This document shows, piece by piece, positions 1 through 64,000 of a DNA stretch of 64,000 nt. The position numbers and the translations under genes are program-made. The notes under the pieces are model-generated. The model saw only the letters and a list, made by a program, of their open reading frames with translations, was not told the origin of the DNA and made no database searches. Origin of the DNA: Paludisphaera borealis (GTDB lineage Bacteria; Planctomycetota; Planctomycetia; Isosphaerales; Isosphaeraceae). The DNA lies in the NCBI RefSeq assembly GCF_001956985.1, contig NZ_CP019082.1:1984001-2048000 (forward strand). Direction: 5' to 3'. Within the stretch, counting starts at the first letter, position 1; every line of letters starts with the position of its first letter.

Positions 1-2193
1 GCCTCGGGGGTCGTCGGCCTCGAAGGCGAGGCGGCTCTCTGGAATCCCGAGGACGGCTCGCTGATCAGCCGATTCCGGGGCCATCGCGATCTCCTCTTCG
101 ACGCCGAGCTTTCCCCCGACGGCAAGGTTCTGGCCACGGCCGGATACGACCGGACGATCCGACTCTGGGATGTGGATACCGGCAAGTCGCTACGGACCCT
201 CGAAGGCCACAACGGGGCCGTCTACAAGGTGTCGTTCAGCCCCGACGGTCGGTTTCTGGCGACCTCGAGCGCGGACGACACCTGCAAGGTCTGGCGGATC
301 GAGGACGGCCTGCGGCTGGACACGCTCCCGCAGCCGCTCAAGGAGGAATACGCCTGCGCCTTCAGCCCGGACGGCCGCGCGATCGTCGCCGGGGGGGCTG
401 ACAACACGATCCGCGTCTGGGATTTCGTGTCGACCGACCGGCCGAGGATCAATCCGATGGTCCTGGCTCGGTTCGCCCACGAGGGGCCGATCGTCCAGCT
501 TGCGTTCACTCCGGACGGCTCGCGACTCGTCACCACCGCCGAGGACCGGACCATCAAGGTCTGGGACGCCGCCGATTACTCGGAACTTCAGCTCTGGGAG
601 AATCAGCCGGACGTCGCAACAGCTCTCGCGGTCGCCGGCGACGGCAAGTCGTTCTGGGTCGGCCGGATGGACGGAACGTCGTCGCGTTATCCGCTGCCGG
701 CCGCTCGTGAGCGAAAGAACGACGCTCGGGTTGTGAAAGACGCCTCGGCCGCGCCCGTTCGCGACGTAGTCGAGGCCAAGCGGGTCGCGGAGCACGAGCC
801 CAACAACGCCGTCGAGCAGGCGAACGAGTTGGAGCTTCCCGCGATCGCCGCCGGGACCATCGGCGGGGGCAAGGACGGCTGGGCCGACATCGACCTCTAT
901 CGTTTCTTGGCGAAGGCCGGAGAGCCCCTGGTTCTGGAAGTCGAGGCGGCGCGAACCGGCTCGAAGCTCGACTCGTTCGTCGAGGTTCTCGACGCTAAAG
1001 GCAAGCGCATCGAGCGCGTCCGACTTCAGGCGGTCCGCGAATCGTACTTCACGTTCCGGGGCAAGGACGACGGCACGGTCAACGATTTCCGCCTCTTCAG
1101 CCAGGACGAGATGCATTTGAATGAGTATCTCTTCACCAACGGCGAAGTCGTGAAGCTCTGGCTCTATCCGAGGGGTCCGGATTCCGGATTCGGCGTTTAT
1201 CCCGGCCAGGGGAATCGGTGGGGCTACTTCGACACCACCCCACTCGCCCACGCCCTCGGCGAGCCGTGCTACGTGGTCCAGGCGCATCCGCCCGGCACTG
1301 AACTGGTCCCCAACGGACTGCCGGTCTTTCCCTTGTACTATGAGAACGACGACGAGTCGCATCGCGAACTCGGCAAGGACTCGAAGCTCTATTTCAACGC
1401 CCCGGCCGACGGCTCGTACCTGGCGAGAATCCGGGACGTCCGGGGCCTGGATGGAGCCGACCTCCGGTACACGCTGACGATCCGTCCGAGTCGCCCCGAC
1501 TTCCGGGTCGAGTTCACTCCGCTGAAGACCGCGATCGAAGCGGGCGGGGCCCAGGAATTCCGGGTCAAGGCGCAGCGGATCGACGGCTTCGAAGGTCCGA
1601 TCCGCATCGATGTCGACGGCCTTCCGCCGGGCTTCTCCGTCACGACGCCGCTGGTGATCGAGGAGGGCCAGGTCGAGGCCTTGGGCGTTGTCTCCGCGAA
1701 GGTCGACGCCAAGGCGCCCTCACCCGACCAGGCCAAGGCGGGCAAGGTCACGGCGTCGGCCGTGATCGGCGGTCGCGAGTTGAGCCACCCGGTCGGCGCC
1801 CTCGGTGAAGTCAAACTGGCCGACAAGCCCCAGTTGACCCTCGCGATCCGGCCGGCCGAGGGGGGCGCGAAGCCGGTCCGCGACTCGGCCGACGGGCCGC
1901 TGGAGTTCGAGATCCATCCCGGCCAGACGATCGAGCTCAAGGTCGTGCTGGAGCGGAACGGACATGCCGGGCCGGTTTCCCTGGGCAACGAAGGGGCGGG
2001 CCGCAACCTGCCTCACGGGGTCTACGTCGACAACATCGGACTCAACGGCCTGCTGATCACCGAGAAGCAGAACGAGCGCACCTTCTTCGTCACGGCCGAC
2101 CAATCCGTCCCCCATCAAACCCGCTCGTTCCACTTGACCACCGCCGCGGCGGGAGGTCAGGCCAGCCACCCCGTAGTCCTCCACGTGCGCTGA
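1..2193 (+). CDS. WD40-repeat protein with PPC-like C-terminal region (5' end outside window)
   Basis: The reading frame is open from the first base, so the N-terminus lies to the left of the window. At least four WD40 blades are visible (about nt 79-177, 205-297, 330-426 and 478-570), each with SPDG/TPDG turns and a closing LWD, VWR or VWD. From about nt 790 the protein changes to a PPC-like beta domain beginning EPNNAVEQANEL, followed by further Ig-like beta regions to the C-terminus. In planctomycetes such WD40/PPC proteins are often the C-terminal part of large exported proteins that may carry a cytochrome-c or DUF1549/DUF1553 N-terminus; that part is not visible here. Probable role is surface or periplasmic protein interaction. 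Substrate and partners are unknown. The stop at 2191-2193 is followed closely by the dehydratase gene on the same strand. Confidence 0.85.
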   Translation, partial: ASGVVGLEGEAALWNPEDGSLISRFRGHRDLLFDAELSPDGKVLATAGYDRTIRLWDVDTGKSLRTLEGHNGAVYKVSFSPDGRFLATSSADDTCKVWRIEDGLRLDTLPQPLKEEYACAFSPDGRAIVAGGADNTIRVWDFVSTDRPRINPMVLARFAHEGPIVQLAFTPDGSRLVTTAEDRTIKVWDAADYSELQLWENQPDVATALAVAGDGKSFWVGRMDGTSSRYPLPAARERKNDARVVKDASAAPVRDVVEAKRVAEHEPNNAVEQANELELPAIAAGTIGGGKDGWADIDLYRFLAKAGEPLVLEVEAARTGSKLDSFVEVLDAKGKRIERVRLQAVRESYFTFRGKDDGTVNDFRLFSQDEMHLNEYLFTNGEVVKLWLYPRGPDSGFGVYPGQGNRWGYFDTTPLAHALGEPCYVVQAHPPGTELVPNGLPVFPLYYENDDESHRELGKDSKLYFNAPADGSYLARIRDVRGLDGADLRYTLTIRPSRPDFRVEFTPLKTAIEAGGAQEFRVKAQRIDGFEGPIRIDVDGLPPGFSVTTPLVIEEGQVEALGVVSAKVDAKAPSPDQAKAGKVTASAVIGGRELSHPVGALGEVKLADKPQLTLAIRPAEGGAKPVRDSADGPLEFEIHPGQTIELKVVLERNGHAGPVSLGNEGAGRNLPHGVYVDNIGLNGLLITEKQNERTFFVTADQSVPHQTRSFHLTTAAAGGQASHPVVLHVR

Positions 2194-2238
2194 CCGCCCC
2201 CCTGCTCCGCCTCCTTTCCAGAGCATAGGAAAATACGC

Positions 2239-3246
2239 ATGTCCGTTCGAATCGCCGAGCTTCACGACGTTCACGATGCGGCGAGCGTGATCCACGAGCA
2301 TCTCTCGCCCGCGCCGCTTGTTCGTTCGTATGCTCTCGAACGGGAACTCGGCTTGCCGGCCGGTCGCAGGGTCTGGATCAAGGACTACGGCTGGACGCCG
2401 GTGGGCTCGTTCAAGGTGCTGGGCGCTCTGAACTGGGTCGCTCGAAACCTGGCTCGCATCGGCGACAGACCGATCGCGGCCCATTCCTCCGGGAACTTCG
2501 CATCGGGGATCGCCTTCGCCGGAATGACGTACGGCAAGCGCGTGATCGTCGTCATGCCCGAGTCCGCGCCCCAGGTGAAGTTCGCCCTGACCCGTTCCTT
2601 CGGCGCGGACGTCCGCACGTACGACATCGCCCGCGATCACGAGACCGGCGAGCGCGATCGATTGACGCGCGAGATCGCTGAACAGGAGAACGCCATCCAG
2701 GCCTCCCCCTACGACGACGCCGACGTGATCGCCGGCAACGGCGTGGGAGGATTGGAGATCGTCGAGGAGTTGAAGCGACAGGGCCGGGGCGTCTCTCACT
2801 TCTTCTGCCAGGTCAGCGGCGGCGGCCTGATGGCCGGACACGCCCTGGCGATCGCGTCGGGCTTTCCCCAGGCCGAGATCATCGGCGTCGAACCCGAGGG
2901 CGCGGACGACTTCCGACGCTCGCTGGTCTCCGGCGCCCGCACGCGACTCGAACACCCCACCAGCATCTGCGACGGCCTGCTCTCCTACGACGTCGGCGAG
3001 CACAACTTGCCCATCCTGCTGCAGTACGTGAGAACCGCCGTCGCGATCCCGGACCACTCCACGCGGCAAGCCATGAAATGGCTCGACACCGCCCACGGAT
3101 TGCGGACGGAACCCTCGGGAGCCATCACCACCGCAGCCCTCCTCGCCCACCGCGCCAGCCTCGACGGCGAGGGCGACGTCGTCGTCGTCCTCAGCGGTCG
3201 CAACGTCGACGGCCTGCGGTTCCGTGAGTGGACCGCCGACCTTTAG
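2239..3246 (+). CDS. PLP-dependent threonine/serine dehydratase-like enzyme
   Basis: A 335-residue fold-type II PLP enzyme. The PLP lysine sits in GSFKVLGALNW (about residue 55), followed by the SSGNFASGIA substrate/phosphate loop and a SGGGLMAGHA glycine loop near residue 195 that binds the cofactor phosphate. The family deaminates threonine or serine or racemises serine; relatives include catabolic threonine dehydratase and serine racemase. There is no C-terminal ACT regulatory domain, so it resembles the catabolic short form rather than biosynthetic IlvA. An ATG with an AGGA-like element upstream is the chosen start. It follows the WD40 gene by 45 bases. Substrate specificity cannot be read from the sequence. 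Confidence 0.85.
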   Translation: MSVRIAELHDVHDAASVIHEHLSPAPLVRSYALERELGLPAGRRVWIKDYGWTPVGSFKVLGALNWVARNLARIGDRPIAAHSSGNFASGIAFAGMTYGKRVIVVMPESAPQVKFALTRSFGADVRTYDIARDHETGERDRLTREIAEQENAIQASPYDDADVIAGNGVGGLEIVEELKRQGRGVSHFFCQVSGGGLMAGHALAIASGFPQAEIIGVEPEGADDFRRSLVSGARTRLEHPTSICDGLLSYDVGEHNLPILLQYVRTAVAIPDHSTRQAMKWLDTAHGLRTEPSGAITTAALLAHRASLDGEGDVVVVLSGRNVDGLRFREWTADL

Positions 3247-3721
3247 GGGCTGTCCACGAACAAAGTCCAATCGTCGAGTCGAAGAAACTCACTACGGCGG
3301 GCTCGGAGAATTCAAGAGAGGGACTGACGCAACGGATTGACCTTGCCGAGTCCTTCTCGATTCCTCTCCTCAACCGCGCCTTATTCTCCGTGGTGAACCT
3401 GAATTCCTTCGACCCCTCGTTTCGACTCCACACTTTATGTTGAAAGTTCTCCGTAGACGCCCCCGCCCTGGCGTTCCCCTTGAGATGCGAGACGGTCCGT
3501 CGCCGCCGAAGGATCACGCGCGGGGGAACCATTCGGGAAGTATTGCATTTAAACGCTTTTTTAAAACCTCCGCCGTGGTATGATACATGAAAGGCGCCAT
3601 GCCCGAGGTCCATGTTCGTCGTTCGCGGGTTTACATGTAAGCGATTGATGTAAATGGAACGGCCTCCAAAGCTCGGATCGACCGTGGCTCGCAGATCATC
3701 GACCGCGACGGAGCTGGAGCG
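3247..3721. other. Intergenic region with an AT-rich patch
   Basis: No convincing gene. The stretch 3540-3600 is much AT-richer than its surroundings and contains a TATGAT hexamer (3579-3584) that could be a -10 element for the downstream degraded protease locus, but no well-spaced -35 was found. Short open frames here lack codon bias and family resemblance. Confidence 0.4.
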
Positions 3722-5176
3722 ATGCCGACGATCCTCGCATGCACTTGCGGCAGTTCGGTGTCGGTCCAATCGCCTTCCAGAGCTGGGAAAGTGCGATACT
3801 CGACCTGCGGGAAGATTCTGATTTTTCCGAATCCGCACGCATCCGATCTCAATCGCCGTAGGTCTGCGTCTCCCACGGTTCCTCCCCCGTTGCCGGTTCC
3901 TGGTCGAATGCCTCCTCCCGTGGCAGGCACACACTTCGCTCGACGCTTCTCTCGAATTCCCTTGCTTGAGCTTCTGGTCAGGGTTGCGGGGGGGAGCAAG
4001 GGATCGTCGACGGCGAGCCGGGCGACGATCATCGGGCTTGGGTCGCTGGAGGTTGCATTTCCTCCGCCGCGAGGCGGGAGAATCGCCCAACTGGATCCCA
4101 ACTCGGGGCCGCCCGAGCCGGACCGGGCGACGGCACGCGCCGCCGAGGCGCCTGCATTGAGCACCCGCGAGATCGTTGCTCGATCCGAGGCTTCCGTGGC
4201 CTTGATTCGAGGTCGGGACGGCATGGGGACCGGCTTCCTCGCTCGACGAAGAATTCTGATCACGAATGCACACGTCATTCGGGGCGAATTGATAGGATCG
4301 CTCGAAATCCACTTCCCGGGAGCCGACGATGGGCTCAAGGGGCTGCTCGCCGCCCGCTTGCTCGACCTCGACGAGGACTCCCCACGCGACCTCGCCATCC
4401 TTGAGGTCGCGACCGACCTGCCGCCTCTGCCGCTGGCGGAAGCCTATGCCTTTCGCAAAGGTGAAGACATAACGGTCATCGGCAATCCAGGGCTGGGTGC
4501 AACGGTCACGTTCGAGAACGCGCTGACCCATGGCGTCCTGAGCACGCAGACGAAACTGGGTGACCAGCGCTTCTACCAGCTCGGGGCCGCGATCAATCCA
4601 GGAAAACTCGGGAGGGCCGGCGATCGATTCGCACGACTCGGTGATCGGGATCGTCACGGCGACCGCCCGAAAGGAACAAGCGATCAGGTTCTGCGTTCCG
4701 ATCGACGTCGCCATCAACATGCTGACGTAAATGGATCGGATCGACCAGGACGCGCGGACCGGGATCGAGAGAAAGCACAACGTCGAGCCTTGCTCGTCGC
4801 CTCCACGCCGTGGGCTCCGGCTATATCGCGGTGCTGGATATTTATGCATCGGGCATCGAGGCCACGGCCGCCCGGGGAGATTCCGCGCAGTCGGCGCTGA
4901 ACGAGGCCGTGGAGATGATCGCCCGCGCTTCCGCCCGTCCCGACTTTTCCGTGCCGCGCGAAGTCGAGGACGAACTCGAAAAACCTGGATCTCGCGCGGC
5001 CGCGTCGCCGCTTGCTGGAGGAACTCCGGGCCGTCGCCCTTGAACTCAAGGAACTCGTGCAGTCGCCTCAAGGGACGGCCGTCCCCCTCCGAAGGTCGAT
5101 CGCGGACCTCAAGAAACGTTTTGTCCTGTGCGCCCGCCTGCTCGAAGATGACCTGGCCGTCGAATTCTCCGAGTAA
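3722..5176 (+). pseudogene. Degraded zinc-ribbon / trypsin-like serine protease gene with several frameshifts
   Basis: The first frame starts at ATG 3722 with a zinc-ribbon-like N-terminus (CTCGSSVSV, then STCGK), in which the usual CPTCG cysteine appears as Tyr-Ser. It reaches a trypsin-like domain with the catalytic His in LITNAHVI and Asp in RDLAILEV. The expected GNSGGPAID catalytic Ser motif is present only if one A is removed from the AAAA run at 4603-4606; as written the frame reads GKLGRAGD. The shifted frame ends at TAA 4728-4730, but homologous-looking coding continues (MDRIDQDARTGIE), shifts by +1 again near 4777-4785, runs through SGYIAVLDIYASGIEA, and shifts a third time in the A-run near 4979-4984 before ending at TAA 5174-5176. 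Three +1 lesions, a nonsense codon and a lost Cys suggest a pseudogene. Homopolymer miscalls could explain two of the shifts but not the stop. Confidence 0.75.
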
Positions 5177-5231
5177 ATCCGACCGATTCGTCGATCCTGT
5201 TCACGTCGCACGAAGTTCGAAAGGGAGTGCC

Positions 5232-6803
5232 ATGGCGGCCGATTGGTTTTATCAGCATGAGAACTCGGTCGTCGGTCCGTTGTCGGCCAAAGAGCTGAAG
5301 TGGCTCGCGACTCAGGGCTCGCTCAGAGTCGGCACGCTCATTCGTCGGGGCGCATCGGGAGATTGGTTCGCCGCCGAAAGACTCGCCGCGGTGCTCGAAG
5401 TCAACCCGGTATACGAGGTCGTCGAGCCCGAGCCGACTCACGCGAACGAGTGGCACTTCACGAGGGATGGACGCAAGCTTGGACCGGTTTCGTTCTTGGT
5501 CCTTGCGGGTCTGTCGAAAACAGGCAGGCTCAAAGTAACTGACCCGGTTTGGACGGCCGAGCTGGCCGAATGGACACCGGCTGGCTGCGTGAAGGGCCTG
5601 TTTGAAACGCCCACACCCGCAAGTGATCCTCCCGTGGCGGTTGGGGACGCCCCGATCCCTGAGGATCTCCCGGCGAGCCGAGTCCCATCGCGGCTGCTGC
5701 TTTTGACTGGGGTCGCCGCGATTGTACTGGTTGCTGTAACGGCGGAGCTTGCATTGAGGGGGCGATCAACGCAACGGGAGACGAAGCTGCGCAAGCGCCC
5801 CGTCGTTGAGCACAGAATCGTGACAAAGGCGGACGTCCGCGTCGATCCGCCCCCTATCCTCGCGATCAAGGAGGCTCCTTCAATCGCCGCTCGAATCGTC
5901 GGACCGGCAGCGCCGATGCGAGTACCCGCGATCCGCGACGCGCCCGGCCGGATCGCTCAGCCGGCTCCCGCGACGGCCCGGCGAGCGGCCGTCGCGGTCC
6001 TCCATGATCCCAACGTCACGGCCAAACCGCTTCCGCTCGGCGATCGTCCACGAATCGACCTCGCCGAGCGCGCTCACAGGCAGGCCGACGCCAGCCAGCA
6101 TGCTACGGCTGCGTCGATCGACGCCGTTCTCGACCGTCCCGAGGAGTTTCTCGGCAGTCGCTTCATTCTGGAAGGTGTGTTCAAGGTCGGGACGCGAATC
6201 CTCAATCCCAAGGACAAGAACGGCTTCAAACTGGGTTCGACGATCACGATCGCCCGCGACGACGACCGGACCATCTCCACCCTGGAAGGAAAGGTTTTCG
6301 GCCACGATCTCCACATCATCCTTGAGGAGCAAGTGGCGAGGAACCTCCAGCAGCTCTTCGGGCGACTCAAGATGGCGGCGACTACGAAGCCGACGTACAA
6401 GACGATCCTCGGCGTTCGGATCGAAAACAGCCCCAAGGAGGTCGATGGCGAGCCCGCGCTGATCGTCATCGAGTCGCTCGAAATCCTGGGAAGTTGCGAC
6501 TACTACCTCGTGGCGTCCCGAAGTTATGCCAATGCGTTCAAGGTCGCGCTCGTCGACGTCACGGGCGGGCGGATCGACCATGGAGACGGTGAGAAATGGG
6601 TGTCGCGGTTGGGGGGCGAAGAGAAGTTCGTCGGGCCCCTTCGTCGGAAGCTGCGCGATCTCCGGCGACGAGCCATCAACGATGCTCACGGCGCGGTCGT
6701 TGATGCGGTATTGCGAAGCGAGCTCGACCGCTGGTCGCGCATCTCCGCCGCAATCAATACGATCAACACGATTCAAGCCCGCAGGCTCACGGAAAACCAC
6801 TGA
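5232..6803 (+). CDS. Membrane protein with two GYF_2 (DUF4339) domains
   Basis: A 523-residue protein. Two GYF_2-type modules lie at about residues 4-55 (DWFYQHENSVVGPLSAKEL) and 73-125 (EWHFTRDGRKLGPVSFLVL). A Pro/Ala-rich linker, one hydrophobic segment at about 155-175 and a long C-terminal region of unrecognised fold follow. GYF domains generally bind proline-rich peptides, so this is probably a membrane-anchored adaptor; the C-terminal region (about residues 290-520) is globular with alternating beta strands. The start at 5232 is chosen because an AAGGGA ribosome site precedes it and the GYF domain begins three residues in; the open frame continues upstream only through the decayed protease locus. 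It converges with another GYF gene at 6851-7591. Confidence 0.8.
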   Translation: MAADWFYQHENSVVGPLSAKELKWLATQGSLRVGTLIRRGASGDWFAAERLAAVLEVNPVYEVVEPEPTHANEWHFTRDGRKLGPVSFLVLAGLSKTGRLKVTDPVWTAELAEWTPAGCVKGLFETPTPASDPPVAVGDAPIPEDLPASRVPSRLLLLTGVAAIVLVAVTAELALRGRSTQRETKLRKRPVVEHRIVTKADVRVDPPPILAIKEAPSIAARIVGPAAPMRVPAIRDAPGRIAQPAPATARRAAVAVLHDPNVTAKPLPLGDRPRIDLAERAHRQADASQHATAASIDAVLDRPEEFLGSRFILEGVFKVGTRILNPKDKNGFKLGSTITIARDDDRTISTLEGKVFGHDLHIILEEQVARNLQQLFGRLKMAATTKPTYKTILGVRIENSPKEVDGEPALIVIESLEILGSCDYYLVASRSYANAFKVALVDVTGGRIDHGDGEKWVSRLGGEEKFVGPLRRKLRDLRRRAINDAHGAVVDAVLRSELDRWSRISAAINTINTIQARRLTENH

Positions 6804-6850
6804 TTGAAAGCTCTTCGTCCGACTTGGCGAGGAAGCCGGTTTTCAGGCGA

Positions 6851-7591
6851 TCAGAATCTCGGGCGAGGAGGCCCAACTAGAATTCCCAGGAAGACGAGCA
6901 AGAGCCAGCTCAGGCCGACGAGTCCCAGAACGAGCCCGGCGATCGCCATGCCCTTACCTTCCAGTGTTCCTCGCGACCGTGAAATTTGACTGAGCGCCAC
7001 GCTTCCGAAGATCGTCGAGAGAAGGCTTCCCAGTCCGCACAGCCAGAGGATGCCCAGAACAAGGCTGGCGATCGCCAGTCCACTCGTTCTCGGCGTCGTG
7101 AATGGAGTTGGATAGTCGCCCGCCGCCTGGGAGAACGGCGCGGGAGAACCCGAATTCGAGCCACCCGGAAAGACCAGCCCGCCGACCTGGTTGGCGGACG
7201 CCCATTCCGGCATTCCGTTTTTCCAGACGAGCGTCCGCGGGGTGATCTCGCCCTGATTGGCCATCCGCTGAAGTTCGTGGAACGGCACCGGCCCTTCCTG
7301 ACGTTCGCCACGCGCGAAGTACCAACCGGGAGCGTCGGCGGCCGACGCGAGCCCCGGCTCCGTCTCAACCAGCTCGATCGGCGCGTTGTGATGAGCCGTC
7401 GCGGCAGGTTGACCGTGAGACGCGGAGAAACGATCGGTGATCGCCGCGGCGCCTCCCCAGTTCTGACGGTCCGTGGAAACCTCGTGAAACCGAGTGAATT
7501 GGCCCCGTTTGCTCATCACTTCGAACTGCGTCAGCGTGAACGGCCCGAAGACGCGTCCCCGGGATCGGATGAACCAGCTTTGTTCCGCCAT
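6851..7591 (-). CDS. GYF_2 / DUF4190 membrane protein
   Basis: A 246-residue protein with two GYF_2-like modules (WFIRSRGRVFGPFTLTQFE near the N-terminus, then GWYFARGERQEGPVPFHEL near residues 89-140) and a DUF4190-type tail of two transmembrane helices (about 170-195 and 217-240) joined by a SQISRSRGTLEGKGMAIAG loop. The family is common in planctomycetes and its function is not established. The start ATG at 7591 has an AAAGAGG ribosome site. It lies 47 bases downstream of the 979-residue membrane protein on the same strand, so it may be the last gene of the GTPase/GAP1 cluster. This is an inference from spacing only. Confidence 0.8.
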   Translation of the reverse strand: MAEQSWFIRSRGRVFGPFTLTQFEVMSKRGQFTRFHEVSTDRQNWGGAAAITDRFSASHGQPAATAHHNAPIELVETEPGLASAADAPGWYFARGERQEGPVPFHELQRMANQGEITPRTLVWKNGMPEWASANQVGGLVFPGGSNSGSPAPFSQAAGDYPTPFTTPRTSGLAIASLVLGILWLCGLGSLLSTIFGSVALSQISRSRGTLEGKGMAIAGLVLGLVGLSWLLLVFLGILVGPPRPRF

Positions 7592-7638
7592 GGCCTCTTT
7601 GAGATTCCTTGTACTTCCGCGCCGGGGTTACGGACGGT

Positions 7639-10578
7639 TCATACCTTTGGAACGGCGTTCACGGTCACGAAGACGGGCCGCCCCTCGGCGCGGACGTCTA
7701 GCGATTCGGGTGCCACACTGACCTTGCCGCTGTTGATCTTTCCCAGCTTTTTCCAGGCCGTGCGAGGACTCCCCTCCGGAACGGCCACCCAGAGTTCTCC
7801 CTCGTTGGGCAGGACCGATCCCGATCGAAGCCCCCACGTCGAATCCTCCTGGGCGAGCCAGCCAACCGACCGATACGTGAGCGTGATGATTTGCTCGATG
7901 CGATGTTCCTGAACGCGCGCCTCGCGCAACATCTCGAGACTATCCGGCATCGATTCGACGACCCGTTCCGCGGTGAGGCGCAAGCGTCCCGCGTCCACGC
8001 TCTCGGGATCCATCCAAGGGACGTTCAGATCCACGTCCGATTGCTCCATTACGGCTTTCAACGGCGCCAGGGCCGCCTGGAGGGGCACGCTTCCTTGCAT
8101 GGCGTATTCGGTCACCTTCTTCAAGAGCGTGAGCTTGAGAATGGGATCCATCTCGGCGTCCTTGCGGATCTCGGTCAGCAAGTCGAACATCACTTTGTCC
8201 CAGTCGGGGATCATCGCCGCCCGGCTGAAGATCGCTTTGTACCTGACGCCGATCTTGGTCTGCGGCGACACGGATGAATAGATGATGTTCGCCTTGACGA
8301 TGGGCTTCGCCCGCTCGCGTCCGTCGAATCCGCTGATGTAGCGGAGGAGGTTGGAATCCTCGCTGGGCTGCTTGGTCAAGAAATAGCTTTTAGGCCGGGA
8401 CGGCGGATTCTTGACCTTAACGACCCAGACGGAGTCGATCAGGATGTCGGAGAAGAGCTGCTTCAGCCGGTTCCTGGGATTGTCGACGCGGAGGTCGCGA
8501 CGCGCCATCGCTTCGAGGTGAGCCTGGTATTCCGTGAGTCGGAGGGCCGACGGATCGTTCGGATTCTCCGCCAAGAACGTCTTGCAGGCCGCGGCGCGGG
8601 CGCTCAACTGCTCGCTGGTCGCGGTTGATTCCGGGACTTGCCAGCTCGCGAGCAGGCGATTCTCCTTCGTGATCGTCTGCCAGATCGCCCGTTCCGGCTC
8701 GACCTTGGCCATCGCGCGCGATCGCGGCGAATCGGGATAGTTCTTGATATATTTCTGGATCAGCTCGGTGTAAGCGTCGAGGTCTCGGGGCTCGTCGTCG
8801 GCCGAATAGGCGACGGCGCTCGTCATCTGTTCTTCGAGCCTGCGTCGTTGTTTACGGCCCTCTTGCTCAGCGCGCATCGCGTCCAGCTTCAGGCTGAGAA
8901 CGCGGAATGCTTTCTGTTGCTCGTCGCCGACGTGGTCGATCTCCGTCCCCAAGCCCCGCAGTTCCGCTTGCGTCTGCACCAGCTCTTTGAGAGACGCGGA
9001 GGCTTCCTGACCGTCGGATTTGGCTTTCTCCAGCTTGAGCCGGATCACCTCGATGTTCGCACTCAGAGCAGACAGTCGCGGCGCCAGTTCACGCTCGCGT
9101 CGATCGCGGTCTTCGCGATGAGCCGCCCCTCGACGTTGCAGCAGTTGATCGAGCAGGGTCTTCTCGGTCGATAGGCGGGCCAAGCCGCGAGCGGTTTCCA
9201 GGGCGGTGGGGTCGGCCTCGGTCACGGGGGCTTGCTCCACCTGCCGGATCGCCTGGTCGAACTGGATCTGACGTTGAGCTTCCTTCTCCTGCGCTCCTTG
9301 CACGAGGGCTCGGGCGTTGGCGAGGCCGGGATATTCGAACAGTGAGGGGTCGGCCTTGGTGAGTCGCTCAAGGAATTCGACCGCCTGCCCGTGCTCGCCG
9401 AGTTCGAGCATATCGCTCAGGGCCGTCGCCGCTCGCGCGGAATCGCGGGCCCTCGACTGGCTTCGAATCCCCGCTCCGACGGCCGACACCACGACCACAG
9501 CCGCGACTGCGGCGGCGGCGGCGGCCCACTGCCTGCGACGGGTTTGCCGGGCGCGTTCGAGAGTCAAGCGGGAGACGAATCGATCCTGGATCGACGCGGG
9601 CATGCCGTCGCTGTGCTTCAGGATTTCGTTGGCCGTCCGGTCGAGCACGGCGGGAGCGACGGACTTGGGATCGTCGAGCAGATCAACCAGATCTCGGATA
9701 CTGTCTTCGCGGTCTCGGTTGAACTCGTCGCGCCGGTCCTGGTCTTCCAGCCACCGCAACGCCGGTTCGACCCGCTCATGGACGGCGTCTTTCGGCGAGA
9801 GCTTGACCGCCGCGATGGTCGCTCGCCAGCGGTCGCGAGCGAGCCGACCGCGAATCGGGTCGTGGGCCGAGAACGCGTCGTTCAGACTCACCTCGATGTC
9901 GGCGAGAATCGCGCGGTTCTGCTGCCCCCGGAAATGAGCGTCGCTCTTGCGAATCGCCTGAACCAGTACTACGGGGGGCGGCTCGCTCCACGTCTGGTCT
10001 TCAAGCTCGGCGAGCAGGCGGCCGACAGAGCCGGCGTCGTGACGGCGCGCGGCTTCCGCCGCCTCGACCTGGATTTCCCGAAATCGGGCCTTCTCGAAAA
10101 TCCTGAGGTCATCCTGCCAGATCGGATTGTTCGCGTCCTGAGCGGTCAGCTTGCGAATCACGCCGATCCGCGCTCGCAACGGCGCGCGGGCGAGGGCGAG
10201 CCGACGATGAGTCCGGAGCAGGTCCTGGATCGGGTCTTCCTGAGCGTAGGCTTCGTTGAGGAACGAGGTGATCTCGATCGGGAACCTGGGCGCATCGGGG
10301 AGCCCGTACATCTGGACGAGCTCGTCCCAGTCGGCTCGCTCGGGAAAGTCGAGATCGGCGATCGCGTCGAGCACCCGCGGCGCGATGTCGGCGAGCTGGA
10401 TGGCCTCGGACCGCAGCCCCTGCTGGAGCAGCCGATGACACCGCGCCAGCCGACGGCTCACGTCGCCGCAAGCCTGCGCGTAAGCCGCCGCCAAGGCGTC
10501 CAGCGCCGGCGTCCGCGTCTGGTCCACGGCCTGCAAGAGGGCTCGAATCTGGTCGACGATCTCGTGATGGTCGGGCAT
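7639..10578 (-). CDS. Large single-pass membrane coiled-coil protein of the GTPase/GAP1 cluster
   Basis: A 979-residue protein with no enzymatic motif that I recognise. The first 345 residues are helical and rich in Arg, Glu and Ala. One Ala/Val transmembrane segment lies at about 351-371, encoded by the GC-rich run near 9500-9530. A long, highly charged coiled-coil region follows (about 420-620, with repeats such as QKEKE-like and LEKAKSDGQ). The C-terminal third looks globular with beta strands (VWVVKVKNP, VRYKAIFS, LWVAVPEGS). It lies 36 bases downstream of the GAP1-like gene and is probably co-transcribed with it. It may correspond to the helical partner found in bacterial GTPase-centred systems, but the family assignment is unproven. 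Confidence 0.75.
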   Translation of the reverse strand: MPDHHEIVDQIRALLQAVDQTRTPALDALAAAYAQACGDVSRRLARCHRLLQQGLRSEAIQLADIAPRVLDAIADLDFPERADWDELVQMYGLPDAPRFPIEITSFLNEAYAQEDPIQDLLRTHRRLALARAPLRARIGVIRKLTAQDANNPIWQDDLRIFEKARFREIQVEAAEAARRHDAGSVGRLLAELEDQTWSEPPPVVLVQAIRKSDAHFRGQQNRAILADIEVSLNDAFSAHDPIRGRLARDRWRATIAAVKLSPKDAVHERVEPALRWLEDQDRRDEFNRDREDSIRDLVDLLDDPKSVAPAVLDRTANEILKHSDGMPASIQDRFVSRLTLERARQTRRRQWAAAAAAVAAVVVVSAVGAGIRSQSRARDSARAATALSDMLELGEHGQAVEFLERLTKADPSLFEYPGLANARALVQGAQEKEAQRQIQFDQAIRQVEQAPVTEADPTALETARGLARLSTEKTLLDQLLQRRGAAHREDRDRRERELAPRLSALSANIEVIRLKLEKAKSDGQEASASLKELVQTQAELRGLGTEIDHVGDEQQKAFRVLSLKLDAMRAEQEGRKQRRRLEEQMTSAVAYSADDEPRDLDAYTELIQKYIKNYPDSPRSRAMAKVEPERAIWQTITKENRLLASWQVPESTATSEQLSARAAACKTFLAENPNDPSALRLTEYQAHLEAMARRDLRVDNPRNRLKQLFSDILIDSVWVVKVKNPPSRPKSYFLTKQPSEDSNLLRYISGFDGRERAKPIVKANIIYSSVSPQTKIGVRYKAIFSRAAMIPDWDKVMFDLLTEIRKDAEMDPILKLTLLKKVTEYAMQGSVPLQAALAPLKAVMEQSDVDLNVPWMDPESVDAGRLRLTAERVVESMPDSLEMLREARVQEHRIEQIITLTYRSVGWLAQEDSTWGLRSGSVLPNEGELWVAVPEGSPRTAWKKLGKINSGKVSVAPESLDVRAEGRPVFVTVNAVPKV

Positions 10579-10614
10579 GGTCGGAACTCTCGTCTCCGTC
10601 TACGTCGAACCTCG

Positions 10615-12981
10615 CTACTTCGGTTGATCCGCATACGCGCCGATCCGCGCGATATCGATGAAAGACCCGTCCTTCATGCGAATCGCCATGATCAAACTCA
10701 ACTCGGCTTTGACTGCATGATCAACCAAGTTATACACATGGATTACTGGTTCTAGTTCTTTCTTCATCTTATCTAGTTCCTCATTCTCTGCTTCAAGATC
10801 GTCGATTTCTGTCTTGTGGGCTTCGTGGTTTCTCATCAAGTCCTTAAGCTTTGCGTTCCGTGTCAGACTTGCGGCCTTGAGACTTTCCAATTTTTTGATA
10901 TCTTTTGTCGTCTTGGCGTCGAAATTCAAGGTTGCATTGACGAATCGTCCATCGGGAATGATTTTCATCCAAAGACGGCCCTCCATAATCTCAAGGTTCT
11001 GACCACCGCCGTTAGGCTCGGGCTTCGGCACCCCCGGAGATAGCTTCTGGGATTTCTCATCGACTACGTCGATACGACACATGCGGATGCAGAGGTCCCA
11101 TTTCGAGTTCTCCAGGGCCCAAGACTCCGCCTTCGGGTTTTCCAGGTCCGACGACTCCGCCCAAGGTCTTCTCAGAGTGCGCGGCTTGAGGCCCTCAGCT
11201 TTCTTGCCTGGCTCGATCAGCGAAATCGCAGCCTTCGAGGGTAGCTTCAAAGCTCGTAGCGCGATGTGGCGACGCCCCTGGCTGGTCGTCTCGACGCTGA
11301 GCAGACTGTCGAGAAAAGCCTCGGCCATTTCTGGTCGCTTCCTGACTTCTTCGACGTTCCAGGAGAATGTCAACCTGTCGCCGGCTGTCTCGAATTGAGC
11401 CAGCTTGACAGTCGCGCTCAACCCCGCGCTGGGTACTTCGATCGCCCACGATCGCCGACTCGGGTCGCTTCCCTGAACGTCGATGCTTGTCGCTCTCAGG
11501 TTATCGGGCTCCAGAACCAACTCCAGTGCCTTGACATCATGAGGAATTCTATACGTTTGCTCTGTTCTGATTTGAGGACCAAGTCCCGATGCCGGGGGTT
11601 TGGGTAACTCGATGAACGTCGGCAAGGGGTCCAACTGGGCCGCCCGCGCCGGGTCAGGAGATGTCGCCGCTGCGTTTGGAGTCTTGTCAGCGGAGAGGGG
11701 GCCCACGAACGGAGGCGGAGACGGCTTGGGGACTGGTTCGGGCTTTGGAGCGGGGTTCGGCTCGGCGGTTATGGGAACCGCCTCCTTCGCTGCGTCGACC
11801 TTCGCGGCCGGGCCGACTTGAACCTCGGCGGCTATCTTCCTCTTGGTTTCCACAGCCTTGGTCGCTTGCTCAATAACGTCGGTTGACTCCGAGCCTCGCC
11901 ACATGAAGAAGGACAGCATGCCGAGCAAACCGAAAGCCGCGAGTGATCCCGCGATCCACCAGGCCGTCCTGGCGCCGGATCGCGGCGTTGGATGCACAAG
12001 GGTCGATCGTTTACTTCCTGACCTGAACGTTGGCGGCCCTAACCTCACGTCATAGGCCGGCACGCGCTCTTCATCAGCGATCGGCTTCGCGAGGCGAGCG
12101 CCTTCAGGCGGAGCCTCGGCCTGCCAGCGACGATCTTGCTCAGACGGATCGGGGGTTTCAATGAGTTTATCGGGGACGAGGCGCAGTAGACCCGTCCTCG
12201 CCTGATCAACCAGCGGCCCCCCTTGGGCTTGGCCGAGCGCGGCGCGAAGATCGATCACCAGGGCGCCGGGCGTCCGCGCCGCTTGTTTGGCGAGCGGGGT
12301 TCCGGCGACGACGCCGCGCCATGCGCAGGTCAGCCCCTGGGGAAGTTGGGTGAAGTAAGTGTTGAACTCGACGTCCCAGCGCTTCTCCGGGGGGATGAGC
12401 GCCAGAGCTTCGACGAACAGGGAGAGTAGATCCTGGCCCGGATCAAAAACCAGGAAGGCCGGGCGACCGGGGGCGGCGAGGAACGACTCGGCGAGGGCAC
12501 CGGCCCAGCCGGCGTCGCCGGTGACGGTTTCCCACGCATGCGCGACGCCGCCGGGATGATCGCCCTGCGGAACCGGACGGCCCGACGACAGGAGCCGGGG
12601 TTCTCCCTGCCAGGAATGGTCCATGAATCCCGGCTGGCTCAGCAGCCAGGCGGGCCCTGCCGTGGGCCGCTCCGAGGGATCGACGACCACGTGATGCGCA
12701 TACTTGTTGGACCGCTCGGTGTAGTCGAGCCCCGCGAACGACACCCGAGACAGCACGCTAGAGAGCCGACCGCCGAGGTTGAGCCGATGATGCGCGAAAA
12801 CGACCGGATTGCGGGCGGCGTCGGGGTCGTGCGGAGGGAAGATCTGCTGATAGCCGCTCAGCCCTTCGAGCCGCTCGCGAAGCGGGCCGGACAGGCTCGG
12901 TGTGACAGCGACGGTGCAAAAGCCTCGCGATCCAGCCTGAAGCCCGCGCGGGACCGACGTGTAGTGCAATTCCTGGCTCAT
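10615..12981 (-). CDS. GAP1-N2-like GTPase-associated protein with transmembrane segment
   Basis: A 788-residue protein. The N-terminal 240 residues (ELHYTSVPRGL, then YTERSNKYAHHVVVD and FNTYFTQLPQG) match my recollection of the GTPase-associated protein 1 N-terminal domain type 2 (GAP1-N2), a family found beside bacterial TRAFAC-type GTPases. A single hydrophobic segment lies at about residues 335-357 (WWIAGSLAAFGLLGMLSFFMW). A Pro/Lys linker follows (about 370-450), then a C-terminal half with beta-rich and Lys/Glu-rich coiled-coil stretches. The coding sequence of the C-terminal third (about 10680-11600) is clearly AT-richer than the rest. It lies 98 bases downstream of the GTPase gene. 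The likely role is as partner or regulator of that GTPase at the membrane, by inference. Confidence 0.75.
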   Translation of the reverse strand: MSQELHYTSVPRGLQAGSRGFCTVAVTPSLSGPLRERLEGLSGYQQIFPPHDPDAARNPVVFAHHRLNLGGRLSSVLSRVSFAGLDYTERSNKYAHHVVVDPSERPTAGPAWLLSQPGFMDHSWQGEPRLLSSGRPVPQGDHPGGVAHAWETVTGDAGWAGALAESFLAAPGRPAFLVFDPGQDLLSLFVEALALIPPEKRWDVEFNTYFTQLPQGLTCAWRGVVAGTPLAKQAARTPGALVIDLRAALGQAQGGPLVDQARTGLLRLVPDKLIETPDPSEQDRRWQAEAPPEGARLAKPIADEERVPAYDVRLGPPTFRSGSKRSTLVHPTPRSGARTAWWIAGSLAAFGLLGMLSFFMWRGSESTDVIEQATKAVETKRKIAAEVQVGPAAKVDAAKEAVPITAEPNPAPKPEPVPKPSPPPFVGPLSADKTPNAAATSPDPARAAQLDPLPTFIELPKPPASGLGPQIRTEQTYRIPHDVKALELVLEPDNLRATSIDVQGSDPSRRSWAIEVPSAGLSATVKLAQFETAGDRLTFSWNVEEVRKRPEMAEAFLDSLLSVETTSQGRRHIALRALKLPSKAAISLIEPGKKAEGLKPRTLRRPWAESSDLENPKAESWALENSKWDLCIRMCRIDVVDEKSQKLSPGVPKPEPNGGGQNLEIMEGRLWMKIIPDGRFVNATLNFDAKTTKDIKKLESLKAASLTRNAKLKDLMRNHEAHKTEIDDLEAENEELDKMKKELEPVIHVYNLVDHAVKAELSLIMAIRMKDGSFIDIARIGAYADQPK

Positions 12982-13079
12982 GAATTCGTCGACTCCGTCG
13001 TCGCCGCCCTCGGATCTTCAACTCGTCTCGATTTGCGGAGTTCCGCCCCGGAACCGACCTCGAAACCAATCCGGCTCGA

Positions 13080-14390
13080 TCACCCGGAGGCCGCGGATCG
13101 CTTCCTGACGCGGGGCGTCAGCGCGGGGAGCACCTTGCTCAGGCAATACAACAGCGGAACCGCCACCCAGTAGGGATTCAGGTTCGCGGGGCGAACTCCA
13201 GGCAGACCCGTGGCGGGATCGAGCTCGATCTGATTCCCGAGCGAGCTGACGGCGACGTAGGTCACATCCTGGGCGAAGCTGTCCGCGGCGGCGACCGTCT
13301 CGGGACAATACTCCTGGAGGATCTGCCTAAACCGTCTCGACCGCTGCTCGATCTGGTCGGCGTCGACTCCAGCGACTCCTCCGCTGTTCCGCCATGGCTC
13401 GCCGTCGTCGACGGCCCCGTACAGATGCGACCATTCGTCGAACTTCGAGAGCACGACGACGACGGGACGATCATAGCGAGCCTGCTGAGAGGCCCCGCTG
13501 AACTTGCGGATCCGCACGGCGGCCTCGGTCAGAAGCGTTTCCTGCCGGCTGAGCCGGTTGTCGCGACTCCCTTGCGGCCCGAGCGCCTTGCTTTTGCAGG
13601 CCGCTCGAAACCGTTTGTCCTGGGTGGGATCGAAAAGGAACAGGATCGCCCGCGACTGGGTGAGATGGCGAGTCACGGGGCTCGAAGTCGTGTCCTGCCC
13701 CGGCTGAAAGTGTTCGCCCGCATTATCATAAAGACATAACACGCGAGACAGCTCGGCCGAGCGGTCGAAACGGGCGTGCCCCTCGCGCGGCTGCATGGTG
13801 AAGAGGAACGGCCTCGGGTAGCTGACGATCTGCTGGCCGTAGGCGACCGAGTCGTAAAGCTCGCCTTGAAGCTCGGTCTTCCGGATCAAGTCGCCGAGCG
13901 GAACGATCATCGACTCGCGCGAGTTCAAAAACAGCGACTCTTCGCAGTCGTTCAAGGCGCGGTTGGCGGCGGGGTCGGCGTCCGTGAACGAAATAGAGAA
14001 TTCCATCGGGAGCAGCTTGCGCAGTTGCCACGTCATCGCCGTCAAAAAGTACGACTTCCCGCTGGCCGGCGCCCCCAGGATCGAGAGGAAAAGGGGCTCC
14101 ATCTCCATCATCGAACGAGGGACCGAGAGATGGCATTTGGGACAGGCCAGCGACCGCGCGGTCATGCCCCGCGCATCGATCGCATCCCCTTCCAGGGTGA
14201 ATCGACTGGGCAGAAAGCGCTGTTGCTGCTCAGGACCGAGGAGCGGGTCGCCCATCAGATCGACGTGTTCCGAGATCCAGAGCACCTGCTCGGGAAGGAA
14301 CCGATCCCAGCAGTGAGGACAGGTCACCTGAGAGAGCAGCTTGATCCCAGGAGCTTCCGAAACACGCTTTCGCCCCCCAACGCCGCTCAT
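13080..14390 (-). CDS. Zinc-knuckle TRAFAC-like GTPase (DO-GTPase2-like)
   Basis: A 436-residue protein from the preferred ATG at 14390; an upstream ATG at 14525 would add 45 unconserved-looking residues. A CPHC pair (Cys24, Cys27) and a CPKC pair (Cys83, Cys86) flank an N-terminal region and probably bind zinc. The P-loop is GAPASGKS at 106-113, the G3-like motif is DNAG at 222-225, and an NKxD-like SKFD at 315-318 gives guanine preference. This arrangement resembles the double-GTPase type 2 family seen with GAP1-N2 proteins. It is the first gene of a minus-strand run with the GAP1-like protein, the coiled-coil membrane protein and the GYF/DUF4190 protein. GTP hydrolysis is inferred, not shown. 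Confidence 0.8.
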   Translation of the reverse strand: MSGVGGRKRVSEAPGIKLLSQVTCPHCWDRFLPEQVLWISEHVDLMGDPLLGPEQQQRFLPSRFTLEGDAIDARGMTARSLACPKCHLSVPRSMMEMEPLFLSILGAPASGKSYFLTAMTWQLRKLLPMEFSISFTDADPAANRALNDCEESLFLNSRESMIVPLGDLIRKTELQGELYDSVAYGQQIVSYPRPFLFTMQPREGHARFDRSAELSRVLCLYDNAGEHFQPGQDTTSSPVTRHLTQSRAILFLFDPTQDKRFRAACKSKALGPQGSRDNRLSRQETLLTEAAVRIRKFSGASQQARYDRPVVVVLSKFDEWSHLYGAVDDGEPWRNSGGVAGVDADQIEQRSRRFRQILQEYCPETVAAADSFAQDVTYVAVSSLGNQIELDPATGLPGVRPANLNPYWVAVPLLYCLSKVLPALTPRVRKRSAASG

Positions 14391-14757
14391 ATTCGTATTC
14401 TCATCCGTACGGATCGGCGAATCTTCCCTCGAAGGAGACGCGTCCGATCCCGTGCGACTCCTTGATACCATGACTCGCGCCTGGCGGTCTTGCAAACATT
14501 CAAGAATCGTGTGCAAAGAATACATCCGGCCATTCCATACCGCAAGAGTACTCTCTCAAGCCGATCCGTTTTTAATCTGGCGTAGAATGAGCAGAGGCTC
14601 AGGTGCCGTCGCACCACGAGATCAGCAGGAATCGACCAGAGTCGCCTTGCGCCGCTTCGGCCCCCGGCAAGAAGGCGATCAAGATCTTTGATAGCCCGAA
14701 CCGCGACGCGTAGGATGATCAGCGATTGCGACCGTTCCGCGCCGTCGAGGGAATCCG
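14391..14757. other. Divergent intergenic region between GTPase and phosphatase genes
   Basis: The two genes are transcribed away from each other, so promoters for both should lie here. An AT-richer stretch at 14500-14590 is the likeliest location. No clear operator or hairpin was recognised. Confidence 0.4.
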
Positions 14758-15615
14758 ATGGATTCGTCGCCTGAGAAGCCTTGCCTCAATCCAATGCGTT
14801 GCATGGAGATTCGCGGAGGCAACCGCGCCGTGGAGGAGTCGTTCCAGACTCCAGGGCTCGATGCGTGGCTCTACAGCCTGCCGTTCGAGAACAGCGTGCG
14901 CGGCGGCGATCTCCATTACGTATCGGTCTGCGGCGGCGGTGTGATCACGCGTCTGGTGGTCGCCGACGTTTCGGGTCACGGCGAGCAGGTCGCCGAGTTC
15001 TCCGACGCTCTGCGGTCGATGATGTGGAAGAACATCAACACCAAGAGCCAGACCCGGCTCGTCGAGGCGCTCAACCGCCAGTTCGGCGAGACGGCCCAGT
15101 TGCTCCGGTTCGCGACGGCCGTGGTCGCTACCTATCTGGCCACCAAGCGCACCCTGACCATCTGTAACGCGGGCCATCCGCGTCCCCTATGGCATCAAGC
15201 CGCGACAGGCCCCTGGGGATTGCTCGACAAGGAGTTCGCCGGGGCCGGCAACCTACCCCTCGGGCTCGACGACGACTCGCCCTACAACCAGTTCACCGTC
15301 ACCCTAGGTGCCGGCGACGTCCTGCTGTTTTACACCGATGCGCTGACCGAGGCGATGGACGCGTCGGGTCGATTGCTCGGCGAGGACGGCCTGCTCGAAA
15401 TCGCTCGCGGGCTGGACCTGAGCGATCCCCACCGCATCGCCCCCGCCCTGCTCGCCGCCATCGGCCGGCATCGGTCCGGAAGGCCGGCCGACGACGACGT
15501 GACGCTGCTCACCGTGTTCCACAACGCGCGAGGGCCCCGGCGATTGTCCCTCGCCGCGAAACTGGACGTCTACGCGAAGCTCCTCGGACTCCGAAGCCCT
15601 CGAGCGCCTCGGTGA
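14758..15615 (+). CDS. PPM-type SpoIIE/RsbU-like serine phosphatase
   Basis: A 285-residue phosphatase. The metal-binding motifs of the PPM/SpoIIE fold are present: VVADVSGHGEQVAEF (about 70-85), NAGHPRPL (about 137), YTDALTEAMD (about 194) and DDDVTLL near the C-terminus. Relatives dephosphorylate anti-sigma-factor antagonists in partner-switching pathways. No receiver, PAS or HAMP sensor is attached, so its input must come from another protein. GAGGGA precedes the ATG at good spacing. No RsbV/RsbW-like gene is visible in the window, so its partners are unknown. Confidence 0.88.
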   Translation: MDSSPEKPCLNPMRCMEIRGGNRAVEESFQTPGLDAWLYSLPFENSVRGGDLHYVSVCGGGVITRLVVADVSGHGEQVAEFSDALRSMMWKNINTKSQTRLVEALNRQFGETAQLLRFATAVVATYLATKRTLTICNAGHPRPLWHQAATGPWGLLDKEFAGAGNLPLGLDDDSPYNQFTVTLGAGDVLLFYTDALTEAMDASGRLLGEDGLLEIARGLDLSDPHRIAPALLAAIGRHRSGRPADDDVTLLTVFHNARGPRRLSLAAKLDVYAKLLGLRSPRAPR

Positions 15616-15697
15616 TCCAAGTTGGGACCGACGAACACGCCCACGGCTCTTGACCTGATTCGCATTCGTTCGAACCGCCCCACGGAGGAATTCTCTG

Positions 15698-16774
15698 ATG
15701 CTGACGACGCGACGCGCCCGACTGTTCTCCGCGATTCTGACGGCCTGGGTTTGGGAGATGGGGGGCGACGCCTCCGCTTTCGCCGAGGTGGGACCGGTGG
15801 CGGCGGTCGTGGAGTCGACGCTCGCGACGGACTCGGACAAGATCCGGCAGTTCGCGTTCGACGGCGACGACGGCACGTATTTCACCTCGAAAGCCGCGCC
15901 CGGGGCGGAAGATTCCTTCACTCTGGTCTTCGACGAGCCGGTGGTCGTCAAGGCGATCGCCGTCCAGACCGGCAAGCCCGACGGCGCCGATGCGCTGGCG
16001 TCGGGGACTCTTGAAACATCCGAGGACGGCACGACCTTCCACGACGCGGCGACGTTCCAGAAGGGCGCGGCGAAGGCCGAGCCGGGGCGTCGACTGAAGG
16101 CGATCCGCATCCGGCCGGGCAAGGGCGATGCGCATCCGCTGGTGATCCGCGAGATCGTCGTCGATTCGAATCCCAAGGTGCGAACCTTCGCCTATCCGGT
16201 CGAGATCGTCGTCGACGTCACCGACGCCCCCGAGATGAAGGCGTGGGCCGACAACGCGGCGCGGACGTGCGAGCGCTGGTACGGGCGGATCAACGACCAG
16301 CTCAAGAGCGACGGCTACAAGCCGATCCACCTGATTCGGATGGACCTCAAGAACGGCATCGACGTCCCGGCGATGGCCGGCGGCGGCCGGATCACGGGCT
16401 CGGTGAAGTGGTTCAAGGACCACCCCGACGACGTCGGCGCGATGATCCACGAGACCGTCCACATCGTCCAGCGCTACCATAGCCGCAACAACCCCGGCTG
16501 GCTCGTCGAGGGCGTCGCCGACTACATCCGCTTCTTCCAGTACGAGCCCGCCAACATCGGCCGCCTCAACCCGAAAACCGCCCGCTACGACGGCAACTAC
16601 CGCGTCTCCGCCCGCTTCCTCGCCTACGTCTCAGAGAAGTACGACAAAGACCTCGTCCTCAAGCTCAACCGAGCCATGCGCGAAGGCTCGTACTCCGAAG
16701 ACCTCTTCAATCAGTTCACCGGCAAGACCGTCCAGGAACTCGACGAGGAGTGGCGGGCGTCGCTTCAGAAGTGA
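15698..16774 (+). CDS. Secreted basic-secretory-protein family metalloprotease-like protein
   Basis: A 358-residue exported protein with an N-terminal signal-like hydrophobic stretch. A discoidin/F5-8C-like beta domain follows (about 45-160: DEPVVVKAIAVQTGKPDG, LKAIRIRPG), then a basic secretory protein (BSP) domain. The zinc motif HETVH is at 251-255, followed by WLVEGVADYIRF, a pattern typical of this plant and bacterial family of putative gluzincin peptidases. The catalytic Glu is present. It probably acts outside the cytoplasm on protein or glycoprotein, with the N-terminal domain as a carbohydrate- or surface-binding module. GGAGGA precedes the ATG. Confidence 0.85.
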   Translation: MLTTRRARLFSAILTAWVWEMGGDASAFAEVGPVAAVVESTLATDSDKIRQFAFDGDDGTYFTSKAAPGAEDSFTLVFDEPVVVKAIAVQTGKPDGADALASGTLETSEDGTTFHDAATFQKGAAKAEPGRRLKAIRIRPGKGDAHPLVIREIVVDSNPKVRTFAYPVEIVVDVTDAPEMKAWADNAARTCERWYGRINDQLKSDGYKPIHLIRMDLKNGIDVPAMAGGGRITGSVKWFKDHPDDVGAMIHETVHIVQRYHSRNNPGWLVEGVADYIRFFQYEPANIGRLNPKTARYDGNYRVSARFLAYVSEKYDKDLVLKLNRAMREGSYSEDLFNQFTGKTVQELDEEWRASLQK

Positions 16775-16799
16775 CTCTACAGAACACAGGAGGTGCGAT

Positions 16800-17057
16800 G
16801 TGTACAAGGCGACTCTTCACGAAGTCGGCGGCTCTATCATGCTGGCCGTCCCGCCCCGCTTGCTTGAGCTGTTGGGCCTGCGTGCCGGTGCCACAGTCGG
16901 CGTCGTCTTCGATGGCAGACGCCTGGTGATTGAGCCCAACCCGCGCCCGCGTTACACCCTGGATGAGCTGCTGGCCCAATGCGACCCCTCGGCCGAGCCA
17001 ATTGCCGGAGATCGCGCGTGGCTTGATGACGAAGCGGTCGGTAGCGAGTTGCTGTAA
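16800..17057 (+). CDS. MazE/AbrB-type antitoxin
   Basis: An 85-residue protein starting at GTG 16800, just after an AGGAGG ribosome site. The N-terminal half is a swapped-hairpin AbrB/MazE DNA-binding domain (VGGSIMLAVPPRLLELLGLRAG, given here in outline; Val-Pro-Pro and Leu-Gly-Leu positions are typical). The acidic C-terminus (YTLDELLAQCDPS) is the usual toxin-binding tail of MazE. A toxin gene would be expected to overlap the stop; the TAATG overlap is present, but the following frame is only 17 codons (separate entry). It is therefore an orphan antitoxin. Confidence 0.85.
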   Translation: MYKATLHEVGGSIMLAVPPRLLELLGLRAGATVGVVFDGRRLVIEPNPRPRYTLDELLAQCDPSAEPIAGDRAWLDDEAVGSELL

Positions 17058-17110
17058 TGGAGCGCGGCGACATCGCGCAGTATTCCCTTGGGTTGAAGAC
17101 AGTCGTCTAA
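17057..17110 (+). pseudogene. Vestigial mazF toxin start (17 codons)
   Basis: ATG 17057 overlaps the mazE stop as TAATG, the classic mazEF junction. The first residues MERGDI match the usual beginning of MazF (Met-Glu/Arg-Arg-Gly-Asp-Ile). The frame then runs AQYSLGLKTVV and stops at TAA 17108-17110, exactly where a dispersed repeat begins. The PemK/MazF core is absent. The simplest reading is a toxin gene deleted or replaced by the repeat. Only about six residues carry the resemblance, so this is suggestive rather than firm. Confidence 0.5.
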
Positions 17111-17277
17111 ACAGGCTGTCGCGAGCATGCCTTCTCTCCTTGCGGGAGAAGGTGGTCGAAGACCGGATGAGGGGTTAACATAATAGGCTTTGTTCGAGGC
17201 GCCCCAGAGGTCGAATACCCCTCATCCGCCGCCGCGCGGCACCTTCTCCCGCAAGGGGAGAAGGGAATTCGGCCCCG
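17111..17277. repeat. Dispersed repeat family B, copy 1
   Basis: Begins ACAGGCTGTCGCGAGCATGC and is an imperfect inverted repeat: GCGGGAGAAGGTG with CGGATGAGGGG (17142-17174) faces CCCCTCATCCG with CACCTTCTCCCGC (17218-17252). The copies at 27800-27950 and 57681-57716 share the first 26 bases exactly. No coding role is apparent. Confidence 0.85.
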
Positions 17278-17335
17278 TACTGTCTGCAACTCTACTATAA
17301 ACCGCGTCAATGGACACCGCACGGCCAAGCGTAGT

Positions 17336-17662
17336 CTACATTCCCCGCCAGCGGTCGGCGCGTTTTTGGAGGAGGCGGGCGACGAATTCGTCGTAGTCGG
17401 CGGTGGATCGTCGTTTCTTGGGGTCCCAGCGGCGGCCTTTCTCCCAGTTGCAGCGGCCGTGGACGACGGCGAGATTGTCGAGGTCATCCGTGCCGCCCCG
17501 GCTACGGGCGCGGATGTGTTCGAGGGTCGCGCCCTCGCCCGTCTTGACGTCGAAGGCGATCGGGCCGTTGCAGATCAGGCATTTGCCGATCCAGTCGGGA
17601 CCGACGCGCTGGAAGGTCGCGTCGGTCTCGGCTGCCCGGCTGAGCTTGTCGGCGATCGTCAT
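17336..17662 (-). CDS. HNH endonuclease family protein
   Basis: A 108-residue protein with the HNH layout: CLIC (about 33-36), LEHIRARSRGGTDDLDNL carrying the first His of the nuclease core, then VHGRCNWEKG. Cys-x2-Cys and a later Cys give a possible structural zinc site. The ATG at 17662 is preferred because GAAGGA lies ten bases upstream; a longer frame starts at TTG 17683 without a better site. It lies 27 bases downstream of the site-2 protease gene on the same strand. Function is unknown: the family includes homing, restriction and DNA-repair nucleases, and no methylase or phage genes are near. Confidence 0.82.
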   Translation of the reverse strand: MTIADKLSRAAETDATFQRVGPDWIGKCLICNGPIAFDVKTGEGATLEHIRARSRGGTDDLDNLAVVHGRCNWEKGRRWDPKKRRSTADYDEFVARLLQKRADRWRGM

Positions 17663-17689
17663 GCTCGGAGACGTCCTTCTCAACGAGTG

Positions 17690-18808
17690 TCAGTAGATGG
17701 TCTCGCCGCCTTCGACCGATCCGTCTTGCGGCTCGCCCAGCGCCGCGCGGACCATGAGCAGCTCGCCGACGTTTTCGAGGGTCAACAGACCGACGACCTG
17801 GCCGCGATCGACGACTTGCAAGCAGGGTGTGTTTCGCGACCGCAAGAGCGTCAACGACTCGGACAGACTGCCGGACGACTCGACCGTCGGGAGGGCCGAC
17901 GGGGCGAAGTCGCGAGCAAGACCGTCGCGACCGCGCTGGGAGAGGCCGGACATCAAATCGGCCCGGGTCAGTACGTGAAGCACCGGGTCGCCGTCGACGG
18001 CGATCGGGAAGTCTTGCTGGGTTCCGGCCAGGAGAAGGTCGGCGGCGCGCCCCAGGGTGTCGTCGGCGTCCAGGGTGTGAAACTCGGTGATCATCGCGTC
18101 GCGGATGGACACGCCCTTGAGCGCCGCGCGTTCGGCGACCTGCTGGGCTTCGGCCTCGGCGCCGATCCAGACGAAAATGGCGATGAACAGCAAAATCGGG
18201 GCCTGGCCGCTCAGGCCGAGGAGCCCGAAGCCGATCGCCATCATCTGGCCGATATTCGCCGCGAGCCGGGTCGCGCGGGCGTACGGCAGCCGCATGGCCA
18301 GCAGGGCGCGGAGCACCCGGCCGCCGTCCATCGGGAACGCCGGCAAGAGGTTGAACGCTGCGAGGAAGACGTTGACCATCAGAAGCTTGGGCCAGAATCC
18401 CGCGTGCACCAGCTCTTGCGAAGCTCCGACGCCGGCCGGAAGCGGGACGTCGAAGATCAGCAACAGCGCCACGATCACAACGTTGACGGCCGGCCCGGCG
18501 AGAGCGACGAGCAATTCCTGGCTGGGTTTCTCGGGCATCCGCTCCAACCGCGCCACGCCGCCGATCGGCAGGAGGGTGATGTCCGACGTCTTGACGCCGA
18601 ACCGTCTTGCGGTAAGGGCATGGCCCAGCTCGTGCAAGACCACGCAGCCAAAAAGCGCCAGGACGAACGCCGCCTCGGAGATCCCCTGGCTGACGTTGTT
18701 GTTTTCGAGCGTTCCCGCGATCACCAGCCAGGCGATCAAGATGAGAAACGTCCAGTGGACGTAGATGGGGATTCCTGCCACCCGAGCCAGCTTCCACGAC
18801 CACGACAT
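17690..18808 (-). CDS. Site-2-type zinc metalloprotease (M50) with CBS pair
   Basis: A 372-residue membrane protein. The zinc motif HELGH is at 59-63, and the distal ligand Asp161 is in FNLLPAFPMDGGR, both diagnostic of S2P/M50 intramembrane proteases of the Rip3-like class. Several transmembrane helices precede and surround these motifs. The C-terminal 140 residues form two CBS modules (RDAMITEFHTLDADDTLG, then a second ending VGLLTLENV), which usually sense adenine nucleotides. It probably cleaves membrane-embedded regulators such as anti-sigma factors; the substrate is unknown. AAGGAG precedes the ATG. Confidence 0.92.
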   Translation of the reverse strand: MSWSWKLARVAGIPIYVHWTFLILIAWLVIAGTLENNNVSQGISEAAFVLALFGCVVLHELGHALTARRFGVKTSDITLLPIGGVARLERMPEKPSQELLVALAGPAVNVVIVALLLIFDVPLPAGVGASQELVHAGFWPKLLMVNVFLAAFNLLPAFPMDGGRVLRALLAMRLPYARATRLAANIGQMMAIGFGLLGLSGQAPILLFIAIFVWIGAEAEAQQVAERAALKGVSIRDAMITEFHTLDADDTLGRAADLLLAGTQQDFPIAVDGDPVLHVLTRADLMSGLSQRGRDGLARDFAPSALPTVESSGSLSESLTLLRSRNTPCLQVVDRGQVVGLLTLENVGELLMVRAALGEPQDGSVEGGETIY

Positions 18809-19125
18809 TCCGAGACTCCTTGCGACGGTTTCCAGCGCCGTCCCCGAGATCTTCAGGCGAGTCGCCCGGGGCCTTGTTTCATTTTAGCCCCGGCGCTCGA
18901 CCAGGGCATCGTCCAGCCCCCGTTGAAGGTGTACTTCCACCACCCTTATTTGACAACTTCAGGAGGCGACCTACGCTACGGGTAAGGAGCCGAAGCCGAT
19001 TTCAAACGGCATGGAGGCGAGACTTCCCAAGGTGACGAGGAGACGCTCGGGATGCTTTTAGGTGCAAGGCGACCACGGCTTTGCACCTGGACGCTCGAGA
19101 CTCTCCGGCGGAATCGAGGCGGGAT
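18809..19125. other. Divergent intergenic region, protease to FHA-GGDEF gene
   Basis: No gene seen. It should hold promoters for both divergent genes. The frame continues open to a TTG at 19081 upstream of the chosen ATG, but a ribosome site favours the ATG at 19126. Confidence 0.4.
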
Positions 19126-20100
19126 ATGGACGTGAAGGGCAATACGCAGATCTGCCTCTCGCCGGTTCGGGAATCGGAGGAACGGACCCAGATCGCCGCC
19201 CCCCTTCCGATGTACCTGATCATGGTACGAGGCGGGATGACCGGGACGATGCTCCGGCTCGGCGGCGAGCCGACCAGCCTCGGGCGGTCGGGCGAGAACA
19301 CGTACCAGTTTCACGACGCAACAGTCTCGCGACGGCACGCCGTGCTCTCGTACGATTCGGACGGCCGCGCCTGGCTGACCGACGTGGGGAGCAGCAACGG
19401 AACGTTCGTCGACGGCAAGAAACTGGCTCCGAACAAGCCGACGCGGGTCGAAGAGGGGAGCCGCATCCAGCTCGGCGCGGCGCTTGTCCTCAAATACGTT
19501 AGCCTCGACCCGTGCGACGAGCGGTTCCAGCGCGAGATGTTCGAACGAGCCGTGCGAGACAACCTGACCGGCCTGTACAACCGCGCCTATTTCCTGGAGC
19601 AGATCGGGCCGCTCTGCGATCGCAACGTCCAGCGCGACCTGGGCTTGGCGATCCTGATGGTCGACATCGATCGGTTCAAGCAGATCAACGACGAGCACGG
19701 CCACGACGCGGGCGACACAGTGCTCCGCGAAGTCGCCCGGGTGCTTCGCGAATCGACCCGTCTGGAAGACCTCGTCGCCCGTTACGGCGGTGAGGAGTTC
19801 GTCTTCGCCCTGCCGGTCGCCTCGCTCGAACAAGCCGTCGAGCGCGCCGAGCGAGTTCGCATCCACCTGGCGCAGCGGGCGATGCATGCGAACGGCAAGC
19901 AGTTGCACGTCACCGTAAGCATCGGCCTGTCGTGCAGCCTGAGCGGATGGCCTCGGAGCATCTCGGGGCTGATCTCGGCGGCCGACGAGGCGCTTTACGA
20001 AGCGAAGCTGAACGGCCGCAACCGCGTCGTTCCCGCCTTCAAGCCCCCTCTCGCAAGCCTGCGACGAACCGAATCGGCCGACGCCATGGCCGTCTGCTAA
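19126..20100 (+). CDS. FHA-domain diguanylate cyclase
   Basis: A 324-residue cytoplasmic fusion. The FHA domain (about 40-115) shows the phosphothreonine-binding signature GRSGENTYQF, VSRRHAVL and GSSNGTFVDG. The GGDEF domain (about 145-300) has NLTGLYNRAYF, DIDRFKQINDEHGHDAGD and an active-site RYGGEEF, so it should make cyclic-di-GMP. An RLED sequence sits five residues before GGEEF and fits the RxxD inhibitory I-site. The FHA input suggests control by a Ser/Thr kinase. The ATG at 19126 follows GAGGCGGG; a TTG 45 bases upstream is a less likely start. Confidence 0.92.
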   Translation: MDVKGNTQICLSPVRESEERTQIAAPLPMYLIMVRGGMTGTMLRLGGEPTSLGRSGENTYQFHDATVSRRHAVLSYDSDGRAWLTDVGSSNGTFVDGKKLAPNKPTRVEEGSRIQLGAALVLKYVSLDPCDERFQREMFERAVRDNLTGLYNRAYFLEQIGPLCDRNVQRDLGLAILMVDIDRFKQINDEHGHDAGDTVLREVARVLRESTRLEDLVARYGGEEFVFALPVASLEQAVERAERVRIHLAQRAMHANGKQLHVTVSIGLSCSLSGWPRSISGLISAADEALYEAKLNGRNRVVPAFKPPLASLRRTESADAMAVC

Positions 20101-20284
20101 GCCTGCCCCAAATGGAACGCGACGCTCCTCGCTGTCGGACGGATTCGATCGCCCCGCCTACGACGCGGGGTCTCTCGTTGGAATCGGTTATCGCCTGCCG
20201 CGTCCCGGCCGGATATCATCAGTCCGACGCGCGCCCTGGCGGCGCTTACCACACGAGAACGTCTCGCCAACGAAGGTGACTGAA

Positions 20285-21163
20285 GTGTCTACAAGGCCTG
20301 AAGTTTCGACGCCGGCCCCGGCCCTGGAGCCGCTCGCCCTGGGAGTCTGTAGCTGGAGCTTGCAAGTCAAGAGCGTGGCGGAACTCAAGAATTTTCTCGA
20401 CGAGTTGGGTATCCACGTCGTCCAGATCGCGTGCGGCGATCCGCACCACGCGAGCTGGGATGAAGGCGACGACCTCCCCCGCGCGGCGCGTGCGGCCGGG
20501 TTCACGATGACCGGTGCCATGCTCGGATTTCCAGGTGAGGACTACACCACGCCCCAGACGATCCAGAAGACGGGCGGCTTCGGCGACCCAGCGCTCCGGC
20601 CCGAGCGGCTCCAACGCCTCGCGTGGGGTATCAATCGGACCGTTGCGCTGGGACTAAGCGACCTCACGCTCCACGCCGGTTTCTTGCCCCAGGTCGACTC
20701 TCCCGAACGTTCGAGTCTGCTCGACACCCTTGCTCAGGCCGCCGACCTGGCTCGTGCTCAAGGAGTGACGCTCGCGTTCGAGACCGGTCAGGAGACCGCC
20801 GAACTGCTGCGGCGGACGCTGGACGATCTGAAATCACCTAACCTCAAGGTCAATTTCGACCCTGCGAATATGCTGCTCTACGATATGGGCGACCCGATCG
20901 AGGCCGTCGAACTGCTCGGGACGGACATCCGCTCGGTCCACGTCAAGGACGCGCGCCGGCCCAAGGTCGCGGGAAGCTGGGGTGAGGAAGTGCCGCTGGG
21001 CCAGGGCGAGGTCGATATCAAGCGATTCGTCCAGACCCTGAAGTCGGTCGGTTACACCGGCTCGCTCGTCGTCGAGCGCGAGGTCGGCGACCAGCAAGGG
21101 CGACTGCGCGACGTGGCCCACGGCCTCGCGTTCCTTCGCGACTGCCTGGCAAACGCAAGTTAA
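20285..21163 (+). CDS. Sugar phosphate isomerase/epimerase family protein (TIM barrel)
   Basis: A 292-residue xylose-isomerase-like TIM barrel. Visible features include GVCSWSLQ at the first strand, LTLHAGFLP, ALAFETGQE-like metal-ligand strand (TLAFETGQET), NFDPANMLLY, and SVHVKDARRP, the conserved metal-binding strand-end set of AP-endonuclease-2/IolE/IolI-like enzymes. The substrate is unknown; this family is heavily expanded in planctomycetes. GTG at 20285 is preferred because GAAGG lies eight bases upstream; another in-frame GTG occurs at 20276. A hairpin just after the stop probably terminates the transcript. Confidence 0.85.
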   Translation: MSTRPEVSTPAPALEPLALGVCSWSLQVKSVAELKNFLDELGIHVVQIACGDPHHASWDEGDDLPRAARAAGFTMTGAMLGFPGEDYTTPQTIQKTGGFGDPALRPERLQRLAWGINRTVALGLSDLTLHAGFLPQVDSPERSSLLDTLAQAADLARAQGVTLAFETGQETAELLRRTLDDLKSPNLKVNFDPANMLLYDMGDPIEAVELLGTDIRSVHVKDARRPKVAGSWGEEVPLGQGEVDIKRFVQTLKSVGYTGSLVVEREVGDQQGRLRDVAHGLAFLRDCLANAS

Positions 21164-21180
21164 TCACCGCACTGAACGGG

Positions 21181-21212
21181 CTCCCGCCGACGAAGAGGTC
21201 TCTCGGCGGGAG
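21181..21212 (+). terminator. Hairpin after the isomerase gene
   Basis: CTCCCGCCGA (21181-21190) pairs perfectly with TCGGCGGGAG (21203-21212), a 10-bp GC-rich stem with a 12-base loop, 18 bases after the stop. There is no good U-run after it, so termination efficiency is uncertain. Confidence 0.6.
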
Positions 21213-21428
21213 TCGTTCGAATGGGCCGGCTCGTTGAAAGCGGACCGCCCACGAGCCCTCCCCGTTAGAGTGGACGTCGCGGAAGAAATCCAAAGCTCTC
21301 GACCGGGGAGCGGGTCGTGGTTCCTCACCCCGAGCCGATCAGGCTCGATGCAGGGGTGGGCGAGGAAAAACCGGCGGCGGCAGCGAGGCGCCGGAAGCGA
21401 TTCCGGTCAGAGCAGGGAGGAATCGAGT

Positions 21429-21776
21429 TCAACCGACGACGGTGTCGACGACCTGGGCCAGTTCGCGACCGGCCTCGGTGAGCGCGTAGTAATTGTGCTT
21501 GCCGGACCGACGAGGCTCGATCAATCGGCCGTGACGCAGGAGCGCCAGGTGATGGCTTACGGCGGGTTGACTCTGGGTGCCGAGGTCGGCGCACAGCTCC
21601 GTTACGTTTCGCTCTCTTTCACTCAACAGCATGAGAACCTGAAGCCGCGTCGGGTCCGAGACCTGCTTGAGCAGCTCGGCGACACGACGGATCTCAGCGA
21701 GCATGCGGGCGGCCGCCGTTACTGACGCCTTAGAGGTCCGACTAGACGAGGCGGCGCGCGTGGTGGTGGCTGCCAT
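21429..21776 (-). CDS. ArsR-family HTH transcriptional regulator
   Basis: A 115-residue winged-helix repressor. The core reads LLKQVSDPTRLQVLMLLSE, then the recognition region QPAVSHHLALLRHGRLIEPRRSGKHNYYALT, typical of ArsR/SmtB proteins (shown here in parts). The family's metal-binding ELCVCDL box appears as ELCADLG, with only one Cys, so a metal sensor of the classic type is unlikely. An Ala/Thr/Ser-rich N-terminal extension of about 25 residues precedes it. A palindrome lies 19 bases before the start codon and suggests autoregulation. The nearest genes (isomerase, thrC) give no obvious target. Confidence 0.88.
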   Translation of the reverse strand: MAATTTRAASSSRTSKASVTAAARMLAEIRRVAELLKQVSDPTRLQVLMLLSERERNVTELCADLGTQSQPAVSHHLALLRHGRLIEPRRSGKHNYYALTEAGRELAQVVDTVVG

Positions 21777-21794
21777 CGTGTTCCTTTATTTTGT

Positions 21795-21810
21795 ATTGCG
21801 TATGCACAAT
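21795..21810. promoter_or_regulatory. Candidate operator palindrome upstream of arsR-type gene
   Basis: ATTGCGTATGCACAAT is a near-palindrome (12 of 16 positions symmetric) within an AT-rich stretch in the 5' leader of the ArsR-type gene. Position and symmetry fit a repressor dimer site. No second copy was found by eye. Confidence 0.5.
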
Positions 21811-22196
21811 TAAACGTCAGGCCACGTCGGCCATATCACGGTATTGTTAACTGTGAATCGCTTGAGGCATAATAGAATCATCCTTCAATCCAGTCAAGCC
21901 CCCTTGTGTCTATCCTCCCACGAAGCTCTTGATGAGACCAGTACGAGGAATCCAGGAGCGACCGAAGCGCTTGCAATGGTTGCCTAACCGTCGAATTCAG
22001 GCCAGGCCTCAAGGTCGGTTCGGAGGGTGCCGTCGTGAGCCGTTTGGCTTGTGAGGCGACCGGGGTTTCCATTAGAGTGGCAGGGGACCGACCGCCAGGG
22101 CGACGGCTTGGTCTGGATGATACGACCTCGTCGGCTTGACGGCGAGGGTGTGGAAAAAAGCGACATGGTTCGAGGCCCATTGAGAGTCAGCGACCG
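21811..22196. other. Divergent intergenic region, arsR-type gene to thrC
   Basis: AT-rich in its first third (21811-21890, with GTATTGTTAACTG and GCATAATAG), which is a plausible promoter area for either gene. No gene or hairpin is supported. Confidence 0.4.
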
Positions 22197-23648
22197 ATGG
22201 CCGGGTATTCGATTCCGACGACTGAGCGATCGACTGAAGCCGCCTATCAGCAGTGCCTGAACCCGTCGTGCTCCGCGACGTTCGGGATCGACGAGGCTCA
22301 TTTCTCGTGCCCGAAGTGCGGTGATCTGGTCGACGTGGTCTACGATTGGGACCGGCTGCCGGTCCCGCGCGCCCTGAGCGACTTCGAGGCGAAGTGGTCG
22401 CGCCGGCTCGACCCGCTCTGCTTCTCGGGCGTCTGGCGGTTCCGCGAACTGCTGCCGTTCGCCCCCGCCGACCGGATCGTGACGATCGGCGAAGGCCAGA
22501 CGTTGTTGCAGCGAGCCGACAAGGTCGGCGCGTTCGTCGGCATGTCGACCGGCAACTTGATGCTTCAATACGAAGGTATGAACCCGTCGGGAAGTTTCAA
22601 GGACAACGGCATGACCGCGGCGTTCACCCACGCCCGGATGGTCGGGGCGCGTCGGGTGGCCTGCGCGAGCACGGGCAATACTTCGGCGGCGCTGGCGGTC
22701 TACTGCTCGGCGACCGATCACGGCTTCAAGGCGATCATCTTCATCGGCTCGGGCAAGATCGCCTACGGCAAGCTGGCCCAGGCGCTCGACCACGGGGCGC
22801 TCACGGTGCAGATCGTCGGCGACTTCGACGACGCGATGACCCGAGTCCGGGAGGTCTCTGATCGGCTGGGCATCTACCTGATGAACTCGGTCAATCCGTT
22901 CCGGCTTGAAGGCCAGAAGACGATCATGTACCGGGTGCTCGAAGCCAACGGCTGGGAGGTCCCCGACTGGATCGTCGTCCCCGGCGGCAATCTCGGCAAT
23001 TCGAGTGCGTTCGGCAAGGCATTCATCGAGCTCAAGCACCTTGGGTTGATCGATCGGGTTCCTCGGCTGGCGGTGATCAACGCCGCCGGCGCGCGCACGC
23101 TCAATGAGCTTTACAGCGCCCGCGAGGTCCGCTGGCGGAGCGGCCTGGCCGACTCCGCCAAGATTGGAGCGTTTTACAACGAGCTGGACGCCTCGGGCGT
23201 CAAGGCGTCGACGATCGCTTCGGCCATTGAGATCAACCGGCCGGTGAACCTCAAGAAGTGCCTCCGCGCCCTCGAGTTCTGCGACGGCGTGGTCCGCCAG
23301 GTCTCCGACCAGCAGATCATGGACGCCAAGGCGCGCGTCGGAGCCGGCGGGCTCGGTTGCGAACCGGCGAGCGCGGCGAGCGTCGCCGGTGCCAAACTGC
23401 TCCGCGAGGAAGGGGTCATCGCACCGTCCGACCGCGTCGTCTGCATCCTCACCGGGCACCAGCTCAAAGACCCGACGGCGACGGTCGCCTACCACGGCGC
23501 CGATCAGGAGAATTTCGAGAAAGTCCTGGGGAGTCGAGGCGTCCGCCGCGCTGGGTTCGCCAACCGCCCCGTCATCGTGCCGAACGACCTCGACGACATC
23601 ATCCGGACGATCGCCCTCTATTCCGAGGCGGAATCCGCCGGCGCGTGA
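22197..23648 (+). CDS. thrC: Threonine synthase
   Basis: A 483-residue fold-type II PLP enzyme that converts O-phosphohomoserine to threonine. It opens with a zinc-ribbon-like segment ([10 protein letters not shown] ... [10 protein letters not shown]), common in the long plant/archaeal-type threonine synthases. The PLP lysine is in [11 protein letters not shown], followed by [12 protein letters not shown] and [15 protein letters not shown]. Its length and motifs fit the family well. It is followed at 72 bases by dapB; both belong to aspartate-derived amino-acid synthesis. This strongly supports the assignment over other PLP dehydratases. Confidence 0.92.
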
Positions 23649-23720
23649 ACGTCGGCCCCAGGCCGCCGCGATCTTCGACCGCTTCATCTCGACTCGACAA
23701 ACTGAAAGGAAAACCGGCCC

Positions 23721-24533
23721 GTGAGCACGGCGACTGTGGGAATTGGACTTCATGGGGCGCTCGGACGGATGGGAATCCGGCTGATCCAGTTGATCGCCGA
23801 AGACCCGCGCGTGCGGCTGGTCGCCGCGATCGACCGCGAAGCGCATCCGAAACTCGGCCAGGACGCCGGCGAGCTGGCCGGAATCGGCCGGCTGGACGTG
23901 CCGATCGAGCCCCTCTCGGCCCTCGAAAAGCGCCAGGGCGTCGACGTCGTCATCGATTTCTCCCATCCTTCCGCCTCGCTCGAACTGGCGACGGTTTGCG
24001 CCCGGAACGGGATCGCGCTGGTCGTGGGGACGACGGGCTTCGATCCGGAGCAACGTAAGGCCCTCGAAGCGGCCTCGGCGACGATCCCGATCCTGCTCTC
24101 TCCTAACATGAGCCGTGCGGTCAATCTGTTGATGAGACTGGTCGGCGAGGCCTCCGCCGCGCTGGCCGGGGTCGCCGACATCGAGATCGTCGAACGCCAC
24201 CACCATCTGAAGAAAGACTCCCCCAGCGGCACCGCGTTGAAACTGGCCGAGATCGCCGCCAAGGCGTCCGGCGCCGATCATCTGGTCCACGGTCGCGAGG
24301 GACTGGTCGGCGAGCGTAAGCCCGGCGAGATCGGCGTTCACGCGGTGCGGTCGGGCGACTGTCCGGGAGAGCACACGGTGAGCTTCGGCCTGCTTGGCGA
24401 GACGCTCGAACTCAGCCACCGCGCCCTGAACCGCGACGGATTCGTCCGCGGGGCGATCGATTCGGCCCGGTTCCTGGCTGGCAAACCGGCGGGTTGGTAC
24501 TCGATGGCGAATGTACTAGACTTTGCGCAGTGA
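23721..24533 (+). CDS. dapB: 4-hydroxy-tetrahydrodipicolinate reductase
   Basis: A 270-residue NAD(P)H-dependent reductase of lysine/diaminopimelate synthesis. It shows the Rossmann start GLHGALGRMG, the VGTTGF motif and the DapB signature ERHHHLKKDSPSGTAL, where the His and Lys are catalytic. The length is standard. The start is GTG 23721, ten bases after AAAGGA. It is probably co-transcribed with thrC, giving an aspartate-family pair. Diaminopimelate would serve lysine synthesis and the peptidoglycan of planctomycetes. Confidence 0.95.
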   Translation: MSTATVGIGLHGALGRMGIRLIQLIAEDPRVRLVAAIDREAHPKLGQDAGELAGIGRLDVPIEPLSALEKRQGVDVVIDFSHPSASLELATVCARNGIALVVGTTGFDPEQRKALEAASATIPILLSPNMSRAVNLLMRLVGEASAALAGVADIEIVERHHHLKKDSPSGTALKLAEIAAKASGADHLVHGREGLVGERKPGEIGVHAVRSGDCPGEHTVSFGLLGETLELSHRALNRDGFVRGAIDSARFLAGKPAGWYSMANVLDFAQ

Positions 24534-24615
24534 GAGCGTTCGGGTGACACCGCCGGCCGGCGTCTCGCCAGCGTCGGCCGGGACGAAGGCCGGAGGCCTG
24601 GGAGAACGTCGGATC

Positions 24616-24981
24616 ATGGCCCGCTGCGAACGAGGATACCTCTGCGTGGTCTGCGGCGAGGAGGTCGAGGAGTTGGCCGACTCCGACCTCTATCTCCGCT
24701 ATACGCTCGGCGAGGTCGATCCCGAGTTGCTCCACAAGCTGCCCGAGCGGCACATCCGGTGCAATCCGATCCTCGCCCAGTTCATCGTGGCCGACGAGTT
24801 TCCACCGGTGGAGGTCGCCGGGGCGTTCACCAAGCGGTTGCTCGACGACGAGTTCGTGGCTGCCGAGGAGGCGCGGGTGACGTCCGGCTATCGTCGCTTA
24901 CACGAACTGACCGCGCAGTCCGTCCCGATCCATGAGTATCCTTTGACGAGGGAAGGCCGGGCCGACGAAGGCGCGGAATAG
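24616..24981 (+). CDS. Small conserved-looking hypothetical protein with Cys pair
   Basis: A 121-residue soluble protein, unrecognised. Near the N-terminus it has CERGYLCVVCGEEVEEL, a possible single zinc knuckle, then an acidic segment mentioning LYLRYTLGEVDPELLH and a His/Cys pair in RHIRCNP. The ATG at 24616 follows GGAGAACG; a longer frame from 24523 overlaps dapB and adds low-complexity residues. It lies between dapB and the receiver-domain gene on the same strand. Codon use matches its neighbours, which supports a real gene. Confidence 0.7.
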   Translation: MARCERGYLCVVCGEEVEELADSDLYLRYTLGEVDPELLHKLPERHIRCNPILAQFIVADEFPPVEVAGAFTKRLLDDEFVAAEEARVTSGYRRLHELTAQSVPIHEYPLTREGRADEGAE

Positions 24982-25029
24982 GGCGCGGTTTCGTAATCGT
25001 CGGGGTTGGTCCGACCGAGAGAGAAGGTC

Positions 25030-25680
25030 ATGTTCGTGACCGAGACGCCGCCGCGTACTGAGGCTGCGGATTCCGCGTCGGCGACTCCCGCCGACGTGGC
25101 GGCTCAGACTGCGCCTAACGGCTTGAAAGCGTCGCGGGTGGCGCCGGCGCCGGCCGCGTCGACGAAACCCGCGTCCCGGCCCCGGCGCGTCTTGTTCATG
25201 GACGACGACGCTCGAAGGGTCGAAGTCTTTCTCCAACGATGCCCCGAGGCCGTCTGGGTCAAGTCGGCCGACACGTGCATCGTCCGATTGTCGGAATGCT
25301 GGGATGAGGTTCACCTCGACCACGACCTGGGCGGCGAACAGTTCGTCGACACCAGCCGCGACGACTGCGGCATGGCCGTCGTCCGCTGGCTCTGCGCCAA
25401 GCCTCGCCCCCATCATATCAGCACGCGCTTCTTCATTCACAGTTACAACCTCGCCGCCGCGTCGCTGATGGTCGAGTGTCTTCTCCGAAACGGATACACA
25501 GCCGAGTTCCGGCCGTTCGGCTTCGACCTCGTCGATCTCCTCTCGTTCGAGGACATCTCCCCCGCCCTGGCCCTTCGAGCCGCGCGGGCTCGACGGCTTC
25601 GATCGTGGCGGGTCCGGCTTCGTGTGTTCATGCACCGCCTCAAGCGGTTCTTCCGCCTGATTCCCGGCGACCGGCTGTAG
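25030..25680 (+). CDS. Cyclic-phosphate-processing-type receiver (cREC) domain protein
   Basis: A 216-residue protein. After a 50-residue Ala/Pro-rich linker it has a receiver-like fold: [15 protein letters not shown] with acidic residues at the first strand, [14 protein letters not shown] at the phosphoacceptor strand, GMAVVRWL and FFIHSYN. The DHDLGG and HSYN motifs are those of the divergent receiver family (cREC) proposed to process cyclic phosphate ends, rather than classic response regulators. The C-terminus is Arg-rich and basic (about 185-216), perhaps nucleic-acid binding. The ATG at 25030 follows GAGAGAAGG. No output domain or histidine kinase is adjacent. The RNA-end role is an inference from the family. 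Confidence 0.7.
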
Positions 25681-25799
25681 CGATCCGTATCGAGGTTCCG
25701 GGTTTCGTGAGCATCGCGAGTCGCGTTATGATGGGCGGCTGCGGCATAGCGGAGAGAGATCCGCGCCGACAGGATCAAGGACGTATCAGGAGGAACAAC

Positions 25800-26732
25800 T
25801 TGAGAACGGTCATCACCGGAGGAGCCGGGTTCGTCGGCTCGCATCTTTGCGAGCGGTTTCTCGACGACGGCGACGAGGTCGTCTGCGTCGACAATTTGCT
25901 GACGGGGTCGCTCAAGAACATCGATCAGCTCGCGGCCGACCCGCGGTTCCGGTTCGTGCGGCACGACATCTCCGAGCCGATCGAACTCGACGGCCCGGTC
26001 GACAACGTGCTTCACTTCGCGAGCCCCGCCAGCCCCGTCGACTACCTCGCCCACCCGATCCCGACCCTCAAGGTCGGCTCGCTCGGCACCCACAACGCGC
26101 TCGGGCTGGCCAAGGCCAAGGACGCGCGGTTCCTGCTGGCGAGCACGTCGGAGATTTACGGCGATCCCGACGTCCACCCGCAGCGCGAGGACTACTGGGG
26201 GAACGTCAACACGATCGGCCCGCGCGGCTGCTACGACGAGGCCAAGCGGTTCGCCGAGGCCATCACCATGGCCTACCACCGGTTCCACGGCGTGAAGACG
26301 CACATCGTCCGAATCTTCAACACCTACGGCCCTCGGATGCGCCTTAACGACGGCCGCGTGTTGCCCAACTTCATGAAGCAGGCCCTCCGCGGCGACCCGA
26401 TCACGATCTACGGCAAGGGTGAACAGACCCGGAGCTTCTGCTACGTGACCGACTTGGTCGACGGCATCCACCGCCTGCTCAAGGCCGATTACGCGCTGCC
26501 GGTCAACATCGGCAACCCGTCGGAGATCACCGTCCACCAGCTCGCCGAGGAGATCATCGCGCTCGTCGAGGGGACCAAGAGCCGGATCGTCTACAACGAC
26601 CTCCCCGAAGACGACCCCAAGCGCCGGAAGCCCGACATCACCAAGGCCCAGACCCTGCTCGGCTGGAACCCGATCGTCGACCGCCCCGACGGCCTGAAAC
26701 GGACGCTCGCCTACTTCCGTTCCGTGGTCTGA
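25800..26732 (+). CDS. UDP-glucuronate decarboxylase / NAD-dependent sugar epimerase
   Basis: A 310-residue extended SDR enzyme. The dinucleotide loop is [10 protein letters not shown], the catalytic set is STSEIYGDP with YDEAKRFAE (YxxxK), and the sequence EIYGDP...[11 protein letters not shown] plus [10 protein letters not shown] is characteristic of UDP-xylose synthase (UXS), which turns UDP-glucuronate into UDP-xylose. The start is TTG 25800, seven bases after AGGAGG. It probably supplies sugar nucleotides for surface polysaccharide. UDP-glucose epimerase relatives are the main alternative, but the motifs favour UXS. Confidence 0.9.
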
Positions 26733-27354
26733 AAAGCCCCTGCAACCCTCATAACCCCTTCGGGACGCCCGGACCCATGAAACGGGGACGCCGGGTCGTC
26801 CGGAAGGTCGTCCTGGAGTCGCCCGTCGGGTGATTGGGTTTGTTCGCGCCGAAACCAGGTCGTCACTCGCCATCCTTCCTCGCGAATGAACCCATCCGGC
26901 GCGACCGCCCCGGCCCTTCCCCATCGACCCGAAATTGGCTTCGTTTGCGCAGCCCAACCGCCTGTTCTGTCACCGTAACTATTGCTATACCAACATTTTG
27001 CTTGCCGACTTCCGATTGGCTTCGATTGCGCCGAAAGCGGCTCGCCCCGCCTGACGGCCGACCCCGTCGGCCCAGGCGGATTGGGTTCGATCGGCCATTT
27101 TTCACCCTCGCCGACGATTCCCTCACCGGCCGCCGGCCCAGTAGCGGATTGGGTTCGCTCGTCCACTTTTCCACCCTCGCCGCCGACGCCCGCCGGGTCG
27201 TAACGGTGCGACGACTTACCGACCGCCGAATCGACAACGAGCGCGGAAGCGAAAGGCGCACCTTCCCCTTATGGGTCAGTTTACGACACGGCGCGCGGAG
27301 CGCCCTTGCGACCGTCAATCCACACCTATTCGGCGTGACCCGCTCAATCCCTGA
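26733..27354. repeat. Intergenic region with a degenerate repeat array
   Basis: Contains five related cores of the form GATTGGGTTCG or GATTGGCTTCG at about 26832, 26933, 27013, 27079 and 27147, spaced 66-101 bases apart. The last two share a longer tail (CCATTTTTCACCCTCGCC and CCACTTTTCCACCCTCGCC). A hairpin-like GGACGCCCGGACCCATGAAA stretch lies near 26762. Open frames across it are low-complexity and not supported as genes. Confidence 0.65.
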
Positions 27355-27660
27355 AGCCATCCGGACGGCCGCCCCGCCCTGCGCTCGTTCGTCAGGACAA
27401 TACCGGCCAAGCAACGGACCATCCGACTGGACGTGGAAGAATGCCGGTTCGGGCCGATCCCCGAGGCCGAATTTGCGCTCGAACCGTTTCTGGCCGACCT
27501 CGGGCCGGACCGGCCCAACTGGCAGCAGGCGGTCGAGCCCTCAACCGCGACGCTCCTCGACTGGTACTGGCTGGTGTTCGTCGCCGGCGGGATCAGCCTG
27601 GCGGGCGGGGCCGGCGTGGCCCTGCGAAGCCGAGACCGACGGGCGCTGCGGGCGGTCTGA
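27355..27660 (+). pseudogene. Possible C-terminal remnant of a membrane protein
   Basis: An open frame follows an in-frame stop (27352-27354) and shows good codon bias for about 100 codons: RPALRSFVRTIPAKQ, VEECRFGPIPEAEFAL, then one hydrophobic segment (LVFVAGGISLAGGAGVAL) and a short basic tail. No start codon with a ribosome site is evident; the first GTG is at 27433. It ends exactly where repeat A1 begins. It may be the end of a gene whose front was lost among the repeats, or a chance frame. Confidence 0.35.
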
Positions 27661-27738
27661 TGGAAGCCCGAAGCGCCAGCGAGTGAATCAGCGTTGGGCC
27701 GTCGGAACCATTCACTCGCTGGCGCTTCGGACTTCCAT
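27661..27738. repeat. Dispersed hairpin repeat family A, copy 1
   Basis: Two 28-base arms, TGGAAGCCCGAAGCGCCAGC plus GAGTGAAT and its complement (27710-27737), with one mismatch and a 21-base loop. The other copies are at 35744-35808 and 57827-57896; the arm sequence is conserved while the loop differs. Confidence 0.9.
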
Positions 27739-27799
27739 TCCGCTCTCCGATCATCCCGCATCAGCGCGGTTTACGTTTGGGATGCTTACAAGGGTCAAA

Positions 27800-27950
27800 A
27801 CAGGCTGTCGCGAGCATGCCTTCTCCCCTCGCGGGAGAAGGTGGCCGGAACGGCCGGATGAGGGGGGGGCGAGGGCCAAGGCGATCGAGGAACCCCTCAT
27901 CCGCCCCTGCGGGGCACCTTCTCCCGCAGGGGGAGAAGGGAATTCCGCCC
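27800..27950. repeat. Dispersed repeat family B, copy 2
   Basis: Starts with the same ACAGGCTGTCGCGAGCATGC as the copy at 17111 and has the same inverted arms: CGGGAGAAGGTGGC...CGGATGAGGGG against CCCCTCATCCGCCCC...GGGGCACCTTCTCCCGC. It ends GGAGAAGGGAATTCCGCCCC. It lies 61 bases after family A copy 1. The 27738-28006 spacer holds nothing else. Confidence 0.85.
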
Positions 27951-28006
27951 CATCCCGCGTGCAACCCAAATCCAAACCGCGCTACGTATTCCTGGTCGCC
28001 GATTAA

Positions 28007-29605
28007 TCACAGCCCGAGCACGTCCATTGCCGCGTTGCGGCCGTTGATCCCGATGACGCTGCCGCCGGGGTGGGTGCAGGCGCCGCAGAGGAAGACGCCG
28101 GGCATTGGAGTTCGCGGCGTGAGGCGGTTCGCCCACATGAAGGGCGGAAGACATTCGCCCTGGAAGATGTGGCCGCCGGTGAGGCCGACTGATTTCTCGA
28201 TGTCGGGCGGGCCGAGGACCTGGACGTCGATCACGGCGTCGGGGATGTTCTCGCAGAACCGGCCGATCGAATCGAGGGCGAGCCGCCTCACCTCCTCACG
28301 CCGCGCGTCCCAGTCGCCGCGCGCGAACGTGTACGGCACGTACTGGGCAAAGACGCTCATCGTGTGAACCCCCGGCGGGGCGACGCTCGAATCGTGCGCG
28401 GTGTGGAAATACAACTCGGTCCAGAGCCGATCGGGCAGTTCTCCTCGACGCATCGCCTTGAAGCCCTCGGCCCATTCGGCCTTCGTCAGCGGCGTGTTGA
28501 CTTGCCCCTTATGATGGTCGTTCATCACGCCCGGCCGCGCCTTGAAGCTGGGCAACTCCTTGAGCGCGACGTTGAGTTTCAGCGTGCAGCCGACCTGCGG
28601 CACGGACTCGACGCGCGCCTTCCAGGTGGGGTCGACTGCGTCGCCGAGCAGTCGAAGCGTAACCCGAGGGTCGGCGTTGGAGACTACGACGTCGGCGAGA
28701 ATGCGGTCGCCTCCCTCAAGCTCGACCCCCTCTCCCGGCAAGATCTTCGCCACCGGTGTCCCCGTCGCGACCACGACGCCGAGGTCGCGGGCGATGTCGC
28801 AGAGCAGGAACGACACCACCCCCATGCCCCCCTCGACATATCCCCACATCCCGGCGATTCCGCCGAGACGACCGGACTGATGGTGGAAGTGGATCGACGC
28901 CGTGCCGGGATCGTGCGGGCTGGCGTTGGTGCCGATCACCCCCTGGCCGAGGTAGGCCATCTGGAGCCGCTCGTCCTGGAAGTAATTCTCGACGCATTCG
29001 ACCATCGACCACTCGAACAAGAGCCGCCGGGCCTCGTGATCGCCGCCGAGCCGCTCGTCGATCTGGTCGATCGTCGGCGCCTTGCCGATCCAGAAGTCGT
29101 CGTCCCCCTCCGGTCGCAGGGCGTCGCGGAGCCGGCTCTTGACCGAACAGAAGTCGCGCCAGCCTTCGACGTCGACGGGGGAGAGGCGACGAATCTCATC
29201 CGCGCAGCGTTCGTCGTCGTCCCATAATTGAACGCTGCTCCCGTCGTCGAACGGGACGAACAGGCCCGCCGCCGCCGGCGACCACCGGAACCCGTGCGCC
29301 GGCAAGCTTAGCTCGTCGATCACCTTCGGGTGGAGGAGTCCGACCAGGTACGCGCAGGGCGAGAGCCGAAATCCTGGCCAGACCTCTTCCATCGTGCAGG
29401 CCCCGCCGACGCGGTCGCGCGCCTCAAGCACCAGGACCGACTTCCCCGCGCGGGCCAGATACGCCGCGGCCGTCAGCCCGTTATGGCCGCCGCCCACCAC
29501 GATCGCGTCCCATCGACGGCTCGCGAGGTCCTTGATCGGCGTCGTAAGTTCCATCCTCCCGAGTGTTTCGATCGTCCGCCGATTGCCCCCGGGCGTGATC
29601 GCCAT
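28007..29605 (-). CDS. FAD-dependent phytoene-desaturase-like oxidoreductase (PYROXD2-like)
   Basis: A 532-residue flavoprotein. The FAD-binding start is DAIVVGGGHNGLTAAAYLARAG, followed by VLEARDRVGGACT. The C-terminal motif CGACTHPGGSVIGINGRNAA matches the CrtI/PYROXD2 group. The sequence FEWSMVECVENYFQDE and the SPHDPGTASIHFHHQSG stretch favour the PYROXD2 branch over true carotenoid desaturases. No carotenoid synthesis gene is near, so the substrate is unknown. ATG 29605 follows GAAGGTGGG; ATG 29554 would remove 17 residues and is also possible. Confidence 0.88.
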   Translation of the reverse strand: MAITPGGNRRTIETLGRMELTTPIKDLASRRWDAIVVGGGHNGLTAAAYLARAGKSVLVLEARDRVGGACTMEEVWPGFRLSPCAYLVGLLHPKVIDELSLPAHGFRWSPAAAGLFVPFDDGSSVQLWDDDERCADEIRRLSPVDVEGWRDFCSVKSRLRDALRPEGDDDFWIGKAPTIDQIDERLGGDHEARRLLFEWSMVECVENYFQDERLQMAYLGQGVIGTNASPHDPGTASIHFHHQSGRLGGIAGMWGYVEGGMGVVSFLLCDIARDLGVVVATGTPVAKILPGEGVELEGGDRILADVVVSNADPRVTLRLLGDAVDPTWKARVESVPQVGCTLKLNVALKELPSFKARPGVMNDHHKGQVNTPLTKAEWAEGFKAMRRGELPDRLWTELYFHTAHDSSVAPPGVHTMSVFAQYVPYTFARGDWDARREEVRRLALDSIGRFCENIPDAVIDVQVLGPPDIEKSVGLTGGHIFQGECLPPFMWANRLTPRTPMPGVFLCGACTHPGGSVIGINGRNAAMDVLGL

Positions 29606-29927
29606 GACAAATCCCACCTTCGCTGAAACAGTGTGTAAATGACCAGGCGACAACGATCCCAAGGGAAAGACGCGGGGTCGGAAAGCCTCAGGATAACTTG
29701 GCCGAGTCTAGCAAGGTACAGAGCCGAAAATTCGACCAAGCCGGCTGACTGAACGAAATGAGCGCTTTTGGAGCGGCGCATGGTGTAAACTTGACACGTA
29801 GAAGCCGATTGAGCCATCACGCGAGCCGCTCTCCACTCATGGATCGAGACGGCCGTCGGTTTCGGCGTTGGGCGTCTCGGCCCGTCGCCGATCCTTGTCC
29901 GAGGTCCCGATGAGGGGAAGCAACGAC
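29606..29927. other. Divergent intergenic region, oxidoreductase to HD nuclease
   Basis: No gene supported. It should hold promoters for both divergent genes; the 29690-29790 part is the AT-richest. Upstream ATG and TTG candidates for the HD gene (29868, 29910) lack ribosome sites as good as the chosen start. Confidence 0.4.
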
Positions 29928-30974
29928 ATGCCTGCCATCGCCAACGTCGTGACTCGTCTTTCGGACGTCGTCGACGGCCAGGAAGCCGTCTGTTTCGCCG
30001 CCTTGGTCAAAAAGACGCGGGGGATGACGAAGGCGAACCAGCCGTTCATCAAATGCCTCTTCCGGGACAAGCGCGTCGCCTGCGAGGCACCCCTCTGGCA
30101 CGACCACCGCTACATCCAGGAGGCTGAGGGCTGGACCGAGGGCCTCGCCTACCGCCTCCAGATGCGCGCCAGTTTCAACCTCCGGTACGGGATGCAGATC
30201 GAGATCCTAGGCATCCGTCCCGCCACCGACGCCGACGCCGCCGACGGCTACGACTTCAATGACCTCGTCGAGAGTGGTAAGTATCCACCGCAGAAGTTGA
30301 TCGACTCGATTCTCAATCGCGTCCACAAATACATCGTCGAGCCGCACCTCAAGCAGTTGGTGCTCCAGATCCTCAACGACCACGACGACCTGCTTCGCAA
30401 GATGCCGGCCGCGCAGAGCATGCATCACAACTACACCGGCGGGCTCCTGGAGCACGTCTGGAGCATGAGCCGTGTGGGCGAACTGCTCGTCGAGCACTAC
30501 GGGGGCTACTACGACACGCTGAATCCGCCGCTCGACAAGGGGCTGGTGATCGCCGCGATCATCATGCACGACATCGGCAAGCTCCGCGAGTTGAAGTACC
30601 ACCCGGTCGAGGCGCGGTACACGAAGGAAGGTTCGCTGGTCGGGCACGTCCTGATGGGCCGCGACCTCGTTCGCGAGACGGCGAAGACCATCGACGGCTT
30701 CCCCGAGGAACTCCTCCTGCTCCTCGAACACGCGATCCTCTCCCATCACGGCAAGCGCGAATTCGGCGCTCCGATCCTGCCCCAGACGATCGAGGCGTTG
30801 CTCGTGTCGTACATCGACGACCTCGACGCCAAGATGAACGTCGCAGCCCGCCAGCGCCTGTTGTCGAAGACCGACGACGACTTCACCGACCGCGTCTACG
30901 CGCTCGACAACCGGCGGATCTACAAGGGGATTCCCCTGGAGACCCCCGACGACGACGACGCCAGCGCCTTCTGA
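29928..30974 (+). CDS. YhaM-like HD-domain 3'-5' exoribonuclease
   Basis: A 348-residue protein with an N-terminal OB-like nucleic-acid-binding region (about 1-110: VCFAALVKKTRGMTKANQ, PLWHDHRY) and a C-terminal HD phosphohydrolase. The metal motifs are MHHNYTGGLLEH (about 160), MHDIGKL (about 206) and LEHAILSHHGK (about 260). This combination is that of the YhaM family, which degrades RNA and single-stranded DNA from the 3' end. The ATG at 29928 follows GAGGGGA at nine bases. The acidic tail (DDDDASAF) is unremarkable. Confidence 0.88.
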   Translation: MPAIANVVTRLSDVVDGQEAVCFAALVKKTRGMTKANQPFIKCLFRDKRVACEAPLWHDHRYIQEAEGWTEGLAYRLQMRASFNLRYGMQIEILGIRPATDADAADGYDFNDLVESGKYPPQKLIDSILNRVHKYIVEPHLKQLVLQILNDHDDLLRKMPAAQSMHHNYTGGLLEHVWSMSRVGELLVEHYGGYYDTLNPPLDKGLVIAAIIMHDIGKLRELKYHPVEARYTKEGSLVGHVLMGRDLVRETAKTIDGFPEELLLLLEHAILSHHGKREFGAPILPQTIEALLVSYIDDLDAKMNVAARQRLLSKTDDDFTDRVYALDNRRIYKGIPLETPDDDDASAF

Positions 30975-31141
30975 ACGGCGGAACGCTCCAGGCCCCGTTC
31001 CAGTCGCGATCCTTCGAATCTCAGGAAGCCTCCGCCCCGCGCTTGGCGATCCGGCTTGTTGAGGGATACAATGCGATCCATTGGATGAAGCCGTCGCAGG
31101 CCGCGGCGCGCTCGCGTTCCAACCACCGAAAGGATCGCACC

Positions 31142-31684
31142 TTGAAGACTCGACACCGTTTGTTCCCATCGGCCCTGGCTCTCTCGTTCCTGATCGGCTG
31201 CGCGGGCGAAGAGGCGGCGGCCCCGAGCGCGTCGACGCCCAGCTCGACGCCGACGGCGAGCAAGCCCTCCGCTCCCCCGGTCAAGGCGGACGACAAGGCG
31301 CCGACACTCACGCCCGCCCCGGCCAAGGATGAGGACAAGGACAAGACGCCGACGCTCACGCCCGCCCCGGCTCCGACCCCTCCGGCCGACGAGCCGAAGA
31401 AGACCGAAGCCAAGCCGAGCCTCGAAGGCCCCAAGGCCGAAGCCGTCAAGCTGACCGAAGAGGAAGTCGCTTCGATCAAGGAACTTCCGGCCGACGACCA
31501 GGCCGTCGCTCTGGCCCAGGCGGTCTGCCCGGTGAGCGACGAACACCTCGGTGCCATGGGTGCCCCGATCAAGGTCAGCGCCGAGGGCCGGACGTTCTAC
31601 ATCTGCTGCAAAGGGTGCCAGAAGGATGTCAAGGACGACGCCAAAGCGGTGGTCGCCAAGCTTGACAAGCTTAGCAAAAAGTAA
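31142..31684 (+). CDS. Lipoprotein with Pro-rich linker and YHS-like Cys domain
   Basis: A 180-residue exported lipoprotein. The start is TTG 31142 after GAAAGGA. The signal peptide ends in a lipobox LIGC, so the mature protein starts at Cys18 or so. A low-complexity linker with two copies of PTLTPAPA follows. The C-terminal 55 residues contain VCPVSDEHLGAMGAPIKV and FYICCKGCQKDVK, four cysteines in a YHS/heavy-metal-binding-like pattern, perhaps binding copper or iron. It is probably envelope-anchored. The start is favoured over upstream ATGs because only this one begins at the signal peptide. Confidence 0.85.
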   Translation: MKTRHRLFPSALALSFLIGCAGEEAAAPSASTPSSTPTASKPSAPPVKADDKAPTLTPAPAKDEDKDKTPTLTPAPAPTPPADEPKKTEAKPSLEGPKAEAVKLTEEEVASIKELPADDQAVALAQAVCPVSDEHLGAMGAPIKVSAEGRTFYICCKGCQKDVKDDAKAVVAKLDKLSKK

Positions 31685-32394
31685 GCAGAAATCACCCGAC
31701 GGCGCGGCTCGCGCCGTCGATTCGATCGCTTCGTAAAGCCGTCCGCTCGCCCTCGAACGGGCGGCCTCACGCGGTTTTTCCTCTCCCCACCGATCGCCTC
31801 AACTCTCCGCTCCCCAGTCTTCCAAAACTCGACGACGGTTTCTTACATGCGAAGACGATGAGGGTCTGGCGATCGAGGGCGTCGGAGGATATAATTCCTG
31901 CCTGCGAGAATGGGATCTCGAAACCGCCCGTTCGTTGGGCGGAGATCAAACGCAATCCCAGGATCGGCGACTCTCCCGCGCTGAGGCGAAACGGCAGTGC
32001 GACGGGTCGCGGGCGCGACTCTATTGAGATCTCCGGGACGCACCCGGATGGAGCCGTCCTCGTGATCCCCCTCTGACCACTCGCCGGCCTTGTCATCACA
32101 GCGACGATCATCCTTTGGACGTGAGCGAGACGACCGGGACGGCCCGGCGAAGCGTTCTTCGTTCTGAGATTCCGGTCGTGCACCAAGGCTTTCCGGATCG
32201 ATAGGCGTTCCCAAACTCCGCGCTATGTGTCGGTCTTGCGGCCCCCTTCGAATTCCCTTGACTCAGTCGAGGGCGGGCCGCGTGAAGATCGTTCTCTGTG
32301 GACTCTTCTCCCTTTCGAAGGGCCGTGCAGAACCCAGTCAGGGCGACATTCGCGCGTTTTCGGACCCACCAACTCTGTTTGATGGAGCCTTTCG
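31685..32394. other. 710-base intergenic region upstream of glnN
   Basis: No gene is supported; the short frames on both strands are biased by GC only. A TATAAT hexamer at 31890-31895 is the only clear -10-like element, without a well-spaced -35. I looked for a sigma-54 site (TGGC-N7-TGC type) before glnN and did not find a convincing one. The length suggests a long leader or regulatory region for the glutamine synthetase gene. Confidence 0.4.
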
Positions 32395-34581
32395 ATGGAA
32401 CATAAGAGCGCATACGACTCCGCGGTGGAAGCCATTACATCCTGGTCCAACCTGGGCCGAAGAGCGCCCAAGTCGGTCACGCCGGTCTGCCAGCTCTTCG
32501 GCATCAACGTCTTCTCCGACGACGTCATGCGGGCCCGGCTGCCGGAAAACGTCTACAAGACGCTTCGCGCCACGGTGCAGAAGGGCGCGCCCCTCGACCC
32601 CTCGATCGCCGACGTGGTGGCGACGGCGATGAAGGAATGGGCGATGGAGCGGGGTGCGACCCACTACACCCACTGGTTCCAGCCGATGACCGGCCTGACG
32701 GCCGAGAAGCACGACTCGTTCCTGTCACCCACCGAGGCCGGCACGGCCGTCGCCGAGTTCAGCGGCAAGGAACTGGTCCGCGGCGAGCCCGACGCGTCGA
32801 GCTTCCCCTCCGGCGGCATCCGCAGCACCTTCGAGGCCCGCGGCTACACGGCTTGGGACCCGACGAGCCCGGCGTTCATCCTCGACAACCCCAACGGCAC
32901 GACGCTCTGCATCCCGACCGCCTTCTGTTCGTGGACCGGCGAGGCCCTCGACAAGAAGACCCCGCTCCTGCGGTCGGTCGAGGCGCTCTCGCACCAGGCC
33001 GTCCGCATCCTCAAGCTGTTCGGATCGACGGCCGAACGGGTCAGCACGACGGCCGGCCCCGAGCAGGAATACTTCCTGATCGACAAGAACTTCTACTACG
33101 CCCGTCCCGACCTCATCAACGCCGGCCGGACCCTCTTCGGCGCCAAGCCCCCCAAGGGGCAGGAGATGGAGGACCACTACTTCGGCTCCATCCCCGAGCG
33201 CGTCCTGGCCTGCATGCTCGAAACCGAGACCGAGCTGTACAAGCTCGGCGTGCCCGTCAAGACGCGGCACAACGAGGTGTCGCCCGCCCAGTATGAGATC
33301 GCGCCCGTCTTCGAGAGCGCCAACGTCGCCACCGACCACAACATGCTGGTCATGGAGAGCCTGAAGCGGATCGCCGATCGCTACGGCCTCCAGGCGTTGC
33401 TCCACGAGAAGCCGTTCGCCGGCGTCAACGGGTCGGGCAAGCACGTCAACTGGTCGATGTCGGACGACCTGGGAAACAACCTGCTGCGCCCCGGCGACAC
33501 GCCGCACGACAACGCGCAGTTCCTGATCTTCCTGGCCGCCGTCATCCGCGCCGTGTCGCGGCACGGCGACCTGCTGCGAGTGGCCGTCGCCCACGCCGGC
33601 AACGACCATCGCCTCGGCGCCAACGAGGCCCCGCCGGCCATCATCTCGATCTTCCTGGGCGACATGCTCGAAGACATCGTCGAGCAGATCGAAAAGGGAG
33701 GAGCCAAGTCGGCCAAGTCCGGCGGCGAGCTGAAGATCGGCGTCTCGGTCCTGCCGACCTTGCCCCGCGACCCGGGCGACCGCAACCGCACCAGCCCGTT
33801 CGCCTTCACGGGCAACAAATTCGAGTTCCGCGCCTGCGGCTCGGCCCAGTCGATCGCGGGTCCGATCGTGGTCCTCAACTCGATCGTCGCCGAGAGCCTC
33901 GACTACATGGCCACGCAGCTTGAACAGGCCGTGGCGCCGGGCAAGGACCTCAACGCCGAGATCCAGAAGCTGCTCCAGTCGGTGATCAAGGAATCGCGCT
34001 GGATCGTCTTCAACGGCGACAACTACAGCGAAGCCTGGCACGCCGAGGCCGAGAAGCGCGGACTGCCCAACCGCCGGTCGACGATCGACAGCCTCCCCGA
34101 CCTGGTCTCCCCCAAGGCCGTCGAGCTGTTCACCAAGTACAAGATCTTCACCGAGCGCGAGCTGCACTCGCGGTACGAGATCTTCCTGGAAGGCTACCGC
34201 AAGACCATCGCGATCGAATCGCAGCTCACGCTCCAGATGGCCTCGCGGATGATCCTGCCGGCCGCCCTCCGCTACCAGTCGGTGATCGCCTCCGCGGTGG
34301 CCAACCTGAAGGCCGCCGGGGCGACGGTTCCCAAGCACCAGACGGCCCTGCTCAACGAGATCGTCCACGCCATCGACGAACTCCAGAGCGCGTCCGACCG
34401 CCTCTCCGACGTCATCGACGAGCACCCCAAGGGGGACTCGCTCGACCACGCCAAGCACTCGCGCGACGTCGTCATCCCCGCCATGAACGCCGTCCGCGCC
34501 GCCGGCGACATCCTCGAAACCCTCGTCGCCAGCGACCTCTGGCCGCTGCCGACCTATCAGGAAATGCTGTTCATCAAGTGA
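32395..34581 (+). CDS. glnN: Glutamine synthetase type III
   Basis: A 728-residue enzyme that makes glutamine from glutamate, ammonia and ATP. The length and the motifs [18 protein letters not shown], the [13 protein letters not shown] glutamate-binding stretch, [14 protein letters not shown] and [11 protein letters not shown] define GSIII (GlnN), not the shorter GSI/GSII. GGAG precedes the ATG. A strong Rho-independent terminator follows. With Amt at 36.9 kb and GOGAT at 50-56 kb it forms the nitrogen-assimilation set of the window. No PII gene was seen nearby. Confidence 0.97.
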
Positions 34582-34638
34582 TGAAGCGCACGAGAGCCGA
34601 GACGCTGTCGGCCTCTCGCCGATAGCGTTGCTCAGTCG

Positions 34639-34682
34639 AAAAGGGTCCTGCTCCGGCGCCAAGCCGGCCGGGACCCTTTTTT
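34639..34682 (+). terminator. Rho-independent terminator after glnN
   Basis: AAAAGGGTCC (34639-34648) pairs with GGACCCTTTT (34671-34680), with CCGGC/GCCGG pairing in the loop region, followed by TT. It lies 58 bases after the glnN stop. Confidence 0.9.
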
Positions 34683-34723
34683 CGTGGCCTTCGTGGAACC
34701 GCCGAAGGGAGATCGACTCCGCC

Positions 34724-35449
34724 ATGCCGCCGATCCATCGACGAGAGCTGCTGGGCCGCGCCTCCGTGCTGGGGACCGCCGCGTTCGGCGCGGGTCCGTC
34801 CGAGCCGACGCATCCCAAGCGGAAGTTGGTCGTCACCGGCGGCCATCCTGGCGATCCCGAGTACGGCTGCGGCGGCACGATCGCCCGCTGGACCGACGAC
34901 GGGCACGACGCCGTGCTGCTCTATCTGAACGACGGCGTGCCGACTGGAAAACCCAAGAACGGGGTTCGCGTCGCCGAGGCCGGCAAGGCTTGTGAAATCC
35001 TCAAGGCCCGACCGATCTTCGCCGGGCAGATCGACGGCGACGCGGTGGTCGACCGCGCACATTACGAGGCGTTCCACAAGATCCTCGAGGCCGAGCGTCC
35101 GGACGTGGTATTCACCCACTGGCCGATCGACAACCACGCCGACCACCGAGCCATGTCGATGCTGGTCTACGACGCCTGGCTAAAGCTGAAGCGAAGCTTC
35201 GCCCTCTTCTATTACGAGGTGTCGAACGGCGAAGACACCGTGCAGTTCGCCCCCACGCACTACGTCGACGTCACCGCGACCGAGCCGAGAAAACGCCGCG
35301 CCTGCTTCGCCCACGCCAGCCAATCGCCCGAAAAATTCTACGCCCTGCAAGAACAAGTCGCCCGGATGCGCGGCGTCGAAAGAGGCTGCCTCTTCGCCGA
35401 AGGTTACATCCGCCACATACAGAGCCCGGAGATCGCGCTCCCCGGCTGA
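34724..35449 (+). CDS. PIG-L/LmbE-family deacetylase with Tat-like signal
   Basis: A 241-residue protein. It opens with HRRELLGRASVLG, a twin-arginine-type export signal, and then the PIG-L fold: VTGGHPGDPEYGCGGT (the zinc-binding His and Asp of the usual AHPDDE motif, here HPGDPE), and the second His motif NHADHR. PIG-L enzymes deacetylate N-acetylglucosamine-linked compounds. The altered first motif, with Gly replacing Asp, recurs in my recollection of planctomycete relatives, but activity is unproven. GAAGGGA precedes the ATG at a slightly long spacing. Confidence 0.85.
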   Translation: MPPIHRRELLGRASVLGTAAFGAGPSEPTHPKRKLVVTGGHPGDPEYGCGGTIARWTDDGHDAVLLYLNDGVPTGKPKNGVRVAEAGKACEILKARPIFAGQIDGDAVVDRAHYEAFHKILEAERPDVVFTHWPIDNHADHRAMSMLVYDAWLKLKRSFALFYYEVSNGEDTVQFAPTHYVDVTATEPRKRRACFAHASQSPEKFYALQEQVARMRGVERGCLFAEGYIRHIQSPEIALPG

Positions 35450-35550
35450 CGCGGCTCGCTCTTGCGCCACATGCAACGATCATAGAGAGACGTCGAAACT
35501 CTCTTCCTTCTCCCATCGGACTAACGACCCGACACCTATCCCGACCTCTC

Positions 35551-35620
35551 GAAATACAAACCACCATGACGCCGTGGAGACCCCCGGCCCCATGAAATGG
35601 GGGGCGCATGGCGTCACGAC
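35551..35620. repeat. Dispersed repeat family E, copy 1
   Basis: The first 24 bases (35551-35574, starting GAAATACAAACCACCATGAC) are identical to 57747-57770. They begin an imperfect hairpin in which CATGACGCCG faces CATGGCGTCA with a CCCCATGAAATGGGG core at 35589-35603. A related but shorter core is near 26762. Confidence 0.75.
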
Positions 35621-35628
35621 CAGGTCCG

Positions 35629-35714
35629 GTAGGGGCGCCCCTTGTGGGTGCCCGGTTCCTTTCACGTCGACCGCTCACGCTCGGCGATCGGGCACCCACA
35701 AGGGGCGCCCCTAC
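35629..35714. repeat. Large hairpin repeat family C
   Basis: Perfect 26-base arms (35629-35654 and 35689-35714; arm starts GTAGGGGCGCCCCTTGTGGG) with a 34-base loop. It lies between repeat E copy 1 and repeat A copy 2. Only one copy was seen in the window. Confidence 0.9.
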
Positions 35715-35743
35715 GGCAAACCACAGATCGTAATTTGGGAAGC

Positions 35744-35808
35744 AGCCCGAAACGCCAGCGAGTGAATGGTCCGGTCGGCGGGGAATTCACTCGCTGGCGC
35801 TTCGGACT
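35744..35808. repeat. Dispersed hairpin repeat family A, copy 2
   Basis: Arms at 35744-35767 and 35785-35808 (AGCCCGAAACGCCAGCGAGT and the complement with CGAAGCGCC), 24 bases with two mismatches and a 17-base loop. The rest of 35450-35885 holds no gene; an AT-rich stretch at 35820-35860 follows. Confidence 0.88.
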
Positions 35809-35885
35809 TCTATTTCGAGACAACGTAATCATATTTGATGATTTAATAATCCGTTCTTTGTCGGGGCTCCATCCTGGCCGCCGCG

Positions 35886-36737
35886 CTAGCGAACGGCCCG
35901 GAGCAATTGCCGGGGCACTGACGTCGGTTCGCCGGTCCACTCGCCGTCGAGCAGGGTGACGCGCACGGCTCGATGATCGCCGAACTGCTCGCCCGTCGAG
36001 GTCCGGATTCCCGCAAGGCTCGACGGCTGGCTGTCGTCGTCGACCCGGACCTCGGAGCCGTTGGGCAGCAAGAACGTCGATCCATCCCGAAGAGCCACTC
36101 TCCAGCCGTTGAACACTTTAACGTCGATGACCGCTTTGGCCCCGACGCGATGCCTGAAAGTCATCGAGTCGATCTTCCAGCGAAGAGTTCCTTCGGTCAC
36201 GAGAGCGGGCGCCGCAAGGAGGATCGTCATCGTCGACAGCGCGCCGAGTCGAAGTCGGCGCGGGGAGGCGACGGCCGGAGCCGCTTCCACCTTGGCCGCG
36301 AACTTCCGCGCCAGCGAACCACCAGTCAGGGCGGCGAGCAACTGGAGAAGCAGCAGCAGACCGGGAATAACGCCATAGGCGACGACCATCGCACCGATCT
36401 CGGACGATTCGAGCCAGTCTCCCAAGGTCGTGGAAACCAGGACCGACTCAAGGTACGAGAGCAACGGCTTGAGCCCAACCGCCGTGCCGAGAACGGCGAG
36501 CAGTCCGACGACGACGAATCCGAGTCGGAACGGTCTCGTTTGATCTCGCCGCCAGACCAGGCGAGTGAGTACGACGGCCAAGATATTCGCCATCGGCAGC
36601 GTCCCCAATAAGAGCACATCGAGCGCTCCCGTGAGAACCCCGGGACGGATTCGAATCGACCGGATCGCCATGCAGTCGACGGCGACGGCGAACACGACGA
36701 TCATGACCGAATTGACCGAGAGGCGGGGTAACTTCAC
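35886..36737 (-). CDS. Multi-pass membrane protein of unknown function
   Basis: A 283-residue protein with about five hydrophobic helices in the first 190 residues (for example VMIVVFAVAVDCMAI, VLLLGTLPMANILAVVLTRL, LGFVVVGLLAVLGTAVGL, GLLLLLQLLAALTGG) and a soluble C-terminal domain of beta strands (VDDDSQPSSLAGIRTSTGEQ). It starts at GTG 36737, preceded by GGAGGGA. I do not recognise the family. The gene lies between the repeat island and the Amt terminator, on the same strand as amtB. Confidence 0.75.
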   Translation of the reverse strand: MKLPRLSVNSVMIVVFAVAVDCMAIRSIRIRPGVLTGALDVLLLGTLPMANILAVVLTRLVWRRDQTRPFRLGFVVVGLLAVLGTAVGLKPLLSYLESVLVSTTLGDWLESSEIGAMVVAYGVIPGLLLLLQLLAALTGGSLARKFAAKVEAAPAVASPRRLRLGALSTMTILLAAPALVTEGTLRWKIDSMTFRHRVGAKAVIDVKVFNGWRVALRDGSTFLLPNGSEVRVDDDSQPSSLAGIRTSTGEQFGDHRAVRVTLLDGEWTGEPTSVPRQLLRAVR

Positions 36738-36837
36738 GGCATCCCTCCACTGGACGACGACAAGCTCCTGTACGCGTGGGGCCTTACCTTACTCCAGTCC
36801 CAAGGCGGGTCCACCCCGAACGACTTCGAAAAGCAAC

Positions 36838-36876
36838 GAAAGGGCCCGGCCGGGAGACGTTCCAGGCCGGGCCCTT
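36838..36876 (-). terminator. Rho-independent terminator after amtB
   Basis: On the minus strand, AAGGGCCCGGCC pairs with GGCCGGGCCCTT (36840-36851 and 36865-36876) with a 13-base loop, followed by T-containing sequence. It lies 30 bases after the amt stop. Confidence 0.85.
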
Positions 36877-36906
36877 CGGGTTTCTTGCTTTCTTGCTCGC
36901 GCTGAA

Positions 36907-38298
36907 TTACGAGGTGACGATCAGCTCTTCCTCGACGACGACATGCTTGGAATGGCCGACGCCGCTGAGCAGGCCGTTGAGCCGCCAGGCCGCCTCGCCG
37001 TGCTGGCTGAGGTCGAGGCCGGTGTACTCCTGGTCTTCGGGGACGCGGAGCGGGACGATGAGGTCCACCAGCTTGTAGAGGATCATCGAGCCGACGAACG
37101 AGAAGACGGCGACGATCACAAGCGCGATCATGTGGTACATGAACGTCTCGGTCTTGCCGTACTTCAGGCCGACGTCCGTGGCGTAGATCCCGGTGGCGAT
37201 CATCCCGACCATGCCGCCGACGCCGTGGCAGGGGAAGACGTCGAGCGTGTCGTCGAGGGTCGACTTCGTCTTGAGATGCACGGCCATGTTCGAGAGCACG
37301 CTCGCGACCAGGCCGATGACGATGCTCTCGCGGACCGTGACGAAGCCGGCGGCGGGCGTGATGGCCACCAGGCCGACGACGGCCCCGATGCAGGCGCCCA
37401 TCGCCGACGGCTTACGGCCCCGAATCCAGTCGAAGAACATCCAGCCCAGCATCGCGACGGCCGACGCCGTGTTGGTGGTCGCGAAGGCCAGGGCCGCGGT
37501 GCCGTTGGCCGCCCCGGCCGAGCCGGCGTTGAACCCGAACCAGCCGAACCAGAGCATGCCCGTGCCGAGCATCACGTAGGGGATGTTCGCCGGTTCATGG
37601 GCGACGTTGGCCTGGTGCGTCTTGCGACGCCCGAGGATCATCGCTCCGGCGAGCGCCGCGAACCCGGCCGACATGTGGACGACCGTGCCGCCGGCGAAGT
37701 CCTTCACGCCCCACTTGAAGAAGATCCCCTGGGGGTGCCAGGTCATGTGCGCGAGCGGACAGTAAATCAACAGGCTGAACAACACCATGAACAGCAAGTA
37801 AGCCGAGAACCGCACCCGCTCGGCGAACGAGCCGGTGATCAAGGCCGGCGTGATGATGGCGAACTTGAGTTGGAACATCGCGAAGACCAGCAGCGGGATC
37901 GTCATCTTGAGCGCCCCGTCGCCCGTCCCCAAGGTCACCGGCGCGGCGCTGACGTTGTCGAACATGAAGAACGTCAGCGGATTGCCGATCACACCGCCGA
38001 TGTCGTCACCGAACGCCAGGCTGAAACCCACCACCACCCACAAGAGGCTGATGACGCCGAGCGCGATGACGCTCTGAAGCATCGTCGAAACCACATTCTT
38101 GCTGCTGACCATTCCCCCGTAGAAGAACGACAACCCCGGCGTCATCAGCAACACCAAGGCCGACGCCGTCAGCATCCAGGCGACGTCGCCCGTGTTCAGC
38201 GTGTCTCCCGGCGGGAGGGCCTTTCCCGTTGCGGGAATCACCGTGGCCAGAACGGCCATCACAACCAGAATCAGGAAGGGGAATACTGCGCGTTTCAT
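36907..38298 (-). CDS. amtB: Ammonium transporter
   Basis: A 463-residue Amt/MEP/Rh channel in the inner membrane. A signal-like N-terminus (VFPFLILVVMAVLATVI) precedes 11 helices. The two pore histidines are in GGTVVHMSAGFAALAGA and VFPCHGVGGMVG. The cytoplasmic tail ends in a basic-acidic segment (VVVEEELIVTS). Amt genes usually sit beside a glnK (PII) gene; none is visible up- or downstream, so control is unclear. GAAGGA precedes the ATG. Ammonium uptake feeds the glutamine synthetase and GOGAT genes in the same window. Confidence 0.95.
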   Translation of the reverse strand: MKRAVFPFLILVVMAVLATVIPATGKALPPGDTLNTGDVAWMLTASALVLLMTPGLSFFYGGMVSSKNVVSTMLQSVIALGVISLLWVVVGFSLAFGDDIGGVIGNPLTFFMFDNVSAAPVTLGTGDGALKMTIPLLVFAMFQLKFAIITPALITGSFAERVRFSAYLLFMVLFSLLIYCPLAHMTWHPQGIFFKWGVKDFAGGTVVHMSAGFAALAGAMILGRRKTHQANVAHEPANIPYVMLGTGMLWFGWFGFNAGSAGAANGTAALAFATTNTASAVAMLGWMFFDWIRGRKPSAMGACIGAVVGLVAITPAAGFVTVRESIVIGLVASVLSNMAVHLKTKSTLDDTLDVFPCHGVGGMVGMIATGIYATDVGLKYGKTETFMYHMIALVIVAVFSFVGSMILYKLVDLIVPLRVPEDQEYTGLDLSQHGEAAWRLNGLLSGVGHSKHVVVEEELIVTS

Positions 38299-38707
38299 AG
38301 GCGTGTCCTTCTAGTTTCGAGGCACTGGAGAGTCTTCCGCAATCCTCTGCTCCAGGAGACCAGGCCCGTCCGTTCGCTGTCTCGAAAGTCGCAAGGCGAC
38401 TATTTATCGAGGTTTAGGCGAACAGGCGGATCACTTGAGGAGCGGCAAGCGGGAGGATGCCGGCTACGAAAGACCTTCCTGAAGCAAGACTCGTGCCATG
38501 CGAAGAAACTGAGCGAAGGACTTATCAAGACGTGTAGGCGGAAGGAACGCCGCGCGGGCGGGAGAGACGCCCACGACGTTCGATTCAAGCGAGCGAGAGG
38601 TGAAAGGCGGGGGGCGGCTCATCGGGGACGATCACAGTGCGAGTGCAGTCGAGATACGCGGGCGGGAGAGACGCCCACGAAGGCTCTGACTCAGAGCGGC
38701 GGTCGAA
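38299..38707. repeat. Intergenic region with two direct repeats
   Basis: The 24-base sequence CGCGGGCGGGAGAGACGCCC plus ACGA occurs at 38553-38576 and 38657-38680. Each copy can fold as a small hairpin (GGGCG with CGCCC). It lies upstream of the amtB start and downstream of the porin end. No gene is supported. Confidence 0.7.
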
Positions 38708-40420
38708 TCACCAGAGGAAAATCACGTCGACCGCCAGGGTGAACTGGCTGTTGCGCGTGTTGTCGTTATAGGCCGCGTGGTATTGCGACCAGTCGTACCG
38801 GGCTTCAGGGCGAATCCAGATGTTCGGATTCGGCTTATAGATAGCGCCCACGGTCTGTTCATAGTAGGTGTCGCCGACGAACTGGTTGTTGATCATCTTC
38901 TGGGTCCGGGCGCCCTGCGGGTCCCAGAACACTTCCGATCGCCAGACGCCGGTGATCTTCGGGTGGAACTGGTAGAGGAACCAGTTGCCGTAGCTGAACC
39001 ACGTGGCGCTGCGGGGTTGGCCGTTCTCGCCGCCCGAGCCGAGGCCGGGGATCGAGCGTTCCCACCCCTGGTCGGTTTCCATGACCTGCGTGAGCTTATC
39101 ATTCCACTTATGCGTGCCGACGGTCGTGAACAGCGTTCGATCGTTGCGGAAGTAGCCGGGATTGGGGAGGCCGGCGATGGACGGAACGTTCACGTAGCCC
39201 GTGGGATAGATCTGTTGACCGTTCGGCAATTGGTTGGGGAACTGGTTCGGCCCCCAGACGACGGTCGTCGCGAGGGTCGTCTTCTCGTCCTTGCTCGTCC
39301 AGGAGAAGCCGCCGATGTATCCCCAGGCGAACCTCTCGTCGACCCAGCGGTCCCAGCCGTTGATGGCGCCGTTGTAGAGGTTGATCTTGTCGGTGACATG
39401 CCAGGTGGTCAGAACGCCGAGGTGGGTGAACGGCTGGCCGTAGTTGAACATGTAAGGCACCGACAGCAACGGACGTGCGATCGCCGGCACCTGTTCATAC
39501 CCAGCGATCGTGTACCAACGTCCCCCCTTGACGTCGATGCCGCCTTCCGTCAGAAACGGTAGGTGCACTTCGCCGTAGAGCTGGGCCATGTCGTAGCCCG
39601 AGAACGAGTTCAGCTTGAATGCGTTGTTAGCGAACCCCTGCATATAGTTGAACTGCCAGTCGTTGCCGAACAGGCTGTCGACGCGGAACCCGAAGTTGAT
39701 CTCGTCGTTCTGCTCGAGGGGATTCTCTACGACGATGTAATACTGGTTCCCCTGCCACGAGTTCGCCCGGTGGTTTGGGTTCACCCCGAAGTTCTCGCCG
39801 TCCTTGGGCTTGCCGTTGGTATTGCCGGTATAGCTGTTCTGAATCCAGCCGTAGATCTTGACCGGCGACTCCTCGTAGCCCAGCAGGTCTTGAAGGTGCT
39901 TGACCTGCCCTTCCTTGTCGGCGTCGGCGGCTTCCGTGGCGGCCTCGGCGGTGGTCGACTCGCCGCCGCCGATCTCGCGGTCGGAGGCGGGAACATTCAG
40001 ATCGACCGGATTGACCGGAACCTCGCCGGTCGGGGAAGGCAGCGGAGGAGCCTCGGCCGCCCCTTGGGGAGCTTCGCCAGCGGTGACGGCGTTCTGCACC
40101 CTCTGGACCGCGCTATCATTGGTCAGTGCGCTCGGGGAAGACGTGCGGAGTCGACTCGGGGCCGGCGCGGGAGCCGCCGGCTCGGGACTCTGGCCGCGAA
40201 GATAACTCGCCCCCCAAGGCGCATCAGGACGCACCGCGACTCCCCCACGCGAGGGCTTCGCCTCAGCTCCACCGAAGAACCGACGCAACCGGCTCCCCAC
40301 TCTAGACGAGTTCTTTTCGTTATCGGCTTCCTGGCCGTTCGCCAACGCTTGAGATGCCAGGAAGCAAACCGCGATACAGCACGTCCAGTGCCGTATCGTC
40401 GGCCATGACCGGTTCGTCAT
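38708..40420 (-). CDS. Outer-membrane beta-barrel porin (BBP2-like)
   Basis: A 570-residue exported protein. The signal peptide begins at ATG 40420 (WTCCIAVCFLASQALANGQ). A Pro/Ser-rich linker runs to about residue 180. The rest is a beta barrel with alternating aromatic residues (YGWIQNSYTGNTNG, NEINFGFRVDSLFG, MYFNYGQPFTHLG-like segments) and ends in ...VDVIFLW, the C-terminal aromatic of outer-membrane barrels. It resembles the OmpL-like BBP2 group. Substrate is unknown. ATG 40420 is chosen because the signal peptide starts there; upstream in-frame ATGs have no signal. Confidence 0.82.
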   Translation of the reverse strand: MTNRSWPTIRHWTCCIAVCFLASQALANGQEADNEKNSSRVGSRLRRFFGGAEAKPSRGGVAVRPDAPWGASYLRGQSPEPAAPAPAPSRLRTSSPSALTNDSAVQRVQNAVTAGEAPQGAAEAPPLPSPTGEVPVNPVDLNVPASDREIGGGESTTAEAATEAADADKEGQVKHLQDLLGYEESPVKIYGWIQNSYTGNTNGKPKDGENFGVNPNHRANSWQGNQYYIVVENPLEQNDEINFGFRVDSLFGNDWQFNYMQGFANNAFKLNSFSGYDMAQLYGEVHLPFLTEGGIDVKGGRWYTIAGYEQVPAIARPLLSVPYMFNYGQPFTHLGVLTTWHVTDKINLYNGAINGWDRWVDERFAWGYIGGFSWTSKDEKTTLATTVVWGPNQFPNQLPNGQQIYPTGYVNVPSIAGLPNPGYFRNDRTLFTTVGTHKWNDKLTQVMETDQGWERSIPGLGSGGENGQPRSATWFSYGNWFLYQFHPKITGVWRSEVFWDPQGARTQKMINNQFVGDTYYEQTVGAIYKPNPNIWIRPEARYDWSQYHAAYNDNTRNSQFTLAVDVIFLW

Positions 40421-40732
40421 CGGGTTACTCGTTTCTCGATCTGGGCGATTGCGCGTCGAACTCTCCTTGTCCCGACTGCGCAACATGCCGGACATAACGA
40501 TACCGTGTATAAAGTCGGAAAAACCGGGACGGCCGATCACCGATTCACTTCCGAATTCGTAAAACCGGACCAGGTCGATCGGATTTCGGCCCCGCGGCGG
40601 GAATCGAAGGACGCTCGCCAAGCTGCAGACCCGCGAATGAATGAAACTTAAGAATCAACACAGGGTTGCGACGCCGAACAAATCCTCAAGTTCCGGCTTG
40701 AGATCGAACCACACCTCGCGAAGGAGACGTAT
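40421..40732. other. Divergent intergenic region, porin to glycerophosphodiesterase
   Basis: Promoters for both divergent genes are expected here. GGAGA precedes the ATG at 40733. No operator was recognised. Confidence 0.4.
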
Positions 40733-41677
40733 ATGGACAACCGTTTCATCGAACTTCTCAAGTCGAAGCGACGTGCGCCCGTCGTCGTGGCTCATCGCGG
40801 CGACTCGTTCCACGCGCCGGAGAACACCCTGGAAGCCGGCCGCGCGGCCAAGAAGGCCGGCGCGCACGCCTGGGAGATCGACGTCCAGCTCACGCGCGAC
40901 GGCGTCCCCGTCCTGCTCCACGACGAGAGTCTGAAGCGCACGACCGACGTTGCCATGAAGTTCGCCGGCGACCCGCGCGGCAAGAGCGGCTGGTACGTCT
41001 CCGACTTCGACTGGAAGGAAGTCGAAACCCTCGACGCCGGCTCGTGGTTCGTCGCCGAATCGGGCGGCTACCGCTCGGCCAAGCAGTTCGGCACTCTGAA
41101 CGCGCTCGGCGACGCCCGCAAAGTCTTCGCAACCGGTGCCGTCCGCATCCCCACCCTTGAACAGACGCTCCGGCTCACGGCCGAACTCGACTTCCTGATC
41201 AACGTCGAACTGAAATCGTTTCCCGAAGGCTACCCCGGGTTGGCGCGGACCGTTCTGGAGACGATCGAGCGGACCGAGACAGCCTCGCGGGTCTTGATCT
41301 CCTGCTTCGACCACCGCGAGCTGGCCAAGCTCCGCACCCTGACGGCCGGCTCGCCGGATCGCGCCGTGCCGCTCGGCGTCTTGCAGAGCAATCCCCTGCA
41401 TCGCCCGGGCCTCTACACGTCTCAGATCGTCGGCGCGCAGACCTGCCACCTCTCGGCCGACTGCCTCGGCGCGCATTCGACCGCCTACCGGGCGTCGTCG
41501 TCGGTAGGCGCCCTCTGGAAAGACGTGATCGACGACCTCCGCGCCACCCAGGTCCCGCTCCTGGTCTGGACCGTCAACGCCCACGGACCCGGCAGCCTGA
41601 CCGACCACCTCGCCCAGCTTGGCGCGGAGGGGCTAATCACCGACGATCCGGCCGGCATGCTCCGGTCGTTCGGCTGA
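40733..41677 (+). CDS. Glycerophosphodiester phosphodiesterase family protein
   Basis: A 314-residue GDPD-type TIM barrel. The catalytic start is VAHRGDSFHAPENTLEAG (His and Arg of HRG), with WEIDVQLTRDGVPVLLHDE giving the metal-binding Glu/Asp/His set, and NVELKSFP near the middle. GDPD enzymes split glycerophosphodiesters to glycerol-3-phosphate and an alcohol. There is no signal peptide, so it is probably cytoplasmic. The last 240 bases are duplicated at 42751-43030 (separate entry). GGAGA precedes the ATG. Confidence 0.92.
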   Translation: MDNRFIELLKSKRRAPVVVAHRGDSFHAPENTLEAGRAAKKAGAHAWEIDVQLTRDGVPVLLHDESLKRTTDVAMKFAGDPRGKSGWYVSDFDWKEVETLDAGSWFVAESGGYRSAKQFGTLNALGDARKVFATGAVRIPTLEQTLRLTAELDFLINVELKSFPEGYPGLARTVLETIERTETASRVLISCFDHRELAKLRTLTAGSPDRAVPLGVLQSNPLHRPGLYTSQIVGAQTCHLSADCLGAHSTAYRASSSVGALWKDVIDDLRATQVPLLVWTVNAHGPGSLTDHLAQLGAEGLITDDPAGMLRSFG

Positions 41678-41852
41678 CGAGATTCTACTTGCTCAATCTG
41701 ACCAGGGCCGAGGCTCCGATGATTTTGCCATTTTTTGCTGAGTGGACTAATATAGTTGACTCGCTGCTAACGAACAAGTAATTTTGAGTGCGCCCAAGAA
41801 GGCCATGTCGGTTTTGAGATGTCTGCCTTTCACTCTCTCCAGGAGATGCAAC

Positions 41853-42746
41853 ATGTCAATTCTATCGCTTCGGCAATGCGAAAAGCGGCGCAGCAGGAAC
41901 TTCGTCCCCGCGTGGTCTGCGAAATCGGGGTACGGACGGTTGGAAGCTCGAGCCCTCACGGCCCCTATGATCTTCCGTCGGCCTCCAGCCGACTCGCAGT
42001 CACTTCAGGACGGAACTTGGGCCGGCGCGAACGGCTTGCTGGGCAACGCCGGCCTCAACGCAGCCCAGGTTCTCGGGTCGATCTCCGCTAACCCCCCCGG
42101 CACGACTACCGCCCTGGAATCAGCATCTATAAACGTTATAGACACGGGCAATTCCAATCCTCCCGCTCTACCTACTGGGACCGGCGCGGTCACGGCAGGT
42201 TCGGATCTCAACATAAAGATCTTCGGCACGGGGAACGGATTCGTCGCAGCTGGCACAGCATCCAACTTCATCAGGAATTACGTTCTCGCCGACACCGTCG
42301 CCGCAGGAGGTCCTGCGGCGTTCGTGGAGGAGACCTTTTCATACGATTTGACCGCTACCGGCGGTAACATTATCTACCTTTCGAATCTCACTACTCCAGC
42401 ACTTACGGTCCGGGGTGCCATGAACCAGGTGACGGTCGGAAGTGCGGCTAATCCTGACCTTGTTACTTTCCCAGCTGCCCTTAATTCCGGAATCATCACG
42501 ACTGGCCAGGAAAAGATTAAATACAATTTCACCACAGGCACAGGCACCGTGCATCTCGATCTGACCGCGACGCTACCCGTGGGCGCTTTGCCTGGTGCGG
42601 GATCGAATCCCAATGGGACGGCCATTGGAGTTCCATGGGGCGTTCAGTTCAACAACAACCTGGGCCAATTCTCGAGCACGAATGCAACTGCGGATCTTCG
42701 CATGTCCTATTCGCTACAGATCTCAAACAATCCATTCCAGTTGTAG
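41853..42746 (+). CDS. AT-richer hypothetical protein between duplicated ends
   Basis: A 297-residue protein, not recognised. After a basic N-terminal segment of about 25 residues it has GYGRLEARALTAP, which loosely recalls the LExLExR motif at the start of exported planctomycete proteins. The rest is Thr/Asn/Gly-rich with predicted beta strands (VLGSISANPPGTTTAL, NNNLGQFSSTNATADLRM). Codon use is visibly AT-richer than all neighbours, and it lies between two copies of the GDPD 3' end, so it was probably inserted. AGGAGA precedes the ATG at 41853. Confidence 0.7.
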   Translation: MSILSLRQCEKRRSRNFVPAWSAKSGYGRLEARALTAPMIFRRPPADSQSLQDGTWAGANGLLGNAGLNAAQVLGSISANPPGTTTALESASINVIDTGNSNPPALPTGTGAVTAGSDLNIKIFGTGNGFVAAGTASNFIRNYVLADTVAAGGPAAFVEETFSYDLTATGGNIIYLSNLTTPALTVRGAMNQVTVGSAANPDLVTFPAALNSGIITTGQEKIKYNFTTGTGTVHLDLTATLPVGALPGAGSNPNGTAIGVPWGVQFNNNLGQFSSTNATADLRMSYSLQISNNPFQL

Positions 42747-42750
42747 GCTA

Positions 42751-43030
42751 ACCTGCCAACTCTTGGCCGATTGCCTGGGCGCTCATTCGACGGCCTACCG
42801 GAAATCAGCTTCGGTGAGCGCCTACTGGAAAGACATATGATCGACGACCTCCGCGCCAGCCGGGTATCGTTCCCGGTCTGGACGGTCAACGCCCCTGGGC
42901 CGAGTAGCCTGACCGACTACATGGCCCAGCTTGGCGCGGAGGGCCTCATCACCGACGACCCAGCCGGCGTGCTCCGGTCGTTCGGCTGACGAGGATCTAC
43001 TTGCTCGACCTGACCAGCGCCGCGGCGCCG
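42751..43030 (+). pseudogene. Duplicated, frameshifted 3' end of the glycerophosphodiesterase gene
   Basis: About 280 bases are clearly homologous to 41441-41715, including the DNA encoding WTVNAxGPxSLTDxxAQLGAEGLITDDPAG and the RSFG end (shown in pieces). A two-base insertion (GACATATGATC for GACGTGATC) shifts the frame near 42832. The homology runs through the GDPD stop and into the end of the convergent membrane gene. In the left copy the GDPD tail is intact and the convergent tail is degraded; here it is the reverse. Confidence 0.9.
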
Positions 43031-43767
43031 CCAGCCGCGCCGACGGCGACCAGCAGCGTGGCCAGCAGCCGAGGCTGCCATTCCAGAGCGACCGGCCCGC
43101 CAGTCTCGGCCAGGGGATAGACGATCGAGCCGAGGATCTCGTAAGCGATCGTCGCCAGGGCCACACCGACCAGCCCTCCAAGGACGGCCGCCGGAATGCG
43201 CCGGGGCTCGCCAAGGCCGAGGGCCAGTCCGGCCGCCACGCCGATGGGAAGCCACAAGCCCAGGTGCATAAGAACGGATCGTAGCAACTCGCCGGGACCG
43301 GCGTCCTCCGCGTCCAGGTAGAGGGACAGAACGGGCCAGGCCACCGCAGATCCGAGACCACCACCCACAATCAAACCGATCGTCGCGCCGAGGATCGCGG
43401 TTAAGCCGCTCCTCCGAGCGAAGCCACCCGCCAGCCCGACGCCCAGCCCGAGCATTCCTCCCAGCAGGGCGGATCTTAACGCCACCTCCTTGATCTGCGC
43501 CGCCCTCCGCGTGTTCGACGAAGGGCCTTGGTAAGTCGAGCCCGGGATTGAGATCGTGGTAAGGGCCGGCTTGAATTTGACCGCCTCCGTCTCCCCGATT
43601 CCCCCAGCGACGATTCCGACGACGAATGCGGTCAGGATCGCCCACCGTATCGGATTCGCCGGAGCCTGGAAGCGAGTACGGCCATCGCCCTTGACCGACG
43701 TCGCTGATTCTGCAGACGTCGACTCGCGCGATGGGTCCATGGACGGCGAAGGTTCGTTCGATGTCAT
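42997..43767 (-). CDS. Multi-pass membrane protein with glycine-zipper-like helices
   Basis: A 256-residue protein with about six hydrophobic Gly/Ala-rich helices (AILTAFVVGIVAGGIGE, LGATIGLIVGGGLGSAVAW, VGVALATIAYEILG) after a 35-residue Ser-rich soluble N-terminus. The start ATG at 43767 is the last Met before the hydrophobic region with good codon bias; a longer frame to 43896 lies in atypical sequence. The family is not recognised. Its end overlaps the region of homology shared with 41676-41715. Confidence 0.75.
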   Translation of the reverse strand: MTSNEPSPSMDPSRESTSAESATSVKGDGRTRFQAPANPIRWAILTAFVVGIVAGGIGETEAVKFKPALTTISIPGSTYQGPSSNTRRAAQIKEVALRSALLGGMLGLGVGLAGGFARRSGLTAILGATIGLIVGGGLGSAVAWPVLSLYLDAEDAGPGELLRSVLMHLGLWLPIGVAAGLALGLGEPRRIPAAVLGGLVGVALATIAYEILGSIVYPLAETGGPVALEWQPRLLATLLVAVGAAGGAAALVRSSK

Positions 43768-44245
43768 AACGTCGGTCCTGTTTGAAAAAGTTGACGACCA
43801 GAGGAATGAATCATGTGACGACGAGGCCCATCGACGCCTCGCCCCCTTTGGTTTTCGAGGATACCACGTCCCAGGCGGTCCGGCGAAATACAGCATTGCA
43901 GATGCGACTGGCCACGGACGATCGGGTATCCATTCCGCACCAGGACGAGGACCGCGCCTATGCCGAACGAGCGAATGCGACTGGATTTACCAAAAATCCG
44001 TCAAATTCAAGCAAGATTTCCGCCATGAACACCGAAGTGACTTGGCTTCATAGAAGGGTTTTCCTGCGCGAATTCATTAAGATTCCGGCACGCCCCAGCG
44101 GTTTTCTGAAACCGCAAGAATTAAGACTTCGATAAGAAGGTGAGCGAATGATTGTGCAACACTGATTGAAGAGTTAAGCTCACTCGCGCAGCACATTTCT
44201 TCCCGCAGGGTCGTCATTGCTGGGCGTTATGCCCGGAGGTATCTC
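43768..44245. other. Intergenic region upstream of the DUF1559 gene
   Basis: No gene supported. The 43975-44150 stretch is AT-richer (CAAAAATCCGTCAAATTC) and probably carries the promoter of the DUF1559 cluster. No hairpin was recognised. Confidence 0.4.
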
Positions 44246-45367
44246 ATGGATCGGCGTCGGGGTTTCACGTTGATCGAGCTGCTGGTCGTGATCGCCATTA
44301 TCGCGGTCTTGATAGCGCTCTTGCTTCCCGCCGTACAGTCGGCGCGCGAAGCGGCGCGTCGCGCGCAATGTGTGAACAATCTGAAGCAATTAGGACTCGC
44401 GATGCATAACTACGTGTCCCAGAACGATACGTTCCCGCCGGTGGTGCAGAACGGCGGCCTGATCGTCTGGAATAATTTCGGCGGCCTTTATTTCGATCCG
44501 TGGCCGCTTGACTGGACGGCTTCCATCCTGCCGCAGATGGAGCAGCAGCCACTGTACAACGCCCTGAACTGGGGGCTTAGCAGCGGCTTCGGCGGAGCTG
44601 GGTGGGACCAACAGAACACGACGGTCCTGGCCACGCAGCTCTCCAGCGTCCTGTGCCCGTCGGAGAACCTCAAGAACACGACGCAAGGGCCGGGCACCCG
44701 CAAGAACTACATGGCCAGCATCGGCGGTCCGGCCAATTTCATGGCGTGGAGCGGCATCCTCGTACCGCTCAAGGACGGCACGAACAACTGGATGGGCGCC
44801 CCCACCAGTTCCAACTGCGGGCAAACGGTCGGGTTCGAGTCGATCACCGACGGATCCTCCAATACCGCTTTGATCAGCGAGTCGCTGATCGGCTCCGGCC
44901 CATCCTCACCGATTCCCCTGTCTTCGACGACCCGACGCGGCACGTATATGTGGAAACCGGGCCTGACTAACAACTTGAATCAAGGGCCGGCGGGCGGGCC
45001 TTCCGCTCAGCAGTTCGTCCAAGCCTGCATGGCCATACCCGGCAGCCAAATGTCGTTCGGCCCGGGGGCACCCCCGAACGGCAACTACTGGATCGTCGGA
45101 AACCCCGGCTCTTGCTTGCTGTGGGACACCTACAACCACTTCTCGCCCCCGAACGGCACCGGTTGCATGGCGGACAACGACCCCAATTCGAGCGCTTACG
45201 GGCACGTCGCGGATGCCATGCCCCCTTCAAGCAATCATCCTGGCGGAGTCAACGTCGTCTTCGGCGACGGTTCGGTGAGGTTCATCAAGAACTCCATTAG
45301 TATTCCGGTCTGGTGGGCGATCGGTACCCGCAACGGCAACGAGATCGTCTCGGCCGACCAGTATTAA
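44246..45367 (+). CDS. DUF1559 family prepilin-like protein
   Basis: A 373-residue protein. It starts [20 protein letters not shown], a type IV pilin/type II pseudopilin N-terminus with the conserved Glu at +5 after the cleavage Gly. The next residues ([18 protein letters not shown]) and the C-terminal [17 protein letters not shown] are the DUF1559 signature, a family greatly expanded in planctomycetes. It is probably processed by a prepilin peptidase and assembled into a pseudopilus or surface layer; the role is unproven. GGAGG precedes the ATG. The small lipoprotein gene follows at 177 bases. Confidence 0.95.
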
Positions 45368-45544
45368 TCCGGCGCGCGTCCGCTTCGACCAACTTCCACG
45401 TCGGTCAAGGCGACCTTGTCCTTCGCCCTTTGTCTTCGAGCTATTCTACTACCAGGTGACAGACATCGGCCGGGGTGCGAGTGACGCCCCCCGGGCCGGT
45501 TCGAAATTCCCACTTTCGCGAAAGCTAATTCCAGGGAGAGTTTG

Positions 45545-45781
45545 ATGAAGCGATTCGTCTCGTGCTTCGCCGCTGGCATCCTGGCCCTTGCCATCGTTGG
45601 TTGTGGCGACTCAGGCGTCACCGAGGGGACCGTGCCCTTCAAGGCCACCGACACCAATACGAAGCAGTTCGAGGACATGAAGAAGCAGATGATGGCTAAC
45701 GTCAAGGGGCCCACCCCTAAGAAGACGGCCTCACCGGCGGTGAAGCCAGCGGCCACGGCCGAGCCCGAAAAGAAAAACTGA
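45545..45781 (+). CDS. Small lipoprotein paired with DUF1559 gene
   Basis: A 78-residue lipoprotein. The start ATG 45545 follows CAGGGAGAG. The signal ends in a lipobox ALAIVGC. The rest is Lys/Thr/Pro-rich with a short helical part (KQFEDMKKQMMANV). Small lipoproteins of this type often follow DUF1559 genes in planctomycetes. No enzymatic role is suggested. It lies 18 bases before the TPR gene and is probably co-transcribed. Confidence 0.85.
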   Translation: MKRFVSCFAAGILALAIVGCGDSGVTEGTVPFKATDTNTKQFEDMKKQMMANVKGPTPKKTASPAVKPAATAEPEKKN

Positions 45782-45799
45782 AACAGGGCAAGCCAAGCA

Positions 45800-47173
45800 A
45801 TGACCAGACGACGGCTGCTTCGCGCCCGCGCGGCGGCCGTCGCCATGGAGTCGAGTATACATATGATGAAATCTCGAAATCGTCAATGGATGTTCCTCGG
45901 CGCCCTGGCGGTATTGCTCGCGGTCGGGTTGCTTTCCAGCCGCCGTCCCCTGGCCGACGCCCTTTATGATAGGGCCAGGGCCGAGTATCAGGCGGGCCAC
46001 CAAGAGAGCGCTCGAAGGTACGTCGGCGTCTTGAGTGTGCTGCGACGACCGACGCCCTTCGATCGCCTGTTGCGTGGGATGCTCGCCGCGTCGGATCAGC
46101 GGTTGGACGAGGCGTTCGCCGAACTCGCCGCGATCCCCGACGGGCATCCCCTGGCACCTCCGGCTCGGATCGTCGCCGGCCAGGCGGAGCTGCGCAGGGG
46201 GCGAATTCGCGACGCCGAGACGTACTTCCTCGACGCCGTGCGGCTCGCCCCCTATGCGCTTCAGGCTCGTCGCGAGCTGGCGTACATCTACAACATCCAG
46301 CATCGCCAGACCGAGATGGACGACCAGCTCGAAGCGTTCGGCGAGCTTCAAACTTTGAATTTTGCTTACGTCTTGCTCTGGAGCAAGACGCGAACCGTGG
46401 GATGGAGCCCCAAGGCCGACATGCCCACGCTTCGCAAGTACGTCGACGCCGATAAGGACGATCGATGGTCGCGGCTGGCCCTCGCCGAAGGTTTGCGGCG
46501 ACAAGACGACCTTGATGGCGCCCAGGCGCTGATGGACGAGCTGGAGGAGTCCGATCCCGAGGGGCTGGCCATGCGAGCGACCCTCGCTCTCGACCGGGGC
46601 GATTTTCCGACGGCGGAATCGCTGATCGCGAGTGGGAGTCGCGACAACCCCGCGCTCGCCCGCCTACGCGGCCAGCTCGCGCTGCGGAAGCGCGATGCGG
46701 ACGCCGCCGTCGAAGCCTACCGGATCGCCTACGACGCCGACCCGCTCGACCGCTCATCGGTCTTCGGCCTGGGCACCGCGCTCCACATGAAAGGCGACGA
46801 GACGGCCGCCGCGCCCTACCTCGCCGCCGCCCGCAAACAGGACGCCCTCTTCGCGATCGTCGCCTACGCCGCCACCGAGAAGGGGGAGAAAGATCCGGAG
46901 GTCCCCCGCAAACTGGGCCTCGCCTGCGCCGAGGCCGGGCGCATCCCCGAGGCGCGCGCCTGGCTGAAACTGGCGATCAAGAACGACCCGCTGGACCGCT
47001 CGACGCAGCAATCGCTCTACCAGCTCGACAAGGAACATCCTCCCCAATTCGCCGGCCTGAGCCGCACCCTCCCCTCGAACTCGCCCGACGGCTTGGTCCA
47101 GCAAGGCAGCCTTGCCGGCGTGCCGCGCCAGCGGAAGAATGGATCAACCGAACCCGTCGTCTCACCGCGTTGA
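45800..47173 (+). CDS. TPR-repeat protein with N-terminal membrane anchor
   Basis: A 457-residue protein. One hydrophobic helix (about 31-47: FLGALAVLLAVGLL) is followed by tandem TPR-type helices (for example RAEYQAGHQESARRYVGVL, AELRRGRIRDAETYFLDAV, LACAEAGRIPEARAWLKLA) through residue 420, with a basic, Ser-rich tail. TPR proteins scaffold complexes; its C-terminal stop overlaps the next gene. The TPR/CRTAC1 pair downstream of a DUF1559 gene is a recurring planctomycete arrangement. The start is uncertain among several in-frame Met codons. Confidence 0.85.
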   Translation: MTRRRLLRARAAAVAMESSIHMMKSRNRQWMFLGALAVLLAVGLLSSRRPLADALYDRARAEYQAGHQESARRYVGVLSVLRRPTPFDRLLRGMLAASDQRLDEAFAELAAIPDGHPLAPPARIVAGQAELRRGRIRDAETYFLDAVRLAPYALQARRELAYIYNIQHRQTEMDDQLEAFGELQTLNFAYVLLWSKTRTVGWSPKADMPTLRKYVDADKDDRWSRLALAEGLRRQDDLDGAQALMDELEESDPEGLAMRATLALDRGDFPTAESLIASGSRDNPALARLRGQLALRKRDADAAVEAYRIAYDADPLDRSSVFGLGTALHMKGDETAAAPYLAAARKQDALFAIVAYAATEKGEKDPEVPRKLGLACAEAGRIPEARAWLKLAIKNDPLDRSTQQSLYQLDKEHPPQFAGLSRTLPSNSPDGLVQQGSLAGVPRQRKNGSTEPVVSPR

Positions 47174-47193
47174 ACTCTCATGAAGCCAGGCCG

Positions 47194-50102
47194 ATGACTC
47201 GCCGACTCTTCATCCTTACCGGATGGTTCGCCCTCGCGACGACGATCGCGGTCGCGGCCGTCTGGGCGACGAGCCTGTACATGATCCGCGGCAGCCTCGA
47301 CCGGGCCGATCGGGAGATGGAGGCCAGCGACTACACGGCGGCCGCCGCTCGGCTGCGCGCGATCCGTCGCTGGCAGCCGTCCGACCCTGAGATCGCCTTC
47401 CGACTCGGCGTCTGCGAAGAGCATCTCGACCGCCCCGACGCCGCAATCGCCGCCTGGGCCTCGGTCGCCACGGAAAGCCCTTACTGGGGCCCGGCCGCGC
47501 ACGGACGGGCGCGGCTCGCGATCAAGCACCTCGGCGCGTTTCGCGACGCCGAAACGCTGCTCACGGCTTTGAGAGATCGCAAAGACCCCGCGTCGGCCCG
47601 GAGCGACTGGATGCTCGCCGAACTCTGGATCTGGCAAGGCCGGATGGGCGAGGTTCGCCGCGTGTTCGAGGGCTTGTTCGGGAAGGTCCGCAGCGACGAC
47701 CGCCGCACGGCGCTCCGCGAACACTGGCGACTCGACGCCATGCTCGAAGGCCGCGAGGACGCCGACCAACCGCTCCAGGCGGCGACCGAGCGCTCGCCCG
47801 ACGACGACCGCGCCTGGCTCGCGCGCGCGAACATCGCGCTGCGTTCGGGAAAGCTCGACGAAGCCGGCGACTGGCTTCGTCGCTGCGAGGCGCAAGGCAA
47901 GGGCGACGCCGCCGTCAACCGCCTTCGGGTCCAATGGGCGATGTCCGCCGACCGGCCCGACGAGGTGCGCCGGGGACTGCTCGATCTCTCCGCCGACCGT
48001 CTTGAGCCCGTCGACGCGCTCGCCATCCGGGCCTGGACCGCCGGCCGCGCCCACGACAACCGAGCCGAGGCCGACGCCCTCGAAGGACGACTCGCAATCG
48101 AGCCCGACAGCGTATCGGCCCTCGATCGACTGGCCGTTCTGGCCGCCGAGAGAGGCGACCGCGAGCGGGCCGTCGAGATCCGTCGCAACCGCGCCAAGAT
48201 CGAGGAGGACCGCCAGGCGTATCGTCGCCTCATGATCGGCGACCTCCAGGTGCTCACCCCGGCTCGACTCGAAGACTGCGCCCGGCTCGCTGAAGCCCTG
48301 GGCCGGACCTTCGAAGCCCGAGGTTGGTGGACCCTCGTCCTCGAACGCGCCTCGAACTCCAAGGTCGCGCGCGAACGCCTCGAAGCCCTCGCCGCCCAGC
48401 CTCCCCGACCGACGCGGGTCTCGACCGCCGAGTTCCAGAGCCTGCTGGCTAGCCTCGTCAGCAGTTCGCTCGCGAAGGAAACCGAGGGAGTCGCGACGAA
48501 AACCCGAGGGCTCGCGTTCGTCGATCGGGCGAAGGATGCGGGCCTCGCCTTCGTCTACGAGAACGGCGAGACCGAGATTCACCAGATTCCCGAAACGATC
48601 GGCGGCGGCGTGGGCCTGCTCGACTACGACGGCGACGGCCGGCTCGACGTCTACTTCACACAAGGCGGCGCGATTCCTCCGACTTCCCCGCAGACCTCAC
48701 GCGACCGCCTGTTCCGCAACAAGGGCGACGGCGCGTTTGAGGACGTCACCGCGCGGTCGGGCCTGGCGACGACGACCGGCGGTTACGGATTCGGCGTTTC
48801 GGTCGGCGACTACGACGGCGACGGCCGCCCCGACCTGTTCGTCACGCGGTGGCGAAGTCATGCGCTCTACCGCAACAAGGGCGATGGAACCTTCGAGGAC
48901 GTCACCGAGGCGATGGGCCTGGGGGGCGACCGCGACTGGCCGACCTCGTCGGCGTTCGCCGACCTCGACGGCGACGGCGACCTCGACCTCTACGTCTGCC
49001 ATTACCTGGCCTGGGACGCCCAGCATCCGACCCTCTGCCCGAACTCACGCGGGACGAATCGGTATGTGTCGTGCTATCCCCCGTCGTTCCCCGCACTGCG
49101 GGACCGCCTGTTCCGCAACGACGGCGGTCGATTCGTCGATGTTACGGTAACGGCCGGTATCGACGATCCGGACGGCCGGGGCCTGGGCGTCGTCGCCGCC
49201 GATCTCGACGACGACGGCCTCATCGATCTGGTCGTCGCCAACGATATGTCGGCCAACCTCTTCTATCGAAACAAGGGGGGGATGCGGTTCGAGGAGTTCG
49301 CGCACGAGGCAGGCCTGGCCGGCAACGCCGAGGGGGCTACCAGGCGGGCATGGGCGTGGCCTGCGGCGACCTAGACGGCGACGGCCGGCCCGACCTGGCC
49401 GTCACCAATTTCTACGGCGAGTCGACGACGCTGTTCCACAACCTGGGCGGCGGGTTGTTCGTCGACCAGTCGGCGAACCTCGGCCTCCGCGCGGCGAGCC
49501 GGTTCCTGCTCGGCTTCGGCGCGGCGTTCCTCGACGCCGACAACGACGGCCGGCTCGAACTGGCGACGGCCAACGGCCACGTCAACGACCATCGCCCCGC
49601 CCTGCCCTTCGCCATGCCCGCGCGGCTGTACGCCGGCGACGGTCGCGGCAAGCTCAACGACGTCTCGGACGCCAGCGGCGAGCCCTGGCGGACACCTCAC
49701 ATCGGCCGAGGCCTGGCGGTAGGTGACCTCGACGACGACGGCAAGGTCGACCTTCTGATCGTCAGCCAGAACGAGCCGGCGACGTATCTGCACAACGAGA
49801 GCGCGAACGTCGGCCGGTTCATCGGATTCCGGTTGGAAGGAACGAAATCGAACCGCGATGCCGTCGGCGCGCGCGTCAGCGTGACGGAGGCGGGCCGGCG
49901 GTCAACGTCCTGGCGGACGGGGGGAGGGAGCTACCTGTCGGCCTCCGATCCCCGGCTTCGGTTCGGCCTTGGCGACGCGGAGAAGGCCGATCTCGTGGAA
50001 GTGCGCTGGCCCTCGGGTCGCGTGGATCAGTTCCGCGACCTGAGGGCCGGTGCGTACTACCATCTTCGGGAAGGCGAGCCCCCGGCGGCCGCGACGCGGT
50101 GA
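47194..50102 (+). pseudogene. CRTAC1-like TPR/FG-GAP/ASPIC-UnbV protein, frameshifted
   Basis: The intact gene would encode about 970 residues: an N-terminal membrane helix (FILTGWFALATTIAVAAVW), TPR-like helices to about residue 400, then FG-GAP/VCBS repeats with calcium-type DxDxDG loops (DYDGDGRLDVYF, DYDGDGRPDLFV, DLDGDGDLDLYV, DLDDDGLIDLVV, DLDGDGRPDLAV, DLDDDGKVDLLI) and a C-terminal ASPIC/UnbV domain (GARVSV ... VRWPSGRVDQF). As written, the frame breaks at the G-run 49332-49336: adding one G restores NAEGGYQAGMGVACGD and joins the second frame to 50102. The first frame otherwise stops at 49374. The coding bias is excellent on both sides, so a base-calling error or phase-variable tract is as likely as inactivation. 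ATG 47194 is preferred over TTG 47170. Confidence 0.85.
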
Positions 50103-50133
50103 GGCGTCGGGCCGGATCGGGAGGATGACTCGC

Positions 50134-51598
50134 TCAGGCGAACGGCCGCTGGCTGTTGCCGTAGTCGAGCGGGCGGGGCAGGTCGGACGAGCCCATCAGG
50201 AACGCGTCGATCGACGCGGCGGCATGGCGGCCTTCGGCGATCGCCCAGACGATCAGGCTCTGGCCTCGGGTCATGTCGCCGGCGGTGAAGATCTTGTCGA
50301 CGCTGGTGCGGCGGTCGGCGTCGCTCTTGACGTTGCCCATCGGGTCGAGCGCGACGCCGAGCTGTTCAAGCATCCCCGGGCGTTCGGGCCCGACGAATCC
50401 CATTGCGAGCAAGACGAGATCGGCCTGATAGACCTTCTCGCTGCCCGGGATCTCGACGAACTTGGGACGGCCATTCTCGACGACCATCTCGACGCGGACG
50501 GTTTCGAGGGCCGTGACCCGGCCGTTCTCGCCGATGAATCGCTTGGTATTGATCGCGAATTCGCGCACGCCCCCTTCTTCATGGGCCGACGAGACGCGGA
50601 AGACGTTCGACCACTGGGGCCAAGGGTTCGAGGGCGTCCGGGTGTCCGGGGGGCGGGGGACGATCTCGAACTGGTGGACGCTCCGGCAGCCGTGACGGTG
50701 GACGGTCCCGAGGCAGTCGGCCCCGGTGTCGCCGCCGCCGATGATGATGACGTGCTTATCCTTGGCGTGCAGGTGCGGGCTCTCGGGGACGGCGTCGCCG
50801 GCCACCCGCTGGTTCTGCGGCGTCAGGAAATCCATGGCGGGCAGGATGCCCCCGAGCGTCCGCCCCTCGATCGGCAGGTCGCGGGCCTGGGTCGCTCCGC
50901 CGCAGAGGCAGACGGCGTCGAAGTCGGACAGGAGCGCTTCGGCTGGTATATCGACGCCGATGTTCACTCCCGCCTTGAAGACGACCCCTTCGGCCTCCAT
51001 CTGGACGAGCCGGCGGTCAAGGACGCGCTTCTCCATCTTGAAGTCGGGAATGCCGTACCGCAGCAAGCCGCCGATCCGGTCGGCCCGCTCGAAGACCGTC
51101 ACCGAGTGGCCGGCGCGGGCGAGCTGCTGGGCGGCGGCCAGGCCGGCGGGGCCCGAGCCGACGACCGCCACCTTCTTGCCGGTCAGCGTCTTGGGGGGCT
51201 CGGGCTGAACCCAGCCTTCGTCCCAGGCGCGGTCGATGATGCCGACTTCGATCTGCTTGATCGTCACCGGGTCGCTGTTGATCCCCAGCACGCACGACGC
51301 TTCGCACGGCGCGGGGCAAAGGCGGCCGGTGAACTCCGGGAAGTTGTTCGTCTCGTGGAGGCGGTCGATGGCCATCCGCCACTGGTCGCGATAAACCAGG
51401 TCGTTCCAGTCCGGGATCAGGTTGCCCAGCGGACAGCCCTGATGACAGAACGGAATCCCGCAGTCCATGCACCGCGCGCCCTGCGCCTTGAGCTTCTCGT
51501 CCGGGAACGGGTTGTAGACTTCGAGATAGTCGTGCACCCGCTCCGGGATGGGGCGTCGCGTCGGCAACTCGCGGGGAAACTCGATAAAACCGCTCGGC

Positions 51599-51606
<8 letters not shown>
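50134..51606 (-). CDS. gltD: Glutamate synthase small subunit (NADPH-GOGAT beta chain)
   Basis: A 490-residue iron-sulfur flavoprotein that passes electrons from NAD(P)H to GltB. The N-terminal cysteines [17 protein letters not shown] form the [4Fe-4S] sites. The FAD motif is [13 protein letters not shown] and the NADPH motif [11 protein letters not shown]. Length and motifs match GltD. The ATG at 51606 overlaps the end of gltB by eight bases, with GGAGGTGA inside gltB, so the two are translationally coupled. It catalyses half of the GOGAT step that returns glutamate from glutamine. Confidence 0.97.
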
Positions 51607-56176
<4,570 letters not shown>

Positions 56177-56477
56177 GGCGATGGTCCTTCCGGGACTGGC
56201 GTTCAGAGACAAGTGATCGTTGACATTCAAGCCGGAGCCCTCTCGGCGCGACGATCGTAGGGAGGCTGCACGGACGAAACAGATACGGTTTCGACTTTGA
56301 ACTTCAGGTTTCGACCCTTATCCGACCAGCTCGGCGAGCCGGAAGTTCGAGGGGCCGATCGTTTTTTCTTCAACATTGAGAACAGCAAGCGGGAACACGA
56401 TCACATGGCGATCCACGGCGGGCCGGAGGAGCTTCCGTCCTCGCCGCTTTTGATCCTGAGGCACGCCGCGGCGGCTG
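56177..56477. other. Intergenic region between LysR gene and gltB
   Basis: The gltB promoter should lie here. The LysR gene is transcribed in the same direction. No T-N11-A box was pinned down with confidence. Confidence 0.4.
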
Positions 56478-57437
56478 TCAGGACGGGGACGCCGCGGCAA
56501 GACGTCTGTCGGCCGAGGCACCCGGCTCGGCTGGAACCGCGTCGCTCCCTGTCAGCAGGTCCAGGAATCGCGACGCCGTCAGGTCGAGCTTGTCGTGCCG
56601 GCGATGGATGATCGCCAGGGGACGCGTCAGGCGGTGTTTCGCCTCTTGGCCGTCGATCCCCAGGGCGATCAGGGAGCCGGCCCGGACTTCCTTCGCGACC
56701 GACGGCTCCGGCAGAATCGCCGCCCCCGCCGAGATCTCGACCGCGCGTTTTATGTTCTCGATGTTGTCGAATTCGAGAACCACGTCGACGGTGATCTCGT
56801 GGTGTCGCAAGGCGCGGTCGATGGCCTTTCGGATCGACAGCTCGGCGTCGAACGCGACCAGGGGCTCGCCGTCCAGTTCCCGCACTTCGACGGTCTTGCG
56901 ACGAGCGAACCGATGCGTGGGAGAAACGACCAGCACCATCGGCTCCTCGCGCCACGGAATGACCGTCAGCTCCGGCCATTTGCGAGGGTACGAGATCAGG
57001 CCCAACTCGGCGCCGCCGGCGATCACGCGCTCGACGACCCGCGTGGGATGCAAATACTCGAGCCGTACGCTGGCCTCGGGATGTCGCTCCCCGAAAGTCT
57101 TGACGTACTGGCTCATGTGCAACAACCCCACCGAGTAAATCGACGCCACCCCTACCGTACCCGTCACCTTCCGCTCGTCGCTCAACACCTTCACTCGGTT
57201 CTCAAGCTCCAGATAGCGACCGACGAGTTCCTTGCAGCCTTCGTAATAAACCTTCCCCTGCTCCGTCAGAACCAGGGGACGCTTCGACCGATCGATCAGC
57301 CTCACCCCAAGCCGCACTTCGAGTTGATGCACGGCCTGACTGGCCGACGACTGCGAAATCCCGTTCTCCTGCGCCCCTCGCGAAAAGCTGGCCCAGCGCA
57401 CCACATCGCAGAAAATCTGAAGCGACTCGAACTGCAT
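56478..57437 (-). CDS. LysR-family transcriptional regulator upstream of gltBD
   Basis: A 319-residue regulator. The N-terminal winged HTH reads MQFESLQIFCDVVRWASFSR, then SQSSASQAVHQLEVRLGVRL, and the C-terminal ligand-binding domain follows from about 90 (for example GVASIYSVGLLHMSQYVK). It lies immediately upstream of gltB on the same strand, as many LysR regulators of glutamate synthase do, so control of gltBD in response to nitrogen or 2-oxoglutarate is plausible but unproven. The ATG at 57437 is the natural LysR start; the open frame continues 48 codons further without domain content. Confidence 0.9.
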   Translation of the reverse strand: MQFESLQIFCDVVRWASFSRGAQENGISQSSASQAVHQLEVRLGVRLIDRSKRPLVLTEQGKVYYEGCKELVGRYLELENRVKVLSDERKVTGTVGVASIYSVGLLHMSQYVKTFGERHPEASVRLEYLHPTRVVERVIAGGAELGLISYPRKWPELTVIPWREEPMVLVVSPTHRFARRKTVEVRELDGEPLVAFDAELSIRKAIDRALRHHEITVDVVLEFDNIENIKRAVEISAGAAILPEPSVAKEVRAGSLIALGIDGQEAKHRLTRPLAIIHRRHDKLDLTASRFLDLLTGSDAVPAEPGASADRRLAAASPS

Positions 57438-57680
57438 GTGCCCCCGCCTGCCCGCATTTCTCGATAGTACGATCGGAGAGGTATCGGATTTCGTAATAGT
57501 TAATCCGCCGTTGCACCCACGCGTCAAGAGCTTTTTTTCCGGCACTGACGCGATTTTTGCGCCGACGCGGTTCGATTCCAACGGCGAGGGGGGCGTGAAG
57601 GCCTCGGCGCGGCGCGGAATAATCCGTCAAATCATTACTGCTTGGCCTGATTTTCTCGTGGATCGAAGACGGCCATAAAC

Positions 57681-57716
57681 ACAGGCTGTCGCGAGCATGC
57701 CTTCTCCCGCAAGGGG
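57681..57716. repeat. Dispersed repeat family B, truncated copy 3
   Basis: Shares ACAGGCTGTCGCGAGCATGC CTTCTC with the copies at 17111 and 27800, then stops after CCCGCAAGGGG and is joined to repeat E. Confidence 0.8.
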
Positions 57717-57746
57717 CTGACGACTCGACGGCTGTTCCGAGCCCGG

Positions 57747-57806
57747 GAAATACAAACCACCATGACGCCGCGGGGACGCCCGGCCTCATAAAACTGAGGG
57801 ATCACG
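57747..57806. repeat. Dispersed repeat family E, copy 2
   Basis: Identical for 24 bases to 35551-35574. Here the hairpin pairs ACCACCATGA with TCACGGTGGT (57755-57812 region). It sits between B copy 3 and A copy 3. Confidence 0.7.
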
Positions 57807-57826
57807 GTGGTCCAGATCCAAATTCA

Positions 57827-57896
57827 AGCCCGAAGCGCCAGCGAGTGAATTGATTCGAATGGCCGACTGGAAATTCACTCGCTGGCGCTTCGGGCT
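57827..57896. repeat. Dispersed hairpin repeat family A, copy 3
   Basis: Perfect 24-base arms at 57827-57850 and 57873-57896 (AGCCCGAAGCGCCAGCGAGT plus GAAT) with a 22-base loop. The region 57438-57680 before these repeats has an AT-rich leader of the LysR gene and no other feature. Confidence 0.92.
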
Positions 57897-57933
57897 CGTA
57901 TTGGAGGGCTTGCGCGCCCCGCCTATTTGCCCG

Positions 57934-58572
57934 TCATTCGGCGGTTGCGGAGCGTTCGGACCAGGCGCGGACGGCCTCGGCCACGACGGCGACTTCGGCC
58001 ATGGCGCCGACGCCGACGTCGCCGCAGGCGAGTCGCTTCGCCTGCGGGGGGATCAGGATCGTCCGGGGCGCGTGGAGGGCGAAAAGGTCGGGGGCCGCGT
58101 CGAGCGACCAGTCGGAAGGGGGCGCGTCGCGGCCGGTCTGGTCGAGCCAGATCCGCGCCAGGTGGCGGCTGGTGGCGGGCTTCCGCCACATCAGCGTATT
58201 CATGGCCGGCGCCAGGACGACGGGTTTGTCGAGATCCCAGGCGCGGTAGAGACAGGTCAGCAGGTTGTCGCACAGCCCCAGGGCGAACTTCGCCAGGGTG
58301 TTGGCGTCGAGCGGGGCGACGATCAAGAGATCGGCCCAACGCCGCAGCTCGATATGCAGCACGTCGTCGCCGCGGCGGTAACGCTCGCCCGGCCACTCGT
58401 CGCGGTCGCGGATCAGGACCGACGCGCCAAGGTCGTCAGGGTCGAAGAAATAGAGCGCGGACTCTGTCGCGACGACGCGGACCTCATGCCCGCGTTCGAT
58501 GAGCGCGGAGAACAGCGCGGGCGTCCGCACCGCCGCCACCGAGCCAGTCGCCGCCAGAATGATCCGAGCCAA
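57934..58572 (-). CDS. Phosphopantothenoylcysteine decarboxylase-type flavoprotein
   Basis: A 212-residue HFCD-family flavoprotein (CoaC-like). It shows ATGSVAAVRTPAL at the N-terminus, DANTLAKFALGLCDNLLT and the substrate motif APAMNTLMW. It would decarboxylate 4'-phosphopantothenoylcysteine in CoA synthesis, as the CoaC half of CoaBC; the CoaB synthetase domain is not fused. Start is uncertain: TTG 58572 gives the usual length and follows GGGGT, while a longer frame to 58683 adds unlike sequence. It lies 47 bases downstream of the small gene at 58620-58859. Confidence 0.85.
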   Translation of the reverse strand: MARIILAATGSVAAVRTPALFSALIERGHEVRVVATESALYFFDPDDLGASVLIRDRDEWPGERYRRGDDVLHIELRRWADLLIVAPLDANTLAKFALGLCDNLLTCLYRAWDLDKPVVLAPAMNTLMWRKPATSRHLARIWLDQTGRDAPPSDWSLDAAPDLFALHAPRTILIPPQAKRLACGDVGVGAMAEVAVVAEAVRAWSERSATAE

Positions 58573-58619
58573 TGGAACCCCGAGGTGAATGGCGGCTCGC
58601 CGGACATGCCGAACGAGGC

Positions 58620-58859
58620 TCAGCGACGATCGACGGAGAGGACCTTGATCTTGTCGTTGATCGTCTCGGCGAGGCTGTTCCACAGCGATCGCTGGAGTTG
58701 TTGAGTCTGCCGTTTCGAGAGCAACAGCCGTTCGGAGGCTCGCTCGGCGAGGATCGAGACGATGACCTTTACGTCGCTGTTGATGACACCTGTCAGATCC
58801 TCAAACTCCGGCGGCAAATCCAGCGTTCGGAGAGCGGGTTTCTGAATCCGGGGGAGCAT
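58620..58859 (-). CDS. Small hypothetical protein upstream of the coaC-like gene
   Basis: A 79-residue basic helical protein (LRTLDLPPEFEDLTGVIN, then ERLLLSKRQTQQLQRSL). GGAGGGT precedes the ATG, which supports a real gene. It lies just upstream of the flavoprotein. In many bacteria the omega subunit gene rpoZ sits upstream of coaBC; size and position invite that idea, but I see no convincing omega motif. Left as unknown. Confidence 0.6.
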   Translation of the reverse strand: MLPRIQKPALRTLDLPPEFEDLTGVINSDVKVIVSILAERASERLLLSKRQTQQLQRSLWNSLAETINDKIKVLSVDRR

Positions 58860-59202
58860 GTTGTACCCTCCATGGCCAAGGGTGATCCGAGCAGCATTCC
58901 AAGACGTCCTTGATTCCTGAAGCTAACCCGCGATCCTTCCCTCAGTCAAGCCAATAATGCATTGATCTCTGTTTCATCGAAAGCATGCGTCGGGCGGGCT
59001 ATTCCGCGTCTGGTCCGCGCGTGTCGATCCCGATGCGGGACACATATACTTGTCGTCTACTACGCAAGATCGCCGCCATGCGTTGGAGACGAATTCCGCT
59101 GTTCGCCATGATCGAGATCCGACCGCGCATGTGAATCATAGGCGGCGCGGGGGCGCGTCGCCACGGAAAAATCCACCAAGCCCCAGACCAACCTCGACGC
59201 GA
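58860..59202. other. Intergenic region with no feature seen
   Basis: Lies between two minus-strand genes. Slightly AT-richer near 58930-58990. No gene, hairpin or operator was recognised. Confidence 0.4.
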
Positions 59203-60027
59203 TCAGAACCACGAGGGTTCGGGCTCGCGACGCGCGCCGGGGCCGAGCGCCTGGGTGACCAGCTCGACGAGCCGGGGGCCGTCGACCAGTTCGATCGGGT
59301 GGTCGGTCGCGAACTTCTCGGCGGCCAGCGAGAAGGTGCTGGTGGTCACGAAGAAGCCCTTGTGCGCGTGGTTGTGGTGCACGGAGCCAAGAAATTTTTG
59401 CAGTTCGGGAGAGCCGACGACGCCCCGCTTGTGATACTTGCACTGGACGATCGCGAACAGGTCGCCGCGGCGGAGCCGGATGTCGGCGCCTTCGTCGCCG
59501 GAGCCGCCGACCTGCTGGACCTCATAGCCCATCGCCTCGAATAATTCGCCGACGAATTCCTCGAAGGTCTCGGGCGTGAGCGTGGTCAACTGGGCGAGCT
59601 TCAACTCGGCGCGACGGGCCTGAAGACGGAGCCGCTCGACCCGCTCCTTGCCCTCGCGCGCCTCCTCGCGAAGCCGGTCGACTTCCGACTCGTGCGCCGC
59701 GCGCTCGGCTTCGACCGTTCGGAGTAGATAGCGGTCGATCTTGAAGAAGGCGTTCTCGATCGAGTTGTCGAGTCGCGACCGCTCGGACCGCGTGAGCTGG
59801 TTCTGGAACCGGCGGAACACCGCGTATCGCAGGTGTTCGAGCGCGCCTTCCAGTTCGGCCGTCGTCGTCAGCGCCGGGGCGTCTTCTTGATAGGGCGCGG
59901 CTTTCCAGAGCAAGCCCTGCCGAGCCTGCGGCCCGAGGCCCTCGCCGCTGGAGATGGTCGGCGATTCACTCTGCGTCCTGATCCATTCCAGCAGCATCGC
60001 GGCGCACTGCGGCCCTAGACACTCCAT
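59203..60027 (-). CDS. Mrr-type restriction-endonuclease-fold protein
   Basis: A 274-residue protein. The C-terminal 110 residues are an Mrr-cat-like nuclease: ELFEAMGYEVQQVGGSGDEG with the catalytic Asp in GADIRL, then VQCKYHKRG (QxK) and FFVTTSTFSLAAEKFA. The middle is a highly charged coiled coil (about 110-165). The N-terminal 100 residues are unrecognised. The fold is that of enzymes that cut modified or foreign DNA. No methylase is adjacent, so it may be a stand-alone nuclease or an unrelated DNA-processing enzyme. GGAGCGAGA precedes the ATG. Confidence 0.85.
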   Translation of the reverse strand: MECLGPQCAAMLLEWIRTQSESPTISSGEGLGPQARQGLLWKAAPYQEDAPALTTTAELEGALEHLRYAVFRRFQNQLTRSERSRLDNSIENAFFKIDRYLLRTVEAERAAHESEVDRLREEAREGKERVERLRLQARRAELKLAQLTTLTPETFEEFVGELFEAMGYEVQQVGGSGDEGADIRLRRGDLFAIVQCKYHKRGVVGSPELQKFLGSVHHNHAHKGFFVTTSTFSLAAEKFATDHPIELVDGPRLVELVTQALGPGARREPEPSWF

Positions 60028-60287
60028 CGTTCGTCTCGCTCCTCGGCCCTCGGCCGGACTTCACGCATCGGGCGTGGTGAAGCGTTATTGTCCCTTGTCG
60101 GCGGCGGCTTCGCCAAGAGGACTCTCGTTTCGTCGCCTGCTCGCGTTGACTCCCGACGAGGACGTTCGCAGAATCGAAGAGGTCGAACACGAGCGGAGCC
60201 GCCGGGAGAGGACGACTCGATGCGCCTCATTTCCGCGCACCATCCCATTCCAGAGCACGCTCGGTTCGACGGTCGGGAGACGACGCC

Positions 60288-61076
60288 ATGGGACGATTCG
60301 CCGTGATCTTGCCGGCGGCCGGCCGGTCCAGCCGCTTCGGCGATCCGAAACAGAAGAAGATCTACGCCGAGATCGAGGGCCGCGCGGTCTGGCTGCGCTC
60401 GGTCGATCCGTTCCTGAAGCATGACGACGTCGCGCAGATCATCGTCGCGATCGCCGAGGAAGACCAGGAACTGTTCGACCGCCGCTATCGCGAGAGCGTC
60501 GCCTTCCTGGGCATCGACGTGATCGTCGGCGGGGCCGAGCGGTCCGACACCGTGGCCTCGGCTCTGGAGCGGGTGAAGCCGGAATGCGACTTCGTCGCGG
60601 TGCACGACGCCGCCCGGCCCTGCCTGACCGCCGACCAGGTGGCGGCAGTCTTTAAGGCGGCCGAAGCCCACGGCGCGGCGCTCCTGGCCACGCCGGTCTT
60701 CGAGACGATCAAGCGGGCGAATGCCGACCGTCTCACCACCGAGACCGTCTCGCGCGACAACCTGTTCCTGGCGCAGACCCCGCAGGTCTTCCGCCGCGAC
60801 TGGCTCGTCGAAGCGTATGCAAGGCGCGCCGAGCACGGAAAGGCCGCGACCGACGACACCCAGCTCGTCGAGGCCATCGGGCATCCGTGTGCGATCGTCC
60901 CGGGCTCGTCGCACAATCTCAAAATAACGACCCAGGACGACCTGGCGATGGCCAAGGCGGTGCTCGACCTGCGCGAAAAAGCGCGGCCGGCGGCTTGCGG
61001 CCACCCCTACGCCGATGAGCAGGCGATGTGGAACGACCTCCCCCGACTCAAGCCGTCCGACCTATTCGGGGGATAG
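60288..61076 (+). CDS. ispD: 2-C-methyl-D-erythritol 4-phosphate cytidylyltransferase
   Basis: A 262-residue nucleotidyltransferase of the non-mevalonate isoprenoid pathway. The CTP loop is LPAAGRSSRFGDPKQK, followed by VHDAARPCL and TPQVF ... TDDTQLVE, all diagnostic of IspD. It has a short C-terminal extension of about 25 residues compared with the usual 230-residue enzyme. CGGGAGA precedes the ATG. It is divergent from the Mrr-like gene and has no ispF neighbour here. Confidence 0.95.
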   Translation: MGRFAVILPAAGRSSRFGDPKQKKIYAEIEGRAVWLRSVDPFLKHDDVAQIIVAIAEEDQELFDRRYRESVAFLGIDVIVGGAERSDTVASALERVKPECDFVAVHDAARPCLTADQVAAVFKAAEAHGAALLATPVFETIKRANADRLTTETVSRDNLFLAQTPQVFRRDWLVEAYARRAEHGKAATDDTQLVEAIGHPCAIVPGSSHNLKITTQDDLAMAKAVLDLREKARPAACGHPYADEQAMWNDLPRLKPSDLFGG

Positions 61077-61138
61077 GTCCGTCCGGGTTCGAGGGGCCGT
61101 CTAAGCTTTTCAGAGACAGCTCCTTGGAAGTCGGGATG

Positions 61139-61165
61139 TTTCACCACGGAGGACACGGAGGGGAA
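61139..61165. repeat. Left inverted repeat flanking the GxxExxY gene
   Basis: TTTCACCACGGAGGACACGG plus AGGGGAA, complementary to the right-hand copy at 61546-61583 apart from a nine-base insertion there. It begins six bases beyond the end of the GxxExxY frame. Confidence 0.85.
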
Positions 61166-61170
61166 ACGAC

Positions 61171-61529
61171 TCACATGATCATGCGGGTGAGGCCGTCTCT
61201 CAGATGGACGACGTTGAAGTTGAGAAGCAGGCCGACCTTAAGACCGCTCAGTTTCAGGTACGAGAGCAGTTGAGCCTTATGGATCGGCGCAATCGCGCTC
61301 ACTGCCTTGATCTCGACTAGGATTACCCTGGCGACTTTGAGATCGATCCGATACCCGGCATCGATTCGGACGCCTTCATAGCCCACTGGTAGTGGAACCT
61401 GCGTCTCGACGTCCAGAGTTCGTATGCGAGGCATGCTTCATAGGCGCTTTCCAGCAGGCCTGGCCCCAAGACGGAGTGGACCTTCATCGCCGCGTTAACG
61501 ACTGCTCCGCTGATCTCTTCATGAAGCAT
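61171..61529 (-). pseudogene. GxxExxY-family protein gene, frameshifted by small deletion
   Basis: The front frame (ATG 61529) reads LHEEISGAVVNAAMKVHSVL then GPGLLESAYEACLAYEL, the GxxExxY signature. The family should continue with RxxGLxV then QVPLPV, but here the frame turns to WTSRRRFHYQW. The second frame provides LDVETQVPLPVGYEGVRIDAGYRIDL, VEIKAV and SYLKLSGLKVGLLLNFNV to a stop at 61171-61173. The expected RKxG linker is missing; a deletion of 10 or 13 bases near 61420-61428 fits. GxxExxY proteins have a PD-(D/E)xK-like fold of unknown function. The gene fills the space between two inverted repeats. Confidence 0.88.
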
Positions 61530-61545
61530 GCTCGATTCCTCGCCA

Positions 61546-61583
61546 CTTCCCCTCCGTGTCCTCCGAGTCCTCCGTGGTGAAAT
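61546..61583. repeat. Right inverted repeat flanking the GxxExxY gene
   Basis: CTTCCCCTCCGTGTCCTCCG then AGTCCTCCGTGGTGAAATC; its complement matches the left copy with an extra CTCGGAGGA unit. It lies 17 bases upstream of the GxxExxY start codon. Confidence 0.85.
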
Positions 61584-61789
61584 CCTTCGATCCCATGCTT
61601 CGCCTCCACCCCCGAAGGATGAAGTGAAGCAAGGGCATCAGACTCACGACAGGTGACACGGAGGCCACGCGGGCAAGAACGACTAACTTGGGGACCGTTC
61701 AAAGCATAGCTTCCGATTCTACCGCCGGCCCGCCTGCTGGATCTGGACAAGGTCCCGACGCCTGTTGGACGCTGTTCGTGGAGAGTGCC

Positions 61790-62521
61790 TTATTTGTCTT
61801 CGCCGAGCAGCTTCTTGAGGCTCGGCTCGATGGCGTCGGCCCAGATTTCGTAGCCCTTGGGGCTCAGGTGGAGGAAGTCGGGCATGATGTCCGCGGAGAT
61901 CGTGCCGTCTTCCCGGAGGAATTTCGAACCGATGTCCAGGTAGTGGACCTTGTCTCCGTCGTCGAGCTTGGCGATCTTCTCGTTCACGGCCTTGAGCTTC
62001 GCGCGGGTGTCGTCCGGCTTCTCACTGCGGGGAAAGACGCCGAGCAGGAGGATCTTGGTCTCGGGAAGCCGCTTGCGAAGCTGCTTGACGATGGCCTTGT
62101 TACCCGCGGCGATCTCGTCGGCCGAGCTGCCGCCGGCGTTGTTCGTGCCGATCATCATGACGATGACGCGTGGCTTGATGCCGTCGATCTCGCCGTTCTC
62201 GACCCGCCAGAGGACGTGCTGCGTGCCGTCGCCGCCGATGCCGAAATTGGCCGCGTGGCGGGGCGTGTAATGCTTCTTCCAGGTCTCGTTGCCGCCCCAT
62301 CCCTGCGTGATCGAGTCGCCCAGAAAGAGCAGGTCGATGCCCCCCTTCTTGGTCTGGGCCAGAAAATCCTTGTGCATGTTCGTCCACCACTCGTCCGTCC
62401 TCGGCGCCGCCGCCAGCGTGGTCGGCGTCTGCGCGGGAACCTGAGAAGCCGACGTCAGTAGCAGAGCGGCGCCCAGCATGATGGGGACGAACCGCCGACC
62501 GGCGATGACGGTGTTGAGCAT
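61790..62521 (-). CDS. Secreted GDSL/SGNH-type hydrolase
   Basis: A 243-residue exported esterase-like protein. A signal peptide (VPIMLGAALLLTSASQVPAQ) precedes an SGNH core: LLFLGDSITQGWGG with the catalytic Ser, GIGGDGTQHVLWR, MMIGTNNAGG and the catalytic FLHLSPKGYEIW (His; the Asp is three residues earlier). It resembles the PAF-acetylhydrolase-type sugar esterases common in planctomycetes and probably deacetylates extracellular carbohydrate. The substrate is unknown. Confidence 0.88.
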   Translation of the reverse strand: MLNTVIAGRRFVPIMLGAALLLTSASQVPAQTPTTLAAAPRTDEWWTNMHKDFLAQTKKGGIDLLFLGDSITQGWGGNETWKKHYTPRHAANFGIGGDGTQHVLWRVENGEIDGIKPRVIVMMIGTNNAGGSSADEIAAGNKAIVKQLRKRLPETKILLLGVFPRSEKPDDTRAKLKAVNEKIAKLDDGDKVHYLDIGSKFLREDGTISADIMPDFLHLSPKGYEIWADAIEPSLKKLLGEDK

Positions 62522-62621
62522 TGTGGAGTGACCTCGGGGGTGTTGTTGGTGGGGAGACTGCGGAGGCGTCGTGTTTCGAGCCCGGGGCCATCGTAATCGG
62601 GCCCCGGTCGCGGTGCCAGCG

Positions 62622-63203
62622 TCAACCCGTCCAGGGCTGTCCGAAGTGCTCGGCGTAACAGACCTCGTCGAGGCCGAACCGGCCCGGAAACGGTTCGGCC
62701 CCCGCGGCGTGGCCGAGCGCGATCAGGCAGCAGACCGTGTGGTCGTCGGGGACTCCGAAGTTCGTGCGCGCGGCTTCGTGGTCGAAATTGTCGATCAGCG
62801 CCGAGGCGACCCCGAGCGACTCGGCGGCGCACATCAGGGCCGATGCGGCGAGCATCGCCGACCGCAGCGCCCAGAGCGACCGATCGGCCACGCGGCCGAG
62901 CGTGGCGAGCGCCCGCCCCCGGATCTCGGCGGCCCGCGCCGGGGTGCAGGCGCCGAGTTCAAGTTGCCGGGCGAGCACGGCGTCAAGGTGCGTCCGGTCC
63001 GGTTGGTGAAAGCCGAGCACGATCACGACCACCGGCGCCTGTCCGACCTGGGGATGATTCCAGGCGCACGCCTGAAGCCGGCGACGGTTCGCCGCGTCGC
63101 GGACGACGAGGAACCGCCACGGTTGGAGGTTGAACGGCGATGGGGACAACGTCGCGAGGCGGAGAATCCGTGTTAGGATCTCGGGGTCGAGCGGGTCGCT
63201 CAT
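62622..63203 (-). CDS. Nitroreductase-family flavoprotein
   Basis: A 193-residue FMN-dependent oxidoreductase. The N-terminal FMN motif SPSPFNLQPWRFLVV and the C-terminal CCLIALGHAAG pattern are those of the nitroreductase family. There is no associated partner protein. It probably reduces quinones or small nitro compounds, or serves another flavin role. Codon use matches neighbours. The start ATG has only a weak ribosome site. Confidence 0.85.
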   Translation of the reverse strand: MSDPLDPEILTRILRLATLSPSPFNLQPWRFLVVRDAANRRRLQACAWNHPQVGQAPVVVIVLGFHQPDRTHLDAVLARQLELGACTPARAAEIRGRALATLGRVADRSLWALRSAMLAASALMCAAESLGVASALIDNFDHEAARTNFGVPDDHTVCCLIALGHAAGAEPFPGRFGLDEVCYAEHFGQPWTG

Positions 63204-63467
63204 GATCGCGTCAAACTCCGACGTCCGAGGCCAAGGCCGCGAGGGCCGAAACGCCTTCGGCGCGTCGCCCGGGGCGACTGGCTACTGGCCGGCTCGATCC
63301 TCCTGTTATAGACTTGCAACCGTTGAATTTGGGAGACGTCGTCGCCGCTCGATCCGCCGTCGCCTCGCGCGTCGATTTCCGCAACGTCGGACCCGACCCG
63401 CGTTTCGGCGTCGCGATCGAGACGGGCGTTCGTCAGGATGCAGCCAGCAATGAGGAGAAGCGAGAAC

Positions 63468-64000
63468 ATGAAACCGTATCAATGGGCGCGCGTCGGTCTC
63501 TGGTCGTTGGTCGTGACGGGCCTGACCGCCTGCGGAGCGCAGGCCGAGGAATGGGTCTCGCTGTTCGACGGCAAGACGCTCAGCGGCTGGACGAAGGGGG
63601 GCGGCAACGACGGGAGCCACTGGGAGGTGAAGGACGGCTCGATCGTCGGCACCGGCTCGGCCTCGATGCTCTACAGCCCGAAGACGTACAAGAACTTCAA
63701 GTACCGCGCCGAGGTCAAGATCAACGACCACGGCAACTCGGGCCTCTACTTCCGCTGCCCGGCCCCCAACGGCAGCTTCTCCGAGGGCTACGAGGCCCAG
63801 ATCGACAGCACCCACAGCGACCCGATCCGCACCGGCTCGATCTACGGCTTCGTGCACGTCTACAAGCAGCTCGTCCCGGCCGACGAATGGTTCACCTACG
63901 AGCTGGAAGTCGTCGACAAGGACTGGCGGGGCATGGTCATTCCGCACATCACCGTCAAGATCAACGGCGAGATCCTGTTCGTGTACCTCGACCGCACCAA
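63468..64000 (+). CDS. DUF1080 (3-keto-disaccharide hydrolase-like) protein, 3' end outside window
   Basis: The visible 177 residues start at ATG 63468 with a lipoprotein-like signal (VVTGLTACGAQA; the Cys is a lipobox candidate). The mature part reads WVSLFDGKTLSGWTKGG, then YSPKTYKNFKYRAEVKIND and GNSGLYFRC, the DUF1080 beta-sandwich. Some family members cleave 3-keto-disaccharides or bind sugar; this is probably a periplasmic sugar-processing protein. The gene runs off the right edge. GAGGAGAAG lies 8-15 bases upstream. Confidence 0.9.
   Translation, partial: MKPYQWARVGLWSLVVTGLTACGAQAEEWVSLFDGKTLSGWTKGGGNDGSHWEVKDGSIVGTGSASMLYSPKTYKNFKYRAEVKINDHGNSGLYFRCPAPNGSFSEGYEAQIDSTHSDPIRTGSIYGFVHVYKQLVPADEWFTYELEVVDKDWRGMVIPHITVKINGEILFVYLDRT

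Follow-up and report, generated by a model that had tools for sequence, protein, structure and literature searches.

The 64,000-nucleotide stretch of Paludisphaera borealis DNA analysed here (the window) carries a GYF-type DO-GTPase2/GAP1-N2 system, encoded by four consecutive genes of the minus strand. Tentatively, we take this module for a GTPase switch, anchored in the membrane, by which an envelope machine based in the inner membrane is positioned or activated, a reading to which we give slightly less than an even chance. In relatives the module lies beside differing motor or pilus parts; therefore, it probably controls envelope machinery and does not serve only in defence.

All four open reading frames are intact, with gaps of 98, 36 and 47 bases between them, and the window proteins resemble those of relatives over nearly their full length. 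The operon-like layout noted in a sequence-only reading of this DNA is borne out by the same gene order in relatives. That reading was to be refuted if profile matches to GAP1-N2 and to a GTPase family were lacking or if no relative kept the gene order; Pfam gave both matches, and the gene order recurs in relatives. In addition, hydropathy places transmembrane (TM) segments in every partner (one in GAP1, one in the third protein, CC, and two in the GYF protein), whereas the GTPase has none. In the overall interpretation, the domain calls, the arrangement and the membrane complex stand, and the defence reading becomes one rival among several.

The first gene (13080-14390, minus strand) encodes a soluble predicted switch of 436 aa, the identity of which is supported by a match to Pfam DO-GTPase2 (PF19993; 30.4 bits, cut-off 27). 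Its reading frame stays open up to an upstream in-frame ATG at 14525, a possible alternative start. When the window protein was aligned with ten relatives, the N-terminal cysteine pairs C24/C27 and C83/C86 were invariant in 11 of 11 sequences, as were K112, S113, D222, G225, E226, K316 and D318, and the Walker B glutamate was found as D222-N-A-G-E226 in all 11. The two CxxC pairs may form one split zinc ribbon or two, and no Pfam ribbon family exceeded its cut-off in the GTPase. A GYF domain is fused onto the GTPase in five loci, and an FHA domain is also present in all four of these that were scanned.

The GAP1 gene (10615-12981, minus strand; 788 aa) encodes a head (residues 1-264), a proline-rich linker, one TM segment (residues 342-360, 11902-11958; hydropathy) and a diverged C-terminal part. 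Its earlier description as a GAP1-N2-like single-pass protein agrees with Pfam, which places GAP1-N2 at residues 1-127 (12601-12981; 110.8 bits) and GAP1-M at residues 149-246 (12244-12537; 57.5 bits); both domains were found in 35 of 35 GAP1 members scanned. Pfam also holds a GAP1-C model, which is not among the six Pfam families listed for these 35 members, and GAP1-M is followed by the linker and the TM segment. The head shares 58-69% identity with the window protein in 11 of 12 relatives, and the part beyond the TM segment 13-26% in 12 of 12. Proline accounts on average for 15.7% of the linker versus 7.4% of the head in the 26 rows with a TM segment; beyond this segment it makes up 5.8% when five rows whose tails have only 2-6 residues are counted, and about 7.1% without them (21 rows).

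In the structural model, GAP1-N2 appears longin-like and GAP1-M is an alpha/beta domain, DENN-like by a weak fold comparison. With modelled residues 1-311 as the query, DENND1B was matched with a Z of 7.8 over 238 residues, and three DENND entries gave Z values of 7.0-7.8 over 235-244 residues, which are weak, every DENN/longin Z being below 8. The best 13 matches comprise 12 entries with DENN or longin-type proteins, as far as chain identity can be inferred from entry titles, and the type VI secretion protein TagF (Z 7.0 over 211 residues); PAS-domain and AAA-ATPase entries come next, at Z 4.5-5.7. The best Foldseek match reached only an E value of 0.012, the uDENN, DENN and dDENN families of Pfam are absent from the 35 GAP1 proteins at E <= 0.01, and when the PDB was searched with a profile of the whole GAP1 protein, only the linker and the regions after it found matches, the head none. 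The modelled head shows a weak resemblance to DENN/longin GTPase regulators.

The CC gene (7639-10578, minus strand; 979 aa) encodes a more conserved helical N-terminal part (residues 1-345), one TM segment (353-371, hydropathy) and a helical/mixed C-terminal part. No Pfam family exceeds its cut-off in the window protein, and none matches more than one of 37 CC members. CC is modelled with confidence (pLDDT 88, pTM 0.53) as a largely helical protein whose C-terminal region is alpha/beta plus beta. The sequence-only reading called this a 979-residue membrane coiled-coil protein, a term that covers only part of CC because of the C-terminal region in the model. Fold comparison gave weak helical-repeat matches only (Z up to 10.8, less than the caution level of the tool for helical proteins), and assignment to a fold was rejected. 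By its model, CC is repeat-like with a mixed C-terminal part, and we claim nothing further on its fold.

The last gene (6851-7591, minus strand; 246 aa) encodes, as first read, a GYF/DUF4190 membrane protein, with two GYF_2 domains (82.2 bits), DUF4190 (53.6 bits) and two TM segments. Its match to the GltJ model NF033761 spans 79 residues at 39.7 bits, far under the cut-off of 450; GltJ is reportedly the subject of the switch paper of Attia et al. from 2024. A second protein with a GYF_2 pair (5232-6803, plus strand; 523 aa, one TM segment) is convergent with the quartet, and its C-terminal part matches an ORF beside the relative operon at locus L024. Further along lies a trypsin-like protease ORF (3722-4900, plus strand) with a broken frame, a pseudogene or an assembly error. 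Its similarity to the L062 trypsin ORF switches frame, with 4160-4612 matching in one and 4605-4787 in a second; the original gene, read by eye, may extend to a stop at 5174-5176.

Conservation was counted in a set of 80 loci (L042-L121, 80 of 295 matches), L023, L027, L030, L031, L033, L029 and L025 being on the same contigs as L045, L046, L042, L049, L053, L062 and L056, respectively. Neighbour genes were called by a custom GC3-based picker, which may miss genes. GAP1 comes next after the GTPase gene in 71 of the 78 loci that leave room for it, at a distance of up to 250 nt in 66; CC in turn comes next after GAP1 in 54 of 55 loci, in 53 of them within that distance. Among 45 genomes of the window's family, all 14 that have the GTPase also have CC, as do two of the 31 that lack it (Fisher 7e-10, with genomes treated as independent despite relatedness), and this co-occurrence includes genomes with separated parts (G018 and the second set of G020). 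CC is the constant third part of the system, and Pfam has no family for it. Up to 20 kb around homologues of the flanking genes, the five genus mates have no gene order in common with the window, and for this reason neither insertion nor loss is demonstrable.

In 32 of the 80 loci the module has envelope-machine genes next to it. Ten of these loci have an ExbB-type channel together with one or two proteins of a single TM segment, 14 have PilM, six have an ATPase of pilus/secretion type fused to GYF (GYF-T2SSE) and two have a Tad-like set. Among the carriers are Rhodopirellula solitaria CA85, where ExbB-like genes are linked, and Oligosphaera ethanolica, where PilM is. The labels 'Tad-like', 'PilO/GspM-type' and 'coiled-coil' for c2/c4 are our assumptions from Pfam names, general background or inspection by eye. 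In an upstream control of 493 kb, the same profiles found only the two Tad-like loci; these profiles derive from downstream genes and are biased to those families, so that other ExbB, PilM or T2SSE families could escape. Among the matches listed, which cover 25 of 34 families, Pfam MotA_ExbB was found in 13 of 13 scanned (eight from the 80-locus set and five from other genomes), PilM_2 in 13 of 14, and GYF_2 plus T2SSE in seven of seven (six loci of the 80-locus set plus L136). At E <= 0.1, no ExbD family was found in the two single-TM ExbB partners of L066. The T2SSE loci form one clade in a tree of which the 'none' group contains contigs that end early. In this clade GAP1 ends in a TM helix in five of five rows tested and CC in seven of seven, both without the C-terminal part. 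Meanwhile, of 42 loci in which CC is complete and followed by 1.5 kb or more, ten have a GYF gene alone downstream and three only a GYF on the GTPase.

An unlinked motor in the window's own genome was considered and rejected: the dedicated ExbB and c4 were sought in the 45 family genomes, and the window's genome has neither. The single ExbB match that it does have (E 2.5e-18) belongs to the generic type, near-universal in the family (an ExbB match in 43 of 45 genomes); the complete dedicated form occurs in G027 and G034 only.

In the mechanism that we propose, the soluble GTPase would alternate between GDP and GTP states, and the cytoplasmic GAP1 head, longin-like plus alpha/beta DENN-like in the model, would be its exchange factor or activator, tethered through the proline-rich linker and one TM helix. 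GYF domains bind proline-rich segments; the GYF pair would bind such segments and collect the parts at the membrane, the GAP1 linker being the simplest target, as predicted from its proline content and this general property. The linkers of the T2SSE clade, with 6.0-14.4% proline (five rows), argue against that pairing, as does L057 (7.0%), though GYF is present there. CC would act as effector or scaffold, with its conserved helical part in the cytoplasm, one TM segment and a diverged C-terminal part taken as periplasmic. The machine served would differ among relatives: a proton channel of ExbB type accompanied by single-TM proteins, a platform with PilM, a pilus/secretion-type ATPase linked to GYF, or a Tad-like set. 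In the window's lineage the module has no dedicated motor linked to it. On a broader scale, a module of DO-GTPase, bacterial longin/DENN-type regulator, bitopic helical scaffold and GYF adaptor might have been plugged into different envelope machines in separate Planctomycetota-Lentisphaerota-Kiritimatiellota lineages, which is possible but doubtful. To our knowledge, little is known of how such machines are switched in these three groups. If the reading is right, a family so far classed with the predicted conflict systems would turn out to control envelope machines in Planctomycetota, Lentisphaerota and Kiritimatiellota.

Alternatively, the module may be a biological-conflict system, anti-phage or cell-fate, in which an invader would be sensed by CC or by the variable part of GAP1, the GTPase would fix the threshold, and the membrane or trypsin parts would serve as effectors; we consider this unlikely. 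Such a role has been proposed in print for this family (PMC7159879), and it fits the patchy occurrence of the module (14 of 45 family genomes, 20 of 294 genomes, one of six in the genus), the divergence of the GAP1 C-terminal part and the trypsin-like ORF adjoining the module in the window and in L062. However, that ORF is frame-broken, a scan of neighbours lying from 172 to 24533 found no nuclease, pore or toxin families, and no PADLOC model matched the quartet or one further protein at E <= 0.01 (best quartet E 0.037); PADLOC matches among ten neighbours were confined to a WD40 protein and the trypsin ORF, apparently through generic domains. The pairing of GTPase and GAP1 as a system with a proposed defence role, mentioned in the sequence-only reading, is published; the ExbB-like, PilM, T2SSE and Tad-like neighbours in relatives point more to envelope-machine control, and a term search of the accessible text of PMC7159879 found none of ExbB, MotA, TolQ, pilus, PilB, PilM and T2SS.

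It is also conceivable, and rather unlikely in our view, that CC and GAP1 read the periplasm as an envelope-stress or cell-wall sensor and that the GTPase relays to SpoIIE/FHA-GGDEF signalling with no motor. This would suit the missing ExbB-type motor and the nearby genes for a SpoIIE-type phosphatase (14758-15615, divergent from the quartet) and an FHA-GGDEF protein (19081-20100); in addition, DO-GTPases occur in some pspFABC operons with a predicted membrane-stress role, according to the accessible part of PMC11237479. However, neither gene finds a match at L024, the one module-bearing relative with flanks compared, and the T2SSE clade, in which the C-terminal parts are absent, is left unexplained. 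That the window holds a relic of a motor-linked ancestor, its machine lost and the rest on its way out, is very improbable: c1/c4 genes are absent from its genome, the trypsin frame is broken, and G033 has CC and an interrupted ExbB-like stretch with no GTPase match, but the quartet is intact and conserved with its GTPase motifs and cysteine pairs, and L042, L045, L053 and L062 keep the whole quartet likewise with no motor genes in the ~2.9-3.7 kb after the GYF gene (L046, the fifth such family locus, ends 176 nt past it).

Kaur et al. (eLife 2020; PMC7159879) have described, as predicted conflict systems, GAP1-N2 systems of planctomycetes in which a GYF-pair protein is fused to trypsin or to a TM-rich region. 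The window system resembles this GYF subset, as far as the accessible text goes, in its DO-GTPase2 with N-terminal cysteine pairs and Walker B glutamate, the downstream GAP1 with GAP1-N2, GAP1-M and a TM segment, the GYF-pair protein with a TM-rich region and the trypsin nearby. Unlike the general DO-GTPase/GAP1-N2 system outlined there, it shows no FNIII protein among the window proteins scanned (Pfam fn3 matched neither the quartet nor the second GYF protein), and therefore it is filed only under the GYF subset. The kind of system is thus already described; beyond the accessible text of PMC7159879 are the constant CC, the ExbB-like, PilM, T2SSE and Tad-like neighbours, the weak DENN/longin resemblance of the GAP1 head and the FHA-(GYF-)GTPase fusions, FHA occurring in that text only in other contexts. 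The earlier claim that such systems have not been studied in planctomycetes holds for experiments, none being found in the open-access literature searched, but not for their description.

In its fold over residues 1-311, GAP1 is weakly similar to DENN/longin complexes (DENND1, DENND10, FLCN-FNIP, GATOR1) and to TagF. Unlike DENN proteins, it is bacterial, is fused to a TM segment and a C-terminal part, and has neither a sequence match nor a visible d-DENN. If the likeness is true, DENN-like GTPase regulators would be placed in bacteria, with a bearing on the origin of eukaryotic membrane-traffic regulators.

In Myxococcus xanthus, the small GTPase MglA has a roadblock-type GAP, and SgmX, a TPR effector of 1,060 residues, helps to place the PilB ATPase (accessible part of PMC7519303). 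GltJ is another MglA effector (PMC12288465, in part), and AglRQS consists of one MotA/TolQ/ExbB protein and two ExbD/TolR proteins (PMC3169522, in part); open-access literature joining GltJ with GYF and MglA was not found. Unlike that system, the window module belongs to another GTPase family; DO-GTPase2 and GAP1-N2/M are the only Pfam families over their cut-offs in its GTPase and regulator, and a roadblock family is not among them. No relation between CC and SgmX was detected, the single-TM partners lack an ExbD match and the window's genome lacks a dedicated motor. The proposed layout of GTPase, regulator, effector and machine is similar to that of MglA/MglB-SgmX-PilB-GltJ-AglRQS. By this analogy, the window module may work like MglA with SgmX and GltJ while standing outside that family, and, if the reading is true, it would represent a second solution to the MglA problem.

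The four consecutive minus-strand genes described in the sequence-only reading were borne out by the ORFs, their intervals and their Pfam domains. A DO-GTPase2 gene (14390-13080; 30.4 bits, cut-off 27) is followed by the genes for GAP1, which contains GAP1-N2 and GAP1-M (12981-10615; 110.8 and 57.5 bits), for the mostly helical CC protein, which matches no Pfam family above cut-off (10578-7639), and for a protein with a GYF_2 pair and DUF4190 (7591-6851; 82.2 bits for the two GYF_2 and 53.6 bits for DUF4190). The genes lie head to tail, with intervals of 98, 36 and 47 bases. The nucleotide-binding residues, the Walker-B glutamate and two Cys pairs are invariant in all 11 aligned GTPases (the window's and ten relatives), and the 7.65 Mb genome yielded one GTPase match and one GAP1-N2 match.

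The quartet is a real unit, and its GTPase-GAP1-CC core is well supported. The GTPase alignment was used to scan named genomes, giving 295 loci, 80 of which were analysed (L042-L121); these come mostly from Planctomycetota and Lentisphaerota, while a single locus is named as Kiritimatiellota and two as Verrucomicrobia. GAP1 lies downstream of the GTPase in 71 of the 78 loci with at least 300 nt after it, no more than 250 nt away in 66 and more distant in L088 and L090 and in L057, L058 and L118, each of these last three having an extra gene between. Seven loci have no downstream GAP1 (L043, L044, L047, L048, L054, L059 and L112); the sequences of L059 and L112 stop within 635 nt. CC follows GAP1 in 54 of 55 loci with a complete GAP1 and room, at 250 nt or less in 53; the two are 1.8 kb apart in L072, and no CC was found after GAP1 in L074. 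Among 45 genomes of the family (G numbers), 14 have the GTPase, every one of them together with CC, which two of the 31 GTPase-less genomes also contain (Fisher, 7e-10, relatedness ignored). G018 has its GTPase on a different contig from GAP1-CC-GYF, and G020 carries one linked and one split set. Across the phylum only 20 of 294 genomes have the GTPase, which is therefore accessory.

Several other arrangements were seen. L043, L044, L047 and L048 form a clade of GTPases without downstream GAP1, with GAP1-CC elsewhere in some family genomes; L043 and L048 share a conserved neighbourhood. On contig C100 of G033 (7998-12206), a CC gene accompanies an ExbB-like stretch interrupted by a stop, possibly a relic, and a search of this genome for the GTPase gave no match. 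Family genomes such as G012, G039, G041 and G042 contain GAP1-N2 matches of a second class, whose open frames are short (about 220-370 aa); several of these matches are in genomes without a CC match. In L135 (5015-11847), the GTPase is flanked by two GAP1 genes.

Conservation is uneven along the proteins. Residues 1-264 of GAP1 are 58-69% identical to the window's in all but one of 12 family relatives, the exception being L037 at 33%, and identity past the TM is 13-26%; for CC (11 relatives), residues 1-345 show 28-59% identity and residues 376-979 show 17-37%. Because the TM helix is single, its far side is probably periplasmic. The GAP1 linker preceding the TM averages 15.7% Pro, compared with 7.4% for the head (26 TM-bearing rows); past the TM, the 21 rows possessing such a part average about 7.1%.

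The GAP1 head was modelled confidently (residues 1-260 in blocks with pLDDT of at least 89), and its order of strands and helices is presumably that of a longin domain and then an alpha/beta unit. The top Foldseek match was DENND1A (E 0.012, prob 0.91). The realigned fold list, every Z of which is below 8, where the tool warns of common arrangements, contains DENND1B (Z 7.8 over 238 residues), an archaeal longin (7.6 over 120), DENND1A (7.4 over 235), an entry with DENND10 (7.0 over 244) and TagF (7.0 over 211), then FLCN, Lst4, GATOR1/KICSTOR and SEA entries, with PAS-domain and AAA-ATPase entries lower (Z 4.5-5.7). As each Z is below 8, weight is put on the coherence of the list and not on any single score: 12 of the top 13 rows are entries containing longin/DENN-type proteins and one is TagF, where row titles name whole entries and we infer the chains. 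The model weakly suggests that the head resembles longin/DENN-type GTPase regulators. TagF is a type VI secretion regulator; longin, DENN and GTPase are absent from the one TagF paper searched. The CC model (pLDDT 88, pTM 0.53) is mostly helical both before and after the TM and ends in a C-terminal region of mixed structure; fold comparison found no specific fold. Longin domains have been argued to descend from prokaryotic MglA-GAP domains, and the same text states DENN and d-DENN as known only within the DENN module (Zhang et al. 2012, PMC3521125).

The genes downstream sort into distinct groups, and envelope-machine genes adjoin the module in 32 of the 80 loci (ExbB-type 10, PilM 14, GYF-T2SSE 6, Tad-like 2). 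In the ExbB-type loci, a MotA/TolQ/ExbB protein with visible motif precedes two single-TM proteins in eight and one in L067 and L118, whose contigs stop after the first; an Asp at the TM start of these partners is invariant (12/12 and 8/8 aligned), and the L066 pair had no match to ExbD at E <= 0.1. The PilM-family protein occurs within a Lentisphaerota clade (one locus named Verrucomicrobia), mostly with a single-TM protein next, and the scanned downstream set as a whole gave weak PilO and T2SSM matches. The six loci with GYF fused to a T2SSE ATPase form one clade with L136 (support 100/100), in which a terminal TM helix ends CC (7/7) and GAP1 (5/5 tested) and the GAP1 linker is poorer in Pro (6.0-14.4%, five rows). 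In the two Tad-like loci, both Phycisphaerales, T2SSE lies upstream of the module: in L121 (3782-9800), FHA-T2SSE, two T2SSF, one FHA protein and a kinase that weakly matches GYF (20.5 bits against a cut-off of 25.8) directly precede GTPase-GAP1-CC, and L111 is assigned from clusters and the T2SSE profile only. With profiles built from downstream genes, which favours those families, 493 kb upstream of GTPases gave the two Tad-like loci only, and 494 kb downstream gave all other machine matches plus one more T2SSE match in L121. Five loci have a GTPase with a fused GYF (L080, L097, L103, L104 and L112), the first four, all those scanned, having FHA. Lentisphaerota/Kiritimatiellota fusions are FHA-GYF-GTPase in these four and FHA-GTPase in L085 and L106. 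For the 42 loci where CC is complete and followed by 1.5 kb or more, the census gave PilM in 13 (the GTPase of one of these carrying GYF), an ExbB-like protein in 10, GYF-T2SSE in 5, GYF alone in 10, GYF solely on the GTPase in 3 and another arrangement in 1 (L121).

In the window, a second GYF-pair membrane protein (5232-6803, plus) lies downstream and is transcribed towards the quartet; sequences matching its C-terminal part occur beside relative operons, at L024 (41% over 111) and at L049/L031 on one contig (24% over 181). Plus-strand neighbours include a trypsin-like ORF with a broken frame, also downstream (3722-4900; homology follows one frame as far as about 4612 and a different one at about 4605-4787), a SpoIIE-type phosphatase upstream and divergent from the GTPase gene (14758-15615), and a nearby FHA-GGDEF gene (19081-20100). 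The dedicated ExbB and its partner family c4 were absent from the window's genome, the main gap, for this lineage, in the reading that the module steers an inner-membrane envelope machine. That role is our best inference, and a tentative one. The sequence-only reading, whose observation is confirmed, had pointed to bacterial GTPase systems with proposed defence or signalling roles; a conflict role is less probable than the machine role, and a sensing role slightly less probable still.

This kind of system is already known, and the context is that of a new variant. By its parts, the quartet is one of the GAP1-N2 systems described by Kaur et al. 2020 (PMC7159879) and falls in the planctomycete GYF subset named there; the FNIII part given there for such systems generally is lacking in the window system. 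In the text of that paper, pilus, ExbB, MotA, TolQ, PilB, PilM, T2SS, DENN, longin and Lentisphaer are absent. Family tests placed the window module outside the MglA system, whose layout it nevertheless recalls: MglA-GTP acts via SgmX, a 1,060-residue TPR protein helping to place PilB (PMC7519303), GltJ serves as an effector of MglA (PMC12288465), and of the three proteins AglR/AglQ/AglS one is of ExbB type and two are of ExbD type (PMC3169522). By analogy, the module may work like the MglA system.
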